Assembly (NCBI RefSeq): GCF_041146795.1
Contig: NC_135177.1
Location: 4,433,560 to 4,497,559 of the forward strand
From: Maylandia zebra
Taxonomy: Eukaryota > Chordata > Actinopteri > Cichliformes > Cichlidae
DNA: 64,000 nt
Direction: 5' to 3'
Numbering within the stretch: position 1 is the stretch's first letter; every line of letters starts with the position of its first letter. Under the pieces are notes generated by a model, which was not told the origin of the DNA, made no database searches, and was given only the letters and a program-made list of their open reading frames with translations. The translations under genes were made by a program, and so were the position numbers. Shown here one piece after another: positions 1 through 64,000 of this stretch.

Positions 1-2460
1 CTAAAAGCCTACCAGCAATTTGGCTGGAAGGCGGGTTTTAAAGGTAGAAAGGTAGAAGCCTGGCAGTGCTGGTGATATGCCAGAGAGAGACTGGCTAAGG
101 AGGCTGGAGAACACACATGCGCTGGCTGACGTATCAGACACAGTGAGGACCGACTGGTGGACAAGCCAGCGAATGCGGACAACACGCCAGAGAACGCAGC
201 CGGCAGCTGCAGTGCAGCCGCTGGAGAGGAGGGCCAAGCCAGGGACCCGACCTGCAGGTCGCCCCAGGGCCAAGTGGCTGCCGAGCGCTGTCCGTAGACA
301 GGGGAGCCACAAGAGTGAACTCGAGGACGAGACACTCGAGTACAGCCAGCACCGCAGGCTGGAACACAACACAATCGCTGGCTGGCTTATCAGACACAGC
401 GAGGCCAGGCTAACGTGTAATGGGTGAACCGCCTGCAGAGAGCCACGCACTGCAGGCTGTAGAACACTCACTCGCTGACTGAGCATCAGACACAGCAAGG
501 TCCAGCTGGCGCGTAAACCGGCGAAGCGCGGGCAATACACCAGGGAAACACAGCCTGCAGCTGCAGCAGCAGCGGCCGTGGCTTAACCTGCGGTCAGAGC
601 CGAGAAGCCGTCCCAATCGAGGAACGACAGGAGCCCTGCTGGCCGTGTGAACCGCGCACTGCGGGCAACACGCCAGACAGGACAGGCTACACTAGGCTGG
701 AGAAGGCATCCGCCGCAGCGAGGTGCGACTGGCGTGAAAGCCGGCGAACGCGGTCAAAACGCCAGGGCAATCGCTATGACAGAAGCCCGCGATATGCGGA
801 TGACGCCCCAGAAGGGAAGGCGGAGCCGCCAGCTGGAGAAGTCAAGTCACAACAGATCCCTGCCTGGCACTAGGCAGTGAAACACAGCCAGGGAGAGAGA
901 GAGCCTGTCGCAGCAGCTCGGCCACTCAGAGGATGGCCGAGGTAGGATGAGGCCCAGGGCCTGTCCCAGGAGTAGAGCAGCTGACCTGGACCATCCACGA
1001 CAGGGGAGGTGCTGTGGCTCAGGCCACTGAGGGCCCAAGTGGCAACCCAAGGTTCATCACTAGGGCACAGCAACCACTCTGCGGTGTCTATAGACAGGGG
1101 GCCAGCAGAGTGGGCCTGATGAGACACTAACGGACAGACGGCAGGTGTCAGCTCACTGAGCACCTGCTCTGGCCAGGTGACCCGCGATACAGGGGCAACC
1201 CACTAGACAGAGAGCCAGCGCTGCGCGCTGGAGAACACCCATTCACCGGCTGACGTATCAGACACAGCGAGGTCCGACTGGCGTGTGAGTCGGCGAACCG
1301 CGGGCTACACGCCAGAGGAACACAGCAGCAGTACAGCTGCAAAGACGCAGGGCCAAGGCAGGGAAGCAACCTGTAGGGTCTGTCCAACCATGGAGCCACC
1401 CAGCCATCCGCAGACGGGGGGCTGGCGGTCTAGCCCACTGAAAGCCAAGTGGGGACTCAACCCGAAGGTTGAGTCAGCCAGCTGAGCGGTCGCTAGCACT
1501 GTCCGCAGACAGGGGAGCAGCAAGAGTGAACTTCGAAAACAAGACACCCATGCACAGCGTCGCAGGCCGGAGAACACCCACTCGCCGGCCGAATAATCAG
1601 ACACAGTGAGGCCCGGCTGGCGTGTAAACTGGCGAAGCGCAGGCAACACGCCAAGGGAACACAGCCAGGAGCTGCAGCAGCTGACATGCCAGAGAGAATC
1701 CGGATAAAATAGGCAGGAGAACGCACACTCGCCGCAGCAAGGTCCAACTGACGTGTAAGCCGGCAAATGCAGGCAACATGCCAGGGGAAGACTGCCCGGA
1801 GCTGCAGTGCAGCCAGGGACGTGACTCACCGGGGGTGTCAGCTCACTGAGCGGGCCCTGCCGGCCACGCAACCCGCAACATTTGGGCAATGTGCCAGACA
1901 GAGAGCCAGCGCCGCAGGCCGGAGAACTGTCAACTGCTGGCCGAGCCGTCAGACGCAGTGAGGTCTGACTGCCGTATGAACCGGCGAAGCGCGGGCAATA
2001 GGAGCTGGCCACTAGGCCCAACTCACAGGATGTCAGGAGGGAGGAGAGCGGCTGGAGGACAGCTGAGCCTAGGCTCCAAGTCCTCCCCACCTCAACTGAA
2101 CACGGCTGTCTCTGCACGCCTGCAGAGGCCCCTCAGCTTCTTTAAAGCGAGGTGGCCGCAGGCCAGACAGACAGTCCCATCAGGCAACCCTAGTCGTCTG
2201 ACCGGAGCCAAGCGTCATAAACATCAACCCCCTGACCATCAACCTCCACCAGCCCAGGCCTCAAGGAGGCAGGGCCACGGGAGGGAATGCCGTGGGAGGG
2301 CCCCAGAACTAGGGAACCCAGACATGGGTTCACCCGTCCGGACCCTACCCCAGTGGCAACCAGAGGGGATTGAAGCTTCCTCAACACCTCACGATAATCA
2401 ACCTCCACCGACCCAGGCCAAGCCGTGTCCCTGCCGTGTTTCCACACTGTAGCCGAGCTA
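1..2460. repeat. GC-rich degenerate interspersed repeat block
   Basis: The block is built from diverged copies of a GC-rich module containing the word cagacacagnnagg (near 135, 391, 487, 1259, 1598 and 1950), followed by ggcgaa-cgcgggcaa, then acgccag-gaacacagc and agctgcag-rich stretches. Spacing between copies is irregular, so it is not a clean satellite. The reading frames on both strands (for example about 270 codons on the minus strand at 2117-1305) simply repeat the translation of the module and show no recognisable domain. I read this as non-coding repeat sequence. From about 2500 to 2880 the composition stays GC-rich, but the module is no longer seen. Confidence 0.55.
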
Positions 2461-4089
2461 CCCGCTAGCCGGCAGCTGCACAGCATGGTCCGACCAGCGC
2501 ATAAGCTTGTTTTTTTTTTCGAGGCGATATGCCGGGGAAGGGGGACCAACCAAGGGGAAGCAAGGGCCAGCTAGGGGGAACCAAGCTAAGGGATACCAGG
2601 GGAATACCGAGGCTACCAGGGGACCTAGAAGGGAGAAATACATCGCCCACGGAGGATGCCGAAGCACACTCCAATAGACGCACACACACAGTACTCTCAA
2701 GGTAAGCACTCTTTCGCACACACACACAACAAGTGGAGATCAACGATCACCGGTGTCACGTCTGCACAGCTGTTTTATACATATGCTGAGGGGCGTAGCC
2801 GGGCGTGCCGGAGTGTCTTAAAGAAATATCCACACGCCACGACCAAGGGGGGTCGTACCCCGTACATATGGAATATGTAACGGTGTGGAGAGATAGTCTC
2901 GATATGCTAGAGAACACCAGTTATGTCACAAACACATAAACACATAAATGCCCTATAGGTCACTTAATTGTTTTTGTTGGTTAGCAGTCACAATGGTTAT
3001 ATGTTTTGTTTATATATACATATATTTTCCCCAAAAATATGTTTTGAAAGGCAAAAGAAATTAAATTTGAGTGTTAGTGAAGCAAAACTTTCCACAAGCA
3101 GCCTTGATTCACAGTGGTTCAATTACAAAATTAATGGAATTCTAATAACAGTGCTTTTCTTTTGTTTATGTCCAAATACTCCAATTCTGATAAGTAAATG
3201 TCTGGTATTTTTTTCAATGTTATTGGAGGCTTTTTAACAGTGGATCGAATATACTAACCAGATTTACTATTTGCTGGTCTTAAAACAGTCACTTCCGACT
3301 CAAAATAACAAAAGGAATAATATCAACAATCAAAATGACAAGGTTGAGGTTTCAAATGTAGAGTCCAGGAACTAGTTTATGACCGGCTACATCTATATGT
3401 TATATCCTTTGCACTAAATTTGCAATGCACTCACACCAAACTGTAAAGGTTTAATTTTAGCCACAGTCACAATATAAACTTTTAAACATATAGTAATTAA
3501 TCTTAGATAGCAAAGTACTGTAATCTTCAGAACCACTGGAACATTGCATTATATTTTACATTCAGCTTAATAACAGACAGTCAGCTCACTGATTAACTGA
3601 ACAGTTCTGTTCAATGCTGGTAATTTGAGAGCATAATTTGACATAAACTGTCACAACAGCTTGTCAGACCCCTTTAAATGAGAACATCACTCTATTTTTA
3701 ACTGGATAGTGGGAGGATATTTCCAGTAACAATATGAGCCATTCCCTTTAATTGGATAAACTGTAATTTTATATACTGCTCTACCATTCACTCAGATACT
3801 TCTTAGATTTATAGCTTTTGTCATTTTAGATCATTCAATTCAGTTATTTTATGTGACTTCACAAGGCACAATCATTGGTTTACATCACTTTTATTACAGT
3901 GTATTTTTACTTCACTGGTGTTGTTAGCTTTGAACATGTAAAGCTCTTTACAGTGTCTTTGTACCTTTGTTTCAGCAGACTATGTACTGTATATACAGTA
4001 GATAAATTCTAATGAATTGAATTTTCATTCATTAGGTGATATTTTAAAATTATGGTTTCATAATGATATGCAAGTAAAAACTAAAAAGA
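2461..4089. other. Intergenic sequence, no gene recognised
   Basis: The first 400 bases are GC-rich and continue the style of the preceding block. There is a purine-rich run with repeated aaggggaa and accaagg words near 2535-2640. From about 2900 the sequence becomes AT-rich and featureless. I saw no coding segment, RNA gene or complete transposon end. Confidence 0.4.
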
Positions 4090-4680
4090 GTATTTAAAAG
4101 TAGAATGGGAGGCACTTCAGTTTTCAGGCCCCTCTTCTATGGAACCACCTTCCAGTTTGGATTCAGGACACAGACACTATCTCTACTTTTAAAATTTGGC
4201 CTAAACTTTCCTTTTTGCTAAAGCATATAGTTAGGGCTGGATCAGGTGACCCCGACTCGTCCCTTAGTTTTGCTGCAATAGGTGTAGGCTGCTGGGGGAT
4301 TCCCATGATACATTGAGTCTTTTTTCTTCAGTCATCTTTCTTACCCACTATGTGTTAATAGACTCTGCACTGAATCATACTTTTTATTCATCTCTGGCTC
4401 TCTTCCACAGCATGTCTTTTAACCTGTCTTCCTTCTCTCTCCCCAACCGGTCACAGCAGATGACCCCTGCTCCCTGAGCCTGGTTCTGCCGTAGGTTTTT
4501 TCCTGTTAAAAGGGAGTTTTTTCCTTCCTGCTGTCGCCAAAGTGCTTGCTCATAGGGGGGTCGTATGATTGGCACTTGAGGCGACTGATCCTGATCAGTT
4601 GCCTCAAGTGCCTTGAGGCGACTGATGTTGTGATTTGGTGCTGTATACATAAAATTGAAATTGAATTGAATAACAAAATA
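4090..4680 (+). mobile_element. L2-like LINE, 3' end fragment
   Basis: The fragment begins in the last codons of the reverse-transcriptase ORF (readable motifs PLLWN and WIQD, then STFK). It continues through the 3' untranslated segment, with the words ggttctgccg, cctgttaaaaggga and gctcatagggggtc that recur at the 3' ends of fish L2-type LINEs. It ends in a short-repeat tail built of attgaa (about 4652-4675). The 5' part of the element is absent, as expected for truncated reverse transcription. The family call is from memory of such tails and could equally be stated as a CR1/L2-group LINE. Confidence 0.6.
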
Positions 4681-5690
4681 TCATAAAACATGCAATAGAA
4701 AATGGGAGATATGTTTACCAGCTACAGTATCTGGAGTGCTCTCAATACCATATAGATAGGTAAAAGTAATGAGCTTAAGGCAAATGGGAGGGTAAATCTC
4801 CTCCTTTGTGTGTGCTGCTTGCTATTTGGAGTGTGTAGATCAAATTTACAAAGGATTATCTGCTGGAGACTGCAGTGAAAATCTCTGATACCATCTGACT
4901 TTTTGCCCAAAGTCAATTTGTCAGAGGGATGCAATTAAAAGTTTTAGCAAGGCTGTCACAGCATGTAATTGTATAGGCTGAAATGAGATCCACTGGGCTG
5001 ACTCTATCAGTGGAGAGGGGCAGTTCTGAGGTTTTATTGGCCTCAGTTTGTTGCCCTGATTGCTGTAATTCAACAGATCATTACTATTTACTGCAACCTT
5101 GAGTGTGACTTTATTGTCGTGTCTAAACAGTGAAGAAAAAAGAATTAAGAAAAGAGTGTCTGCTTACATGAATTGTAATCAGGCGAATATGGCTATCCAT
5201 CCTCTGCAAGACAGCAGAGGAGGTTATCCAGCCTACATAAATGCACAATCTGTAGCCCGAATGCACAAAAAACCCCTTCAAAAATAAACAAAAGCATGCG
5301 TCACTTCCAACGTAAATATGGACTAAATCACAAACTGATTTAGTGAGAGACTACCAAACTGTGATGTTTGGTTTATTTCAGTGTTTTATTTATTACTGAG
5401 TAAACCAATCCGACTGATATTAATGTTCAAAGTTTGTTGTTTTAGTCAACTTTAATGTGTTGACAGTATATTTTGAAGTGAATCAATGACTGCCATTATC
5501 ACTAGGTTTACTAAACCTGCGCAAATATGCGTAACTTCCCTAAACCCAACACCCCCTAGAATCACTGGCTTTTTTATTTTCTGGTGCAAGTCCCAAGGTG
5601 TTAATCATCCTGCTGAGATTTTCACAGGTTGTCAGCTTGTTTCTCCTCCAGCTTTTGTTGTGCAAACCACCCATTATCCTTGAGGCCTTG
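4681..5690. other. Intergenic sequence, no gene recognised
   Basis: AT-rich sequence of about 1 kb. The frames present are short and show no domain. The last bases (about 5640-5690) approach the left end of the piggyBac relic. Confidence 0.4.
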
Positions 5691-6256
5691 CACATTTGCA
5701 TTTGCTCACTCAGAGTTGCTCAGATCCAAGTCAGGCCAAACCTCTGTGTTACAACTTTCAGAAATGCCTGCCGTATCTATACAAAATATCCCACACATTG
5801 ACTGACCTGCAAATATAAAAGACACACATTCACACCTTCCTTGACTCTCAGCACAGACCTTCCATTGTTCCGTTGTCACTGTGTATGTGAGGGAGTGGCA
5901 TTGCTTGACTACAGCACAGTGCTGTGCATAAAAGCAGACCAACCCAGGCGGGAGAATCATTTCTTGTTCGCATTTCTGAGAACGCACACCAGGATGGCCT
6001 CCGTATCACTGCCACGCAGGAAGGCTTTGGCCTTGCTTCAGGAAATGGACGAAGCAGATTCTGATGGAGGAGAGGTTTCATTTGTCCAGCAGGCCACTGA
6101 TACCTCCTCAGAAGTGATGGCATTCATTTCAATCCTGTTTGTAAGACCAATCATGTGTCCTGTTGGTGCCATTGTGGATTGCTGGTCAGAAAGATTTCTG
6201 GTGCCAGTAATCAAAGAGACAATGCCCCGAGATAGATTCATTTCAATTATGCAATA

Positions 6257-7876
6257 CCGTATTTTCACGACCATAAGGCGCACTGTGCTAAAAGGCGCAG
6301 TCTCAGTTATGTGTGCCCTTACTGTATTTAACACACACATAAGGCGCACTGGACCATAGGGCGCATACAAGTACCGTATGCGTATTTAAAAATAAAGCGG
6401 GAGCAAACCTGAATTCGGTACCTTACTCACATTTCTATTGCCGGTAATCGTCATCATCAACAACACACAAGCATACAAGTGTGCGTATTTAAAAATAAAG
6501 CAGGAGCAAAACTGAGTTTGGTACTCACATTTTTATTACCAATAATCGTCATCATCAACAACACACAAGCATACAAGTGTGCGTATTTAAAAATAAAGCA
6601 GGAGCAAAACAAAGTTTGGTACTCACATTTTTATCATCAATCAAACCCATCGAAGTCCTCATCCTCTGTGTCTGAATTGAACAGCTGCGCTAAATCTCCA
6701 TCAAACATGCCAGGTTCACTGTCTTCACCGTCAGAGTCACTTTCCGTGCCGTGCGGCTCCTCGGAAACGATGCCGGCTTTTGCGAAAGCTCGAACAACAG
6801 TGCCAGCAGACATGTTAGCCCAAGCATCTACAATCCATTGGCAAATTGTGGCGTAACTCGCCCGGCGCTGCCTTCCACTCTTAGTGAAACTGTGGTCTCC
6901 ACCGGTCATCCATCGCTCCCAGGCCGCTCGCAGCCTTACTTTGAACGGGCGGTTCACACCGATGTCCAGCGGTTGGAGTTCCTTTGTCAGGCCTCCCGGA
7001 ATGACAGCAAGCTCACAGTTCATTTGCTTCACAAGTTTTTTCACATCGGCTGTGAGATGGGCACGCTACTGTGCTGGTCCCCTTCTTCTCCACAGTGTGA
7101 CTCACCGGGATGTCAAAAGTGAGCGGGACCTCGTCCATGTTTGTGATGTGGCTGGGCTGGATGTTTTTGTCGCCGATGTGCTTGCTGCAGTAGGAGCGGA
7201 AGATGGCCAGCTTTTCCTTATAATCCGCTGGAAGTTGCTGCGCTACCGTAGTCCTGGTCCGGATGGAAAAATGGCACCGTTTCATAAAACGAAAGCACCA
7301 AGACGGACCTCCTTGGAAATGTTCAATGTTCATCTCTTCAGCTAGTGAAACTGCTTTTAGCCGAATGGTGACCGTCGAAACGCTTCTCCCGCTCGCTCTT
7401 TGCTCGATGATCCACCGCTCGAGTCTTTCCTCCAACTCGGGCCACCTCGCCTTATGTCCGCGGAAACTCAGCTGCGTTTTCTTGACCTGCCGGAGCTTGT
7501 TTTCCAACTTCCTCCATTTGCGAACCATCGATTCGTTAATCTTAAATTCTCTCGCCGCTGCTCGATTTCCATGTTCCTCCGCGTAGCTGATGGCCTTCAG
7601 TTTAAACTGTGCTTCGTAAGCGTGTCTCTTTGCCATTTTCAGGGTTGTTAAAACAACCATGTCCTGCATAATGCACATACCTGTTCTTTTATACAGGTAT
7701 GTGCGATTGTCCCGGTATATACGATCAACGCCCACACTTCACCCTTTAACGTTCTCATGGTGTTCTCTACTACGTCCTCCTTACAACACATAGGGCGCAC
7801 CGCGCTATAGGGCGCGCCGCACTTTTTGAAGAAAATCTAAGACTTTTAAGTGCGCCTTATGGTCGTGAAAATACGG
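6257..7876 (-). mobile_element. pogo/Tigger-like transposon nested in piggyBac
   Basis: The ends are a perfect 27-bp terminal inverted repeat (6257-6283 and 7850-7876, beginning ccgtattttcacgacc). They are flanked by TA at 6255-6256 and 7877-7878. Removing the element and one TA restores the piggyBac reading frame exactly (Gln-Tyr then Leu-Arg), which proves both the boundary and the relative age. The left part contains about three copies of a roughly 100-bp direct repeat (about 6378-6640). The total length is 1,620 bp, with a broken transposase on the minus strand. Confidence 0.88.
6637..7636 (-). pseudogene. pogo/Tigger-like transposase, internally deleted
   Basis: On the minus strand the gene starts at ATG 7636 (MAKRHAYEA). 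It begins with a helix-turn-helix DNA-binding segment (AAREFKINESMVRKWRK) and a second CENP-B-like segment (FQGGPSWCFRFMKR), followed by the catalytic start NMDEVPLTFD. The frame then breaks near 7013-7044. The protein resumes in another frame with VKQMNCELAVIPGGLTKE and LQPLDIGVN, ending in an acidic tail. The stretch that should carry the second catalytic aspartate is missing at the break. I infer a deletion with frameshift, so this copy cannot produce active transposase. Confidence 0.78.
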
Positions 7877-9032
7877 TACCTTCGATTTGATGACAGGGAC
7901 ACGTGGGCAGAATGGGTGAAAACAGACAAATTTGCGTCGATCTCTGACATCTGGACACGCTTCAACGAGAACTGTGCTAAGAGTTTCACTCCAGGAGAAC
8001 ACATGACCATAGATGAACAGCTGTTCCCTACCAAGGTTCGTTGTCCATTCACACAGTATATCGCAACCAAGCCAGACAAATTTGGGATCAAGTTCTGGAT
8101 GGCCACCGACTTGGACACCAAATATGTCTGCAGTGCATCTCCTTACTTGGGAAAGGACCCCAGTCGTCAGAAGGGAGAGAGGCTGGTGAATAAAGTCCGG
8201 CGTAAACTTTCTCAACTTGCAAAAGACACTGCACAGCGAGAGGTATACTCCACTTCAGTGCTTAGAAGTGGCAGTGTCTCCTTGACAATTTATGCACCTA
8301 AAAAAAACAAGACTATGTGTTCTAAGTTCCATGCACCAAGACGTGGCGATCGGTGACGGCAGAAAGAGGAAACCCAACACGATAACAGACTATAACCACA
8401 TGAAGGTATGTGAATGTGTGTACAATTTTACACCAGTGCTACAATGTTTTCTGATGTGTGCTGTACAGGCCTATAGAAAAAAATATATACTCATGACTCT
8501 CTCTCTCTGCTTTTATAGTGTGGTGTAGACATGTTGGACCAAATGGCGCAGATGTATTCCGTAAGAGCAGCAACACGCAGGTGGCCAGTAGTGGTTTTCT
8601 ACAATATGCTGGACCTGGCGGCGGGGAATGCCTACATTTTGTACAAGGCATGTACAGGGTGGCAAAAGAAGATTGTTTCTGAGTCTTCTAGCTCAGCAAC
8701 TTCGTTGCCGATTCATGCAGCACAAGGAAATATTAGCACAGAGGCAGGCTGCTGAAGCTGCTGCAGCTGCTGTGTCAGGGACTGTAAAGACAACGCAGTG
8801 CCAGGTGCAAGAGAGCTGCAACAGGAATCGCAGGTTTACCTGTGCAACATGTCAGAAATTCACCTGTGCCAAATGCAGGGATGATAGACACTGGGTCTGT
8901 AAAGTTTGAAACACTTTGAAATAAAACAGACTTGTGTACCCATATATTGTGAATGTGTGTCTTTTGTATGTAGGTTGTAACACAGAGGTTCGGCCTGCCT
9001 TGGATCTGAGTAAACAAATGCCAATGTTGCAC

Positions 9033-9059
9033 AAACACACACACACACACACACACACA

Positions 9060-9141
<82 letters not shown>
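9033..9141. repeat. CA microsatellite
   Basis: About 107 bp of CA dinucleotides with one gcgc interruption near 9060. Long frames across it on both strands are artefacts of the repeat. Confidence 0.97.
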
Positions 9142-9142
<1 letters not shown>

Positions 9143-9302
9143 CAAATCTGCAAGTGGAAAATCTGCATTGTCATTGCAAAAAAGTGGACAGTGCAAGACA
9201 AAAGCAGCTAAATAAAAACTACAAAGAGCACAGTATAGACAGTGCACTATACAAACAATCTGGAAACATAAATATGGACATGTGTATTGAAAAATCTATC
9301 TA

Positions 9303-9307
<5 letters not shown>

Positions 9308-9349
<42 letters not shown>

Positions 9350-9350
9350 C
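9308..9350. repeat. GT then TA microsatellite at LINE insertion site
   Basis: A GT run followed by TA dinucleotides, ending where the LINE begins. A matching TA run follows the 3' end of that LINE (12194-12211), so the element probably inserted into a TA repeat. Confidence 0.9.
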
Positions 9351-12192
9351 CAGTAAGGGTCCTAAGGCTAGACCCCCTATGCTAAGCAAGCCTACCGCAG
9401 ACATGAGCGAGACAGATAAATATGAAGGCATGCCGGCTCGGACGTCGCCCGGATCAACAAGGTCCGCGTCAGGTGTTGAGGAACCAGGGCACCCTGACGA
9501 AAAGTGGGCTACTGGAACAAGAAGGCATCGGTGGGCAAGGGACGAAAACAGGGCGTTGTTGGAATGCTACTACGCAAGTAACCCCGGCGGAAGGGGCTAC
9601 ATGAATAGGATGAGGGACCTATGGATTCTTCGATACCCAACATCCACAATGACGGCGAAACAACTAGTAGCTCAGTGTTCCAACATTCGAAAGAAGGGAC
9701 TGCTCTCACAGCTAGAGATTGACGAGGTACAACACAAATGCTACGGCAAGGAGGAGTCAGGACGCCAGGTCAGGGGGGAGATATCATCACCCCCACCCGA
9801 GATTGGGTACATAGCCCCAAGTGCGATAGGAGAAGGATCGTTGAGTGCGAGAGGAACTGACCTGAAAAATAGGATCATGGCCAAGCTTGAAACCTGGATC
9901 CCCGGTTACCAAGATTACGTGAAGTACCCTCAGAAGGTCTGCTAGATGATGTTAATGCAGCACTACGGGCAATACCTACAACCACGATTACCGACACTAA
10001 CAAGCTGATCTACAATACGGCAGCAGTGATCAGTGAGATGCTTGGCTACAAGTTGAACAGCCACAAGGGGCAGTACCCTCCATGGAGAAGGAGGCTAGAG
10101 GGCAAGATCAAAGTAGCACGGAGAGAGGTTAGCCAACTAATGGAGTTGCAGAAAGGTGCGACAAATAAGGTGCCTAAGAAATACAGCAAGCTGTCCATAC
10201 CTGAGGCCTTGGAAACTGCCAAGCAAAGACTCACAGCCTTGGCCAGCCGCTTGAGGAGGTACACCAGAGAGATAGAAGGCAGGAGAATAAACCAGCTGTT
10301 CTCCACAGAACCAGCAAAGGTGTACTCTCAGTGGCAAGGGAACAATAAGAGAACAGCACCACCAAGGCTGGAGACGGAGCAATACTGGAAGAGCATATGG
10401 GAGAAGGATGCAACCCATAACGGCAATGCTCAGTGGCTAGAGGATCTGAGGGCAGACCACAGCGACCTCCCTGAACAGGGTCCAGTAACCATCACAGTGG
10501 CAGATATCCAAGAAAGGGTCTCCAGTATGAAGAGTTGGACAGCACCAGGGCCCGACATGGTTCACGCCTACTGGCTGAAGAAGCTAACTGCACTCCACGA
10601 GCGTCTGGCAGCACAAATGAACCAGCTGCTAGTTAACGAGAGACACCCGGAATGGCTAACTGAAGGCTGGACGGTCCTGATCCCCAAGGACCCCAAGAAG
10701 GGACCGGTCCCCTCCAACTACCGACCAATAACCTGCCTCAGTACTACATGGAAGCTCCTGTCAGGCATCATATCGGCTAAGATGAACAGGCACATGGGTC
10801 AATACATGAGCGGGACACAGAAAGGAATTGGCAAGAATACCAGAGGCGCAAAACACCAGCTACTGGTAGACAGAACAATCAGCCGAGACTGCAAGACCAG
10901 ACTGACCAACCTGTGCACTGCCTGGATTGATTACAAGAAGGCCTATGACTCAATGCCCCACAGCTGGATACTGGAATGCCTAGAATTGTACAAGATCAAT
11001 GGGACCCTAAGAGCCTTCATCAGGAACTCAATGGGGATGTGGCGTACAACACTAGGCCAACTCCAAGCCCATAGCACAAGTCACCATCAAGTGCGGGATC
11101 TACAAAGGAGATGCTCTGTCCCCACTGCTGTTCTGCATAGGCCTGAACCCCCTCAGTGAGATCATTAACAAGACTGGCTACGGATACCAACTACGGAACG
11201 GAGCAGTTGTCAGCCACCTCCTGTACATGGATGACATCAAGCTGTATGCCAAGAGTGAACGAGACATCGATTCACTGATCCACACTACCAGGCTATACAG
11301 CAATGACATTGGAATGTCGTTCGGACTGGAGAAGTGTAGTCGGATGGTAACAAAGAGAGGGAAGGTAGTCAGAACTGAGGGGATTGAACTACCAGAAGGC
11401 AACATTGCAGACATAGAGGACAGTTACAAGTACTTGGGGATCCCGCAGGCGAATGGGAACCATGAAGAGGCCGCTAGAAAAGCTGCAACCACCAAGTACC
11501 TGCAGAGGGTCAGGCAAGTCCTGAGGAGTCAGCTGAATGGTAAGAACAAGATCCGGGCCATCAACACGTACGCCCTGCCCGTGATCAGGTACCCTGCTGG
11601 GGTAATAGGCTGGCCAAAGGAGGAGATAGAAGCCACTGACATAAAGACAAGAAAGCTCCTTACCATGCATGGAGGGTTTCACCCCAAGTCCAGCACCCTG
11701 AGGCTGTACGCTAAGCGGAAGGAAGGGGGCCGGGGACTGGTGAGTGTCAGCACCACAGTCCAGGATGAGACAAGGAACATCCAAGAATACATTGGGAAGA
11801 TGGCCCCAACTGACCGAGTGCTCAGTGAATACCTCAGGCAGCAGAAACCCAAGAAAGAGGAGGGAGACGAGGAACCATCATGGAAGGACAGGGCCCTGCA
11901 CGGTATGTACCACCGGCAGATAGAGGAGGTGGCTGATATCCAGAAATCCTACCAGTGGCTGGACAAAGCTGGACTGAAAGACAGCACAGAGGCACTAATC
12001 ATGGCAGCACAAGAACTCCCAAGCTAGGCGAGTGGCTCCAGCAGATCCCGGGAACAACATCGGAGATCTCTGTCCAGAAGAGCGCAGTCCTGGGAACAGC
12101 TAAGATACTGCGCAGGACCCTCAAGCTCCCAGGCCTCTGGTAGAGGACCCGAGCTTGAAGGATAAACCGCCCGCAGGGGCGTGCTGGGTGTT
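9351..12192 (+). mobile_element. LINE of the restriction-like-endonuclease type (R4/Dong-like)
   Basis: A non-LTR element whose single ORF has the order of R2/R4-type LINEs: an N-terminal DNA-binding part, then central reverse transcriptase. The RT-associated C-terminal part continues to where a restriction-like endonuclease is expected. No apurinic endonuclease domain precedes the RT. The 5' side touches a GT/TA repeat and the 3' side runs straight into TA dinucleotides. R4/Dong-group LINEs are known to insert in simple repeats. Assignment to a named family (Rex6 or a relative) is not certain. Confidence 0.72.
9403..12143 (+). pseudogene. R4/Dong-like LINE polyprotein, frameshifted and lacking the endonuclease
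   Basis: Read from ATG 9403. An N-terminal segment (HRWARDENRALLECYY, then QLVAQCSNIRKK) resembles a Myb-like DNA-binding region. The frame shifts near 9925 and again near 11060. Reverse-transcriptase motifs follow in order: GWTVLIPKD, YRPITCLSTTWK, CTAWIDYKKAYDS, GDALSPLLFC and YMDD (about 11225-11236). After WLDKAG and EALIMAAQE the sequence jumps at about 12012 into a third frame reading PKLGEWLQQIPG and ending LPGLW. The jump removes the cysteine-histidine and restriction-like-endonuclease region expected there. This copy could not cut DNA by itself. Confidence 0.75.
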
Positions 12193-12442
12193 TATATATA
12201 TATATATATATCAAATCAAATCAAATCAAATCACTTTTATTGTCACATCACATGTGCAGGTACATTGGTACAGCACATGTGAGTGAAATTCTTGTGTGCG
12301 AGCTTCACAAGCAACAGAGTTGTGCAAAATACCATAATGTAAACAAGCAAAATACAAGAATGGCTACATCTGAAACTAATAAATATATGTACAATATATA
12401 ATAGTATGTGCATTTCTGGATGTGTATACTAAATATTGTTCT

Positions 12443-12444
<2 letters not shown>

Positions 12445-12494
<50 letters not shown>
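12445..12494. repeat. GT microsatellite
   Basis: About 25 GT units within the 3' untranslated side of the Rex1-like LINE. Confidence 0.95.
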
Positions 12495-12496
<2 letters not shown>

Positions 12497-12607
12497 ACAT
12501 ATTTTACAAATTAAATAGAGTCAACAATAAATAAAATATATAAAAATATACAAAGTTGAGACATGTGCAAAACAGTGGCATTACTGTACAGTATGGAGTG
12601 CATAATG

Positions 12608-15064
12608 TTAAAGTTCCAGTAGTGAAGGTGAGGTGTCTATGATGTGTTCAGCAGTCTGATGGCCTGGTGGAAGAAGCTGTCTCTCAGTCTGCTGGTACGG
12701 GACCGGATGCTTGCAGAACCTCCTTCCTGATGGAAGTAGTCTGAAGGGTTTATGGCTGGGGTGACTGGAGTCCTTGATGATCCTCCCCGCTTTCCTCAGG
12801 CACCGCTTCCTGTAGATGTCTTGGAGGGAGGGAAGCTCACCTCCAATTATCCGTTCAGAGCACCGCACTACTCGCTGGAGAGCTTTGCAGTTGTAGGCGG
12901 TGCTGTTGCCATACCAGGTGGTGATGCATCCAGTGAGGATGCTCTCAATGGCACAGTGATAGAAGGTCCTGAGGATGCGGGGGCTCATGCCGAATCTTTT
13001 CAGTCTCCTGAGAAAGAAGAGGCGCTGCTGCGCCTTCTTCACTGTTTTGTTTGTGTGTACTGACCACGTAAGATCCTCAGCCAGATGTACACCAAGGAAC
13101 CGGAAGCTGCTCACTCTCTCCACAGCAGCGCCGTTGATGGCGATGGGGGTGTGTACTTCTCTGCACCTCCGGAAGTCCACTATCAACTCCTTTGTCTTTG
13201 CGACGTTGAGGGTGAGATGGTTGTCTTGACACCAGTGGGTCAGGGCGCTGACCTCCTCCCTGTAAGCCGTCTCATCACCATTGGTGATAAGACCCACCAC
13301 TGTAGTGTCGTCCGCAAACTTCACAATGATGTTGGAGTTGTTAGTGGCTGTGCAGTCGTAGGTGTAGAGTGAGTATAGGAGAGGGCTCAGTACACACCCC
13401 TGTGGAGCACCAGTGTTCAGTGTGATGGGGGATGAGGTGATGCTGCCCAGTCTGACCACTTGGCGTCTGTCAGACAGGAAGCTAAGGATCCAGCTGCAGA
13501 GGGAGCTGCTCAGTCCTAGATCCTGCAGTTTCCTGTCCAGCTTCGAGGGAACGATGGTATTGAATGCTGAGCTGTAATCTACAAACAGCATTCTCACATA
13601 CGTGTCTCTCTTCTCCAGGTGTGACAGGGCAGTGTGTAGTGTCAGGGCTATGGCATCATCAGTGGACCTGTTGTGGCGGTATGCGAACTGTAGAGGGTCC
13701 AGTGAGTCGGGTAGTGCAGAGCAGATGAAGTCCTTGACCAGCTTCTCGAAGCATTTGCTTACGATGGGGGTCAGGGCTACAGGTCGCCAGTCGTTCAATG
13801 AGGAGATGGTGGAGGATTTGGGTACAGGGACGACGGTGGCCATTTTGAAGCAGGCTGGGACTACAGACAGAGAGAGGGAAAGGTTGAAGATGTGCGTGAA
13901 CACTCCAGCCAGCTGAGCCGCGCATGACTTGAGGACGCGGCCGGGAATCCCGTCCGGACCAGTAGCTTTGCGTGCGTTCACCTTCCTGAAGCACTTCCGC
14001 ACATCCTCCTCAGACACAGTGTGCGCACTGACGTCATCCGCGGTGCGCACACTGTCCGGTCTCATGGTGTTCGCTGTGTCGAATCTAGCGTAGAATACGT
14101 TTAGATCCTCACACAGAGAGGCCGTGGTCTGCGGTGTGCTGGTTTTCCCTCTAAAGTCTGTGATCGTGTTTAGTCCCTGCCACATACTCCGAGGGTTGTC
14201 GAACTGTTGCTCCACCCTGTCCCTGTACTCACGTTTGGCTGCTTTGATAGTCTTCCGGAGTTGGTAATGTGCGTGTTTGTAGTCCGATGTGTTCGCGGAG
14301 GCAAAGGCGGTGCTCCGTGCCGCACGAACATCTCCGTTAATCCAGGGTTTTTGATTTGGGAAGGATTTAACTGTTCTGGATGGGACGACATCTTCCACGC
14401 ATTTCCTGATAAATCCGCAGACTGAGTCTGTGTACTCGTCAATGTCCCTAGCAGCCACGTGAAACATTTCCCAGTCCGCGTGATCAAAACAGTCCCGCAG
14501 CGCAAACTCCGATTGGTCCGTCCAACAGTGCACCGCCCTCCGGGTTGGAGCTTCCTGTTTCAGCTTCTGCCTGTAGGCGGGCAGGAGCAGGATGGAGCGG
14601 TGATCTGATTGGCCGAATGGGGCGCGGGGGAGGGCTTTGTACGCATCCTGGAACGAGGTGTAGCAGTGGTCGAGTAGCCGGTCTCCACGAGTGTTAAAAT
14701 GGATGTGTTGGTGGAGTTTGGGTGAGACTTTCTTCAAGTTTCCCTTATTAAAGTCTCCGGCTGTGATAAACGCTGCCTCTGGGTGTGGGGTTTCCTCACT
14801 GCTGATCGTGCTGTACAGTTCCCTGAGTGCTCGGTCAGTGTCGGCTTGTGGGGGAATGTAAACAGCCATAATAATCACTGCTGTAAATTCCCTCGGCAGC
14901 CAGAATGGCCGGCACTTAATCATCAGGTACTCCAGGTCCGGTGAGCAGAAGGATTTGACCGGGTGCACGTTCGCATAATCACACCAGCTGTTGTTGATCA
15001 TGAAACACACACCACCGCCTCTGCTTTTCCCAGTAAGATCCTGTGACCTGTCCGCGCGATGCAC
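12608..15064 (-). CDS. Rex1-like LINE endonuclease/reverse transcriptase, 818 codons open
   Basis: An unbroken 818-codon frame on the minus strand. The N-terminus is the remaining part of an apurinic-type endonuclease: ITAGDFNKG is the GDFN motif and GQSDHRSILLL the SDHR motif. Reverse transcriptase follows, with KATGPDGIPG, WRPVALTPIVSKCFEK, LFVDYSSAFNTI, GAPQGCVLSPLLYSLY and the catalytic KFADDTTV. The thumb and C-terminal region (RFLGVHL, KKAQQRLFFLRRLK) ends at LLEL. ATG 15064 is only the first methionine; the true start was further upstream and is lost to truncation and a probable one-base frameshift near 15070. The long open frame implies a young copy. The endonuclease is partial, so it is probably not autonomous. 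Confidence 0.8.
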   Translation of the reverse strand: MHRADRSQDLTGKSRGGGVCFMINNSWCDYANVHPVKSFCSPDLEYLMIKCRPFWLPREFTAVIIMAVYIPPQADTDRALRELYSTISSEETPHPEAAFITAGDFNKGNLKKVSPKLHQHIHFNTRGDRLLDHCYTSFQDAYKALPRAPFGQSDHRSILLLPAYRQKLKQEAPTRRAVHCWTDQSEFALRDCFDHADWEMFHVAARDIDEYTDSVCGFIRKCVEDVVPSRTVKSFPNQKPWINGDVRAARSTAFASANTSDYKHAHYQLRKTIKAAKREYRDRVEQQFDNPRSMWQGLNTITDFRGKTSTPQTTASLCEDLNVFYARFDTANTMRPDSVRTADDVSAHTVSEEDVRKCFRKVNARKATGPDGIPGRVLKSCAAQLAGVFTHIFNLSLSLSVVPACFKMATVVPVPKSSTISSLNDWRPVALTPIVSKCFEKLVKDFICSALPDSLDPLQFAYRHNRSTDDAIALTLHTALSHLEKRDTYVRMLFVDYSSAFNTIVPSKLDRKLQDLGLSSSLCSWILSFLSDRRQVVRLGSITSSPITLNTGAPQGCVLSPLLYSLYTYDCTATNNSNIIVKFADDTTVVGLITNGDETAYREEVSALTHWCQDNHLTLNVAKTKELIVDFRRCREVHTPIAINGAAVERVSSFRFLGVHLAEDLTWSVHTNKTVKKAQQRLFFLRRLKRFGMSPRILRTFYHCAIESILTGCITTWYGNSTAYNCKALQRVVRCSERIIGGELPSLQDIYRKRCLRKAGRIIKDSSHPSHKPFRLLPSGRRFCKHPVPYQQTERQLLPPGHQTAEHIIDTSPSLLEL

Positions 15065-15166
15065 GGAGAAGTAGTTGTATTGTGGAGTCCGGTACCTTGT
15101 CCGATAGCCAGGTTTCTGTGAGGCAGATCACGCAACAGTCCCACATCTCTCACTGGAATGAGATCC

Positions 15167-15167
<1 letters not shown>

Positions 15168-15231
<64 letters not shown>

Positions 15232-15246
15232 TATATATATATATAT
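15168..15246. repeat. TA microsatellite between Rex1-like LINE and hAT end
   Basis: About 39 TA units. The truncated 5' end of the Rex1-like LINE touches the left side and a hAT terminus (taggggtgcaac) the right side. Confidence 0.95.
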
Positions 15247-15959
15247 TAGGGGTGCAACAATACTCGTATCGATTTTGAACCGTTCGATACAGTGCTTTTG
15301 GTTCGGTACGCATATGTATCGAACATTACAAAATTTTTAATTTATTTTATCAACTTTCCTTCTGACGATGCTGTCTGTGTTGAGCGCTCAGTGGATCTTT
15401 TTTTTTTTGCCTGTCCCGTTTGGCTCTTTTGCCATCAGAATTATTGTCTAAAGGCAAAGAAAGATGCCCAACGGATTTACTTTACCAAATTGACCATCCC
15501 AGCCTTGCCGTAATGGTCCATTTGATTCACCTTTTATTGTTTATTTTATTTTCACTTACTGAATACGGGACAGACTTGACTGGGGGAAAGAAGGGGAGAA
15601 AGAAAGAAGGAAAGAGAAACAGCTGAGAAGAGGGATGGGGGAGAAGGGCAAAAGACAAAAACCAACAGAATGAGCAGGAAAAAAAAAGCATATATCAATC
15701 ACCTGGATCACCTGCTGAGAAAGAAAAAAGAAAACAAGCAGAAGAGAACAAGAGTAATAGAATAAACAACATCACAATGATATATGGGAATATGACAGTA
15801 AATACTAAATATTAAACATTATTGTGCAGCACATAAGATCAACAGAACACAGTGTGCTTTGAGGTAGGAGCCAAAAAGGGTGTAGTTTGTGGGTGTGATC
15901 ACCCGTGTGTACACCTGTGAGCATGGACACGCTTGTTTTTTTTTTTATAAAAGGTTCCT

Positions 15960-16970
15960 TCATGTAATGATCTGCTAGAGGGTGTGGGGGGGCCACAGCC
16001 CCGTCCTCCAGGGCATGAAGCAGGTATGGAGGAGATCAAAACTCCAGACATCCAGAGGCCCCCAGAACACAAGAGACCAAGGAAGACCAACAGAGGGGCA
16101 GCCGTGCCACTGTCCCAGAAAGAGCTGAGGAGAGTCCCAGATGAGGGCTCACTCAGCAGTCGCGGAGCAGAAGCCAGGGGGAGTTGCAGTGACGCGCCCG
16201 TGAGCTCCGCCGGCAGCCAGCCGTGCCTGAGTGACCGAGCCCCAGGCCGAGAGGCCGGGGGCACCCCACCTCCGAAGTGGCCCGAGCGAGCCCCAGGCTC
16301 CAGGCCCCAATAAGCGGCCGCCAAGGAGTGAGCCGGTGTGTACCTGGACGCCCATCCCCGGACACAAAGAACCACCAACGCACCGATACCTGAGGGAGTC
16401 CGCCACTGGCAGGGGAAGTGGTGGTAGGGGGAGATAGGCCTCCAAACCTTGGAGGGCCTAAGATGACCCCAGAGAGGTGGCGCCTGACACCCAACCTGAC
16501 ATATAGACACAGAAATACAGGCACACACATATACAAACATCCATTCCCACCCTCATGCTCTCATATGCACTTACTCCACACTCAACCAACGTGGAGACAG
16601 ACATAAAGAGACGCTGTACACACGATCACACTCCCCAAGCGTACTCTACAAACCGGGTCTAGGTACCCTTGCCCCTGGAGGGGGGAACTGCACCCAGACC
16701 CAGGTGGTGTTACCCTTTTCCCTGCGGTGGGGGGAGGCAGACCGCCCCGACTCCGCAGCAGCAGGGAGGCCCCACACTCCAGACCACAGTCGGACGGCCA
16801 ACTCCTCCTCCTAGCCCCCCCGCTCCAGCAGGTCGCAGAGAGCGGGGGTGAGAGAAGACTCCAAACCTCCCTCCACCCGCTCATTGTAGTGTTGATGCAT
16901 GTGTGTTCTAAGGTGCATTTAAAACCCAGGAGGGCATGGAGCTACCTGCCAGAGAGCAGCAGGTAAGCTC
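15960..16970. repeat. Unassigned GC-rich block inside the hAT relic
   Basis: About 1 kb of GC-rich sequence. The frames on both strands reach 213 codons but have no recognisable domain and no continuity with the surrounding hAT coding sequence. Composition changes sharply at both sides, so it is likely a separate repeat insertion, for example the 5' region of a LINE. I cannot name it. Confidence 0.35.
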
Positions 16971-17008
16971 TCCTTGCAACATGGCAAATTGAACCTTCCC
17001 CACCCTCA

Positions 17009-17440
17009 TTCAGATCTGGCATTTGGAACTATTTGGATTTTCATGTGACGTATGACCCTGAAGGTAAGCGCGTCATGGACAAAAGTAAAACAGTATATTG
17101 GATGTGCCACACAATGCTCAATTACATTGGTGGGAACTAGTGCGTTAGCGCAGTTAGCTCGTTAATGTGTTGGCCGTCCAGCCCCACGCATGGGGCGATC
17201 CGCGGTAGCTCGTTAACGGAGATTTGCCGTGTTGTGGCGTTAACGTCATTTCAACGAGATTAACGCTGACAGCACTAGTGAGAACACAACCAATATGACT
17301 GCACATTTACACCGACATCATCCTAGTGCAAAGACAAGTGGAAGCAGACAAAAACAACAAGTACGCATGCTACAAACTTTACCCGAGTCATTTAGACAGC
17401 CGTTAGCACATGATTCTCCTTATGGGGACCTGATATGTTT
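17009..17440 (+). pseudogene. hAT BED zinc-finger coding fragment, interrupted
   Basis: The plus-strand reading IWNYLDFHVTYDPEGKR, then VMDKSKTVYW, resembles the start of a BED finger in hAT transposases. It runs to YIGGN at 17137. After the 140-bp insert the reading resumes with ENTTNMTAHLHRHHPSAK, which contains the histidine part of the finger. One of the expected cysteines appears replaced (CHTM). Sequence after about 17440 no longer reads as transposase, so the catalytic part is gone. Confidence 0.65.
17138..17277. mobile_element. 140-bp hAT-type mini-element inside the BED finger
   Basis: The ends are tagtgcgttagcg and, reverse-complemented, tagtgctgtcagcg. The flanks are gtgggaac (17130-17137) and gtgagaac (17278-17285), an 8-bp duplication with one mismatch. 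Internal gttaac and ttaacg words are frequent. Excising it brings the two BED-finger halves together. Confidence 0.78.
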
Positions 17441-17767
17441 AATATGCTGCTGAGAATATAGCCCAGAAGAAGCGTATAGTATAGCTTTTATTTTGGAAAG
17501 AGGCATTTCTCTGTAATAAACTCTCTTTTCCAAAGATGAGTGATTTCTCGATCAGATAGATTTATTTTTTTTATTACTTTGTTGTTTCAGCAACATTAAA
17601 TTTAAAAACTGTACTTTTGAGATAAAATATATATTTATAATTTTAATAAATGACAAATTAAAAAGGCATGAACATTTTTTTTGGTATCGAAAAAATTATC
17701 GAACCGCGACACCTAAGTATCGAACCGAACCGAACTGAACCGTGAATTTTGTGTATCATTGAACCCC

Positions 17768-17872
<105 letters not shown>

Positions 17873-18062
17873 TAGGGGTGCAACGATATTCCTTACTGGT
17901 GGGGTGAAAGGAGCGCCATGCATCGCAAAGACCAAAGTCGCTCATATACTGTTTGATTATATTTGTGGATTGCCAAGTACGCTGAGTTCCTGCTGTATTG
18001 AGCCTATCCATTTCTTCATTTAGTCCAAGGTTGAGGTTGCCTCCAAGAACAAGTGTGCCATC
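17873..18062 (-). pseudogene. hAT end scrap joined to L1-like LINE endonuclease fragment
   Basis: Positions 17873-17890 match a hAT terminus. From about 17890 the minus strand reads an L1-type endonuclease piece. [19 protein letters not shown] (near 18060-18005) corresponds to the GDFN region, and [20 protein letters not shown] to the following segment. It is cut on one side by the hAT scrap and on the other by the Tc1 element at 18065. Confidence 0.6.
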
Positions 18063-18064
18063 TA

Positions 18065-19668
18065 CAGTGGGGCAAAAAAGTATTTAGTCAGCCACCGATT
18101 GTGCAAGTTCCCCCACCTAAAATGATGACAGAGGTCAGTAATTTGCACCAGAGGTACACTTCAACTGTGAGAGACAGAATGTGAAAAAAAAATCCATGAA
18201 TCCACATGGTAGGATTTGTAAAGAATTTATTCGTAAATCAGGGTGGAAAATAAGTATTTGGTCAATAACAAAAATACAACTCAGTACTTTGTAACATAAC
18301 CTTTGTTGGCAATAACAGAGGTCAAACGTTTACTATAGGTCTTTACCAGGTTTGCACACACAGTAGCTGGTATTTTGGCCCATTCCTCCATGCAGATCTT
18401 CTCGAGAGCAGTGATGTTTTGGGGCTGTCACCAAGCAACACGGACTTTCAACTCCCGCCACAGATTTTCTATGGGGTTGAGGTCTGGAGACTGGCTAGGC
18501 CACTCCAGGACTTTCAAATGCTTCTTACGGAGCCACTCCTTTGTTGCCCGGGCGGTGTGTTTTGGATCATTGTCATGTTGGAAGACCCAGCCTCGTTTCA
18601 TCTTCAAAGTTCTCACTGATGGAAGGAGGTTTTGGCTCAAAATCTCACGATACATGGTCCCATTCATTCTGTCCTTAACACGGATCAGTCGTCCTGTCCC
18701 CTTGGCAGAAAAACAGCCCCATAGCATGATGTTTCCACCCCCATGCTTCACAGTAGGTATGGTGTTCTTGGGATGCAACTCAGTATTCTTCTTCCTCCAA
18801 ACACGACGAGTTGAGTTTATACCAAAAAGTTCTACTTTGGTTTCATCTGACCACATGACATTCTCCCAATCCTCTGCTGTATCATCCATGTGCTCTCTGG
18901 CAAACTTCAGACGGGCCTGGACATGCACTGGCTTCAGCAGCGGAACACGTCTGGCACTGCGGGATTTGATTCCCTGCCGTTGTAGTGTGTTACTGATGGT
19001 GACCTTTGTTACTTTGGTCCCAGCTCTCTGCAGGTCATTCACCAGGTCCCCCCGTGTGGTTCTGGGATCTTTGCTCACCGTTCTCATGATCATTTTGACC
19101 CCACGGGATGAGATCTTGCGTGGAGCCCCAGATCGTGGGAGATTATCAGTGGTCTTGTATGTCTTCCATTTTCTGATGATTGCTCCCACAGTTGATTTTT
19201 TCACACCAAGCTGCTTGCCTATTGTAGATTCACTCTTCCCAGTCTGGTGCAGGTCTACAATACTTTTCCTGGTGTCCTTCGAAAGCTCTTTAGTCTTGGC
19301 CATGGCGGAGTTTGGAGTCTGACTGTTTGAGGCTGTGGACAGGTGTCTTTTATACAGATGATGAGTTCAAACAGGTACCATTCATACAGGTAACGAGTGG
19401 GGGACAGAAAAGCTTCTTACAGTAGACGTTACAGGTCTGTGAGAGCCAGAGATTTTCCTTGTTTGAGGTGACCAAACACTTATTTTCCACCCTAATTTAC
19501 GAATAAATTCTTTACAAATCCTACCATGTGAATTCATGGATTGTTTTTTCACATTCTGTCTCTCACAGTTGAAGTGTACCTCTGGTGCAAATTACTGACC
19601 TCTGTCATCATTTTAAGTGGGGGAACTTGCACAATCGTTGGCTGACTAAATACTTTTTTGCCCCACTG
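18065..19668 (-). mobile_element. Tc1-like transposon with about 200-bp terminal inverted repeats
   Basis: The termini read cagtggggcaaaaaagta and are flanked by TA at 18063-18064 and 19669-19670. The inverted repeats extend about 200 bp (18065-18264 and 19469-19668) with only about half a dozen mismatches by eye. Within each, the terminal and inner parts both carry aaagtattt-like or aataagtattt-like words, as in the IR/DR group of fish Tc1 elements. The length of 1,604 bp is normal for the family. Confidence 0.93.
18281..19303 (-). pseudogene. Tc1 transposase, one nonsense codon in an otherwise complete frame
   Basis: Starting at ATG 19303 ([10 protein letters not shown]) the frame reads 291 residues to a TGA at 18430-18428. 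It then continues without a shift to TGA at 18283-18281, for 340 codons in total, the usual Tc1 length. It has a paired-like helix-turn-helix region ([18 protein letters not shown], then RSGAPRK as the hook). The catalytic triad is also visible: [21 protein letters not shown] and [11 protein letters not shown]. The triad lies before the stop, but the last 48 residues would be lost. A single substitution explains the defect. Confidence 0.88.
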
Positions 19669-19670
19669 TA

Positions 19671-21934
19671 TATGTGTAAAAAGAAAATGTATGAGCTGTG
19701 ATAACTGTTTCTGATAGAATGAAGAGTAGACTGATATATTAAATATTCCTTTATTGGGTGAGAAAATCAGACCATGTCACAACTGCTTTAAGTCATACAG
19801 AATAGATATCAGGGCCTTAAACAGGCTGACTTCTGCTAAATGGGTCAAACTGGGCAGAAAGTATACAAACACATAACATCCTTATAGAATATGATGTAAC
19901 ACTATAGATCAACTTACCTCAGAATATATAAAGCATATAAACAATTACAGCAACATGATGCAACAAACACAGCAGTGCTACTAATCCAAAATACTCAAAG
20001 CTTCATAGAACTGAAACAAACATTTATTTTTAGGTCCATTCTGCTCCTGATACATACTTTAGGTTTCTGAACTGTTGGGAGATTTTGAGTTTTGTGTCAT
20101 GTTTATTTTGTAGCTTCATTTAAAGGAAGAAGAGCTTATCAGTTGTACAACTGCAGAATAGGGAAGTGAGACATTGCGTGCAGAGAATATGTGCTATGAC
20201 CGTTAAACGCCTTTTTTCTGTTTCAACAAATAAGCTAACGGTTTTAAGGAGTTGTTGTTGAGTTCTATACATGCCACACCTATTGTTGTGAAAGCTGTTT
20301 GAGTATAAAATGAAGGATGTGCTGACGCCCCGCGCGATTCCTCTGTGACACATCTAGTGCACACGTTAGAGCAGAATGATCGGATCGTGTCGGGGCATCG
20401 CCCATGTACATGCAATATCTTTGAGTCTGTGTTTCTTGCCTCCTAAGAGTTTTCTCCTCACATGAACATTAAACTTGTTGCTGCCTTTCATAGTGTTTAA
20501 CTTGAAGGCCCTGAGTACTTTCTCCCACACTGAAAACACTGGAATGATAAAATTATTTGAACATTACCTAATAAGACTGATTCAGGACAGACAATTGGTT
20601 CTTTTAAACTTTTCTAGCAGTCCTTCACAAACAGGGAACAGTCTGTCTATTCTCTCCATCTGTTAGCTGCTGCTGGCTCTTTCTCCTCCTCTTCCTCACA
20701 CACTGCTGAGTTTGTCCTGGTGGATCATCAGGGGTGCAAAGCCTCACAGATGATGTGCAGCAGTGGGTCCCTCAATCTGTCCTCACTCTGGACACTTGCA
20801 GCTGTCACACATGGAAAAGCTGCAGGATTCAAACACAAGTGTAAATCATAAATACATGTTCATACTTTTATTACACAATCAGAGAGAAAGAAACAGAGAG
20901 AGTGCAGGACAGAGAGACAGGTGACAGTCTTAGGTGTATACACTGCTACAAAACAGCACAAGAGAAGGAGGATTTAGTGTTTGTGTTATTACGAGTGCTA
21001 AACAAGAAGAGTTCCCAGATGGAACAGTGGACACATGTGTGACTCCTGTGATTAAAGCATCTTTCTTTCACCTTAACGAGTGAACCATCAGCTTGTTCAA
21101 ACACATGTTAAAGGCCGTTTGGCTAGACAACACCGAACAGACGCAGCAATATAACATAGCTAACATTAACAGTGCAGTGAATCCTGCTTGTGCCGTGATA
21201 TTCAGGACTGCAAACCGAGCAGCAGACTTTCAGCTTGTTGTGTTTGTGGATATATGACTGACTTTAATTATCCATAAAATCATCACATTCTCTGTAAGAT
21301 TAAGGTCAACTATATATATATTTTAAAGTAAAGGCTTTAAAACCAAGTTAACGCTGAAAGTACAAACATCACTACTGTCACATAACTTTGCCGATATGTG
21401 GCCAACAGTAATGTTTTAATGTTCTTCATTATTAAACATTCACACATAAATAAGTGACATGATATTCGGTACTTACTTTTGACAGTTCACTCTTTGGCCG
21501 CCCCCTTCTGCCTTCTGCCGTATTTTGCGGCAAAATTATCCACACCCACCGCCGCGCTTTGAATTGTGGGATATATGGGACCACGAAGCGTACACCGGAT
21601 GTCACTACCCGATCCGTACCGGAGTATCTGTTAAGGTGTTAAGAATAATAAGAATCTCTTATAATGTTTCCAATAATGAAACATTTCAATATAATGTAGA
21701 CAAAAATGAAAAATAAAAAGATAGTTATGGATCGGGACTCCCCGATCCTTACTGCGCATGTGCAAAGTCGGAAAGTACAAATCGGGTCTACCCAATCCGT
21801 ACCGTGCATGTGCAGATGTTTTCTTCTTCTTCTGTTCTTTTAATGGCCGTTTATTCCTCAGTGTACAAGGATACTGCCACCTGATGACCGAGCGAATGAA
21901 CCCTATTGTAAACTGAATTGGCGTCATTACAAAA
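19671..21934. other. Intergenic sequence, no gene recognised
   Basis: Mostly AT-rich. Around 21480-21800 there is a GC-richer patch with cttctgcc repeats, a gaattgtgggatat word and two versions of ccgatcc or ccaatccgtacc. A similar ctttgaattctgggatat patch occurs at about 29138 inside intron 1 of the HECT gene, so both are probably copies of one interspersed repeat. No coding segment is supported. Confidence 0.4.
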
Positions 21935-22568
21935 CAGGGCTCGCAAAATCGCTAGCCCGACGTCCCGGAGCTAGCAATTTTTCCAGTTGGGCTACCAAAA
22001 TCTATCTCTGCCCTGCCCACCGGGCTATCATAGGAAGGAAAAATATATGTCAATGCTTTTGCATTCTTTCGGAAATGTAGCTGGGTAATTATGTCATTGG
22101 CATCGGTGAGCCTCTGTCAATATGTGACATATTGAAATCGCGTTTGAATTTGCGCTTCTTTTTTGCTTTCACTTTGCAATCGCGCAAACTGTGTATAGAG
22201 AGCGACAGCACTGATTGGTGAGTGACAATAATTTGTGCACCAATTCCTCTGACATTGTCTTATCAATCGTTAGCTTACTATGCAAACATGACAAGTGAAA
22301 TCTCCCGCAGCAAGCTTAAACATGTGAGAGGTTGATCGCGCAGAGAATCGCTGAGCGTTATGTGAGTGCGTGTGTAAAAGCAGCAGGATATATATTTTAG
22401 TTCTGCTGAGCCAAATAAGACAGGTCGGGGTGAAGAAGTGACAGCCAAAGCTTACCACAAAACAGAAAAGTTATGACAAATCAGACTATAAGGCAAAAAG
22501 AAAGTGCAGCTTTATGGTTTCATGGACAAAAGAATTTCTTGTGGCTGCAATATGTCAAGCTAAATAAC
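21935..22568. mobile_element. hAT-type left end, fragment
   Basis: The segment starts cagggctcgcaaaatcgcta and contains repeated gctagcccg and ggagctagc words, a style of terminus seen in hAT elements. No matching right end was found before the next hAT element begins at 22569. I treat it as an end fragment. Confidence 0.4.
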
Positions 22569-22706
22569 CAGGGGTGCACATAAGTGGTCCGCAAGTGCGC
22601 ATTCGCTGTCAAAATAAAAACGCGCACAAGATAAGAAGTTGCAAGGCGTGTTTGCGTACATAAGATTTTCTGGAGGAGGACAGACATTTGTTTAGAACTC
22701 TTAAAG

Positions 22707-22908
22707 ATGTCGAAGAAGCAAGCTCCTTTAAGCAATTACTTTGGTTTTCCTCCACCTCCAAAGAAATGTCAGAAGGAGTCCGAACCACAAAAGAAGCACG
22801 TATTCTTGGAAAAGTGGTTGCAGGGGGTGAGCTGGCTTCAAACAAATGATGAACGCACAGAGATTTGGTGCAGAATGTGCCGTGAAAATCCCACTCTAGC
22901 GGACAAAA
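22707..22908 (+). pseudogene. hAT transposase N-terminal zinc-finger fragment
   Basis: From ATG 22707 the reading is MSKKQAPLSNYFG, then FLEKWLQGVSWLQTND, then WCRMCRENPTLADKN. This resembles the N-terminal finger of ZNF862-type hAT-derived proteins (a KW-LxGxSWL stretch followed by CxxC). The frame leaves transposase sequence at about 22908, where the Rex1-like fragment begins. Confidence 0.6.
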
Positions 22909-23745
22909 ACAGAATCAGAATCAGAAAGGGTTTTATTGCCAAATGTTGAGCAGGTTTACAACATTAGGAAATTGCTGCGGTGCTTCAGTGCAAACATACT
23001 GTTATAAATTAAGCTTAAATAGACATGAAAATAAAAATGAGAATAAGAATTAAAAGTGCTAAGTAGATAGATATATATATACATGATATATACATGATAT
23101 ATACATGAGTGCAGGTGGTGATCAGTGACACAGCGTAGGGTCATGTGTTAGTGGCGGGGACAGTCATACGGTTATTGTTCATGTGTTCAACAGCAGAGGG
23201 GAAGAAACTGTTCTTATGGCGAGAGGCTCTGGTGCGAATGGACCGGAGCCTCCTGCCTGAGGGGAGCAGGTCAAACAGACTGTGTCCAGGGTGAGAAGGG
23301 TCAGCTGTGATCCGAGCTGCACGCCCCAGTGTCCTGGAGGTGTACAGGTCCTGCAGAGATGGGAGTCTGCAGCCAATCACCTTCTCAGCAGAGCACAACA
23401 CGCTGCAGTCTCTGTTTGTCCCTGATAGTGGCTCCAGCGTACCACACGGTGATGGAGGAGGTGAGGATGGACTCGATGATTGCAGTGTAGAATTGCATCA
23501 TCGTCCGTGTTGGCAGGTTGAATTTCTTCAGCTGCCTCAGGAAGTACATCCTCTGCTGAGCTTTCTTAATGACGGAGGTGATGGTGGGCTCCCACTTCAG
23601 GTCCTGGGTGATGGTGGTACCCAGGAAGCGGAATGAGTCCACAGAGGTGATGGGGGTGTCAGTCAGGATGATGGGGGGGAGTGGAGCTGTGTGCTTCCTG
23701 AAGTCCACAATAATCTCCACTGTCTTCTGGGCATTCAGTGCCTTT
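22909..23745 (-). pseudogene. Rex1-like LINE, 3' fragment nested in the small hAT
   Basis: The minus-strand reading IIVDFRKHT, then VDSFRFLGTTIT, KKAQQRMYFLRQLKKF and LLPSGRRLRSIR matches in order the C-terminal RT region of the Rex1-like ORF at 12608-15064, but is clearly diverged. Its 3' tail is a short gattct repeat (rc of about 22912-22928), the same style as the other copy. The 5' end is truncated within RT. Confidence 0.75.
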
Positions 23746-24005
23746 TATATGGACGCAAACGCGTGTTGCAACTTCTTATCTGGTGCGCGTCTTTTATTTT
23801 GACAGCGAATGCGCACCTGCGGACCACTTATGTGCACCTGTGTAAATAACATAATGTTCTGCCGGGTGTGTTGTTGGTTTTCCCTCGATTTCTGAGTCGA
23901 CAAGCGCCTTTGTTACTGGGACCAGTCATTTTAAGAAAGGCCCCCATTAGAACCCATGAGAAATGCAAGAAACGCATTATTGCTCAGTCTGCAATATCTT
24001 TCCCA

Positions 24006-24424
24006 TGTTACGATTCGGTGTTGTCAGTGTTTTGTTTTAGGCGTGACTGTTATGTGTTTCCTGCTTTACGTCTCTGTGTCATACTTCCTGTTTTACGTTG
24101 AAGGTCTGTGTCTTATGTGAATGTGTTCAGTTTACGCTTCCTTGTCTCGTCAGTTCTTATTTCCCCCAGCTGTGCTCTCCTTCTGTGTCTCATTCCCCTC
24201 GTTACTTCCCAGTGTATTTAAACCCTGTGTTTCTCTGAGTCAGTGTCGCGTCGTCCCTCATGCTGTGTGGATCTCCCTGTGAGTTCTTAGTTTGTTGTTT
24301 CCCAGTTTAGTTTGTATGTTTGTCTTACCAGCAAATAAAGCTGCGATTTTTGAGTTCATCCCCTGAGTCCGTGAGTCTTGCATTTTGGGTCCAACTCCCG
24401 CCTGCTGCACAGCAATTCATGACA
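24006..24424 (+). repeat. Partial LTR of the TGTCATG family, plus orientation
   Basis: From about 24045 the sequence runs parallel to the second half of the 608-bp solo LTR at 42356-42963. Shared parts are the TATA-like tatttaaaccctgtg, the polyadenylation-like aataaagctg and the closing cattttgggtccaactcc, ending catgaca. The first third is missing or replaced. No 5-bp target duplication is visible, so this is a truncated or rearranged copy. Confidence 0.6.
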
Positions 24425-25400
24425 ACAGTGGCCCGTTGAAATGGGATGGACTCAAGTGCAGTTTCAAAACCGGAGGCTTGAGGTCCGGTGTAACAAAAGA
24501 GTCTTTATTCACAAGGCTAGGAAGTTAACAGAAAACTCAGACTAGTATTAAGGAACGTAAACTAGATGTCTGGGGCAAGAGAAACTATGACCATAACAGA
24601 ACTATGACTAGATTGCAGGGACGACTGGGTGCAGGGACAGAGCAGGGGAAACTGTGGCTGGCCAGGGCACTGAAACAGAGGAGAGAGCAGTCAGGGGAAT
24701 TCCACAGAGAGCTGCGAGTGCATCCGAGAATTATTACACTGAGCTGCCTTACGTGCTTGCAGGTGGAGGTTGCTTGGAGGAGGGAGGCAGGAGACAAAGG
24801 TCCAGGTGGGTACTGCGTGCAATGCAGGGAGGCAGGCAGGAGAGACTGGCAGTTTGAAAAGGGAGAGGTTACCGGCAGCTGCAAACTTGAATCCAGGAGA
24901 GCTTGATAGGTGGGTTCCAGATGCTGACACATAATGATACACCAAGGAACAGACGTGAGGCCGAGAACTGACCAAAGTTGGCAGATAATCTGGCGAAGAC
25001 TAGTTGTGTGCGCAGGTCATAAATACTGCCGGTATGATTGCCATCAGGTGAGGAACAACAAAGACTCCACCCAGAGGGGAGGAGCCGATGCCGTGGAAAA
25101 CTACTCAGACGATGACGCCACCCCCCCCCCCGTCAAGGGTCGACCCCTGGCGACAGAGCCACCCCCGGCCCGCCCTGAGCCCTGTAAAGAGCAGAAAGCA
25201 AAGCAGGATCCAAAATCAACGAACGGTATAATCTGAAGACATGCTCGGTTAAAACCTTGGCTGTTTCCGTGGTGGTGGGAAGTTTGTTTTTAGAGCAATG
25301 AAGTGTGCCGCTTTGGAGAATCTATCTACTACTGTCAACCATAAGGTCCGGAGGGCAGAATCAACCCAGCGAAGACTCCAATCCAGCCGTCTGGACGACT
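24425..25400 (-). pseudogene. Ty3/gypsy fragment: integrase piece plus LTR-like sequence
   Basis: On the minus strand at about 25400-25205 the reading LTVVDRFSKAAHFIAL, then ETAKVLTEHVFRLY matches the catalytic-core start of a gypsy integrase, including the first catalytic aspartate. It is followed toward 24425 by non-coding sequence with gtgaataaagact, a polyadenylation-type signal consistent with a 3' LTR. There is a run of C at about 25122-25131. The rest of pol and gag is absent. This family differs from the Gmr1-like element at 52707, since its integrase motif differs. Confidence 0.6.
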
Positions 25401-27134
25401 TTGGAAAATATGAAGGAGGGCATACATTTTTGAATTAACTCTGCTTTATTAGTTTTACAACTTTGCCTAATGATAAAGATCTCCTCCATAGTGATTCATA
25501 CTACATCAGAGTAGTAAAGTAACAGATAAACAATTCAATGACAGTTGTTACTTTAGAAATTTTTCATCAATCAGCAAAAGAACTTTTTCTAACTATGGGA
25601 CAGTCTGGGCAGTAAGCTACCAGAATGTTTTCAGTAAATTTACACATTTATGTTTTTTTTTTCTGGTTAACATTGGTTAACACTGGTTAACATTAGCTAA
25701 TAACGAGCATAATACTAACTGCAGCCACATCAGAGCTGTTAGCATGTTGAAATGGGGCTGCATAACCTGTTTACGTAGGTAAACAGGTTATTGTAATGTT
25801 TGTGTTTTTCTACAAAGAACGCTAAAAAGAAGTCACAGTATATTTTTATGCCTATGTTCATGGAGGGGTTAATTTGTTAAAATGTATGAATTTTAATAAT
25901 AAGCATAACTAAAAAATCTTAGTTGTTTAATAAGTTTAAATATTATGTCACTATCCTTTCTTTAGGATAGCGTTGCCATATAAGATGTAGAGTTTAAGTT
26001 GGCTGCCAGAGTTTAAATATATTAACTATACATATTCATCATCTGTTTATTTAGTTTATTGTGAGGTAATTCATTAAATTAATTATTTAATATTATTTTA
26101 GTGGTTTTAATGCAATACGTATGTCTTGCATTTTGCTAAGTGGATTAAAAAATCTTGCAGTCTGTAGGCATTAGCATCTGTCCATAGAATTCCTATAAGG
26201 TTGGAATGTGTAAAGACATAATGGAATTCACTTGTTCCCCTTGTTTTCATATGACACAGTTTTCATGTCTTTGAATTCCCCTTGTTTGGATGTGCTGCAC
26301 AGCATCACTCACACTCATTGACCCAACAAGTGAAAGGTTCAGATCACAAACCAGTCCATCTGCTCAGATCAACGAAAGGTTGTGACCTTCAAATTGGTAT
26401 TTTACTGACTTTCATGCCACTCTCCTCCAAAATAATCACCGTGTTTTTCACACAGCCACGGGAGATCAGAAAGATATCCCACCAGCATCACTTCTGCAAA
26501 CAGACTTTATTTCCTGGACAGTGTTATTTATGAAATGGCTTTAGAGAAAAGGCTGTAATTGCAGTGTGATAAGGTGCACAAACTGCGACTGTAATTGTCA
26601 TTTTCCACTTAGAAACCACCATGCAAAACAAAATCTGACAGATATAATCTAATTTTCATGAAACTACTTACCTGCTTCCTTCTCTGTGCTCCCACATCAG
26701 GTATGATCCCTGGGGCTGTCAGTGTTGTGACAGGCTGTAAAGAAATGAGTCTGCCTGCCTCATTTGGTCAGTATGTGGCAACATCACAGCAGGCTGCAGG
26801 AAAGATAAAGTCAAAATCTTGACTGGGCATACATGGGCGTTCACTCACACGCACACAAACACACAGATGAGGGAGTTATAATGTATCAATATCAAAGGCA
26901 TAATTTCCCTTGAGGTCAGATTATCTGTGCTTGCAACAGGACATTAATAACATTAAAAAAGGAATAGTCATAATGCAAAGGTGATCTTTTACAAATCAGT
27001 GTATAATGTTGTCAGCAGCTCAGACAAGATGGTTTTCTGACAGAAAGAGTTGATATATAGGTATAGATATATATAGAAAAATACAATGATGGATCAATTT
27101 CTTGAAAAACATTTCATGCAAAACAGCAGGATGA
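25401..27134. other. Intergenic sequence with one perfect hairpin
   Basis: AT-rich, with no coding segment. At 25678-25705 ggttaacatt or ggttaacact is repeated three times. At 25762-25791 there is a perfect hairpin with 13-bp arms (ataacctgtttac) and a 4-base loop. A short-lived CACA run lies near 26850. Confidence 0.5.
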
Positions 27135-27319
27135 CTGGCTTTTAGGGATGGGTATCGAAAACCGGTTCTTGTTGAGAACCGGTTCCCACTGTTTCAATTG
27201 TTTGCCATTTTTGCAAACGATTCCCTTATCAATTCCAATCGCCCCGAATGACGTCACCACGTTGCGGAGTGTCATTTACCTGGTAGGAAACATGGCAGCT
27301 CAAATGCTCAAAAGGTTAG

Positions 27320-27586
27320 TGTAACGGTGGACCCAAGAAATACCAGCCGGAGCGACTTTGACAATGCAGAACTTTTTATTAAACTCGGGGTTGTACGTGG
27401 ACACATATACTCCCGCGCTCTCTTTCTCTGCTGTCACCTCCGTCTCCGTCTGTCACTGCCAACATATAAAGAGACACAATCACTGTCAGATCCCAGCACA
27501 CCTGTTCACCCCGCCCCTGCGCCGCCCCGGGAGCTCACTGCGTCACCCCTCCTCTGCAGCTGGCCAAGGACCACACCCACGCCACA
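27320..27586 (-). repeat. Solo LTR inside the hAT shell
   Basis: 267 bp starting tgtaacggtgg and ending cccacgccaca, so TG...CA ends. The flanks are gttag at 27315-27319 and 27587-27591, an exact 5-bp duplication. Minus-strand orientation is suggested by aataaa (rc of 27376-27381) near one end and a tatatg box further in. No internal retroelement sequence remains, which indicates recombination between two LTRs. Confidence 0.8.
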
Positions 27587-27835
27587 GTTAGTTATACTTG
27601 CAACAGGGCAATTTGAAAAGTAGATATTTCATTTAAGGGAGGAAACACTACGAATACACAAAAGCATTTGCTCACAAAACACGTGATGACCTTAAATGAA
27701 TGTCATGTTTTTAATTCCGCTCCGGACTCGTGAATCTCAACCCAGCAGCAGCGGTAACAGTAATGCGGCAGGTAAATAATCAACTAACAGTGCATATTAT
27801 ATAAGTGAGATCTGCCTTATTACAAAACCTGCCAT

Positions 27836-27935
27836 TACTGTGCATTTAGGTGACCATGATGAGAGAGACAGACAGAGTCTGGATGGCTCAGATGCTGGCA
27901 GTTCTCGCTGCAGCCTACCGTTAGCGTCTCCTTTC
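27836..27935 (+). pseudogene. hAT transposase exon fragment, left of the insertion
   Basis: A short reading after an acceptor-like tgcatttag (HDERDRQSLDGSDAGSSR) leads up to the insertion point of the large transposon at 27935. It belongs with the exon that resumes at 39286. Identification as hAT rests mainly on the right-hand part, so this piece alone is weak. Confidence 0.4.
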
Positions 27936-28023
27936 TACGGAGCCCCCCAGGGGACATGGGAGAAAAAAAAATTACGGAGGAAAAAAAAAAAAATTAGGGA
28001 GAAAAAAAAAAATTAAGACGGAC

Positions 28024-28090
28024 TTTTGCGAGATCTCGCAAAAGTATTGCGAGCGCTCGCAATAAGTATTGCGAGATCTCGCAAAAGATC
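28024..28090. repeat. Left subterminal palindrome array of the 11.3-kb transposon
   Basis: Contains ttttgcgagatctcgcaaaa (28024-28043, a perfect 20-bp palindrome) and attgcgagcgctcgcaat (28046-28063, a perfect 18-bp palindrome). Another gcgagatctcgc core follows. The right end carries the same units in larger number (39063-39193). These are likely transposase-binding sites by analogy with subterminal repeats of other elements. Confidence 0.85.
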
Positions 28091-28160
28091 CCGCTCCTTT
28101 TTGATAGCGTTTCAGTTGAAGGGTGCGGTGCTACGGTACGGGGCTCCATACGGTGCGGAC

Positions 28161-31100
28161 ATGGAGGAGGATTTAGAACATTTCTTGCGGTCAAGAGAGG
28201 TCCCACACGACGACATCATGCACATGCAACAAGACAAAGTACGTATAAACAACAAAGCATTAAACACCGCGGTTCAAAAGGCGAGTAACTTGTTGAAAAA
28301 CCGAGGTCGTATATGCAGGCCTTTAATGTTAATTCTTGTAAATATGTTCAGGTTCATTAAACATAACTCGTTAAGTGCACATATGTTTTGAAATTTCAAA
28401 TCGTGTCCAAATTCATGGGCTGCATCCTCCCGAGGACTCGGGCTTCGTGGTCTACGTGGGCCGGGTTCTCAGAACGGCTGGGGAAATTGGACGGTCTAGC
28501 CTTCTGATTAGCGTCACCGCTGTCTCGGTGGAGTGTAATAAGCTCGTCCGTCTGCTCCTTTCTATCTAAAATATAAGACGACACTGGAGTAAATTCTCGA
28601 CCATCTCGCACTTCTGTTTAATCAGTTTTCTGTATGACGTTGATTAAGCGCTGTAAAACCAATGTGGAACCCACCCGGGGGATTAATAAAGTTTTATTTT
28701 ATCGAATTTAATCTAATAACTTTAATCTCAGCCAAACCGTTTTACTCACGAACAAATGAAACACTGAAAAAAGCCAAACATTAACATTTTTAGGTTGTCT
28801 AAGTGTTTTATATATTAAGTTTAGCCTGAGTAGCTAAAGTCCGCGGTGATCTGAAAATAATATGCCGCGAGTTGTGCCGTTCTTGGCGGCTTTAGTGACC
28901 CTTGAGCTCTCGGCTACCTATCGAGCTGGTGGGTAACAGACATCAAGGAAAACGTCGAAGCACTTTTGCAAATATGCGATATCTTGATAAACCGAGAAGA
29001 TATTTCAAGTTTATACACCCACGTTCTCCCCTGAAATGTGTTTAAAAAAAATTTGTGACCCAGAAAGATTAATAACGGTCATTTTAAAACTTATTAACGG
29101 CCGCCATTACCGGAAACTGGAGTTTGGCTGGGCTGCACTTTGAATTCTGGGATATGGGCCACGAAGCACACACCGGACCCATCCTTCAAATTCGGTGAAA
29201 AGTGAATGTAATTCTTTGTATTACACCCCCTGGCATATGTTAATTTTGTTCTGGTTGTATACATGTTCTGTATACTGTTTCTTAATAAAGTTCAATAATT
29301 AAAAAAAAAATAGGTGAAAAGGAGGACGCATTTGTCTGCTGCATTCGGAGGAGTTTACGAATTTAAAATAGAATCTTTGTAGAGATTGCCAGAATTGTTG
29401 TACATTTCTGTGCAAATAATAATAAAAAAAAAAAGGAGTCTACGAAATTGGATAGCCTTTGGTGCATCGCTGTGACATAATCGGTCTACAAAAGCGTCCT
29501 CAGGAGGATGCAGCCCATGAATTTGGACAATGTGATAAATACAGTTTAAAAAAAAAAAAAAAGAGGTTGCAGCCCATGAATTTGGATGTTGTTATCTGGC
29601 TGTGCCATAACCATGGTAACATGGACAGCATGGCACAAAATACTTGGTGGAACTTACCTTACTTATACCTTACTAGCAAAATATTTTTTAGTAACGTAGT
29701 ATATTGCTACAGGAAAAATGATTCTATGTTTCTTTACCTTCTTTTAAATGTACAAAGATGCCCTTTGTCTGTGGTTAGATTAGTTTAGAAGTGTCTTTTT
29801 AGACTTTCCCAGCAAAGACATATTGTTTCGGGGACATATTGTTTCAGATTGTTTTATCTCTCCCAGCTCTCTGCTGACGAGACTAGCACCATATATGGAG
29901 TTGTTTATTTTATCTGTTTATTATTTTCTTATCCTGTTCTCACTGTCTCTGTGATTTGTGCCTATAAAAATGCCAAGCCACTGTCCATGGTTGTGGGTTG
30001 TTTCCAGCAGCTCACCCGTGTACACGTTAAGCATAAAAAAGTAACTTTGTCTCATTGTGTCTCTATTCCTCCTGGGTTTATTTTTGCAGGGTTTTCTCCC
30101 AACATATATAAATATCTACTACTATTACTATACTAATACTAACACAGCAACAGTAAAGTAATAAGACAGAAGTTGACAGAGTAACTTTTGATAATGATCA
30201 TGAACAGTGATTAAGAACTCTATTCTAATACAGTTAGTATTCCATGTGTGCTAGTGTGGCTTCCTCGAGTAAAAGTATATTAATACCATTTCTCTAATGT
30301 TTTATGTCTGCAGGTGGATAAGGCAGTGCTGTCCGTCATGACTGATGGACAAATGGCAAAATACATAAGGACATATGGTGACAGACTAGCTGTCCAGTCC
30401 TTCTGTCAACAAACTAAGTACAGCACAGATAAAGAGACTCTTCTGCAGAACCTAAGAGATAAAATTGCGGCACGGAAAGTAAGATCAAAAACCAAAGGAG
30501 TGCTGTGTGGTTCATCAGGTGTGTTCCAAAAGCAAAGTGAAGGGATGTCAAGACAGAGAAATACTGCAGCAGAGAAGACCTGCAGAAAAATAGAAATCGG
30601 ATGGCTTCATTTAAGCAGTAATGAATACCGTCAAGTGAGAACCAGAAATGGTGGAGGAACAAGACATGCAACTGTGGAAAAAACTACAACTGTAGCTAAG
30701 ATTTTGGAAATGGGAAAGGACCTGTTTTTTCCAGATGGGTACTCGCCAAAAGGGAGAGTTGAAGACTTTGTCATTGAAATCAGTGATTTTAAAAGAAATC
30801 CGATTGCTTTAGATGACACTGTTGGCAAACTTTATGAACAAACCAAATTGAAGCTCCTGAGATTTTACATTTGCACGAAAGATGAAACACTGTTAACAGT
30901 TCAGTCCTCATCTGAAGAGGATTTTTCTGTCAGCATAACTGAAGAAGATTCACCAGTGACATTACTTGGATTTGACAGTGAGACAGATGATTTTGTACCA
31001 GATCTACTTGAACATGGGGATTCATCTGACAGTGACACTGGCAAACAGGTTTGTTAAAATAAGAAAGTTATTATTAAAAATAATGATCACTTTAAAGTTA

Positions 31101-34040
31101 CTGTATTTTGTTGTGTTTATTAGTGCTCGGTGGTAACATGCGACATTTTCTAATTTTGTTGTACTATTGTACTAGGTTTGACTGTGCAACTGCAATAAAG
31201 AGTTGTGTTATTCAAGTGCTTTATGTACATCTACGAATATTTGCACTTCTGTAGGATGAAATTATTCCAGGAATTTGTTGTTGACTTGTGTGGTAAGGTA
31301 CATCTGTGAAAGACTTCCAGCTTTGTATTCATTAACATGTACAAAATGACTGGCTGCTGAAAAAATAATTGAATTATTTTCGTTTGTGTCTTGTGTTTGT
31401 TTTCTGGTTCACAGATTCACAATTTCCAGATGGAACCCAATCCAAAAAAAATGAAATCACTCTGTGAGGCAGTGACAACACAAAGTCCAGGAAAATCCCA
31501 TCATATGCATTCAACCCCAACAGACATTAAAAACACTGTCGTGGGACAGCGGCAGCAGACTGACTCAAGTGATCATGATTTCCCTGACCACTGCTCTGAA
31601 ATTATTGATCTGACCAGTATAGTTCCTAACAAATCCTTCAAACTACAGTCCCAGGCCAAACTTCTAGAAGATTTGGAATGTCGTTTTCCACACATAGACG
31701 AAGCGGATACGGTTGTATGGAATCCTGAAGAGGATCTTGTCAGAGCAGATGGTGATGACACAGTCGTGATAACCCTGAATTATGTCAACAGTGAGGATCT
31801 CAGACAGGTAAGACCATGGACAGTTGTGGTTGATATGGTTCAAGTGTGACAAAAGATGGAAATTTATTAATAATCAAATTTAGTAACTTGCATAGTTCTG
31901 CTTTTAAAAAAGCTGATCATGCATTCCTGCTTGGACAAAATTTAAGCATGTGTGTTATTTTCTGTAATATTCTTTTGGATCTTAAAAGAAATAACTTACA
32001 GTACTGTGAAACAATTTTTCGATTTTTATTAATCAGAATTCATCTCTTGTTTGTTTAAAACTTGATTTTTTGGCAGCAATAATACAACATTTTAAGTAGC
32101 AATAAGAAAATCAAGATCTGATAAAAACCTGTGGAATTCCACTGTAATATGTCTTTTTACTCTTGTAAGTGAGACATGTAGGCTGAAAATAAAGTGGTGT
32201 ATTTTTGTTCTATTTCTTAATACCTATTGACATATTTTGCAGACTTTTTAAGAACATTCATGAATTAGAATAGGCCAAGTTAGAAGATTGAAGAAGAGTC
32301 TTCTAATCTTGAAGGGTTAAGGTGTCTGTTGTCAATTAATGCAATACTTCCTTCTCAGAATGCCGACACAAATGGATTACCTATGGATGGTTTCCTGCTA
32401 CCATTGTCTTCAGCTAATGGCTTGCCCACACCCCATATGCAGTCAATACAAGAGGAAGCACCCCAGATTGCACAGGTAAGATGGATCAATTCAGGCAACC
32501 ATAAACACCTACCTTTACATACTGTAGAGATGCCAAAAATGTCATGCTATTTTCTGAGGATATGGCAGTTTGTGGGTCTATTTGAATTAAAAGGATATTG
32601 TCAGTTGAGAGACAATTACAGTGTTTTACATTAACATAAGATTAAACAGGAAATTTAGTCTTGAAATAAAATTATTTACATAACACAGCAGTGAGACATT
32701 GTTTTGGTGTCACTATTGTGTTCTCTACCTATTTTGCACAGAAGTGCGTCTTCTCATACCTGTAAAGAACACTTGTATAATTTTCTGTGAGGCATACAAG
32801 GACATCCATCAGGCCACAATGTTAATGTAATATATAAATTGTCAGTGCAACCATGGTTTGGGAATGTACAAATGTTCAAACTTTTTCAGAACATTGATAT
32901 TGTGTAATCTGTACAATTCAATTGCATTTCTTATGGAATGTGCATGTTTTGTCTTTTACTCAGGACCATGGACTGAATTTCATCGCACAAGGTTTGCGTT
33001 TAGATTCAAGCAACCAACTTTCCCCATCAAATTCAGGAGACCCACAGAGCCCCCTACATGTATCAATTCGCAGGATAAAAGTTGTTGATGATCTTTTGGC
33101 TGTATTTATGGACAGTCGCATTCTGAATGTGACTTTAAAGATGAACTTTGTAAATGAAAATGCTGTTGATGATGCTGGGGTGTCAAGGGAGGTTTACACT
33201 GCATTTTGGGAGCAATTTTTGGAACAGTGTGAAGGTGAAAATGAACGAGTTCCAAGGCTGAGGCCAGACTTTAGTGAGGCTGAATGGCAAGCAGTTGGGC
33301 AGATATGGGTGAAAGGCTTACTAGACCATGGTGTCTTTCCAGTGAGGCTGTCAAGGGCTTTCATTTTAGCTTGCATCCACGGAATGGACTCAGTTGATGT
33401 AGACATTCTGATTGCATCGTTTCTCAACTATCTCCCTCCTGTTGAGAGATCAGCTGTTGAGAAGGCGCTCCAAGGCACAATGGATGAAAATGATGAAGAG
33501 GACCTGCTTGACCTTTTTACAAGGATGGGTTCCCACTTCCTACCACCTAAGAACAACATGCAGCCTGCCATTGAAACAATGGCTCATAAGGCCATTCTCC
33601 AAGAGCCAAAGTATATAATGGATTGCTTCTCCACACCCATGGCACATCTGCAGCTGAAACTGGCAGACAAGGAAAGTGTGTTATCTCTGTATGAGACAAA
33701 GAAGGCCACAGGCAAAAGACTAGTGCAGCTATTGGAAGCAACAAAAATCATGCTGTCTCACGGAGAACAAACAACGTTTAACCATCTTCAGCGTTATGTT
33801 AAAAACGCTGATGAAACCAAAGCTGAAAAAATCCTGCGCTTCTGCACAGGATCTTCTGTAATATGTGTTGACAAAATTTTGGTGTGCTTTAATGCTGAAA
33901 CTGGGCTCAACAGAAGGCCTGTTGCTCACACCTGTGGAGCTACCCTTGAAGTGCCATGCACTTACAGTTCTTATCCTGAATTTCGCACAGAGTTCGACAA
34001 TATCCTTTCCAGCAATTACTTTGAAATGGACATCATTTGA
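28161..34040 (+). CDS. HECT-type E3 ubiquitin ligase carried by the transposon, five exons, 799 aa
   Basis: Exons by GT-AG reading: 28161-28238, 30314-31048, 31415-31807, 32359-32475 and 32964-34040 (stop at 34038-34040). All junctions are phase 0 and the joined protein has 799 residues. ATG 28161 was chosen because it opens a conserved-looking start (MEEDLEHFLRSREVP) that joins smoothly to VDKAVLSVMTDGQMAKY and YGDRLAVQSFC. The middle contains a recurring domain (IEIGWLHL, GGGTRH, FFPDGYSPKG) and acidic low-complexity stretches. The last 330 residues form a HECT-like domain: DDAGVSREVYTAFW near its start, and the catalytic cysteine in VAHTCGATLEVP at about residue 765, 34 residues from the end as in active HECT ligases. 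Presumed role: E2-to-E3 thioester transfer of ubiquitin to an unknown target. The architecture recalls fish G2E3-like proteins. Confidence 0.8.
28404..29529. repeat. Possible 1.1-kb inverted-repeat element in HECT-gene intron 1
   Basis: The 34-bp arms 28404-28437 and 29496-29529 match in inverted orientation with a single mismatch (core attcatgggctgcatcctcc). A third partial copy of the arm lies at 29567-29586. Between them is a patch ending in aataaagttcaataatt and an A run near 29300. No target duplication is obvious. It is probably a non-autonomous DNA element nested in the transposon's intron. Confidence 0.5.
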
Positions 34041-34370
34041 ACTTGATGAGTGTACTAATGGTTAGAGCTGTAATTTTTATTTGTATGAGACCTTGAGTTC
34101 ATAAATTCTGTCTTGTTTCATTTTGTCATTGAAACATTTGATATATTCAGCCGTATAACAAGCAGTCACAAATTTAATTTTCTGATGGTTTAGTTGTATG
34201 TTAGGTCATATTTCACAAGGACTCTTTATTGTTTAAAATTCTTTGAAAATGACCGCATCTTTAACTTCTGTTGAAAACAAGGTTTGTGTTTAGCGTTAGA
34301 GGGACAAATCACATAAAAATTCGCTGTACACATTGTCATTTTTTTTTCTTTTACTCTTGCCATCAGCCAG

Positions 34371-34376
34371 AATAAA
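34371..34376 (+). promoter_or_regulatory. Candidate polyadenylation signal of the HECT gene
   Basis: aataaa about 330 bases after the HECT-gene stop codon, followed by a T-rich and tgt-rich stretch. It is the first well-placed canonical signal downstream. Confidence 0.4.
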
Positions 34377-36312
34377 GGCTCGCTTTTGTTTTAAGTTGAT
34401 TGTCCTCTCTCTCTCCTTGTCTGCATTTGGGTACGTTCTCTCAACACACCTGCATACCCTGCAGTGACACACATTGGCTTGCTGTTTATCCATCTAGAAA
34501 GTTCTGAAGTGAGTTGCCTAGTTTTGGGAGATATTAGCTGTAGAGATCTCTTCCTTGTTGAAAAACAACATGAAGCTACATAAGGTCTACATAAAGACAT
34601 TGCTACTAAGCATTAAGTACCATGTGAAACAAGAGAGGGGTAGGCTTGTACAGTCAATATCTCTAAAATTGGGCAACTCACACTAAAACAATGTGGATTA
34701 AGGAATACTACAGCTAGCGAACAGAAAAATTGGTAAATTTGATTTTAGGGTGAAAAGTCCATTAATATTAGTAAAGAATGTCACTATGGTTGCAAAAGAA
34801 GTTATTGAAAGTTAATGATAAGATCCTGTTTACAAATTCTTAAAGCTGATGTGGCCTATAAACATCATCTTGTAACAATAAGTCCTATTTTCCCTTGATT
34901 AGCTTCCAAAATGTTTACTAGTTGTTTTGTTAAAAATCATATTGCCATCACAAGTTTTTTTTTTTTTTGAAAGGACTTTGCCATAATGTGACATACAGAT
35001 GATTCACAATTCTTTATAGTGTCTTATATAATTACAAATTAACAAGCAATGATAATCAGATTTAACAGTTTCTAGGATAAACAAGATTGTAGGCCAGGAT
35101 TTCTAATTAGATTAAATAGTATATATGGTTAATTATAAAGTATTGCTACATTTTTGACAGATTATGCACTTCTGTCTACCCTTCTCTGAAATTAAAGTGC
35201 CTGGGAACACAGGCAGTCAATACACAGATGTTGTCGATATGCTTTTGTCATTTGCAATTTTTTAGTTGTCTGTACTACATAGTCCAAAAATAATTAGAAA
35301 TTGATTAGATTTCAGTTTATTTGTCCGGTAGTTCAACAACACATATCATCCTTTCAGAAGTGGTGAGTTTTGCAAAAATAGCATTCGAATGAAATTGCTG
35401 TTCATCAACAGAACAGGTGGGTGCAAAGAATTTGTTATTCAGCTGATAAAATAAGCTTCAGATAAATTCAGTGACAAAAAAAGAATGTTTATATCTATTA
35501 GAAATTCTAAGAGTTCAAAAGGTCTCTATTTAGTTCTTTATTTTTTCAGTTTTGTTTAACCAACATTAAAAAACTAAAGCTCTTCTGGAATCAGAATAAA
35601 TAGTTTAAAAAAAAAGAAGCAAAAATGACATGAAATAACTATATTTTTAGCCAGAGAAACTGGAGTTCAGAAAAATGCCAAGGTGCCCCCTCTCAGATCA
35701 TGATGCCCCTTAGTACCATTTCATGTAGCCTGCCAATGTGACAGTTGGCGTTATAATATATATAAAGCAGCAAGGCATAATATCATATCTCTTCGATTTT
35801 AAACAGTATTCTAGCCAATATCAACAACTAAACATTCCCATCATTAACAAATACAGATGGTGTAAATAAAAACCAACTCACCATTTAAAAATTATTACAA
35901 AATACTCAACATAAACCACCATTATCTGATTAAACACTGTACATTAAAACTCCTAACACATTAAATTAAGATGTGTCTTATGTTTTGATCCATGTATCAA
36001 GCCAAATACACAGTTAAAGTAATTCGAAGTAATACACATAGACATGGAACTTGATAACATTTGACAGAACATTACAGTGTTTTTGTGCTAAAGAACACTC
36101 AGAATATCATTAACAGGCAGAGACTCCCCTTTATACTTTAGTTCACTGACCCTCCTGGAACACAACAATAAATATTTCTATATAAGATATTCTCATAAAT
36201 GACTGTGTACTAGAAAGCTTACAGTTTACAGTCTGTTTAACATCCAGAAGTTAACTTTCGCACATATCACAGGTCAATTTTGAGTAATGTTCTCTGCTGC
36301 AGTGTATGCAAT
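34377..36312. other. AT-rich spacer inside the 11.3-kb transposon
   Basis: About 1.9 kb between the convergent HECT gene and transposase gene. It is AT-rich and has no open frame of interest. It presumably holds the 3' untranslated regions of both genes. No nested element end was recognised. Confidence 0.5.
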
Positions 36313-39010
36313 TTACACTAATGCCATGATGTTCTCTCTTAAATGCATGTACAAGTTCACAGCCTGATATGAGTCTGTTGGTGGAGTCAGATGGGACTCA
36401 GTCATGATGATATTGCACAGTTCATATACATCGGGGTCACATGGTTTGGTCAGTCGAAAAACACACTCAGTTTTACACATTTCAACATGTTCTTCTTCAG
36501 TGGGGCAAAGGAAGTCTCTTGTCCCGTAGAGCTCAGGTAATGTATACATTACATTAGGTCGACCACTGGGGATATTGATGTTTGCTGATGGCCTGATGGA
36601 GTGTGTATTCCAAACCTGTGCAGTGTCATCCAGCTCATCCTGTTAAAAAGAATACAGAAATTTAAGAAATGCGATCGCATGTACGTATATACATATACGC
36701 AAATCACGATGAGACAACTCACTCACTGAGAGGAAGGTTTATTAGATTTATGCAATTTATTATTTTTAAACAATCATGTGCATTTTTGTAATCATGTACT
36801 TTACCTAATGTCATCTGTACAAGTGTTTCACACACTAACTACGGTTACTGTTATGCTGTGATATCTTACATTAGTACTATTAGTCTTATTACTACCTGCT
36901 TGGCTCATCTACTCACCTCATAATAATCAATTTGTTTTATGTCACTGATCATTGTATTTTGTATTTGTAAGTTATTTTGATATCCCAATCGAAATAATTC
37001 CAAATTGTAAATAGTTAATATTATAGATAAGAAAATTTCATATGCCATGTCAACATAAACAACATAGATGTTACTGTAGTCTTGGTTGTTGAGCTCTTCC
37101 TTAAGGCGGCCGATTGCTTAAACCTAAATTATAGTATTTACACAATTTTTGATTTCATTTACTCCCTGCTCCTCTCACCCGCTTCTCCCTGTCTTGTCTC
37201 TTTCTTCCTGCAAGTCTCTCCATTCCCTAAACCTGGTACAGGGCCCTATTTCAGGAAGTGAAAAACGATACTCAGGGTTGAGTAACCCCGAACTGTCCAA
37301 CTCGGAATATTCGGTTTCAGAAAGGCTGATAACAATTAGTTCAATCAACGCGGAGTTGCTTTAACCCCAAGTTAAGCACGCGCACAAGGATACATAAAGC
37401 CCTTATTAGTGGAGCACAGATTAAGCGAGTCACCATGGAGACGGAGGGAAAGAAGGCGCAGTCAATGTATTTTACAGCGCTTGAGGCCGAAATTCTGATG
37501 GCAGCATATGCCGATAACATGCAAATTTTGCAGAAAAAAAGTAACACAGCCTCAGCTGCAAAAGAAAGAGAGCATGCATGGCAAAAAATAGCCGACAGAG
37601 TCAATGCGTGAGTGTTAATTTAAACATTGATCTAGGGATTTCCACCCATTTAACACGTTATTTATTATATTTTATTTTTTATTTTATACATTTTATTTTG
37701 TGACGTGATGTGATCGCAGGTGCAACCCAACAGGCCCCAAACGTTCCTGGCAGCAAGTAAAAATGAAATATAAAAATATAGTCCAAACAGGTGAGGTGTA
37801 ATTGTATTATGAGCCATAGTGCTTGGTCTGTTTGTCCGATGTAAATCAATTGCAGTTAGAGGCTACATTAATTGTCTTTCTGTAAGCACTTATTAAAATT
37901 ATCTGAGCACATTACAAGTACATATTTGCTTACTCTGTATGCTCAAATGTGACCCGTTATGGCCACTAGAAAAAAAAGTGGAGGCCCGAAAAAAAAGATG
38001 GGGGTCCTCCACCACCACCACCACACAGAGGCTGAGCAGTTGGCTTCCACATTTGTGATAATGGGAACACCACAAACGAGTACAGGACACGTTTCACTTC
38101 CTCAGTTTCCTTTATCTCTCACTCACACACGCATGCATCCAGGCACGCAACAAAACATATTTTATTAACTCACCTGGATGAGTCCCATGCAACAAAACTG
38201 AAGGAGGTTTTTGTCCAGAAACCCACCATCAAAGTACCCGTTGTCTCTGATGTCTGCAAATAAGGATAACCAGAACTCCAGACACTGGCTGCGAAGAAAA
38301 CGCCACCAGTATTCAATCCTTTGATTGGCGGTACTTGCTCCCTCCAAGTAACTCTCAGGGGTGTCGTTAGGAGCCACGGGCACAAGGAAACGTTGAAAGC
38401 CTCTAACATGGCCATTTTCAGTTCCAAGATCGCCCCTCACAACTCTAGGGCAGCCCTTTAAACGCTGCACCGCTTCTATGTAATACCCCCCGATCACTTT
38501 CGGATTACTATTTGTTGTGTATGCATTAAGCCAGATTATTTTTCTCGAGAAACCGTCAATACTACCATTGATACAGATGCCATATGGCTTCAGTTTGTCG
38601 TAGGAGTCCATGTGCCAGATGAAATTCGGCCCTTTTGAAAAATAGTTCCTCCGCCTGAAACATCTTGCTTGCCTCAGTGCGACGCCTCGGGGATCCAGCT
38701 CCTTCAAAACCAAGCGCACATCCTCTTTCCTCACGCGTAGTCCATGTTCCCTGCATTTAGCGTACATCCATCGGTATCCGTGAAGCTGCCCAGAGTACTG
38801 CAATTGGTTGTCTATAAATTCAACCAAGACGGCCAGGTCAGAGTACGCTTTGTGGCGAGTGTGTCCCCTTGCGCTAAGAACTCTCTTCAGATGTCTTTCG
38901 CTTATATGAAAACTGTGTCTAATGCAAAGCACAGTTTTAATGTCTTTATAGTTTAGTCCAAGCTCAAAGTAAAAATCTATGAATCGCTCAAATGGGTGTG
39001 TGTCCTCCAT
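36313..39010 (-). CDS. DDE integrase-type transposase of the 11.3-kb transposon, two exons, 387 aa
   Basis: Minus strand: exon 1 39010-38174 and exon 2 36639-36313, joined phase 0 (donor CAG|GTGAG, acceptor aacag). ATG 39010 gives MEDTHPFERF; an in-frame upstream ATG at 39082 lies in the palindrome array and is less likely. The N-terminus has a helix-turn-helix-like part (YKDIKTVL, FHISERHLKRVL) and a second DNA-binding-like segment (GYRWMYAKCREHGLRVRKED). The core shows WHMDSYDKL (D135), VRGDLGTENG (D194) and NQRIEYWW (E233), an intact triad with D-58-D-38-E spacing. The C-terminus has PSGRPNVMYTLPELYGTR. It should cut the transposon ends and join them to target DNA, producing the 6-bp duplication. 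It is convergent with the HECT gene. Confidence 0.85.
37238..38095 (+). CDS. Myb/SANT-like DNA-binding segment within the transposase intron
   Basis: ATG 37435 opens METEGKKAQSMYFTALEAEI, then LMAAYADN and AWQKIADRVN to a GT at 37610. A second exon (about 37721-37790) reads CNPTGPKRSWQQVKMKYKN. A third (about 37971-38090) reads a lysine-rich, histidine-rich stretch and TEAEQLA. The order matches a Myb/SANT-like trihelix DNA-binding domain of the kind that accompanies Harbinger-type transposases. Just upstream, 37240-37330 reads gggccctatttcaggaagtg and repeated aactcgg-like words, which could be a Harbinger-type end. It may be a component of the large transposon or a nested Harbinger fragment. 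The 3' end of the gene is not resolved. Confidence 0.55.
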
Positions 39011-39062
39011 CGCTGTGGTTGTTTCTAAGGTTTCAGTGCTGATTTGGAGGTCTATGGTACAG

Positions 39063-39193
39063 ACTTTTGCGAGATCTCGCAATACTTATTGCGAGCGCTC
39101 GCAATACTTTTGCGAGATCTCGCAATACTTATTGCGAGCGCTCGCAATACTTTTGCGAGATCTCGCAATACTTTTGCGAGATCTCGCAAAAGT
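39063..39193. repeat. Right subterminal palindrome array of the 11.3-kb transposon
   Basis: Four gcgagatctcgc cores and two gcgagcgctcgc cores alternate, joined by aatactt or aatacttatt linkers. The left array has two and one respectively, so the ends are similar in kind but unequal in copy number. Confidence 0.88.
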
Positions 39194-39285
39194 CCGTCTT
39201 AATTTTTTTTTTTCTCCCTAATTTTTTTTTTTTTCCTCCGTAATTTTTTTTTCTCCCATGTCCCCTGGGGGGCTCCGTACCTTTC

Positions 39286-39395
39286 AGGCCAGGATAGACG
39301 AATGTCACCGAGCAGTGACTAAGTTTGTGGTAAAAGGCTTGCACCCATTTGCCACAGCAGATGCCCCCGATTTTCGGTAAGTGAATGTGTTTAAT
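39286..39395 (+). pseudogene. hAT transposase exon fragment, right of the insertion
   Basis: Directly after the 6-bp duplication the reading is QARIDECHRAVTKFVVKGL, then HPFATADAPDFR, followed by a donor-like gtaagtg at about 39378. This matches the region of hAT (ZBED-type) transposases that precedes the catalytic domain. It is the continuation of the hAT exon broken at 27935. Confidence 0.65.
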
Positions 39396-39781
39396 TGTAG
39401 GCAGGGACATTACTGGATATTCTTGTGTAATTGCTACAGAATAATTTATGTTATGCTTTGTTATTGCTACAGAAGAATATTTATTTTATTATTTTACATT
39501 TACAGTTTTTTTTCCTGGGGACCCTGTGACACCCCATTGAAGAGCCATAGGCTGGATCTCTTAAGATCTCACTGTTGGGTTTGTAAGGCCATGTTACTCC
39601 TAAATTTCTATCTTGTTCAAAGAGAAGATATAAAACAAAGTTCTAAGCTAATCGACCTTAGTGTTCTCCTTTGTTTAAAAAGAATCGATAAGAAAATCGA
39701 TAAAGAATTGAATCGTTAAACAGAATCAAGAATAGAATCGGAATCGTGAAAATCTTATCAATACCCATCCCTACTGGCTTT

Positions 39782-40011
39782 ACTTTAAGTTTACACAGAT
39801 CAGGCATAATACCACCTGCCTAGTATTGTGTTGGTTCCCCCATGCAGGCCTGTTTGGAGTCCAAATAGGCCTGCATGGACTCCCCTAGACACCGGAAGGT
39901 GTGCTGTTGTAAATAGCACCAAGATGTTAACAGATCAGGTGCTGCAAGTTGTGAGACAGGGACTCCATAGATCAGATTTGGTTGTCATCGGCACACGCAC
40001 ACACAAACACA

Positions 40012-40051
<40 letters not shown>

Positions 40052-40966
40052 CATGTACATGTATATACTCAATCATTCCTCAACTATTTTTACTTTGTAG
40101 CACGGCACATTATCCTACTGAATGAAAGAGACCATCGGGGAATACTGTTTCCATGAAACTGTGTTTCATTTGCCAAAATAGTATATTACTTTCACCAACT
40201 TACCTTCTTCCCATAGTGCATCCAGGTGTCAGGTATTTTTCAGTTAAGCGATGCACATGTACCCATCACGTGATGTCAAAAAAAAAACAAACCATTATTC
40301 ATCAAACCAGTCAGGCAACCTTCCATTTTTACCTACAGGCTACAGCCTGTACAGCCAGGCTACAGGCTACCAATACAAATCCATATCCTAATGAGGACAT
40401 GCATGATCTTTCTCTTAGTATTTATGTATGAAAACAAAGCCAACAACACAAATCAAGGATGAAAACCAGACTTTAAAGTGATGCCACATTCATTGATTAC
40501 TGTAGAAACATGAACAGGTAGCAATGGAGACTGCAGCCTGACTGCTCATCAGTTTGCTACCTCGTATTGAAGTTCGTATTGAAGGCAGCTGGATTCATCG
40601 CAATGGACAGCTCACTTTATCACGGTGCTGTGTTGGAGTCAGCATTTACTGAGCTTTAACATCACTCTGGGTTCTTGGCTAGCTTAGCATTAGCATGCTG
40701 TCTCTGCAGGTACTTGCGAAGAGCTGAAGTTGTGTTAGCAGTATGATGCAGTGGGATCGATAGGCAGGCAGACTAACGATTTCAAGGAACTGGACTGCTG
40801 GACTACTGGGATTCCAATCCCTATCGTTGGGCGTTAAAATGGACTCTAACTCATATGTCTCATAGCAGTTTGATCATTAAATGTTTTGGCAGTTTGAGCC
40901 ACTCCCCATGTGCATCAGAGAACCTTGCCTGCCCATGATCCTGTGGCTGGTCCACCATTGTTTCTA
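39782..40966. other. Intergenic sequence with a hairpin and CT/TA repeats
   Basis: A near-perfect hairpin lies at 39840-39878 (12-bp arms ccatgcaggcct, further paired inward). A CT then TA microsatellite lies at about 40013-40054. Words of ctacaggctac repeat at about 40336-40370. No gene was found. Confidence 0.55.
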
Positions 40967-40974
40967 GTGATGTG

Positions 40975-42238
40975 TCGGTCACGAACAAAATGGCTCTTAG
41001 AGCCGTGACGTGAACGACGTGAGCCGGCTCCTTATCGCGAGCCGTGTTTGTTTTTTTTCTTTCTCTCACCCTCTCTCTCTCTCGCACTTTTTTTCCACTT
41101 CACTCCCCACTAGTGATGGGATTTCCGGCGTTTTTAGAGAACCGGCTCTTTCGGTTCGGCTCACTAAAAAGAGCCGGCTCTTTCGGCTCCGAACTGGCTC
41201 TTCAGGTTGTTTTGTTACTTTAATTCATTTATTATTAACAATAATATAAAATTACGCAAAAAAGGAATTACTAATGTAAAAAAAAAAAGTGGTTTTATTT
41301 ATATATGTTTATATATAAATATATGCGGTGGCCCTTAGAGACAAAACACGTACAAACTCCAAAAAGCACATACAAACTCCAAAACACATTTCTAGCATGA
41401 ACTGAACCTCCAAAACAGAGCTACCTAGATCACTTAAATTACACAATTGAAAGCATGAAAGCATATGTGTATTGTTTGTGTATTTATACACAAGCATTCA
41501 TATATAGTCAAATAATAAAAAAAAAAAAAGTTCCTTTACCTGTTATTACCACACACCAAATCCGGTCGTTGGTACTTGCTGGCTTGTGTAGCCACTAGGT
41601 AACAAAAGCTCAACACTGCCCCTAGCATCCTGGAGCACTTCTGTTGTCTTTTGTACGCGTTTTGAGTTTTTATGTGCTTCTGAGTTTTTACGTGTTTTGG
41701 AGTTTGTACGTGTTTTTACGTGTTTTGCAGTTTGTATGTGTTTTTACGTGTCTTGCAGTTTGTACATGCTTCGGAGTTTGTACGTGTTTTTACGTGTTTT
41801 GGAGTTTGTACATGTTTTGGAGTTTGTACGTGATTTGAAGTTTGTACGTGCTTTGTCTCTAGGGGCCACCGTAAATATACTTTTATTTATTCACTCCACA
41901 TAAAATGTAATAAATAAATCATATAATACAAAAATCAACTATTCACATTTCAACTTTTAACTATTTAAATTTTCAGCTTTTTCCTTTTACAAATTTTCTC
42001 TGTCTCTCCCTCCTGCTCCGTTCCTGTGCTACTGAGTGTAACTACCGCCCCTCCCCCCTCTTCCCAGCGTAAAGCACAAGGCTCGCGTGCGGAGTGAAGC
42101 GGGAAAAAAAGTGCGAGAGAGAGGGTGAGAGAAAGAAAAAGAAAAAAAAACGCGGCTCGTGATAAGGAGCCGGCTCGCGTCGTTCACGTCAAAGACCCGG
42201 CTCTAAGAGCCATTTCGTTCGCAACCGACCCATCACTA
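40975..42238. mobile_element. hAT-family element with composite left end (copy 1)
   Basis: The family has two kinds of end. Type A reads tagtgatgggtcggtcgcgaac then ggctcttagagcc. Type B reads tagtgatgggatttccgg then repeated gagccggctctttcgg. Here a type A end (40975-41110) is directly followed by a type B end at 41111, and a type A end in reverse closes the element at 42238. The complete unit is thus 41111-42238, with an extra A end to its left. The 8-bp flanks do not match, so the locus is rearranged or nested. Confidence 0.65.
41331..41870. mobile_element. Mini-transposon with minisatellite-built inverted ends (copy 1)
   Basis: The ends are ggtggcccttagagacaaa and, in reverse, ggtggcccctagagacaaa. 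Inside each end, an 18-19-bp unit like ttttggagtttgtacgtg is repeated, about three units on the left and about ten on the right (41640-41850). The middle is unrelated AT-rich sequence. A second copy lies at 50151-50573 in the opposite orientation, inside the second copy of the same hAT family. Confidence 0.7.
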
Positions 42239-42355
42239 CTGTATTCATATAGCAACTGATACATCATTGTGTTTACATATGTAGCTCAGCCCACATGTAT
42301 TTTTTCATCAGGGTTGCCGATTAGCAGATATCAGTACTTCCAAATGAGCCGTTAA

Positions 42356-42963
42356 TGTCACGGTCCTGAGTCTCCTGACCCAGCATTTTTAGTTCTTTGT
42401 GATGTTTGTATTATTGTACTTGTGTGAGTTATTCTATGGTTTCTAGTTTCGATCCCTTGCCCTTCATGTTTCTCTGTGTCCCCTCTGTTCTGTGTAAGTC
42501 TGTGTCTGCATGTTTGAGTTCCCCTCTGTGTCTTTCGGTTCTTAGAGTCCTCTGCCTTATGGTTTATGTCTGTGTTTCTTAGTTGTTGTCTCCACTGTGT
42601 CAAGTTCGCGTCTCTGTGTGATCCTTCCTGTTTTACTTTGAAGGTCCGTGTCTTATGTGAATGTGTCCTGCTTTGCTTTTCTCGTCAGTCCTGATTTCTC
42701 CCAGCTGTGCCCTCCTTCTGTGTCTCATTCCCCTCGTTACTCCCCAGTGTATTTAAACCCTGTGTTTCTCTGAGTCAGTGTCGCGTTGTCCCTCATGCTG
42801 TGTGGATCTCCCTGTGGGTTTAGTTTGCGAGTTTCCAGTTTAGTTTGCTTTGTATGACTTTCTCCTGCCAGCGAATAAAGCTGAGTTCTTTGTGTTTAAA
42901 CCTTGTGCCTGAGTGCCTGCATTTTGGGTCCAACTCCTGCCTGCCGCACAGCGTTTCATGACA
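42356..42963 (+). repeat. Solo LTR, 608 bp, TGTCATG family (plus orientation)
   Basis: It starts tgtcacggtcctg and ends gcgtttcatgaca. The flanks are gttaa at 42351-42355 and 42964-42968, an exact 5-bp duplication. It contains a TATA-like tatttaaaccctgtg and a polyadenylation-like gcgaataaagctg placed as in LTRs. No internal retroelement sequence is attached. Confidence 0.85.
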
Positions 42964-42968
42964 GTTAA

Positions 42969-43602
42969 GCGTGATTTGTGTGATCTGCCTTTTGGCAAAG
43001 CAATTGTGGGTGAGAAGATTCGACACATTCATGGGACTTATGACTGTGAAGGTTTTCAGTCATCCAGGTTGTCGTAGTCTAAGGAGCTTGAAAAGAAAAG
43101 CGTCTGGACTTGTAGTTTTCTTGAAGACGTTTCACCTTACATGCGGGCTACATACCAGTGGATATGTAAACGCAATGATGTATCAGTTTTTATTCATGGG
43201 CCTTCATCACAGCATATACAAGATGTTACATGTTGCAGAGTTATCGTTTGGTCACAGCTGTAACTACAAACCTTTTCTCTATTTTCTCACTGACACATGC
43301 ATGGTATTAGTAATTCTAACTTTTAGAAAGCATCAGGTCCTGTAAAAAGTGTAGCATGTTGTCATTATCTGCAAAAAAACCTATTATTATGCCTTTATAA
43401 ATGCATTAGCGAAAAAAAAATGCCGATGTCCCTCTTACAAATCCACATATGCACACACTGAACTACTATAGAAGCAATTACACAGCATTTAGCAATCCGA
43501 TCTTTAAGTGATGACGTGACGAATTCTGCTTCCGGGCCCAAAGTAGTCTGCATTTAATAAGGCTGTTGTGTTTTTAAAATGTTTTAATGCTTTGTATCTT
43601 GT
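42969..43602. other. Intergenic sequence with possible Penelope-like scrap
   Basis: At about 43045-43140 the words tcatccaggttgtcgtag and cttgaagacgtttcacc are like terminal sequences of fish Penelope-type elements. No coding sequence accompanies them. The remainder is unassigned. Confidence 0.35.
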
Positions 43603-44256
43603 TGTCATGGCCGCCGAGGCGAGCCGTGTGGAGTTGGAAGAAGGACCTAAGATGCAAGCAGTGGATGAGATGCTAATGAGGTTTATTTACAAAGGTGTAG
43701 TGGCAAACAAGCAGTGGGGCATGACAAATAACTGAAGACACCTAAACTGGGGGAACTAAAAATAACAGACCTGGGAGCATACGACAAAGGGATGAGAAGC
43801 AGAGAGACGCAGACGAGGAACAGGACAACGTGGAACACAGGGTAACGCAGACTGACACGAAGTAACACAGACGAACTGGCAACAGGCAGGAGAACACAAA
43901 GGGCTTAAATACACACACCAGTAATCAGGGGATGAGAGACAGGAGGGCAACACAGCTGGGAGGAATCAGAGCTGACGGGACAAGGGAAATGTAAAGTGAA
44001 CACACTCACATCAGACAGAGACCTTCACAATAAAGCAGGAAACTGAAACACGGGGAACCAAACAAGACAGAACTAAACAGACAGCTTCACAAACAGACGG
44101 GGTGACACCAAAGACAGACAGAGACACAGACGCAGACTCAAAGGCAGACCGAATATAACACATAGAACTCAAACAATAATAATCATCATCATAATAATAA
44201 ACTAGAAAATGATAACAAACTAAAAGCGCTGGGGTCACCGACCCAGGACCATGACA
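43603..44256 (-). repeat. Solo LTR, 654 bp, TGTCATG family (minus orientation)
   Basis: On the plus strand it starts tgtcatggccgcc and ends ggaccatgaca. The flanks are cttgt at 43598-43602 and 44257-44261, an exact 5-bp duplication. It is the same family as the LTRs at 42356 and 47400, but diverged and slightly longer. Confidence 0.82.
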
Positions 44257-44261
44257 CTTGT

Positions 44262-46487
44262 TCTATTTAATCTCAACAAGCCCCTAAAAACAGTCAGTGA
44301 TCACTGTCGGCTTCTCTCGGTTTTTATTACCACTAATCATTTTAAAGCTCAGTTTTTAAACCCTTACGACGTAACTACAGCCCAGCCCAAGCAGCAGTAT
44401 ATTAATAACTAACCTTGTATTGTGGATGGATTATCTCGGTGGTTCTCCTGACTGACGTTTGGTCCGTTTACAGCAGGGGTCGGCAACCCTAGGCACGTGT
44501 GCCACAGTTGGCACGCGAAAGGTTAACTGATGGCACGACCATAGCTGGACTGGCCATTGGGCATACCGGGTATTTGCTCGGTGGCCCGAGGATTATTTTT
44601 TTTGTAACGGTATAAACAATAAAAGGTGGTGGATTGGCCAGATGCTGGCCGGTGTGTAAAAATAACTCCGTTGTTTAGTGGTGGCTATGGCGGAGCTTCC
44701 ACAGATTCAGTAAAATTAACAAGTGAGAGGGGGGGCAGAAGGAGGAGAGACCCGAGGCAGCCGCCGGTCCGAGTGTCAGGTGAACTGAAGTTCAGGTAAG
44801 AGGTTATGACTAGGGATGGGTATCATTTAGGTTTTATCCGATACCGGTGCCAAACCGGTACTTTTGAAACAGTGCCGGTGCTTAAACGGTGCTCAAACCG
44901 GTGCTTAAAGAATGGAGAACACAAAATTGGTCCAAAAACCTCTCATGTTCAGCTGTTTTTTTTGTAAAAAGATAACAATGTTAGCCTTTTCTGCAGCTAT
45001 GGGGCATATATGGTATCACTCTTGGCTGGAAGCAGTGCAATGGAAAAACACAAACTTTGTCCAAAAACCTCTCATGTTTAACTGTTTTCCACTTTTTCTT
45101 TGGTCATTTTAGCCTTTTTGGCCAGGGTGAAGGGAGTATCTGCCATCAAACAAGAAGACAGCCTCATGTAGCTATGATGATGTTTGCTAGTTCACCTTAC
45201 ATGCATTAATGTAATAACGTGGTTAGCCTACTCAACGTAAATTACACTAGAACAACATTAAGCTACTCACGCATAGAAGAACGGCTGCTGCTGCCATCAT
45301 CATCCGTCATCATTTCTGCTACACTGGCAGGGCTAGGGGCCAGGACTCTACTCTTCGGGTTTTTGGGGGATGTTGCTAACTCCGGGTCCGATAACAGGCA
45401 CCACACCCGCAGTAGATGGGTGTGGTGCCAAAGCCTGATGTGGGCCAAAGCCTGGCATAGCCTGTAACATTATTATGATGGACACATTTTATGAGTGAGC
45501 TTGACTTTAAGTGACTTACAGGTTTCTTTGAAAAATACTTTCTTATATCCAGGTTCTTCCTTTTTGCCGCCATCCTCCTCTCCTCCTTGCAGGTCTTCGC
45601 AGCGCAGGCTTGCCGATGCTAAAACTAAACGAAGCTTCCTGAAAGGCACAGCCAATCACATTGGCCATATTCGTCACATGAGGTAGGACTCCAGTGGAGA
45701 ACGTAATTTAACTCTTTCAGCACCGCTAGGTGAATAAGACGCTGACAGATCATTTTTTCATTTCTATCGGATTTGTTTTTCTTTACTCGAAGAGATCAAA
45801 TTATTGGTGGGGACAATTCAATAATCGCTGGATATTGGTGTGGACATGTCCCTTCTGTCCATGCCAAATCTACGCCCTTGAGCTGGTGTTAGCTGAGGCT
45901 AGTTCATAGACTGCTGTCAGAACTGCACATGATTATTTGAAGCTAGCAGATTGTTAATGCTATCCATCAAGTCTAACAGTCTATGAACTAACCTCAGCTA
46001 ATGCCAGCTAATAATGTTAGCTCTGTGGCGAGTAGCCTTCAGTAATAGTAATAAATCACACAGCAATAGTACATCGGAGATACTGAAGTGGCACATAACC
46101 CAGGTAGCTACCACAACTAAAACAAGCTAGTTGCAGTAGGCGAACGTTAGCTTTTTTTAAAAAAGAACTTACTTCCGGATGTTTCTGTAGGTTGGAGTCT
46201 TTTGACGCTGAGATCAGCTTGTTTGCTTGCAAACAGAGTTTGCATTGACCGGTCAGATTTCGCCCATCCCTTTCTTCTTTAAATTAGAAGTCGTGTTGGA
46301 ATTTCCAAGTAAGAAATGCATTGCTGCCCATGCACTGCTGGCTATGTTGTGCTGGCTTCTGGTTCATTGTGTAACTGACACCACCAACATTAACAGGATG
46401 CTTACATTAGAGCCTCTTATTTCGTGTTTTGTTTGGGTTTCCGGCAATTTGTGGAATTACCAAAATTAAAGAGGGGATAGAGAGGGG
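44262..46487. other. Cluster of hAT-type end fragments, no intact gene
   Basis: At 44474 caggggtcggcaaccct is a hAT-type terminus. At about 44545 ctggactggccattgggcat marks another repeat. At 44811 tagggatgggtatcattt resembles the hAT terminus at 27143, with gataccggtgcc and aaccggt words following. A minus-strand reading near 45573-45480 (AAKRKNLDIRKYFSKK) could be the first exon of a zinc-finger hAT transposase, weakly supported. A 33-bp inverted repeat pairs 45881-45913 with 45977-46009. None of these shows a matching second end. Confidence 0.4.
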
Positions 46488-47399
46488 ATAGCCTATAGTG
46501 ATGGGTCGGTCGCGAACGAAATGGCTCTTAGAGCCGGCTCTTTGATGTGAACGACGCGGGCCGTGGTTTTTTTTTTTCTTCTTTCTCTCACCCTCTCTCA
46601 CTTTTTTCCGCTTCACTCAGCATGCCAGCCTTGTGCTTTACGCTGGGAAGAGGGCGGAGGTACGGTGTACATTTTAGGACATCGTCAGGTCTCAGGAAAA
46701 AAGTTGTCAGGTATCAGTCTCACATGAAAAAATGTCAGGTCTCAGACTCACATGAAAAAATGTCAGGTCTCAGTCTCACACGAAAAAATGTCAGGTCTCA
46801 GAATCACACGAAAAAATGTCAGATCTCAGAATCACTTGAAAAAATGTCAGGTCTCAGACTCACATGAAAAAATGTCAGGTCTCGGTCTCAGATGGAGGCT
46901 GCCATCTTGCAAATTTGGAGTAGTGACTTGAGGTGGAGCGACTGTGTAACGCTCCCGCCCACACACCCGCTGGTGACCACAAACACGCCCCCCTACACTT
47001 TTTACGTAGCCCGGCTGCTCGAGTTTTTTTTGCTGGTTTACCACGACTGATGACTCGTTTAATTAAGGTAAATACAACCATGTCACTGCTATAAAAAAGA
47101 CACACAGTTTATCATCTTATAGTTCTAAAATCGCTCTGTTGTTAATTCGTTTGCTAGATTAGCCGCTTGCATACGCACTGTGTTGAAGCATTGTTGCTAG
47201 CTAGTTAGCGAGGCTACACACCTGCTACTCTAATAGTCTGTGTTATTGAAGCATTCAGCACTCCTTAGGTTTTGTTATACATTTTTAGACAGCGATGAGA
47301 TCATCTGCACACTCTACAGAAGCCCAGAGTTACTGTTAATATCAAAAATATAATGCTGTCCTTTGAGATTTTAACATAAGACTGTGAGTGTAATGGATC

Positions 47400-48007
47400 T
47401 GTCATGGATCGCTGTGTGGCAAGCAGGAGGAGGACCCAAATGCAAAACTCACAGACACGGGGATGAACTCGAGAAACACAGCTTTAATGCTGGCACGGCA
47501 GAACACAGGAAATACAAAACTAAACTGGGGAAAAGTAAACTAACACTCGCAGGTAGACACAGGAAGATCCACACAACATGAGGGAGAACGCGACACAGAA
47601 CTGAGGGAGACGCAGACATAAATACACAGAGGGTTAACGAGGGAAGTGGGAGCACACGGGGAACACAGGTGACACTGATAATCATAACAAGACATGGCAG
47701 GAGTGAACACAACACTAACGGGAGATGGGCAAAGTAAAACAGGAAGTACAGAGGTTCAGACAGGAGGAGAGAGAGCACGGGGAGAACACAGACATAACGG
47801 GCTGGGGAAAACATAGAATAAAACACAAAGAGAGACGAGGGCTCATAAATACACAGAGGGGCACACAGGGGGTAAAAGCCACGAAGGGAAAACACTTAGG
47901 GAACAACACAACAGGGCAACTCAGGAAACATGGCCTAAATAGGGAACAAAATACAAACATACAAGAAAACTAAGAACACTGGGCCAACATGGCCCAGGAC
48001 CATGACA
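47400..48007 (-). repeat. Solo LTR, 608 bp, TGTCATG family (minus orientation)
   Basis: On the plus strand it starts tgtcatggatcgctg and ends ggaccatgaca. The flanks are ggatc at 47395-47399 and 48008-48012, an exact 5-bp duplication. Its length equals that of the copy at 42356-42963. Confidence 0.87.
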
Positions 48008-48119
48008 GGATCTAAAACGGTTTAAATCTTCAGAGCGCTCTACATCCTGGTAACATGGACACTTTAAAAACATCAGCAGAACGTTTCAGTAGTGTAGTCT
48101 AATTTGTTCTTTTCATTTA

Positions 48120-48420
48120 ATAATAGAGTCCATATTATATCAACAGCTACATTCACCCTGGAGAGAAACTAGTGAGGGAGACCATCAGGACCAAGCTGGG
48201 TTTCCTGGGTCCAGAGGTTTGGAGAAACTTCTTCCCTTTCTTTCATCACAGCTGTCCTGTGCCAGAAGTTCTGTTGACCCACTCAAAAAGGCATTTAAGA
48301 AACAACAGGAAGACTGAAGCTCATCGCATTGATCAAGCAGGACTCGTGATCTTCACCAGCAGCTCCCTCACAGGGAAATCTTCAGCACTCCTCCGTAGGC
48401 CCGCCCCAGGAGATGGATAA
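48120..48420 (+). other. Unrecognised open segment inside the 28-bp-repeat element
   Basis: The frame can be read from about 48147 (YIHPGEKLVRETIRTKLGFL), with ATG 48172 and 82 codons to 48420. It is the only stretch of the 3.1-kb element that looks like possible coding sequence. I do not recognise it, and it could be a captured fragment of a host exon or chance. Confidence 0.25.
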
Positions 48421-50150
48421 ATGCAGCATTTCATCAACACTGTGATGAGACCTTTGGTTTGTGTAATGTTATAAATACTCGGATACTCCCCAAAGGCTCC
48501 AGACTTTTATATAAATATATGATATTCAGTCCTGTATAAAGTTATATATTTAAAAATATATGATCCTCTCTTGTTACTCTGGTATGAATAACTCTGAATC
48601 ACTTTATGGTAAATAACACACTATCTGCAAAAATCTGTGAAAGAATTCCAGATGACAAGTTTGTAGTTCAACATACTACAACATTCAACATGATGACCTT
48701 TGACCTTCATCAGGTTTTATTTAATTGTGTTAGACAAAATCTCATGCTCTTCATGCAGCTGAGTACATCAAGTGTTTAAAACGGAAGGTGTGCAGGTCTG
48801 AGATACAAACTGAGGTCCTGTTAATGCTGATATATAGTGACACAGTTACATGAGTGATTAATCCTTTTGACTTTTTGTCTTTAACTTTATCAATAAAACA
48901 GCTGCAGCTTTCACTACAGCACATGTGGTACTTTAACCTTTGTACTGTTTTCATCAGTTCATTTTGCAGTTAACATGTGAACATGTTGGATGATCTGTCT
49001 GCTGTCACTCGGTGGGGCTGAGGTCTGAATCTGAGGGCAGCTCCTGTAATCACAAAGACAACAGAACCATCAAACTCAGATATAAATTTTATCCCTCAAA
49101 ATTGAAATAAAGCTGATTCTTCTGTCCTCACACACTCAGGATCTGAAGTTCTTCTCTTACATTTTTTTTCAGTATTACAGTACACTATAGTACTTTAATC
49201 CATAGTTCCTGATTAATGAGGAGTTACTGAAGTACAAGCTTTTAAAAAAAAATGTTACTGTCTTTACAGATGTGGCAAGAGACTGAAAACATGCTGTTGT
49301 TTGCACATCTTTAATATTCAGCTCTGTCAGGGGCTGAAGCAGGATGCAGCCTGACATTTTTTCATGTGAGTCTGAGACCTGACATTTTTTCATGTGATTC
49401 TGAGACCTGACATTTTTTCATGTGAGTCTGAGACCTGACATTTTTTCAAGTGATTCTGAGACCTGACATTTTTTCGTGTGATTCTGAAACCTGACATTTT
49501 TTCAAGTGATTCTGAGACCTGACATTTTTTCGTGTGAGTCTGAGACCTGACATTTTTTCGTGTGATTCTGAAACCTGACATTTTTTCATGTGAGTCTGAG
49601 ACCTGACATTTTTTCGTGTGATTCTGAGACCTGACATTTTTTCGTTTGAGACTGAGACCTGACATCTTTTCGTGTGAGACTGATACCTGACATTTTTTCA
49701 TGTGAGACTGATACCTGACAACTTTTTTCCTGAGACCTGACGATGTCCTAAAATGTACACCGTACGGAGGGGCGGTAGTTACACTCAGTAGCACAGGAAC
49801 AGAGTGGGAGGGAGAGACAGAGAAAGAGCCAGGGATAACAAAGTCACATTAGAAAGGTATAGTAATCATCCACAACTATTTTCAGTTGCAGTTGATAAAG
49901 GATTCAGAAAGTTTATTCATGCAGGCCCATATGACAGAGAATATGCATGTTCTTTTTGTTTTCATATTATAATTTATATTTAATTGTGTTGTGGTTTGCA
50001 GTGTTTTGTGTTGTTTCACTTTAAATTTGTAAAAGGAAAAAGCTGAAAATTTAAATAGTTAAAAGTTGAAATGTGAATAGTTGATTTTTGTATTATATGA
50101 TTTATTTATTACATTTTATGTGGAGTGAATAAATAAAAGTATATTAACGG

Positions 50151-50573
50151 TGGCCCCTAGAGACAAAGCACATACACACTTCAAATCACATACGAACTCT
50201 GAAGCACGTACAAACCCTGAAGCATGTACAAACCCCAAAACACGTAAAAACACGTACAAACTGCAAAACACGTAAAAACTCAAAAACACGTACAAAAGAC
50301 AACAGAAGTGCTAGCCAGCAATTACCAATGACCGGATTTGGTGTGTGGTAATAACAGGTAAATGAACTTTTTTTTTTTTTTTAATTATTTAACTATATAT
50401 GAATGCTTGTGTATAAATACACAAACAATACACATATGCTTTCATGCTTTCAATTGTGTAATTTAAGTGATCTAGGTAGCTCTGTTTTGGAGGTTCAGTT
50501 CATGCTAGAAATGTGTTTTGGAGTTTGTATGTGCTTTTTGGAGTTTGTACATGTTTTGTCTCTAGGGGCCACC
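50151..50573. mobile_element. Mini-transposon with minisatellite-built inverted ends (copy 2)
   Basis: It has the same ends and internal 18-19-bp units (acacgtacaaactccaaaa orientation) as the copy at 41331-41870. It sits at the corresponding place in the second hAT copy but inverted together with it. It is shorter, mainly because fewer minisatellite units are present. Confidence 0.7.
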
Positions 50574-50802
50574 GCATATATTTATTTATATATAAACGTA
50601 TATAAATAAAACCACTAATTTTTTTTACATTAGTAATTCCTTTTCTGCATAATTTTATATTATTGTTCATAATAAATGAATTAAAGTAACAAAACAACCT
50701 GAAGAGCCGGTTCGGAGCCGAAAGAGCCGGCTCGTTTTAGTGAGCCGAACCGAAAGAGCCGGTTCTCTAAAAAGAGCCGGAAATCCCATCAGTTATAGCC
50801 TA

Positions 50803-51276
50803 ACATATGAAACAGGAAAAGATTGCAGTGTAATCTATTTATTTCAACAAAGTAACTGTATTCTAATTATCACCTTTTAAAACAGTAACTGTAAAGGAAT
50901 ATAGTTACTCATATTTTGTATTTTAAATACGTAATGCCGGTACACGTATTCATTGTATAACACTGCACAGGTGGCATCCTATCACAGTACCCCACCGGAA
51001 TTCATTGAGCTCCTGAGAGCAACCCGTTTTTTCCACAGTTGTTTGTACAGGCAGTCTGAATGTCTAGATGCCTGATTTTATAGTCCTGTGGCTCTGGAAG
51101 TGATTGGAACACCTGAGTTTGATGATTTGGTTGGGTGAGTGAATACTTTTGTCAATGTAATGTAGATACTGACATGTTTAAAGGTGCATATCCCTAGGTT
51201 TATTAGTTTTTCTGGTTCAAACCCAGTTAACTCAACTATAAAGTGAATTACCTAAGTTACCTTAGTTTAATGGCGT
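50803..51276. other. Intergenic sequence, no gene recognised
   Basis: AT-rich. Around 50930-50970 the words cgtaatgccggtacacg and tataacactg recall a hAT-type terminus. Around 51105-51150 the words gaacacctga and gtgaatacttttgtcaat recall Tc1-derived repeats. Neither has a partner end. Confidence 0.3.
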
Positions 51277-51533
51277 TGTGGAAGTTTTCCATTTAAATAA
51301 AGCCTGCAGACGAGCGGTAGCTAACATTCTTTAATCCAAACACACAAAGAACAGAAAACCAAGCTTGTGGAGAGCCTACATGACCGCGGGGCAGGGTCAG
51401 CAGAGTCTCCCTGAGCCTAGCATGGCTCTCAGTTAAATACCTGCAGGAACAAAAGGCAGTACACAGTTGTTTCACACCTTAAGGTTCACACTCCCTTGTG
51501 GAGTGGTCTGCTTCCCCGAACTTCCTTACTACA
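51277..51533 (-). repeat. Possible gypsy-type LTR remnant (minus orientation)
   Basis: On the minus strand it starts tgtagtaaggaag, directly after a purine-rich aatggtggggg that could be a polypurine tract. It contains a tatttaac box and gattaaag. The other boundary and the target duplication are not clear. Confidence 0.4.
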
Positions 51534-51689
51534 CCCCCACCATTTGTCTTACAGTATGGGTGTCAGACATGTTAAAATCCAGTGGCACCAAGGCATTATA
51601 CAATAAAATAATGTGATTAATACATAAGTAAAAGAAATTCCTATACAATGGTGAAATTACACTATTGTATTGTATTGTCTAGTCAATCC

Positions 51690-52500
51690 CAAAAGGTTGA
51701 TTCTATTAATCTGGACGTAGTGTTTTCACTGGGAGAAACGTTTCGTCACTCATTCAAGTGACTTCTTCAGTCTCAGCTGACTGCAGGTTTACCCAACCTT
51801 ATAAACAGTACATTTGCACAATGACTGAAACCAGCCCACTGAAGGAACAATGGGCTGTGAGGTCAGTTCTTTGATCATTAACATGCAAACTGTCATGACC
51901 ATTGATCAACAACCACTGAGCAAAGCCTATTGATCAAAGACAAGAATGGCTGCAATAACAGCATTGTAAGATGGTGAAAGATGTACCCGTAGGCCCCTTC
52001 CTCGATTCAGAGATGGTCTTTGCCTTTTCATGGCCTCCTTGACTCCCTCAAACCAGCGTTCCTACCTGTCCAGGATGTGTACATCCTCATCATTGAAAGA
52101 GTGTCCACTGGCCTGTAGGTGTAAGTAGACTGTGGAGTCCTGGCCTGGTGAGTTAGCTCTTCTGTGTTGTGCCATCCGCTTTGCCAGAGGTTGTTTGGTT
52201 TCCCCGATGTATAAATCCTGGCAATCCTCCTGGCACTTAACAACGTACACTATATTACTCTGTTTGTGTCGGGAGACCTGATACTTGGGGTGGACCAATT
52301 TTTGGTGTAGCGTGTTTTGGGGTTTAAAAGCCACCGAGACACGGTGTTTAGAAAAAATGCATCTCAACTGCTCTGATACTCCTGACACATACGGGATCAC
52401 TAAGGGTTTTTGCTTAGGCAGTGGTTGTCCTTCTCTCCTGGATCATCTGGAGCTTTCTTTAGGTGCCTTCCCAGCTTTGAAAAATGTCCAGCTGGGATAA
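51690..52500 (-). mobile_element. Penelope-like element fragment
   Basis: The minus strand encodes the C-terminal GIY-YIG endonuclease part of a Penelope-like element. The following non-coding tail includes gggagaaacgtttcgtcact and caagtgacttcttcagtctc on the plus strand, typical of these elements in fish. Reverse transcriptase is not present in the window at this locus, so it is a truncated copy. Confidence 0.75.
51905..52400 (-). pseudogene. GIY-YIG endonuclease of a Penelope-like element
   Basis: The minus strand reads IPYVSGVSEQLRCIF, then HRVSVAFKPQNTL, then NIVYVVKCQEDCQDLYIGET. This gives the GIY-YIG pair in the form VYV...LYIG, with a CxxxC insert between them. It continues through KRMAQHRR and ASGHSFNDEDVHILDR to an in-frame TAG at about 52062. 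Beyond the stop the frame continues sensibly (ERWFEGVKEAMKR, then RPSLNRGRG). A single stop therefore interrupts the C-terminus. The upstream part loses frame near 52440. Confidence 0.78.
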
Positions 52501-52559
52501 CCACATTTACTCAGGTCCTTCTTGATGTGATGTTCTTTTTCTTCCCTGGCCTCTGTGGC

Positions 52560-52706
52560 TTACAAATATGGTCTCTAACCAGATATTACTTCTAGGCTAG
52601 GCTGGACTACTGTAATTCGTTATTATCAGGATGTCCTAAAAACTCCCTGAAAAGCCTTCAGTTAATCCAAAATGCTGCAGCAAGAGTACTGGCAGGGAGA
52701 GCATAT
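52560..52706 (+). pseudogene. L2-like LINE reverse transcriptase fragment, left of gypsy insertion
   Basis: The reading LDYCNS-like, then QNAAARVLAGRAY, is interrupted at 52706 by the Ty3/gypsy element and resumes at 58675. The last five bases, catat, are the duplicated target. Confidence 0.7.
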
Positions 52707-53250
52707 TGTTACGGCCGCTGGCCTCAGGTGGCCCCGCCTTCCTCCATGGAAGCTACAGTGCTCCAGGACTCACGGGGGATTGGCTGGCCCGGACATATGC
52801 CCGCCCCAACTTCATGCGGATCCGAGCCTGTCAGACTACGCACACCATTGGCTGCCGCAGGAGCCTGGAGTACGACGGACCAGTGACACAGCTGTCTGCA
52901 GTTATGACAAGTGACACAGCTGACTGCAGTTAACTGATAGTATAAAAGGCTGAGGAGTCTTCATTCGTCGAGGGACTTGTTGATTTGAACAGACTGTACA
53001 GAGAGTCCCTCCCTTTTGCCTTTTGCCTGTGTTTTGTGTTGCCTCCTGCGAGACGTTTAGTAGAGCAGTGCTCTACTGGTGTTATTAATCGTGGTGTTTG
53101 CTTAAAGTTTCTCTGCTGCCTAGTGAGTTGTTTCACTAACGGATTTCAGTTGTGTTAATAAACCTTATGTTTGTCTTCCTATCTAACTCCTTGGTCTCTG
53201 GGCTCGTTTATGTTACGTCCGCTGCCGCCTAGCAGAGCCGGGCCGTAACA
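52707..53250 (+). repeat. 5' LTR of the Gmr1-like element
   Basis: It begins tgttacggccgctgg and ends gccgggccgtaaca. It has a TATA box tataaaa at 52941-52947 and a polyadenylation signal aataaa at 53157-53162, defining the U3-R-U5 layout. Small frames inside are shared by both LTRs and are not genes. Confidence 0.93.
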
Positions 53251-53254
53251 TAAG

Positions 53255-53272
53255 TGGGGGTTCGTCCGGGAT
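53255..53272 (+). promoter_or_regulatory. Primer-binding site, proline-tRNA type
   Basis: tgggggttcgtccgggat starts four bases after the 5' LTR. It matches the complement of the 3' end of proline tRNA as used by many gammaretroviruses, with one difference (T for C at the seventh base). Confidence 0.7.
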
Positions 53273-53388
53273 CCCTCATAGGGGGTCTTTGTTCCTGGGA
53301 GTGGGGGTTAAACTCAAAAAAAAAAAATAAAAAAAAAAAATAAAAAAAAAATAAAAAGAGAAATTGAGTTGGCTAAAGATTAAGCACT

Positions 53389-54105
53389 ATGTCAGCTGCG
53401 TTTTGTTTGCAGCACTTTATAGCTGCCCCGTCTCTAGGGATTATTAATAGCTGTCGCAAGAATGATTTGCTGCAAATTGTGGATCACTTTCAGCTGCAGG
53501 TTTCAAAAACTCTCCGTAAGAGTGAAATAAAAGCCTTAGTGGTGGACAAGTTGGTGGGAGCTGGTGTGCTTCAAGCGCCTGCTTTGCCTGTGGTCTCTGG
53601 TGTGCCAAGCCAAGCTGCCGTAGTTGAAGAGGGCCAAAATGGTTCCAGTGGGGATGGTGAGGGGGATGAGCGGGGAAAAACGCCGCGCACGCTTCCTCGC
53701 TATGATCCACTCTCTTCTGGGAGTTCCGAAGGGAGAGAAGGAGCTCGGCTGAAGGTGCGGCTGGCACGTCTCCAGATGGAGGCTGAGGAGAAGGCTCAGA
53801 ACCGGCGGGTTCAGCTTGAAATAAGGAGGCTGGAAATAGAGGCGGACAAGGCCGTTAGGCTCCGACAGCTTGAGCTGGAGTCACAGTCTCAAGCCTCATC
53901 TGTCTCTGCTGTTCATTCCGGTCCCACCTCCACGTCCACTTCTGCTTTTAAAATTGATAAGTGCATTTCTTTAGTGCCCACTTTTAGAGAAACTGAGGTG
54001 GATACATACTTTGCAGCATTTGAACGAATCGCTGGCGCGCTGCAGTGGCCTAGTGAGATTTGGCCTCTTTTCTTTAAAGGACAGTTTAGATTACTCGTGT
54101 GTTAA
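53389..54105 (+). pseudogene. gag, N-terminal part, ending in a frameshift
   Basis: From ATG 53389 the reading gives MSAAFCLQHFIAAPS, then a SAP-like or coiled N-terminal part, a charged helix (ARLQMEAEEKAQNRRVQLEI) and the start of the capsid-like domain (CISLVPTFRETEVDTYFAAF). Just after IWPLFF the frame runs into a stop at 54105. The continuation of the same capsid-like domain is found in the next frame, starting at about 54068. A segment of the domain expected between the two parts also seems missing. I infer a small deletion that shifts the frame, leaving the element without normal gag. A programmed shift is less likely, because domain residues are absent. Confidence 0.65.
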
Positions 54106-57100
54106 AGCAGCTGTCTTGAAGGCCTATGAGCTAGTTCCAGAGGCCTATAGGCAGAGGTTTCGCCAGCAAAAGAGATTGCTGTCGCAGACTTATGTGGAGT
54201 TTGCAAGAGAAAAGGGGGTTCTCTTTGATAAGTGGTGTGTTGCGTCAAAAGCGACTGACTATGACGCTCTGCGCGAACTAGTTTTGTTAGAGGACTTTAA
54301 GAAATGCATTCCTGAGCGTATTGTGCTGTATTTGAATGAACAGAAAGTGACGTCGCTCGCATCTGCTGCTGTTCTTGCTGATGAGTTTGTACTCACTCAT
54401 AAAGCCTCGTTTACTGACAGTGAGAAGCCACGGGTTAGCCCTGTGCAACAGCGCCACACAGCTAAAGTGTCTGGGTCTAAGGAAAGCCGTGAATGTTTTT
54501 ACTGTCATAAAACTGGACATGTGATTGCTGACTGTTTAGCCTTAAAACGCAAAACATCAATTGCTCAGCAACCCAAAGGGGTGGGTTTTGTAAAAGCTGA
54601 GGCCCATCATGAGGTCCATGGTTGTGGTGGTAGGGTGCCAGACCCCTGTTTCGAACCATTCATTTTTGATGGCTCAGTATCGCTAACAGACAATCCATCT
54701 GAGTTAAAACCTGTGCGTATTTTAAGGGACACTGGAGGTTCTCAAACTGTCATCCTCTCAAGTGTATTACCATTTTCTGCTGAAAGTGAATGTGGTTTTA
54801 ATTCTGTTCTACGGGGGATAGAGATGGGTTACGCTCCCAGACCAGTTCACAGAATTTTTATTAAATCAAACCTTGCTACAGGATTTTTCCCTGTTGCTGT
54901 TTGCCCGGCCTTGCCAATAGAGGGTGTGGCCATGCTGTTGGGCAATGATATCGCAGGAGGGGTAGTGCTCCCTCGTCTGGAGGTTTTAGACAACCCCCTG
55001 AATCAGAAAACTTCTGATGTGTCTATGCACCCTGGGCTGTATCCAGCCTGTGCAATTACTCGAGCACAAGCTCGGAAAGATACTGATATTGCCCTCTCTG
55101 ATTCTGTGTTGATGTCCTCGTTTTCCGGGGAGAATGATGTACCCACTAACAGAAACAATGTTCTGTCACCTCCAGACTCTGTGACGCCCGAGGAGCCTGA
55201 TCCATTTCCTAAGGACTCTGTACTGCCTTTGACTAGAGATCAGCTGTCAGCAGCTCAATTAGCTGATGAAACAATAAAGAGCTGTTTCAAACGTATGGTA
55301 AGTGCTGAGCAAGCCAAAAAGGAGCAACAAGCCTATTTCATAGAACATGATGTTCTAATGCGTCAGTGGTCTCCACCAGGTGCAGAAGGTGCAGATTGGA
55401 GTAAGGTCAAGCAGATTGTAGTGCCCTCTGCGTACCGGCAGAAGATCCTGGCCCTTGCCCATGAAAGCCAGTGGTCGGGACACTTGGGCATCACGAAAAC
55501 ATACCAGCTACTATTAAAACATTTCTTTTGGCCTGGTATGAAGCGTGATGTTTCTAAATTTTGCAACAGTTGCCATGTATGTCAGATTGCAGGTAAACCC
55601 AATCAGGTCATACCCCCGGCTCCGTTGTGTCCCATTCCTGTAGTGGATCAGCCGTTTGACCATGTCATAGTAGACTGTGTGGGTCCACTACCTAGAACAA
55701 AATCAGGAAAGCAATATCTACTCACGATAATGTGTGCCGCTATCCGCTTCCCCGAGGCTGTCCCGTTACATAAAATTACAGCGAGATCTGTCGTTAAGGC
55801 GTTGACAACCTTCTTTTCAGTGTTTGGCTTGCCTAAGGTCGTACAAACCGACCAGGGCTCGAACTTTCAGTCTAAGGTATTCAAACAAGCAGTTAGCACT
55901 CTGGGTGTTAAGCATATTGTGTCCTCTGCTTACCATCCTGAATCGCAAGGTGCATTAGAGCGGTGGCACCAGACCTTGAAGACGATGCTACGCAAATACT
56001 GCCTGGAGAGTGATAAAAGCTGGGACGAGGGTGTTCCATTTGTGTTATTTGCTGCCCGTGACGCCGTTCAGGAGTCACTTGGGTTTAGTCCCTCTGAGCT
56101 AGTATTTGGCCATAGGCCACGGGGACCCCTCAAAGCTCTGAAAGAGGCGTTTTTGAGCCCACAAGGGGTTTTCAAAACAAACGTCAGCAGTTATGTAAAA
56201 CACTTCCGTGAGCGTTTGAATCAAGCCAACGCTCTGGCTAAGCAACACCTTGCTGCGTCACAGGGAAAGATGAAACGCCATTATGATAAGGCTTCTGTTA
56301 AAAGAACCTTTCAGGTGGGTGACCAGGTTCTCGTGCTCTTGCCTGTCCCTGGCTCAGCCTTGTCTACTAGGTATAGTGGCCCATTTAAAGTTTGTGAAAA
56401 GAGAGGGGAGACAGATTATGTAATTTGCACTCCCGACCGCAGACGCAAAACACGTGTCTGTCACGTAAACATGTTGAAACTGTACCATCCGCGGTCAACA
56501 CCAAAGCCTGCAGGGCTCTGTGTTCCTATTGTAGCCTCAAGCCACCAGGAGGAAGGAGGGGCGGATGGGGGTGATGGGTTAAAACTATGTTATCCCACCT
56601 GTTCTAGACCCCGTTTGTCTAACTCTGAAATGCTAAAAGCATTGCCGAGTTTGCTTGAGCATCTGATTTCAGAGCAGCAAGAGGACATAATTGCCTTAAT
56701 TAGGGAATACACCTGTTTATTCGGGGATGTGCCAACTGCCACTACGGTGCTAGAGCATGACATTGATGTCCAGGGCGCTAAACCTATTAAGCAGCATCCT
56801 TATCGAGCCAGCCCCCATAAGCGCGTGCTCATGAAACAGGAGGCTGACTATCTGCTGCAACATGGTTTAGCGAAGCCCAGTCAAAGCCCCTGGAGCTCGC
56901 CTTGTATAGTGGAGTCTAAGCCAGATGGCTCGCCCCGTTTTATTACAGACTTCCGGAAGGTGAACTCTGTGACTGTGGCTGACTCACATCCTCTCCCAAG
57001 GGTTGAGGATTGTGTAGACAGTATTGGGACTGCTCAGTATGTCTCCAAGTTAGATCTTCTTAAGGGTTACTGGCAGGTCCCTTTAACTGAACGTGCCTCT

Positions 57101-58036
57101 AACATCGCTGCCTTTGTTACACCCGATGATTTTTTACAGTACACAGTCATGGCTTTCGGCATGTGTAACGCTCCTGCCACCTTCCAGAGGCTAGTAAATA
57201 AAGTCCTCCGTGGTCTGTCCAACTGCAGTGCCTACCTAGATGATCTAGTAGTTTACACTGAAACATGGCAAGATCATTTGGAAACGTTACAACAGGTATT
57301 TCACCGTTTGGCACAAGCTACCCTAACTCTCAACTTAGCTAAGTGTGAGTTTGCCAAAGCTACTGTGACGTACTTAGGCAGGGAGGTGGGACGTGGACAG
57401 GTCCGGCCCATAGATGCCAAAGTGGAAGTGATTAAACAGTTTCCCACGCCTACCACCAGGCGTGAGTTACGTCGGTTTCTAGGGATGGTGGGCTACTACA
57501 GGAACTTTTGTAAGAATTTCTCCTCTGTAGTAAAGCCATTGACTGACCTGCTCAGCCCAAAGGTTGAGTTTAGCTGGTCGAGTGAGTGTCAGGATGCTTT
57601 TGAGAGTGCAAAAGCCCTCCTCTGCCATTCTCCTGTGTTAGCTGCACCTGATTTGACGCGACCATTCAAACTCGAGGTTGATGCCAGTGCTGTCGGGGCT
57701 GGGGCAGTGCTGTTGCAAGAAGACTTGTTGGGTTTGAACCACCCCGTTTGTTACTTTTCCCGCAAGTTCAATAAAAATCAGTTAAACTACTCCACCATTG
57801 AAAAGGAGACCCTGGCTTTGTTGTTGGCTCTTCAGCACTTTCACGTGTACCTGGGGTCCAGCATGTTGCCTCTTGTGGTGTACACAGACCACAACCCACT
57901 TGTGTTCCTGGCGCGTATGTTTAATCACAACCAGCGCCTTATGCGCTGGGCTCTGTTGTTGCAGGAATACAACTTAAGTATCCACCACAAAAAGGGGACT
58001 GAAAATGTTTTAGCTGACGGTCTGTCCCGTTTGTAA
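54068..58036 (+). CDS. gag C-terminus, protease, integrase, reverse transcriptase and RNase H (Gmr1-like pol)
   Basis: This frame is open from 54011. Homology starts at about 54068. Numbering is from 54011. The capsid-like remainder (LVPEAYRQRF) leads to a zinc knuckle at residues 162-175 (CFYCHKTGH...C), then protease with DTG at 240-242. Integrase comes next: the HHCC finger (H484, H491, C521, C524), the catalytic D555 in IVDCVGPL, D614 in TDQGSNF and E650 in GALERWHQ, then a C-terminal GPFKV segment. Reverse transcriptase follows, with PYRASPHK, FITDFRKVN, LDLLKGYWQVP, FGMCNAPATFQ and YLDD at 1075-1078. RNase H (EVDASAVGAGAVL, IEKETLALL, YTDHNPL) ends at ADGLSRL. All catalytic residues are present, so pol itself looks functional. 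It follows the frameshifted gag without its own start context. Confidence 0.9.
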   Translation, partial: FSLKDSLDYSCVKAAVLKAYELVPEAYRQRFRQQKRLLSQTYVEFAREKGVLFDKWCVASKATDYDALRELVLLEDFKKCIPERIVLYLNEQKVTSLASAAVLADEFVLTHKASFTDSEKPRVSPVQQRHTAKVSGSKESRECFYCHKTGHVIADCLALKRKTSIAQQPKGVGFVKAEAHHEVHGCGGRVPDPCFEPFIFDGSVSLTDNPSELKPVRILRDTGGSQTVILSSVLPFSAESECGFNSVLRGIEMGYAPRPVHRIFIKSNLATGFFPVAVCPALPIEGVAMLLGNDIAGGVVLPRLEVLDNPLNQKTSDVSMHPGLYPACAITRAQARKDTDIALSDSVLMSSFSGENDVPTNRNNVLSPPDSVTPEEPDPFPKDSVLPLTRDQLSAAQLADETIKSCFKRMVSAEQAKKEQQAYFIEHDVLMRQWSPPGAEGADWSKVKQIVVPSAYRQKILALAHESQWSGHLGITKTYQLLLKHFFWPGMKRDVSKFCNSCHVCQIAGKPNQVIPPAPLCPIPVVDQPFDHVIVDCVGPLPRTKSGKQYLLTIMCAAIRFPEAVPLHKITARSVVKALTTFFSVFGLPKVVQTDQGSNFQSKVFKQAVSTLGVKHIVSSAYHPESQGALERWHQTLKTMLRKYCLESDKSWDEGVPFVLFAARDAVQESLGFSPSELVFGHRPRGPLKALKEAFLSPQGVFKTNVSSYVKHFRERLNQANALAKQHLAASQGKMKRHYDKASVKRTFQVGDQVLVLLPVPGSALSTRYSGPFKVCEKRGETDYVICTPDRRRKTRVCHVNMLKLYHPRSTPKPAGLCVPIVASSHQEEGGADGGDGLKLCYPTCSRPRLSNSEMLKALPSLLEHLISEQQEDIIALIREYTCLFGDVPTATTVLEHDIDVQGAKPIKQHPYRASPHKRVLMKQEADYLLQHGLAKPSQSPWSSPCIVESKPDGSPRFITDFRKVNSVTVADSHPLPRVEDCVDSIGTAQYVSKLDLLKGYWQVPLTERASNIAAFVTPDDFLQYTVMAFGMCNAPATFQRLVNKVLRGLSNCSAYLDDLVVYTETWQDHLETLQQVFHRLAQATLTLNLAKCEFAKATVTYLGREVGRGQVRPIDAKVEVIKQFPTPTTRRELRRFLGMVGYYRNFCKNFSSVVKPLTDLLSPKVEFSWSSECQDAFESAKALLCHSPVLAAPDLTRPFKLEVDASAVGAGAVLLQEDLLGLNHPVCYFSRKFNKNQLNYSTIEKETLALLLALQHFHVYLGSSMLPLVVYTDHNPLVFLARMFNHNQRLMRWALLLQEYNLSIHHKKGTENVLADGLSRL

Positions 58037-58110
58037 ACATGTTTTACTGCTTTTGTCTTTTGTTGTTGTTTATGCTCTGTAACGTTGGCTTCAGCCCAAC
58101 ATAGTTGGTA

Positions 58111-58125
58111 TTTTAAGGGGAGGGG
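58111..58125 (+). promoter_or_regulatory. Polypurine tract
   Basis: aaggggagggg lies immediately before the 3' LTR at 58126, the expected plus-strand primer. Confidence 0.85.
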
Positions 58126-58669
58126 TGTTACGGCCGCTGGCCTCAGGTGGCCCCGCCTTCCTCCATGGAAGCTACAGTGCTCCAGGACTCACGGGGGATT
58201 GGCTGGCCCGGACATATGCCCGCCCCAACTTCATGCGGATCCGAGCCTGTCAGACTACGCACACCATTGGCTGCCGCAGGAGCCTGGAGTACGACGGACC
58301 AGTGACACAGCTGTCTGCAGTTATGACAAGTGACACAGCTGACTGCAGTTAACTGATAGTATAAAAGGCTGAGGAGTCTTCATTCGTCGAGGGACTTGTT
58401 GATTTGAACAGACTGTACAGAGAGTCCCTCCCTTTTGCCTTTTGCCTGTGTTTTGTGTTGCCTCCTGCGAGACGTTTAGTAGAGCAGTGCTCTACTGGTG
58501 TTATTAATCGTGGTGTTTGCTTAAAGTTTCTCTGCTGCCTAGTGAGTTGTTTCACTAACGGATTTCAGTTGTGTTAATAAACCTTATGTTTGTCTTCCTA
58601 TCTAACTCCTTGGTCTCTGGGCTCGTTTATGTTACGTCCGCTGCCGCCTAGCAGAGCCGGGCCGTAACA
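58126..58669 (+). repeat. 3' LTR of the Gmr1-like element
   Basis: 544 bp, apparently identical to the 5' LTR. It is followed by the duplicated target catat. Confidence 0.93.
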
Positions 58670-58975
58670 CATATATCTCCTGTATTGGCTTCCCTTCATT
58701 GGCTCCCCTGTTAAATCCAGAATTGAATTCAAAATCCTGCTCCTCACATACAAGGTCTTGAATAATCAGTTTTCATCTAATCTTAATGACCTTATAGAAC
58801 TGTATGACCCCATTAGAGCATTTCGCTCTTCGACTGCAGGCTTACTTGTTGTTCCTAGAGTATTTAGAGTAGAATAGGAGGCAGAACCTTCAGCTTTAGG
58901 GCCCCTCTCAAATGAGGCTACAAAAATGAAAGTACTACTCCAACTTAAGACACAAACAATAGGTATTTGTGTAAA
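58670..58975 (+). pseudogene. L2-like LINE C-terminal fragment, right of gypsy insertion
   Basis: Continues the fragment at 52560-52706: LHWLP-like, then RIEFKILLLTYKVLNN, YDPIRAFRSSTAGLL and VPRVFRV. This is the conserved end of L2-type ORFs. It decays before the 3' untranslated region. Confidence 0.7.
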
Positions 58976-60470
58976 GGAGGAAAGAAGCATGCAGTTTATG
59001 CAGCAACCATAACCTATTCTAATTGGAAAGTGTGATACTTTCTTAAAATATACCTTCAGCAGAGTTGGCTATCACTATTATGGAGAGAGTGAGCTACTGA
59101 GTATCAGAATGATGCCTGATAATGTCAACGGCTGGGTCTCTGGTTTAGAGTCTGTAACTAAACAGCCATGCCTTTGTGCCCTTTTGGCTCATGCAGAGGA
59201 TCAGGCAGGGTGGGAGATTGCCCTTTGGAGGGCTCACCCACCTTTTCTATCAATTTACAGACCTTTTGTGTGGAGGCAGCTTTGCTCTCATTACCGCAGC
59301 ACTGGGTTCACACAAAATCTTTTAGATTCAATTAGCTCAGATGCACAGCGAAATATCGAAGGGTATTTTACTCTAGCAAATCCTTGAGGAAACTAGAAAA
59401 GGTCACACCTCTGACTACCTCACTGAGAGGTACAGGGAGGTAGATCGAAGAAAAAAAACCTGTCACCTTCAGTGGGCTAAAATGGCATTCTATTCCCTAT
59501 ACCAGCAGTGACCAAACTTCAGTAGGCTGCCCACAGTGAGCAGCTCTTTCAATGTAATATTTAGAACAGCAGGCTTTTAGTATCTCAAATATATTGTTTG
59601 AAGTTTAGCACTTCATTAATATTCACACCTGAGGTCCTGTCACTTCCTTACTGCAATGAAAAAGCCTGTCACTGCCCTGGATCTAGTAAAAACACTAAAA
59701 CTGAGAGGAGCCACACTCTGCATAGCACTGCAGTATATGGAACATACCCAGCTGTGCCACTGAAAATGATGGCATTTTTTTCTTGAGGAAAGTGTTCCCG
59801 TTTGACAAGGCATTTAACATAAAACTGGCAAATTATGCATGCAAATCAGGCAACTCTCTGGTTCTGTGTGCAGGGCTTTATTGTGGATGACCTTGGTGGA
59901 CAACAGGTGTAAGAGGGGGAATAATATGCCTCCTGTCTCCTGCAGGTGACATAAAAATCCCAATTAAACTTTAAGATGTCTAGATTCATGTGAACTAAAC
60001 AAAACGTGTGTGGCATTTGTGATAAGCTTCATCTTGTGTGTGCGTGTGTGTGTGCGTGTGACTCAAAGAGGGTAATCACATTTACTGTGTTACAGTTCAT
60101 GTGAAGGACTAAAGGAAAAACTTTACATAGAGGTTTCAAAGACATGTAAACACTATGGGCTTTACATAAAAAGAACCTAACATGCATGTTTTTGGACTGC
60201 ATATGCCAAATACACAAATTCTGTTATGATATGGTACATCAGCTGGTACAAGCTCAATCTAGGATTCTGTAGATTCAAGATACTGACTGTCAGAGAACAA
60301 CAAGCAGTATGTTATTATCAACGTGAGGTCAGTGTTTTAGAAATACTTCCAATGAACCAAAAGTACAGGTCTCATGCTTCTCAGACTTCTTCAAACAGAG
60401 GATATGCCTAATAGGGTCAAGTCTGTTGATGCTATATGGTTACAAAGATCAGTCCATTTAGCACTAACTG
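58976..60470. other. Intergenic sequence, no gene recognised
   Basis: Mixed composition. A short GT run lies near 60036-60060. Frames of up to 92 codons (59109-59387) show no domain I can name. No transposon ends were found. Confidence 0.4.
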
Positions 60471-60474
60471 AAAG

Positions 60475-61285
60475 CTGGGGGACTTCAATGCTCACGTGGG
60501 TAACAACAGCGAGACCTGGAGGGGCGTGATTGGGAGGAAAAGTCTCCCTGATCTGAACCTGAGTGGTGTTTTGTTATTGGACTTCTGTGCAAATCACAGT
60601 TTGGCTATAACGAACACCTTGTTCGAACATAAGAGTGTCCATAAGTGCACGTGGCACCAGGACGCTCTAGGCCACAGGTCGATGATCAATTTTGTAATCG
60701 TATCACCAGACCTGCGACCATATGTTCTGGAAACTCGGGTAAAGAGAGGGGCTGAGCTGTCAACTGATCACCCACCTGGTAGTGAGTTGGATCAAGTGGC
60801 GGGGGAGGACGCTGGACAGACCCGGTGCAACTAAAAGCGTAGTGAGGGTGTGCTGGTAACGCCTAGCAGAGGCCCCAGTCCGCGAGATCTTCAACGCACA
60901 CCTCCGGCAGAGCTTCAACAGCATTCCGAGGGAGACTGGGGACATTGAGTCCGAATGGACCATGTTCAGCATCTCCATTGCCGAAGCTGCTGCATTGAGC
61001 TGTGGCCGCAAGGTGGTTGGTGCCTGTCGTGGTGGCAATCCCCAAACCAAATGGTGGATACCAGAGGTGAAGGGAGCCACCAGGCTGAAGAAGGAGTCCT
61101 ATCGGGCTTGGTTAGCCTGTGGAACTTCAGAGGCAGCTGACAGGTACCGACAGGCCAAGCGGGATGCAGCTCGGGCAGTGGCTGAAGCAAAAACTCGGGT
61201 GTGGGAGGAGTTCGGAGAGGCCATGGAAAAAGACTTTCGGACTGCCTCGAAGAGATTCTGGCAAAGTGGTGCTCTACCTGCACTG
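60475..61285 (+). pseudogene. RTE-like LINE fragment (endonuclease and linker)
   Basis: The reading starts inside the endonuclease: [19 protein letters not shown], then [11 protein letters not shown], then [19 protein letters not shown] and ELSTDH, equivalent to GDFN ... SDH. The frame breaks near 60790-60830. In another frame RKVVGACRGGNPQTKWW, then KKESYRAWLACGT and AKRDAARAVAEAK follow, the linker before reverse transcriptase in RTE/Rex3-type LINEs. The fragment ends abruptly at about 61285 where an L2-like LINE begins. Confidence 0.7.
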
Positions 61286-63750
61286 TGCATCACGGTATGA
61301 CCAGATCCTTTTACTTGGTGATTTTAATATACACGTCTGCTGCCCGGGGAAGCCCCTGGCTAAGGACTTTCTGGACTTAGTGAACTCTTTAATTTTGTTC
61401 AGTCTGTTAAAGGTGCCACTCAAGAACGTGGTCACACACTGGACTTGGTTTTATCACATGGTTTATCTGTCCATAACATACTCGTCGAGGATGCAGTGTT
61501 CTTTGACCATATGCCTATTTTATGTGACATTGTTCTTTTTAATCCTGTTGTTAAGCGGGCTGTACCTGCTCGATGTTATCGTGCTTTTGGCTCAGATACT
61601 GCCCAGCGGTTTTCCATATTGTTTGACCAACTTATTTCTTATCCTCCTGAGTTGTCCACCTCAGATGGATTAGTTTCTTATTTGGATTCTGCTTGTAAAT
61701 CTGTCCTTGACGCTGTCGCTCCTTTTAGATTCAGACAATGCAAGCCAAAGGCTAGTCATTGGCTAACTGATTTTACCAGAGCCGCTAGAAAAGGATGTAG
61801 AAGATGTGAAAGACGGTGGAAAAAAGATAGGCTGTATGTCTCTATGGAAGCTCTTAAGACTAGCTGGAAAGTCTATCAGAGAGCAGTTAAGGCTGCCAAG
61901 CACTCCTATTTTTCCCAACTTATTGCTGCCAGCTTGCATAACCCTCATGTTCTATATAACACTATAAATTCTGTACTTAATCTGGAAGGCTATATTTTTT
62001 TGCACTCTTCTGCGGTTATGTGCAATAAGTTTCTTAATTATTTTGTGGACAAGGTTGCTAGTTTGAGACCTCCGACTCTACCTGTTGCCGACCCAGCCAT
62101 GCATGGTTCTTGCTCAAGTTTGTTCTCTGCCTTTCTACCAATTGTTTTAGCTGATTTAGAGAAACTTGTGTTGAATGCTAAACCGTGTGGCTCTCCAAAT
62201 GACGTTGTTCCTCCCCGTTTTCTTAAAAAGGTATTTCCTATCATCGGACCACACATTCTGAACATTATTAATACTAGTCTTTTGTCTGGTCAAGTACCTA
62301 GGGAATTTAAGCATGCAGTCATACATCCTTTACTTAAGAAACCGGGCTTAGACAGTTCAGTCATATCAAATTTTAGACCCATCTCTAAGCTTCGCTTTCT
62401 TAGTAAGATTCTGGAAAGAATTGTTTATACTCAGTTGATGGACTACTTGAATGACTCTAAATTGTCAAAAATCTTTCAGTCCGGCTTTAAGCCATTTCAC
62501 AGTATGGAGACAGCCCTCGTAAAAGTTATGAATGACATCCTGATAGCAACAAACTGTGGTAAATATACAGTGCTGGTCCCATTGGACATGACCGCTGCAT
62601 TTGACACAGTGGATCACGATTTGCTGATCTCCCGCTTACAGCACTGTGTGGAAATTTCTGGTTCGGCACTTTTGTGGTTAAAGTCCTATCTCTTAAATAG
62701 GACCTTTTGTGTTAAGTTGGGGTCGGCTTCATCCTCTGTGGCCCCTCTGCTTTAGGGTGTGCCACAGGGATCTATTCTTGGGCCGTTATTGTTTTCACTG
62801 TACCTTTTGCCTCTTGGCGCGATTTTCCAAAAACATAAAGTGCCTTTCCATCTATATGCAGATGACTGCCAGCTCTATTTACCTTTTAGTCATTCTGATA
62901 GTCTCCCAAGTCGACCTCTGCTTGACTGCCTTACTGATGTCAAAGCATGGATGGCAAAATTTTTTTAAAATTTTAATGATCGGAAGACAGAAGCGATTTT
63001 ATCTGGCCCAAATCGTTTTTCTCATACTCCAGATGTTGATCTTGCAGCTTTGACTTCCCAACTAAAGAGTTCGATCACAAATATCGGAGTTAAAATTGAT
63101 TCTGCACTTACCTTTGATGACCATGTAAATGGGGTGGTAAAATCAGCATTCTATCACCTCAGACGTTTATCGAAGGTTAAGCCCTTTCTTTTCAAGCGTG
63201 ACTTGGAAAGTGTTATTCATGCCTTTATTACCTCACGTTTAGATTATTGCAATTCTCTTTTAATAGGGGTTGGGCAGGGCACTTTGTCACGCTTGCAATT
63301 AGTGCAAAATGCTGCGGCACAATTTTTAACTGGCAGAAGGAAATTTGATCACATCACTCCGATTTTGGCCTCTCTACACTGGCTTCCAATTGAATTTAGG
63401 ACCCATTTTAAAGTCCTTTTATTGGTTTTTAAATCTTTAAATGGTCTGGCACCTGTTTATTTGTCTGACTTGTTGAAGCCTCACGTCCCCACTCGTTCCC
63501 TTCGGTCAGCTGAGCAGTTGCTGCTTTCGGTGCCAAAGTCACGGCTGAAACTTAGAGGAGACCGAGCGTTCTCTGTTGCAGCGCCGATGCTTTGGAATAA
63601 CCTTCCTCTCCATATTAGACAGGCTACATCAGTGCCAGTTTTTAAGTTGTTATTAAAAACCTATTTTTATTCCCTGGCTTTTAACTCTGTGGGTAACTGA
63701 TTATTATTATTTTTATTTTATTTTATTGCTATGTCTGGTTGTATTACTAT
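61286..63750 (+). mobile_element. L2-like LINE, 5'-truncated
   Basis: The element begins within the endonuclease domain, runs through a complete reverse transcriptase and ends with the conserved C-terminus. A short T-rich 3' region precedes the hAT end at 63759. The start coincides with the end of the RTE-like fragment, suggesting one inserted into or recombined with the other. Confidence 0.7.
61290..63700 (+). pseudogene. L2-like LINE endonuclease/reverse transcriptase, two nonsense codons and one frameshift
   Basis: It starts in one frame with YDQILLLGDFNIHV (GDFN motif). A single-base shift near 61405 leads to ERGHTLDLVLSHGLS and then DHMPIL, the SDH equivalent. From 61410 the frame is constant to 63700. 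Reverse transcriptase shows [55 protein letters not shown] and YADDCQLY. The C-terminus reads QNAAAQFLTGRRKFDHITP, LHWLPIEFR and PMLWNNLP. In-frame stops occur at 62753-62755 (just before VPQGS) and 62966-62968. Apart from these the copy is nearly complete from the mid-endonuclease on. Confidence 0.8.
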
Positions 63751-63758
63751 GTGCATAT

Positions 63759-64000
63759 TAGAGCTGGGCGATATAAGATTTTTTCATATCACGATATGTT
63801 TTTTTCATTTCAGGCGATAACGATATATATCACGATATAAGCCAAATAACTATATTTGTAAGATTTAAATGTGCCGTTGCTCACAAGTAAAATGTGAAAT
63901 AATCAGCAGCTTGTTTTTATTTAAATATTTATTTCCCATAATAAGTTCAACAGGGTAGATGTACTTAAGGAACATGAGACTTTTTCAGATAAATAAAGGC
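63759..64000. mobile_element. hAT-type left end, continuing beyond the window
   Basis: Starts tagagctgggcgatataag and contains repeated atatcacgatat and cgataacgatat words, typical of a common fish hAT terminus. The other end lies outside the window. Confidence 0.55.

Follow-up and report, generated by a model that had tools for sequence, protein, structure and literature searches.

DNA transposons of the IS3EU superfamily are defined by target-site duplications of 6 bp and by TA..TA termini, as laid out in the accessible part of PMC10045372, and fungal members of the group are described, in the part of the text available from PMC12730594, as having TAYGG..CCRTA ends and terminal inverted repeats (TIRs) of more than 30 bp. 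According to the same partial text, the fungal elements with a TET/JBP dioxygenase also bear an alpha-kinase gene, the orientation of which is opposite to that of the transposase, and the accessory enzyme is proposed to help the element in escaping silencing (PMC12730594); the words HECT and ubiquitin occur nowhere in that text. Styx of Zymoseptoria is likewise IS3EU-derived, and the model given for it in the available portion of PMC10853768 begins with a two-protein IS3EU element; it is a fungal system, and the term ubiquitin has zero occurrences in that text. From the fungal elements and Styx it follows that the two-gene layout may be general, with second genes that vary. In other superfamilies, plant Mutator-like elements carry ULP-like protease genes and VANDAL elements carry anti-silencing VANC proteins: These are transposon-borne proteins from the field of ubiquitin and SUMO or of anti-silencing and thus resemble the case described here, albeit with different proteins. 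To our knowledge, few enzymes encoded by transposons are candidates for an action on host control, and the examples known to us involve DNA methylation or are proteases of the SUMO type. HECT-domain genes as such are common in animals, and their products are described in the accessible text of PMC2837046 as having the HECT domain at the C-terminus and the cysteine in a TC motif; the string "transpos" is absent from that text. In a literature search we did not find IS3EU and HECT together, and judging from titles and the beginnings of abstracts we recognized no case of a HECT or ubiquitin-ligase gene in a DNA transposon, while Repbase entries may already record such a gene.

The window, i.e., the whole analyzed stretch of 64,000 nucleotides from the cichlid Maylandia zebra, contains a transposon of 11,344 bp at positions 27936–39279, which is flanked on both sides by an exact copy of the 6-bp target-site duplication CCTTTC (27930–27935 on the left; 39280–39285, directly abutting the right end). 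The outermost bases of the element read TACGG..CCGTA and belong to TIRs of 152 bp (27936–28087 on the plus strand versus 39128–39279), which are 96% identical over 153 columns and whose outer 118 bases are the same at both inverted ends. With up to three mismatches allowed, the end sequence TACGGAGCCCCCCAGGGGACATGG (24 bases) is found twice in the window, whereas 100 shuffles gave 0.00 occurrences on average. Moreover, nine exact palindromes of 16 bp with the form TTGCGAG(AT/CG)CTCGCAA are present in the ends (shuffle mean 0.01), spaced 21 or 22 bp apart: Three of them (at 28026, 28047, and 28069) are located within the left TIR on the side of the HECT gene, and six lie on the transposase side in the right TIR and its subterminal array (39063–39279, minus strand). 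Symmetric sites two helical turns apart suggest repeated binding of a dimer on one face of the DNA, and this dimer is perhaps the transposase. The two genes of the element are convergent, each beginning just inside one end.

The gene that starts at the right end is predicted to encode a transposase of 387 aa. It lies on the minus strand and consists of two exons separated by a GT/AG intron, with an unbroken reading frame: Exon 1 (39010–38174; 279 codons) comprises the DDE core and matches the integrase core family PF24764 with an E-value of 4.1e-23, and exon 2 (36639–36313) adds 108 codons and the stop. The predicted catalytic triad D135/D194/E233 is invariant in all eight aligned lineages. 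For the N-terminal part there is a weak, Clr5-like Pfam match below the cut-off, and the single NCBIfam match is a weak one to NF033516, the model for bacterial IS3, whose cut-off it misses by far (E 0.024). A PDB search with exon 1 returned zero matches at E-values up to 10; scans of viral_contigs with the transposase, HECT exon 5, HECT exon 2, and the terminal sequence detected no relative, a scan of genome_contigs for the transposase found none, and PHROGs as well as Rfam at gathering scores gave zero matches. On account of its ends, its duplication, and its type of transposase, the placement of the element in the IS3EU/GingerRoot superfamily is well supported: It shares with this group the 6-bp duplications, the TAYGG..CCRTA ends, the long TIRs, and an integrase-like DDE transposase. 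It differs in that the published descriptions, as far as their accessible text goes, name no HECT gene. As in the fungal elements, the second gene runs opposite to the transposase; however, what the available text of PMC12730594 describes there are an alpha-kinase and a TET/JBP dioxygenase, whereas the window element has a HECT ligase.

This second gene is located on the plus strand. On the basis of splice signals and open reading frames, we predict five unbroken exons that code for 799 aa and are separated by four phase-0 introns of the GT-AG type. Its start codon lies 73 bp to the inside of the left TIR in exon 1 (28161–28238), a short open frame of 26 codons that ends with a GT donor in phase 0. 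Exon 2 (30314–31048; 245 codons) encodes an N-terminal region that is conserved in three other families (see below), exon 3 (31415–31807; 131 codons) a poorly conserved linker, and exon 4 (32359–32475) a further 39 codons. The HECT domain with the motif RRPVAHTCG resides in exon 5, which also contains the stop (32964–34040). In the predicted protein the Pfam family PF00632 is matched with an E-value of 1.7e-8 and a score of 35 compared to a cut-off of 23.9, which is weak though above the cut-off; in the N-terminal half, no Pfam family exceeds its cut-off. Among the HECT chains in the PDB, TOM1 is the sole match to exon 5, and in this weak match TCG aligns with TCF of TOM1, which puts the cysteine of RRPVAHTCG at the position of the catalytic one, followed by glycine instead of phenylalanine. 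Compared to the animal HECT ligases described in the accessible part of PMC2837046, the gene thus stands apart in being transposon-borne, in its N-terminal half without a Pfam match, and in having TCG rather than the TCF of TOM1. A single-sequence AlphaFold model of exon 5 alone reached a mean pLDDT of 38.3. The earlier note on this DNA had reported matching termini, an exact 6-bp duplication, a DDE transposase and a five-exon HECT-type gene, both without breaks, and hence an apparently intact element of 11.3 kb: Each of these observations was recovered in our analysis, the two genes as predictions.

To see how this unit is distributed, we turned to the assembly from which the window originates (962 Mb, 63 contigs). 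A query composed of the left end and HECT exon 1 gave at least 167 matches, a lower bound given that 40 of 456 candidates were scored, from which we retrieved five other full-length places, along with twelve stretches that surround short or partial matches at eleven places. The five further full-length copies are about 97–99% alike to the window copy, which is situated on contig C11. The copies on C7 (99.2%; duplication CTCTCG) and C17 (97.9%; AGTTAT) align end to end, those on C21 (98.4%; flanks AGAAAT/AAAAAT) and C4 (98.6%; GGTCCG) align over nearly all of their length, with one end aligning as a separate piece, and the copy on C22 (GAATCC) aligns in three pieces of 97.4–99.1%. All six full-length copies have TACGG..CCGTA ends and the HECT gene at the same position, and each has its own 6-bp duplication, which is exact in five copies and matches in five of six bases in the remaining one. 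Since each copy has its own flanking duplication, insertion of the complete unit, HECT gene included, has taken place at six separate loci. Both genes are unbroken in the window copy and in those on C7 and C4. On C17, the HECT gene is interrupted by a stop and the transposase by a frame shift, and on C21 a stop interrupts the HECT frame. The copy on C22 has an unbroken transposase, and the initial 158 bp of its HECT exon 2 are replaced by an unrelated insert. These two stops and the partial loss of exon 2 imply that the HECT gene is dispensable in individual copies.

In addition, there are short copies of 742–921 bp with the same ends, for which exact 6-bp duplications were found in seven of nine measured cases (the other two match in 1/6 and 3/6 bases); two of the eleven places with short or partial matches yielded no pair of ends. 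In the short copies that were fetched, BLASTN matches of at least 100 columns are confined to the ends and a piece resembling intron 1, so that these copies lack both the transposase and the HECT gene. That such gene-less copies have moved fits with factors that act in trans. Sequence variation among the full-length copies offers weak support for selection within this young family: In the HECT gene, five copies harbor 16 synonymous, 23 replacement, and 2 stop variants, with an expected synonymous share of 0.246 as derived from noncoding sequence (P = 0.029), and the total of 41 variants compares to a noncoding-derived expectation of 49.2 (P = 0.14). For the transposase, six copies have 15 variants compared to 24.3 expected (P = 0.03), with no synonymous excess (P = 0.80). 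A stronger argument comes from the divergent elements described below. The checks that the earlier note had proposed thus support its interpretation: Further copies share these termini, the HECT gene is present in all six full-length copies found, and their 6-bp duplications are distinct. It had further regarded copies devoid of the HECT gene, in combination with repeats around the gene itself, as the mark of a one-off capture. Here, the short copies without the HECT gene are also without the transposase, and among the repeats listed for the window no direct repeats bracket the gene, except for the arrays inside the terminal repeats.

We then asked whether the two genes also occur together in more divergent elements. 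For this purpose, genome searches with transposase exon 1 (141 matches) and HECT exon 5 (81 matches) were paired by position. The pairing used 68 of the 141 transposase matches, down to 165.6 bits, and was made without the 69 lower ones and without four above this value (two extra pieces of listed loci, two short fragments); of the HECT matches 64 were used, the other 17 being further pieces of listed loci. Among the matches used, a HECT match lies within 15 kb of all eight transposases with at least 95% identity and of one of seven with 80–94%, the latter being short or degenerate. At 45–60% identity, a related HECT match is found within 15 kb in 25 of 29 cases used, all 25 of them convergent; the exceptions are C9:31694124, C16:80665, C3:62104134, and C4:3540677. 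At 38–44%, a HECT match of the window type lies within 15 kb in one of 24 cases used, and this sole pairing relies on a HECT match that it shares with a neighboring transposase of 55% identity, located ~4 kb farther along. Altogether, all 35 linked pairs are convergent. Viewed from the other gene, 28 of the 41 HECT matches of at least 250 aa are within 15 kb of a listed transposase match, although these zones make up ~0.2% of the genome; the remaining 13, eight of which are on contig C3, have no listed transposase match nearby.

Three of these divergent families were inspected individually. In L031, where transposase exon 1 is 54% identical to that of the window and the HECT frame is open over 655 aa, TIRs are found at 254–431 and 7394–7572 of its stretch with the ends TACGGAGCCCC, the termini again read TACGG..CCGTA, and an exact GTTTTT duplication flanks both sides. 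In L032 (transposase exon 1 47%), the left end of which falls beyond the stretch examined, the HECT frame is open over 600 aa; L033 (46%) has inverted repeats of 94% identity, clear except at the outermost right bases, and a HECT frame that stays open for 647 aa. Exon 2 of the transposase is 44–48% identical to its counterparts in L031–L033. The palindromes of L031 differ from those of the window (mostly GTGGCCAC), with a spacing of mostly 20, 42–43, or 64 bp, near multiples of 21, and the spacing in L033 is less regular (21–22, 46–47, and 55–56). The HECT proteins of the four families are 31.8–40.0% identical to each other (31.8–38.1% between the window element and L031–L033) and align with an N-terminal block M.D....YI...GDR, a middle block with GGGTR, LFFP.G, and LR.Y, and an invariant RRPxxxTCG. 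At this level of identity, the invariance of the motif indicates that the HECT frame has been held open over a long divergence; the possibility of a chance open frame was rejected. The HECT ligase thus looks like the standard second gene of the element, and the recurrence of the pair in divergent IS3EU lineages rules out a one-off capture. The remark in the earlier note that DNA transposons rarely carry complete genes of a regulatory type needs to be modified for this case: In this genome a HECT gene is the usual second gene of such elements.

The near absence of window-type HECT matches at 38–44% had initially made this group appear HECT-free, as judged with the exon 5 query. This was overturned when five more distant loci (L034–L038; transposase identity 27–43%) were fetched. 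Window-type HECT queries and a profile of the four families gave nothing significant in them. However, the strand opposite to the transposase in L038 contains exons with a HECT N-lobe and C-lobe, for which PF00632 is matched at 3.1e-11 by the C-lobe exon alone and at 3.7e-16 by the joined pieces, with no match for the N-lobe exon alone. The best PDB matches are the C-lobes of UBR5 (2e-5) and AREL1. These exons have relatives in L036 and L037 and a remnant in L034, convergent to the transposase, so that this second HECT type is present in four of the five distant loci; neither type of HECT gene is seen in the 9 kb of L035. L038 has inverted repeats of 592 bp (98%) that begin at the first base of its stretch, and within the 9-kb stretches of L034–L037 no convincing TIRs were found.

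We consider it probable that the window element is an autonomous cut-and-paste transposon of the IS3EU type with two standard, convergent genes for a DDE transposase and a HECT-type ligase, the latter acting in trans. In this mechanism, the transposase would bind the ends, perhaps via the palindromes spaced at 21–22 bp, and would excise the element and reinsert it with a 6-bp stagger, and the HECT protein, encoded at the opposite end, would ubiquitylate in trans a protein that limits transposition. That a simple host HECT gene came to lie between chance inverted repeats deserves next to no credence: HECT-domain genes are indeed common in animals, yet six copies of the whole unit reside at six loci with different duplications. 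A neutral passenger acquired in a single capture is highly improbable as well. The broken HECT frames in three of six full-length copies and the weak selection signal among them speak for it; however, a passenger would have decayed, whereas the convergent pair persists beside most of the listed transposases at 45–60%, with full open HECT frames at protein identities of 31.8–40.0% in the families inspected. More weight is due to the idea that IS3EU lineages recruited HECT genes repeatedly and independently, given the different type in the lineages at 27–43%, and we regard this as a real possibility without favoring it. The second type is missed by the window HECT queries and the four-family profile and resembles the C-lobes of UBR5 and AREL1, whereas exon 5 of the window element matches, among HECT chains, only TOM1, and this weakly. 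On the other hand, both types are convergent to the transposase, and a single ancient gene that diverges fast would look alike.

The earlier note had suggested a transposition factor or a host defense as the point of action of the ligase, and this role is still a proposal. As to what the ligase might act on, a host restraint is ranked first, as a tentative choice, and the transposase or the transposition complex is ranked second and held more tentatively still. The latter target leads to a different account, in which the HECT protein regulates the transposase or dismantles the transposition complex and thereby provides a self-encoded control of dose or turnover without any host target. The transposition complex of phage Mu is known to undergo a remodeling step, and the consistent linkage and convergence of the two genes in all 35 pairs, with the transposase as the sole constant partner seen, agree with it. 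What renders this account doubtful, if possible, is the rate of change: In a rough comparison with L031–L033, the HECT protein retains 31.8–38.1% identity and transposase exon 1 retains 46–54%, and a ligase that diverges faster than its supposed partner fits better with a changing target outside of the element. A constant pair with one convergent gene per end, in which the ligase changes faster, therefore suggests a trans-acting helper with a variable target, as in the preferred reading of the element. A broader proposal, namely that the HECT ligase is ancestral and standard in animal IS3EU elements and serves as an effector that removes a host silencing or defense protein, appears rather unlikely. 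If it were true, many of the "extra" HECT genes of such genomes would be transposon genes or their descendants. The retention of a ligase beside the transposase over deep divergence makes the needs of a DNA transposon beyond its transposase accessible to testing, and in terms of annotation, genome projects may count HECT genes of transposons as host genes.

Finally, the term intact, as applied here to the window element, refers to both reading frames and both ends, since older inserts are apparently present in the introns. The transposase intron contains, at 37437–37794 on the plus strand, a nested insert with a Myb/SANT-like domain in two pieces (PF13873, E 1e-15), which is probably old and of the Harbinger type. 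A possible further insert occupies positions 28404–29529 in intron 1 of the HECT gene and is delimited by a 34-bp inverted repeat, the arms of which (28404–28437 and 29496–29529) are 97% complementary. These older inserts leave the frames of both genes unbroken.

Towards its two ends the element carries nine exact 16-bp palindromes, spaced at 21-22 bp (window 28026-28084 and 39067-39189) of which three stand on the HECT side and six on the transposase side. Two loci from divergent transposon families with related HECT genes have arrays built of different palindromes, which are similarly arranged in L031 and less regularly spaced in L033. A further such locus, L032, contains an inverted duplication of 544 bp (L032:1-544 and 6374-6917, 99.8%), by which a second copy of the start of HECT exon 2 comes to adjoin the transposase. 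Short copies whose ends are identical in kind to those of the element (L018, L020-L028; 0.74-0.92 kb where measured) are flanked by exact 6-bp duplications in seven of nine measured cases, and inside them lies a 154-bp piece that is 76-78% like HECT intron 1.

Elsewhere in the assembly, about six degenerate transposase copies lie at G000:C9:15106912-15545498, with stops largely common to the copies and, in one part, 80-83% identity to the element's transposase; the five entered in the pairing have no HECT match within 15 kb among the matches listed. This group may represent a single dead copy multiplied by segmental amplification. Eight HECT-like matches, all on one strand, span 1.1 Mb at G000:C3:6376638-7505767, have open frames of 296-336 aa with 30-31% identity to the element's HECT protein, and are without a transposase within 15 kb among the matches listed; they may be amplified HECT genes, or ones that the host has adopted.

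Within the transposase intron, on the strand opposite to the transposase, sits a Myb/SANT-like domain fragment (window 37437-37794; PF13873, E 1e-15), probably the remnant of an old nested insert of Harbinger type. Judged by eye, two further open frames in the window resemble a Tc1-type transposase (312 aa, 18428-19366) and a retroelement comprising both an integrase and a reverse transcriptase (1353 aa, 53975-58036).
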